Assembly (NCBI GenBank): GCA_934725655.1
Contig: CAKVCJ010000102.1
Coordinates: 1-6,715, forward strand
Length of the DNA stretch: 6,715 nucleotides
DNA from: an uncultured Brachyspira sp.
GTDB taxonomy: Bacteria; Spirochaetota; Brachyspiria; Brachyspirales; Brachyspiraceae
Reading direction: 5' to 3'
Shown here: positions 1 to 6,715 of the stretch, one piece after another
How positions within the stretch are numbered: the stretch's first letter is position 1
Layout of the letters: the number at the start of each line of letters is the position of its first letter
The notes under the pieces: generated by a model
What the model was told of the DNA's origin: nothing
Database searches by the model: none
What the model saw: only the letters and a program-made list of their open reading frames with translations
Position numbers and translations under genes: made by a program

Positions 1-50
1 AATTCTGAGTTTATTTTTTTTTCTAATAAATTGATTTTATGGTCTATCAT
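1..50 (-). CDS. 5' end of an unidentified gene, cut by the window edge
   Basis: On the minus strand an ATG at 50-48 follows AAGGA (rc of 58-62) with a 7-nt gap, a textbook ribosome binding site. The frame then stays open to the window edge and reads MIDHKINLLEKKINSE. The fragment is hydrophilic and lysine-rich with a helical look, and is too short to assign to a family. It lies 91 nt downstream of the ComF-like gene on the same strand, so it may be the third gene of that operon or have its own promoter. I saw no convincing -35/-10 pair in the gap. The call rests only on start-site quality and the open frame. Confidence 0.55.
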   Translation of the reverse strand, partial: MIDHKINLLEKKINSE

Positions 51-141
51 AAACGATTCCTTTTTGCTGATATAGTAAAAACAGCAATTAACTAATAGTA
101 ATAGAGAAATTTATTTTTGTCAAATGATTATTAATTATTTA

Positions 142-600
142 TTACTCAAAATTATGATTTCTATAGCAAAATACTATCACTTCTATATCTGTAATATTAT
201 TTTCTTTTAATAATTTTATAAGCTCTTTTAATGTAGCACCAGATGCATAAACATCATCTATAATAAGAAGTTTTTTATTTTTAATGTTTTCTATATTTTT
301 TATAGTGAATGCATTTTTTATGTTGTCTTCTCTTTCTTTTAATGTTTCCAATACTTTTTGCTCTTTTATATTATTGTTTAATAGAATATCATCAGATTTT
401 TTTATATTGAGTGTTTTTGATATAGTATTGGCAAAGAAACTCATAACATTATTATTTTTATTTGAAGGTACATATAAAAGCAAATCAAAATTAGTATTTA
501 AATATTTATAGCAATTAAAAAAACTTTCAAATATTAAAGACGTATTATTTATACTGCCTTTTTTAAAAGCTCTAAGTTCATCTCCAAGCTCAAAATCCAA
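142..600 (-). CDS. ComF-family phosphoribosyltransferase-like protein
   Basis: This is a type I phosphoribosyltransferase fold protein of the ComF group, cytoplasmic. ComF proteins are linked to DNA uptake or processing in competent bacteria, but their reaction is poorly known. Counting from the TTG at 600, residues 87-100 (LKEREDNIKNAFTI) match the ComF 'eR..N..gaF' segment. Residues 113-123 (IIDDVYASGAT) form the PRPP-binding loop with its two aspartates. At 152 residues it lacks the N-terminal zinc-ribbon part of full ComF (usually about 220-240 residues). The only standard start in reach is the TTG, with GGGG placed too close to it. The frame is open back to 681, and the codons before the TTG (FKPYKTFYLDNNIRVSALGD) read like the missing N-terminal part of the fold. 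An ATT at 663-661, 8 nt after AAAGG and overlapping the stop of the upstream gene, is a plausible true start and would give 173 residues. Translation is probably coupled to the upstream gene. Confidence 0.85.
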   Translation of the reverse strand: MDFELGDELRAFKKGSINNTSLIFESFFNCYKYLNTNFDLLLYVPSNKNNNVMSFFANTISKTLNIKKSDDILLNNNIKEQKVLETLKEREDNIKNAFTIKNIENIKNKKLLIIDDVYASGATLKELIKLLKENNITDIEVIVFCYRNHNFE

Positions 601-655
601 ATCCCCAAGAGCAGATACTCTTATATTATTATCTAAATAAAAAGTTTTGTATGGT

Positions 656-1168
656 TTAAAAATTTTTGCTGCCTTTTTTGTTTATTATAATATATGTTAA
701 AGCTATATAAATAGAGTTTACAATTATGCCTTTATAGCTATTAATTAAAGAATTAAACCACATATCATAATTAAATATATTTAGTAATAAAATAGATGAA
801 AATCTTGCTGCAACAAAAGATAAAATAGATAAAATAATAATATAATTAGTGTTTTTAAAAAAATGCTTAACAGCTGATATTAATAAAGAATAAACTATTC
901 CTTCAAATATTAAAAAATATAAAATAGGAACATTCGGCATTTGAAATATTAAATAGTTTAGAAGGGGAGATAATATTGAAAGAGCTATTAAGTAAATTGG
1001 GCTTAAAATAAAAGAGCCTATAGACAAAGCAAAAAATATAGGAAGAAACTCTGTGCCTTTAAGTACTGCAAAGTGTACAGCAATAGGTGATATTATACTT
1101 ACTGCTATTAAAGATATGAGAATTAAACTTTCTAATTTTATTTTTTTTATAGCCAAACTACTAATCAT
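656..1168 (-). CDS. ECF-type transporter S component-like membrane protein
   Basis: A 170-residue, very hydrophobic protein with five or six likely membrane helices (about 14-34, 42-60, 62-76, 82-101, 108-130 and 147-162). The central block resembles substrate-binding S components of energy-coupling factor vitamin transporters: HFAVLKGTEFLPIFFALSIG (32-51), LSPLLNYLIFQMPNVP (66-81), then a conserved glutamate before a helix (FEGIVYS, 88-94). Such proteins bind a vitamin or its precursor and work with a shared EcfT/EcfA1/EcfA2 module, none of which is in this window. The substrate cannot be told from the sequence. The ATG at 1168 is supported by AAGGA (rc of 1177-1181) 8 nt upstream. Its stop lies inside the possible N-terminal extension of the ComF-like gene, so the two probably form an operon. 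Family assignment is by motif pattern only. Confidence 0.7.
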   Translation of the reverse strand: MISSLAIKKIKLESLILISLIAVSIISPIAVHFAVLKGTEFLPIFFALSIGSFILSPIYLIALSILSPLLNYLIFQMPNVPILYFLIFEGIVYSLLISAVKHFFKNTNYIIILSILSFVAARFSSILLLNIFNYDMWFNSLINSYKGIIVNSIYIALTYIIINKKGSKNF

Positions 1169-1219
1169 AAGATTATTCCTTAAATTATTTTTTGTTTTAA
1201 GTTATAAGTAATATATCAT

Positions 1220-1248
1220 AGTATAGATTTTTTTAAATATATTGAAAA
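1220..1248 (-). promoter_or_regulatory. sigma-70-type promoter for the S-component/ComF operon
   Basis: Minus strand: TTTTCA (rc of 1243-1248), a 17-nt spacer, then TATACT (rc of 1220-1225). Both boxes are near consensus, and the start of transcription would lie about 45 nt before the ATG at 1168. The -35 box sits just outside the edge of the G+C-rich element. A second possible start point is described in the findings. Confidence 0.5.
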
Positions 1249-1409
1249 AATATCTGCACTTTTCTTGAAGCGTTCCCGAATGGCGAAAACTTTGACGAAG
1301 TCCGAACCGCGACTGAAAGGAGTCCTTTAGGGCGGCCGAAGGGAGTACCTTCATGTGCGTAAGTCGGGAAAAGGTTGAATGAAAAACTTATATAACAAAT
1401 TTTATACAT
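1233..1409 (-). CDS. small open reading frame running through element 1 (doubtful)
   Basis: A 58-codon frame from the ATG at 1409 to the TAA at 1235-1233 crosses the whole G+C-rich element without a stop. It begins MYKICYISFSFNLFPTYAHE and includes GTPFGRPKGLL and TSSKFSPFGNA. There is no Shine-Dalgarno site before the ATG, and the last part runs over the promoter of the S-component gene. G+C-rich sequence has few stop codons by chance, and a plus-strand frame (1246-1363) is also open here, so coding is not shown. It is listed because the NLFP register is shared with the small frame in element 2 (QLFP). Confidence 0.2.
   Translation of the reverse strand: MYKICYISFSFNLFPTYAHEGTPFGRPKGLLSVAVRTSSKFSPFGNASRKVQIFFQYI
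1264..1386. repeat. G+C-rich structured intergenic element 1
   Basis: About 120 nt of roughly 50% G+C in a genome segment below 30%. Perfect 7-nt arms, TTCCCGA (1273-1279) and TCGGGAA (1364-1370), enclose 84 nt. Inside are CCGCGACT (1307-1314), which pairs with AGTC (1321-1324) and, after a bulge, with GCGG (1332-1335). There is also GAAGG (1338-1342) with CCTTC (1348-1352), a short GAC-GAA-GTC hairpin (1294-1302), and a quasi-palindrome AAAGGA-G-TCCTTT (1316-1328). Read on the minus strand, its outer edge (1386-1366) resembles the left edge of a second element at 6587. This is best explained as a member of a dispersed, small palindromic repeat family. A structured leader RNA is the alternative. 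Confidence 0.6.
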
Positions 1410-1412
1410 ATG

Positions 1413-1440
1413 CTGTCAATTGAATTTTTTTGTTTATAAT
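1413..1440 (+). promoter_or_regulatory. promoter for the 404-residue membrane protein
   Basis: CTGTCA (1413-1418), a 16-nt spacer and a perfect TATAAT (1435-1440). Transcription would start near 1447, only about 9 nt before the first ATG of the downstream gene, giving a very short leader. The -35 box overlaps a perfect TTGACA on the opposite strand (rc of 1414-1419) and the palindrome TCAATTGA (1416-1423). Confidence 0.5.
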
Positions 1441-1455
1441 ATAATATAGTTCTCT

Positions 1456-2670
1456 ATGGAAACAATGTATAATAAATTTTTAAATATAATAAATACTGAT
1501 ATCACTCTAAATAAAAACTTAAAAATATTAGTTAGCATATTTGCAGTACTATTTTCAAATGTGCCGTTATATATATATTTATTTAGTATTGATATAATAG
1601 AAGCAAAAACATTGATTTTGTTTATAGTAAAAAGTTATCCCTTTTCATTTTTTTATTTATTTTGCTTTACTATATTATTTCACACTGATGTATTAAAAAT
1701 TAAAACAATAATAATGACTTTTTTATCTTTTTTGCTTATAAGTTTATTGTTATTTTCTTTTCATTTTATATTTAATTATGTTGCAATGCCTCCTTATGAT
1801 TCTGAAGATTTTTATGTGATTATTAATAATTTAGTATTTGTGCCTTGTGTATTTTTTATTATAATGATTATTTCTTATATAAATTTTGATTTAAAAGATA
1901 CAAAAAATATTTCTGAGTTTTTTACTATGGTTGGAGAGACTTTCTCTTGGCTTTTTATTATTAATACGGCAAGCAGTGTTTTAATATCAATAGCATATTT
2001 TTCAATTTTTATAGTAGGTGCTTCTTTAGCTTCGCTGCTTTATTCTTATGATGAGGCGGGATTTATATTTGCCAAAATTGTTATTTCTTTAATAATCTTT
2101 TTGTATAGCTTAGCTTTATTTATATCTTATTTCTTATACAAAAAAACTAAATCTATTATATCAATATATTTATCAAGAATGATTATGATATTTAGCTTGG
2201 TACTTATATTTATACTTTTTATCGCATTATTATCTGCCGAATTTAGACCTTATGCCAATACTGTTAGTTTTGTAGTTTATAATATAGCACTTTCACTTAT
2301 GATGATAAATCTTTTCTTTACAAGATTAGATAAAAAAGCTACTATCTTAACTAAGATAATATATTGTCTGACAATAATTTCTATATCGTTATTAGATTTA
2401 ATTGTATTTAGCAGTGTTTTATATAGAATTATAACTTATGGGTTTTCTATGAGTAAGCTTATACTTTTAATAAATTGTATATTGTTTTTAGCACATCTTA
2501 TTTATATTGCTGTTAATGTTGTAAATAGATTTAGAGAATCATTTGAAGAGTGTATTGTGATGAAGGATATATGTATAGACAATACTAGGCATATGATATT
2601 TATTTATGTTTATTTAGTATGGTTTTTGATTATATGTTTTATTTTGCCGTTTTTCTTTGCGGGTGTATAA
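1456..2670 (+). CDS. polytopic membrane protein, DUF4153-like (tentative)
   Basis: A 404-residue integral membrane protein with about eleven hydrophobic segments (roughly 24-44, 52-75, 86-108, 121-142, 165-195, 204-227, 240-260, 267-288, 299-321, 334-356 and 380-402), joined by short charged loops. The segment LYRIITYGFSMSKLILLINC (322-341) resembles the 'R...YG.T..R' helix pair of DUF4153/DUF4173 proteins, whose function is unknown. The rest shows no motif I recognise. No signal peptide beyond the first helix, and no catalytic or transport motif, can be seen. The first ATG has no Shine-Dalgarno site and lies almost at the predicted transcript start. The ATG at 1465 has a weak GGA 4 nt before it and is an equally good start. 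The gene stands alone, convergent with a tRNA gene. That it is a real gene is nearly certain; the family is a guess. Confidence 0.85.
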   Translation: METMYNKFLNIINTDITLNKNLKILVSIFAVLFSNVPLYIYLFSIDIIEAKTLILFIVKSYPFSFFYLFCFTILFHTDVLKIKTIIMTFLSFLLISLLLFSFHFIFNYVAMPPYDSEDFYVIINNLVFVPCVFFIIMIISYINFDLKDTKNISEFFTMVGETFSWLFIINTASSVLISIAYFSIFIVGASLASLLYSYDEAGFIFAKIVISLIIFLYSLALFISYFLYKKTKSIISIYLSRMIMIFSLVLIFILFIALLSAEFRPYANTVSFVVYNIALSLMMINLFFTRLDKKATILTKIIYCLTIISISLLDLIVFSSVLYRIITYGFSMSKLILLINCILFLAHLIYIAVNVVNRFRESFEECIVMKDICIDNTRHMIFIYVYLVWFLIICFILPFFFAGV

Positions 2671-2697
2671 AGAGTAATAATGATTTTAAGTGGGAAG

Positions 2698-2771
2698 TGG
2701 GCCAGCAGGGACTTGAACCCCGGACCCGATGATTATGAGTCATCTGCTCTAACCGACTGAGCTACTGGCCC
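2698..2771 (-). tRNA. tRNA with anticodon CAT (tRNA-Ile2 or elongator tRNA-Met)
   Basis: A complete 74-nt cloverleaf on the minus strand. The acceptor stem GGGCCAG/CTGGCCC has 7 perfect pairs and discriminator A73. The D arm is GCTC-AGTCGGTTA-GAGC. The anticodon stem is GATGA/TCATC around loop CTCATAA, with anticodon CAT at rc of 2735-2737. The variable loop is GGGTC, and the T arm is CGGGG-TTCAAGT-CCCTG. The 3' CCA is not encoded (ACTT follows), so it must be added after transcription. It is not the initiator: the acceptor begins with a full G1-C72 pair and the anticodon stem lacks the three G-C pairs. Pairs C4-G69 and C5-G68 match the determinants by which TilS recognises tRNA-Ile2 in E. 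coli, which leans towards the lysidine-modified isoleucine tRNA, though elongator Met remains possible. Confidence 0.93.
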
Positions 2772-2804
2772 CCCTATGTAATTTTATTTTGTTTTGATTG
2801 TCTT

Positions 2805-2833
2805 ATTTTATAATAGAGTATTAAAAAAGTCAA
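2805..2833 (-). promoter_or_regulatory. promoter for the CAT tRNA gene
   Basis: Minus strand: TTGACT (rc of 2828-2833), 17-nt spacer, TAAAAT (rc of 2805-2810), each one base from consensus. Transcription would start near 2798, leaving about 27 nt of 5' leader to be removed by RNase P. An overlapping TATAAA gives a poorer spacing of 15. Confidence 0.6.
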
Positions 2834-2931
2834 TAGTAAAAGGTATATTTTTTTTATTTAATTCAATAATATAATTTTAATATTTAATTAAAAAATTATT
2901 TATATAAGTTTAAAAAGAGCTTTTAAAAAAC

Positions 2932-2959
2932 TTGACAAATAAAGCCTTTTAAGTAAAAT
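2932..2959 (+). promoter_or_regulatory. promoter for the cysS operon
   Basis: A perfect TTGACA (2932-2937), a 16-nt spacer and TAAAAT (2954-2959), preceded by A/T tracts (about 2848-2930) that could act as an UP element. Transcription would start near 2966. This gives a leader of about 42 nt with AAGGA (2994-2998) 9 nt before the ATG at 3008. The leader is too short for a T-box, which controls cysS in many Firmicutes, and none is seen. The rest of the 2772-3007 spacer is featureless A+T-rich DNA apart from the tRNA promoter. Confidence 0.7.
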
Positions 2960-3007
2960 GGTAGAAATATTTTTATCGATTGCAATTATTATTAAGGAAA
3001 TAGTTTT

Positions 3008-4417
3008 ATGATTAAATTTTATAATTCATTAACTAGGCAAAAAGAAGAGTTTAAACCTATGAATGATAATGAGGTAGGAATGTATTCTTGCGGCCCTACA
3101 GTTTATAATTATGCTCATATTGGTAATTTTAGGGCTTATATATTCAGCGATTTGCTTAGAAGGGTTTTAGAGGATTATGGTTATAATGTAAAATTAGTAA
3201 TGAATTTAACAGATGTTGATGATAAAACTATAAGAAACTCAAAGGAAAATCATATATCTTTAAGTGAATATACGCAAAAATATAAAGAGGCATTTTTTGA
3301 AGATATAAAAACTTTGGGAATAAAGCCTGCAACAGTAAATCCGTCTGCTACAGAGCATATAAAAGAGATGATAGATATAATAAAACTTTTAGAAAAAAAC
3401 GGACATACTTATGAGGCAGATGGTTCTATATATTTTAAGATTAGTACATTTCCGAGTTATGGAGAATTAGCTAATCTTGATAAACAGGAATTAAAAGAAG
3501 GTGCTTCTGGAAGAGTTTCGAGCGATGAATATGATAAAGAAAATGCAAGCGACTTTGTGCTTTGGAAGGCATATACAGAAGAAGACGGCGATGTTTATTG
3601 GGATTCGCCTTTTGGAAAGGGCAGGCCTGGCTGGCATATAGAATGTTCTGCTATGAGCTGCAAATATTTGGGCAAGCATTTTGATATACATACAGGCGGT
3701 GTTGATAATAAATTTCCTCATCATGAAAATGAAATAGCACAGAATGAAGCTGCTTTTAATGAGAAGTTTGTTAACTATTGGCTTCACTGCGAGCATTTGA
3801 TTGTTGATGGGGAGAAGATGTCTAAGTCTAAAGGAAATTTCTATACTCTTAGAGATTTGCTTAATAAAGGTTTATCTCCTGAGGCTATAAGATATTCGCT
3901 TATGAACTCTCATTACAGAAAACAATTAAACTTTACTATAGAAGGAATTAATCAATCTCAAAGTGCTATAGATAGAGTAAATGACCTTATATTTAGACTT
4001 AAAGATATTACTAAAACTGATGCCGATGACAGTGCTGTAATGAAGGAACTTGAAGAGGCTAATAAAAACTTTTTTGAATCTATTTATGATGATTTGAATG
4101 TTTCTGAGGCTTTGGGAGTATTTTTTAGTTTTATAAAGAGTATTAATGTTTCTTTTGAGTCTATTAATGTTAGCTCTAAAGATGCTATAATAAAATTTAT
4201 AGATAGAGTAAATAATATAATAAATTGTTTTAATATGAATGGAGAGAAGGAAATAGAAAGTACAGAAGAAGAAAAAATCAATAAACTCATAGAAGAGCGA
4301 ACTTTAGCGAAGAAAGAGAAAAATTATAAAAGAGCAGATGAGATACGCAATGAGCTTAATAGTATGGGAATAGAGATAATGGATACACCAAATGGGGTTA
4401 AATGGAAAAGAAAATAA
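3008..4417 (+). CDS. cysS: cysteinyl-tRNA synthetase
   Basis: Class I aminoacyl-tRNA synthetase that charges tRNA-Cys with cysteine using ATP, in the cytoplasm. At 469 residues it has the usual full length. The N-terminal zinc-binding segment MYSCGPTVY (25-33) leads into the HIGH-type signature AHIGN (36-40). The four expected zinc ligands are C28, C213 (in GWHIECSAMS), H238 and E242 (in PHHENEIAQNEA). The ATP-site KMSKS loop is at 270-274, followed by the helical anticodon-binding region. The C-terminal AKKEKNYKRADEIRNEL and GIEIMDTPNGVKWKRK are typical of the bacterial enzyme. Codon use fits the surroundings and nothing is broken. AAGGA lies 9 nt before the ATG. The gene is the first of a two-gene unit: its last 26 nt overlap the start of the exonuclease gene. 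Confidence 0.98.
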   Translation: MIKFYNSLTRQKEEFKPMNDNEVGMYSCGPTVYNYAHIGNFRAYIFSDLLRRVLEDYGYNVKLVMNLTDVDDKTIRNSKENHISLSEYTQKYKEAFFEDIKTLGIKPATVNPSATEHIKEMIDIIKLLEKNGHTYEADGSIYFKISTFPSYGELANLDKQELKEGASGRVSSDEYDKENASDFVLWKAYTEEDGDVYWDSPFGKGRPGWHIECSAMSCKYLGKHFDIHTGGVDNKFPHHENEIAQNEAAFNEKFVNYWLHCEHLIVDGEKMSKSKGNFYTLRDLLNKGLSPEAIRYSLMNSHYRKQLNFTIEGINQSQSAIDRVNDLIFRLKDITKTDADDSAVMKELEEANKNFFESIYDDLNVSEALGVFFSFIKSINVSFESINVSSKDAIIKFIDRVNNIINCFNMNGEKEIESTEEEKINKLIEERTLAKKEKNYKRADEIRNELNSMGIEIMDTPNGVKWKRK

Positions 4418-5291
4418 TATAATAGATTTGATAACTAAAACTTATCAGCATATCAATGGTATTGGTCCTAAAAAAGAAGCCTTACTCTGGGAAGAGGGTT
4501 TAACAGATTGGCAAAGTGTTATAAAAAATATTAATTATTATGCAATGCCGAGTTCTATAAGAGAGGCTTTAAAAGATGAACTTCCAAAATCTATATATAA
4601 TTTGAATGCCAAAAATTATGATTATTTTTTAAAGAAGTTTCCAAATCAAATACTTTATAGGCTTTATCCTATGTTTATGGATAGGGTAGTATTTTTGGAT
4701 ATAGAAACTACGGGTATGAAGCCTGCAAAGTCTTATGTTACAGTGATAGGGTGCTATGATGGGAAGGATATGCAGGTTTTTGTTCATGGCAAAAATGAAA
4801 GAGATTTTTTGGATTATATAAAAAATTATTCTATAGTTGTTACTTTTAATGGTTCTTGTTTTGATATACCTTTTTTGGAGCGATATTTTAATACAAAAAT
4901 AAAATGTGCTCAGATAGATTTACGTTTTGTGTTAAAGGATTTGGGATATACCGGCGGATTAAAAAAAATAGAGCAGGATGTTGGTATAGATAGGGGAGAT
5001 GATATGCTTGGTGTGAACGGATACACCGCTGTTTTGCTTTGGAATTATTATTTAGACACTAAAGATGAAACGGCAATAGATTCTCTCATACATTATAATT
5101 TGCTTGATACGGTTGATTTGGAATATTTATTATGTTTGGCATACAATAAATATGCAGAAAAATATAATGCTTCGCTTTTAGATTATAAAACTCTTCCTTC
5201 TGTAAGTAAGTATAAACCTAATAAAAAATTAATAGACTATCTGCATAAACATCCGCATAAATATTCGCCTAAGAATGATGATGATGATTAA
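4392..5291 (+). CDS. YprB-like DEDDy 3'-5' exonuclease/RNase H-fold protein with N-terminal HhH-like segment
   Basis: A predicted soluble metal-dependent nuclease. Residues about 18-45 (including INGIGPKKEALLWEEGLTDW) look like a helix-hairpin-helix that could bind DNA or RNA. The exonuclease fold spans about 98-255. Its acidic residues are D103 and E105 in FLDIETTG (101-108), D158 in FNGSCFDIPFLE (152-163), and Y235/D239 in YNLLDTVDLEYL (235-246). The Y-x3-D spacing places it in the DEDDy class and in the YprB-like 'ribonuclease H-like' family (known in Bacillus, role unsettled). The C-terminus is basic and then ends in NDDDD, encoded by a GAT run. The ATG at 4392 lies inside cysS in another frame, with ATGGA 9 nt upstream. 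A TTG at 4428 is a less likely start. The overlap means its expression is tied to cysS, but no functional link follows from that alone. Confidence 0.85.
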   Translation: MGLNGKENNIIDLITKTYQHINGIGPKKEALLWEEGLTDWQSVIKNINYYAMPSSIREALKDELPKSIYNLNAKNYDYFLKKFPNQILYRLYPMFMDRVVFLDIETTGMKPAKSYVTVIGCYDGKDMQVFVHGKNERDFLDYIKNYSIVVTFNGSCFDIPFLERYFNTKIKCAQIDLRFVLKDLGYTGGLKKIEQDVGIDRGDDMLGVNGYTAVLLWNYYLDTKDETAIDSLIHYNLLDTVDLEYLLCLAYNKYAEKYNASLLDYKTLPSVSKYKPNKKLIDYLHKHPHKYSPKNDDDD

Positions 5292-5309
5292 AAAGAATTA
5301 TTTATTTTT

Positions 5310-6461
5310 TTAATAAGCTTGATCTAATATTGTAGTGATAGCATCATGCGTCATAGCTTTAGGGAGTTTATCCATACCGCTGTAAGTTAAGGCTATATCG
5401 GCAACATTATTGAATTTGCTTCTGTCTATATTTATTTCATTGAGTCTTCGAGGCAAATTAAGGTCGTGAAGGAGCTTTTTAATATATTCACCGCTTTGGC
5501 TTGCTATTTCAAAAGGAGTCATTTCAGGGTCAACACCATTAATGAAATCTGCAAGTATAGTATATTTGTCAGGCACAACGGGGATATAATATTCCATAAT
5601 ATGCGGAAGAAGCATAGAAGCAATAATTGATTTATTAACAGAATACATATTATTAACAGCTATAGATAAAGCCCTCAAAGCACCAAGTTTGGCATTAGAG
5701 CTAGCCATAGCACACATCATATTAGCTATAGCTATATTTGATATATTCTCTACATTAGAGCTGTCTAATATTAATTTAGTTAAACCTTTAATACTAGTTT
5801 TCATAGCATTATGAATAATAGGTGCATTTATATCATTTAGAGTAGTACTCATATATAAATCAAAAGCCATAGCAAATACACTTAAAGCACTGCTTATAGA
5901 ATATTTTACAGGCACAGTAGTATATAGAGAAGGGTCTATTATAGAGTCGCTTGCATATATATTTTTATCTGTAGATTCTTTGCATATTCCATCATATTTA
6001 TCTACTAAATACATTCCTGTAGTAATTTCTGATAAAGAGCCGAGTATAGTAGGTATTGATATTAACGGGAACGGCTTATGATATACAGTTTGGCCAGACA
6101 CATAATCGGAAGCTTCTCCGCTGTTAGTAACTACAACCGAAGCTCCTTTAGCAATATTTTGTACTTTGAATCCTCCTATAGCTACTATGCATTCTGCTTT
6201 ACTGTATCTAACTAAATTTGCTATAACATCTGAAGCATCACTATTAGAGCTTGAATTGACTTTGGAATAAACCATAACATTCATTAAACTATCTTCTAAT
6301 TTGCTTACTATTCTATCTATTACGCCTATTTGATTAAAAGAATTTCCATCTGTTACAATAACAACTCTGCCGCCGTATTGTTTAATTGTGTCATGAAGAC
6401 ATTCTATAGAATCAATTCCGAATTTTATTCTTGTTGGTAATTTAAACTCTATTATAGCCAT
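5310..6461 (-). CDS. iron-containing alcohol dehydrogenase-family protein lacking metal ligands (probable pseudoenzyme)
   Basis: A 383-residue protein with the length and whole outline of group III (iron-dependent) alcohol dehydrogenases: KFGIDSIECL (13-22), the Rossmann-like VVIVTDGNSFNQIGVIDRI (33-51), SIPTILGSLSEIT (135-147), IIDPSLY (174-180), LLPHIMEYY (284-292), and the C-terminal LPRRLNEINI (336-345). The key residues are gone. The NAD motif GGGSxxDxxK reads GGFKVQNIAK (96-105). The aspartate and histidine metal ligands of DALxHAIEAY read S194 and M198 (SVFAMAFDLY, 194-203). The third ligand in LGAVHALAH reads R263, and the following His is I267 (LGALRALSI, 259-267). The fourth, in PHG, reads K277 (NKS, 276-278). 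The frame is intact over full length, so the protein is probably made, but not as a metal-dependent dehydrogenase. The ATG has only a weak GAG upstream, and no clear promoter is seen. It is convergent with the exonuclease gene across 18 nt. Confidence 0.9.
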   Translation of the reverse strand: MAIIEFKLPTRIKFGIDSIECLHDTIKQYGGRVVIVTDGNSFNQIGVIDRIVSKLEDSLMNVMVYSKVNSSSNSDASDVIANLVRYSKAECIVAIGGFKVQNIAKGASVVVTNSGEASDYVSGQTVYHKPFPLISIPTILGSLSEITTGMYLVDKYDGICKESTDKNIYASDSIIDPSLYTTVPVKYSISSALSVFAMAFDLYMSTTLNDINAPIIHNAMKTSIKGLTKLILDSSNVENISNIAIANMMCAMASSNAKLGALRALSIAVNNMYSVNKSIIASMLLPHIMEYYIPVVPDKYTILADFINGVDPEMTPFEIASQSGEYIKKLLHDLNLPRRLNEINIDRSKFNNVADIALTYSGMDKLPKAMTHDAITTILDQAY

Positions 6462-6571
6462 ATTTACTCATCATAATAAAAATTAATTTTACTACATTGA
6501 TTCTCGGAAAAAGTATGTTTATTGTTTAAATTAAATATTATTTTTTGTGTATAGTGAATATTTAGGAGCTT

Positions 6572-6655
6572 ATGAAAAATATTTTTGAGTTTTTTCTTCA
6601 ACTTTTTCCGCGTACGAGCTGTACCGCCTTGCCGCACTTTAATGCTATACTTTAA
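6572..6655 (+). CDS. 27-residue open reading frame entering element 2 (doubtful)
   Basis: An ATG at 6572 follows AGGAG (6564-6568) with a 3-nt gap, closer than ideal. The frame reads MKNIFEFFLQLFPRT and then about a dozen further residues to the TAA at 6653-6655. It has a hydrophobic start and ends inside the G+C-rich element. It could be a small membrane peptide, the remnant of a gene broken by the repeat, or a chance frame. The QLFP part falls on the motif shared with element 1 in the same register. Confidence 0.25.
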   Translation: MKNIFEFFLQLFPRTSCTALPHFNAIL

Positions 6656-6685
6656 TTATAACTTCTTAGTCGTGCGGGGGAGTGC
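6587..6685. repeat. G+C-rich structured intergenic element 2
   Basis: A second G+C-rich island in A+T-rich DNA. Its left edge, TTTTTTCTTCAACTTTTTCC (6589-6608), nearly matches the minus-strand edge of element 1 (TTTTTCATTCAACCTTTTCC). CCGCAC (6632-6637) and GTGCGG (6672-6677) are a perfect 6-nt pair enclosing 34 A+T-rich nt. GCACT (6634-6638) and AGTGC (6681-6685) are a competing pair. CGTACG (6611-6616) is a palindrome, and TTTAATG is repeated at 6638-6644 and 6688-6694. The spacer 6462-6586 to its left is plain A+T-rich DNA with an AAAAATATTTTT palindrome (6575-6586). The element may continue beyond the window. Confidence 0.5.
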
Positions 6686-6715
6686 ATTTTAATGTACAAT
6701 TAAATTATAAAATTT

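Follow-up and report, generated by a model that had tools for sequence, protein, structure and literature searches.

A ligandless Fe-ADH homologue of Brachyspira, with relatives encoded next to flgM in most other spirochaete lineages, as a probable partner in flagellar sigma28 control

What is the role of a protein that has the fold of an alcohol dehydrogenase and none of the residues that would hold its metal? The question is raised by a gene at positions 5310..6461 (minus strand) of a 6,715-nucleotide stretch of DNA from an uncultured Brachyspira sp. (contig CAKVCJ010000102.1), which we refer to as a whole as the window. The product, 383 amino acids long, carries the complete two-domain dehydroquinate-synthase-like fold, with both PF00465 and PF25137 matched, in keeping with the initial annotation of a full-length homologue of iron-containing alcohol dehydrogenases (Fe-ADHs). 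Alignment placed S194 and M198 (codons 194 to 198, 5868..5882, minus strand) at metal-ligand columns 1 and 2, which are Asp and His in group III Fe-ADHs. R263 occupies ligand column 3 and I267 the column of the catalytic-site His (codons 263 to 267, 5661..5675, minus strand), and K277 occupies ligand column 4 (codon 277, 5631..5633, minus strand). The cofactor-loop motif GGGSxxD was not found in the protein, where GGFKVQN stands in its place (codons 96 to 102, 6156..6176, minus strand). All of these replacements had been proposed from the window, and the alignment confirmed them. Residual nucleotide binding is possible, because the protein still has D38, T138, and both leading glycines of the cofactor loop.

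The residues of the protein thus contradict the name “alcohol dehydrogenase” for what is a core Brachyspira gene with kin in most of the spirochaete lineages that we read. Clade members are called “iron-containing alcohol dehydrogenase” or “alcohol dehydrogenase” in the databases where they are named at all, the majority of entries being nameless. Metabolic reconstructions that count this protein as an alcohol dehydrogenase are likely to be wrong, since its residues contradict that name.

The initial annotation had suggested a selected pseudoenzyme and had proposed an orthologue alignment and a test for purifying selection as the check; both agree with that suggestion. Exactly one copy was found in each of 29 Brachyspiraceae genomes (29/29; family profile search, E ≤ 1e-60). 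Values of dN/dS (NG86) were 0.07 to 0.09 between the window gene and four copies at 92 to 95% identity and 0.11 to 0.24 against six copies at 66 to 70% identity; for comparison, the neighbouring cysS gave 0.04 to 0.05. Among 30 distinct Brachyspiraceae proteins, none kept any member of the Asp-His-His-His (DHHH) set of group III Fe-ADHs (0/4 in 30/30), and three of the replacement residues recur in all or most of them (S194 in 30/30, R263 in 29/30, and K277 in 27/30). Column 198 is variable, with 23 L, 6 M, and 1 S. None of the orthologues read had its ligands intact. The gene is under purifying selection and is not decaying.

Searches of Spirochaetota combined with sequence reading gave 163 locus rows, 17 of them DHHH or DQHH and 146 ligandless. 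The ligandless rows represent 125 distinct proteins, a few of them fragments, of which 30 belong to Brachyspiraceae and 95 to other lineages. Among these 95, no ligand is kept in 61, one in 32, and two in 2, and the Asp column is retained in 30. The claim that every ligand has been lost therefore holds for the window protein and for Brachyspiraceae but not across the clade. In a tree of 88 rows built after removal of the motif columns, a single branch (SH-aLRT 99) splits 67 ligandless from 21 intact proteins; the tree comes from a quick search with SH-aLRT support and no bootstrap, and it carried warnings for four long terminal branches and for unusual composition in 13 rows. The window protein falls inside the ligandless clade, apart from the DHHH enzymes. 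Loss of the metal ligands and the cofactor motif could in principle mark a decaying copy of an active Fe-ADH. We reject that explanation as having next to no likelihood, given retention in all 29 Brachyspiraceae genomes, low dN/dS, equal loss across the phylum, and a single origin; in addition, the active DHHH paralogues (L018 to L021, four loci read in the nearest genome) are separate genes.

The pattern of loss and retention within the clade bears on what the fold could now be doing. The most strongly lost columns include the four ligands, loop positions 98 and 102, and positions 139, 142, 145, and 267, and fold residues such as G96, P137, D176, and P286 are retained. A metalloenzyme with a relocated metal site might be suspected from H287, present in 60% of ligandless rows. 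However, this residue belongs to the motif LPHxME, which also occurs in some DHHH enzymes, and our column comparison revealed no set of His, Asp, Glu, or Cys columns gained jointly across the clade. Other His or Asp residues in the metal site, which the initial annotation had named as evidence against its proposal, do not form a conserved substitute set in the clade, and we consider a relocated site very improbable.

The annotation had further suggested that the charge of the metal could be supplied by two basic replacements. As a family-wide rule this is not supported, since arginine is not among the ten commonest residues at column 263 outside Brachyspiraceae; lysine or arginine occupies column 277 in 46 of the 95 ligandless proteins there. 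A charge pair between columns 194 and 277 was also considered. Acidic residues at 194 were associated with charged or polar ones at 277 in an uncorrected comparison (Fisher 3e-11), but the pair was dropped and is not claimed here, because the tree gives only 4 independent pairs and no significance.

Flagellar regulons often include modification enzymes. Under an alternative hypothesis, the protein belongs to the flagellar regulon as an enzyme that has dispensed with metal and acquired new chemistry, its ligand pocket rebuilt, perhaps to make or modify a flagellar sugar or another filament component. The intact fold and the conservation of G96, K105, D154, D176, and P137 (69 to 100% of ligandless rows) would suit such an enzyme. 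The four ligand columns and columns 267, 98, 139, and 142 are nevertheless among those most strongly lost, residues at the ligand columns vary from lineage to lineage, and no new shared catalytic set was seen, which makes this alternative unlikely. The anatomy most likely points to a scaffold rather than a catalyst. Partnership with an active ADH as a structural component, another role offered in the initial annotation, found no supporting evidence.

A further indication of function comes from the neighbourhood of the gene outside Brachyspiraceae. There, flgM lies next upstream on the same strand for 77 of the 95 distinct ligandless proteins (76 at first count, plus L149 after correction of its start codon), with gaps of up to 344 nt, and 41 of 48 family-level groups show the adjacency. 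For the remaining 18, of which 2 lie at the end of a contig, no flgM adjoins the gene. Six weak-scoring loci found later (L235, L237, and L244 to L247) are also ligandless and flgM linked. None of 45 intact DHHH/DQHH rows is linked to flgM (0/17 and 0/28, the latter without a contig-end check). PF04316 was matched in all four linked examples scanned, and the profile that we used to search for FlgM was built from 22 linked loci.

A separate join of coordinate lists from overlapping genomes gave linkage in 77/85 and 15/15 among the matches listed, with genomes having flgM beyond the matches listed left out (36/121 and 14/29). In a held-out check centred on 36 flgM genes, among the matches listed and from genomes in which linkage had not been examined before, 34 had an Fe-ADH-like frame behind them in the same orientation, and not one of these 34 frames is DHHH or DQHH. 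Two cases are weak (L270 at 32 bits and L288 with a 445-nt gap), and G316 and G365 are the exceptions, with no copy beside flgM. What this check reinforces is the linkage and not the mechanism. Two candidate FlgM-ADH fusions were rejected: in L149 (G088), flgM is a separate overlapping open reading frame in another frame, and the long open frame of L251 (G141) shows no FlgM.

The gene order rsmI-flgM-ligandless gene recurs on a single strand outside Brachyspiraceae. The first gene, in a cluster of 41 loci, encodes a TP_methylase-domain protein (Pfam) that we call RsmI by resemblance. Since the adjacency also takes in rsmI, a housekeeping gene, inertia of the operon may account for some of the conserved gene order. 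The ligandless protein could then be an old pseudoenzyme with an unrelated job that rides the rsmI-flgM operon and has no flagellar role. The unlinked copies also fit this hitchhiking explanation: they occur in eight groups (f1, f2, f15, f26, f29, f31, f34, and f35), and five adjoin a transporter gene, following a Mem_trans-family gene (cluster C15) at L082, L083, L087, L093, and L106 (f15, f26, and f34). Against it, the copy in G049, away from flgM, is divergent to fliQ, fliR, flhB, and flhA (Pfam); several unlinked copies have sigma28-like sites; and the gene tracks FliA across the chosen genomes, as described below. At several other unlinked copies, the upstream scan showed no such site. 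We judge hitchhiking to be somewhat less plausible still than new chemistry.

Other genes recur around the ligandless gene. A SpoU-type methylase gene is kept beside the G049 copy and follows flgM-linked copies in five other loci. At three of the five Mem_trans loci, the unlinked copy is followed by a GAF-SpoIIE phosphatase gene. A gene for an AIR-carboxylase-domain protein resembling larB (cluster C4) lies directly downstream of flgM and the ligandless gene in 10 loci (L057, L058, L060, L073, L076, L079, L088, L089, L100, and L107), and in six of them it is followed by a nickel-insertion gene resembling larC (cluster C11). A link to nickel-pincer cofactor chemistry is possible.

The full sigma28 consensus has the form TAAA-N15-GCCGATAA. 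Upstream of flgM, 11 to 12 of its 12 positions were matched in 32 of 76 loci; of the 439 other genes in these loci, 1 had such a match, and shuffles gave an expectation of 0.22. Of the 32 strong sites, 25 lie 40 to 58 nt before the called flgM start. Since strong predicted sigma28 promoters precede flgM there, flgM and the ligandless gene very likely form one sigma28-dependent unit in those lineages. Neither the window nor the Brachyspiraceae loci examined yielded FlgM, and flgM lies elsewhere in Brachyspira genomes. The window does contain a predicted sigma28-like promoter, TAAA-N16-TCCGAGAA (6501..6528, minus strand), about 40 nt before the ATG of the ligandless gene; the chance expectation for the shorter sigma28-like pattern is 0.29 matches in the window. 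A scan of 22 Brachyspiraceae loci gave TAAA-N15/16-TCCGA as the top-scoring upstream site in 18, and all 10 Brachyspiraceae upstream regions that were aligned share an unchanged TTCCGA. The Brachyspira sites score only 9 to 10 of 12, which shuffles often equal, so the argument for this putative promoter is its conservation and not its score.

In G012, a genome of complete size, the pattern TAAAN{14,16}KCCGANA had 27 matches against 123 for the reversed control and is therefore not enriched overall. Its sites include those of the ligandless gene (L212), fliF (L196), cheX (L203), and non-flagellar genes; others lie before flgM (L211; 21.7 bits, below the Pfam cut-off of 25) and 267 nt upstream of a flagellin gene (L206). 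A mapped sigma28 promoter is described for Treponema denticola flaB2, with TTAA at -35 and CCGATAA at -10, in the promoter passages of PMC9481697.

Among 35 genomes that we selected, FliA scored above the cut-off in 22. The searches detected a ligandless copy in 20 of those with FliA, and the 13 FliA-less genomes yielded none. The latter comprise 8 genomes of group f49 and 5 of group f37, in which the FlgM profile search also found no FlgM. The f37 genomes had no family match at 1e-45, and the best family match in each of the eight f49 genomes is a DHHH enzyme, although very divergent copies could fall below the E-value thresholds used. Absence calls by score alone are soft, because low-scoring copies in G037, G076, G151, G361, G381, and G349 proved to be ligandless and flgM linked and high-scoring matches in f49 to be DHHH enzymes. 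Two FliA genomes, both FlgM bearing, lack a detected copy (G031, at 1e-40, and G082). Two further FlgM-bearing genomes (G238 and G246) had no family match at 1e-12, and in three others (G148, G300, and G356) the matches read, a part of all matches, were DHHH. Given such FlgM-bearing genomes without a detected copy, the ligandless gene is usual but not obligatory where sigma28 is used. The losses that underlie the co-occurrence are few and not all independent. In G212 (L249:748-2734), the SpoU methylase gene comes straight after rsmI-flgM with no ligandless gene between, an apparent loss.

The two conserved neighbours of the gene in the window lie on the opposite strand. The convergent one encodes an RNase_H_2-domain protein (4392..5291, plus strand); its position is conserved in Brachyspira, and it is outside any flagellar context. 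It overlaps by 26 nt (4392 to 4417) with cysS (3008..4417, plus strand), also a conserved neighbour in Brachyspira. Further along, the window holds a 404-amino-acid open reading frame (1456 to 2670, plus strand) that resembles a membrane protein and has no Pfam match, and a tRNA-Met gene with anticodon CAT (2697 to 2771, minus strand). GC-rich patches at 1260 to 1380 and 6600 to 6690 stand out within very AT-rich intergenic DNA and share no repeat of at least 20 nt; the second is upstream of the ligandless gene, and the corresponding upstream patch in L001 has a different sequence.

We postulate that the protein acts without catalysis as a partner in the FlgM/sigma28 switch that serves the periplasmic flagellum, a reading to which we give a probability of roughly 0.6. 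It draws together the loss of ligands and motifs, the single clade, selection, flgM adjacency, sigma28 promoters, and co-occurrence with FliA. The flagellar linkage of the ligandless clade is well supported, and what we hold most firmly, as quite probable, is that the gene belongs to the sigma28 flagellar regulon. Of the roles listed in the initial annotation, that of a regulator fits best, though a link to the FlgM/sigma28 circuit is invisible from the window alone.

The short protein FlgM acts by masking FliA. Because its putative partner is encoded directly behind it, a protein that binds FlgM or FlgM-FliA would be the simplest role, although direct binding to FlgM, proposed from sequence, is the least certain step and for now a tentative one. 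We speculate that the protein and FlgM are produced together as late flagellar products that depend on sigma28, and that in the cytoplasm the dehydrogenase fold, having lost its metal and probably NAD as well, offers a scaffold to FlgM or FlgM-FliA. By holding FlgM (or FliA), passing it on, or protecting it, such a scaffold might adjust the time for which sigma28 is kept off; a binding partner would alter the stability, availability, or export of FlgM or of FlgM-FliA. In Brachyspira, the gene stands apart from flgM but keeps its own predicted sigma28-type promoter. A bolder conjecture, which may well prove wrong, is that this spirochaete family, named iron-containing alcohol dehydrogenase in databases, supplies the anti-sigma28 switch across Spirochaetota with a second component that has so far been missing: a partner devoted to FlgM, which would escort it or release FliA and would be special to bacteria with periplasmic flagella.

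How does this protein compare with known systems? Relative to the group III Fe-ADHs FucO, Zymomonas ADH2, and DhaT, it has replaced the ligands, the catalytic-site His, and GGGSxxD alike. Regulatory Fe-ADH homologues are already known: in the portions of PMC12997753 that deal with ethanol oxidation in Pseudomonas, ErcA likewise places an Fe-ADH fold in a regulatory setting, and its homologue YiaY is termed an Fe2+-dependent alcohol dehydrogenase. The NCBIfam models for ErcA (NF041833) and choline dehydrogenase score best for the window protein, which falls short of the ErcA equivalog (142.5 bits against a curated cut-off of 550). The likeness to ErcA is one of setting and model score, and ercA is paired with a histidine kinase gene, whereas the ligandless clade is paired with flgM.

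In the open-licence literature, with subscription journals outside its scope, we found no link between the protein and FlgM or spirochaete motility; an “Alcohol dehydrogenase” of unspecified gene is listed in Table 3 of a Brachyspira exposed-proteome study, as excerpted (PMC4955376). The nearest system is FlgM/FliA of Treponema denticola, where a sigma28 promoter is known and flgM corresponds to the direct upstream neighbour of the ligandless clade. FlgM is unusual there, in that its loss lowers flagellin expression and FlgM stabilises FliA, according to the relevant passages of PMC12655853. Excerpts of the T. denticola accounts (PMC12655853, PMC9481697) give CsrA as a further regulator and name no dehydrogenase-like partner. 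With its place immediately after flgM in most spirochaete lineages, the conserved ligandless gene readily suggests itself as a candidate for a missing factor.
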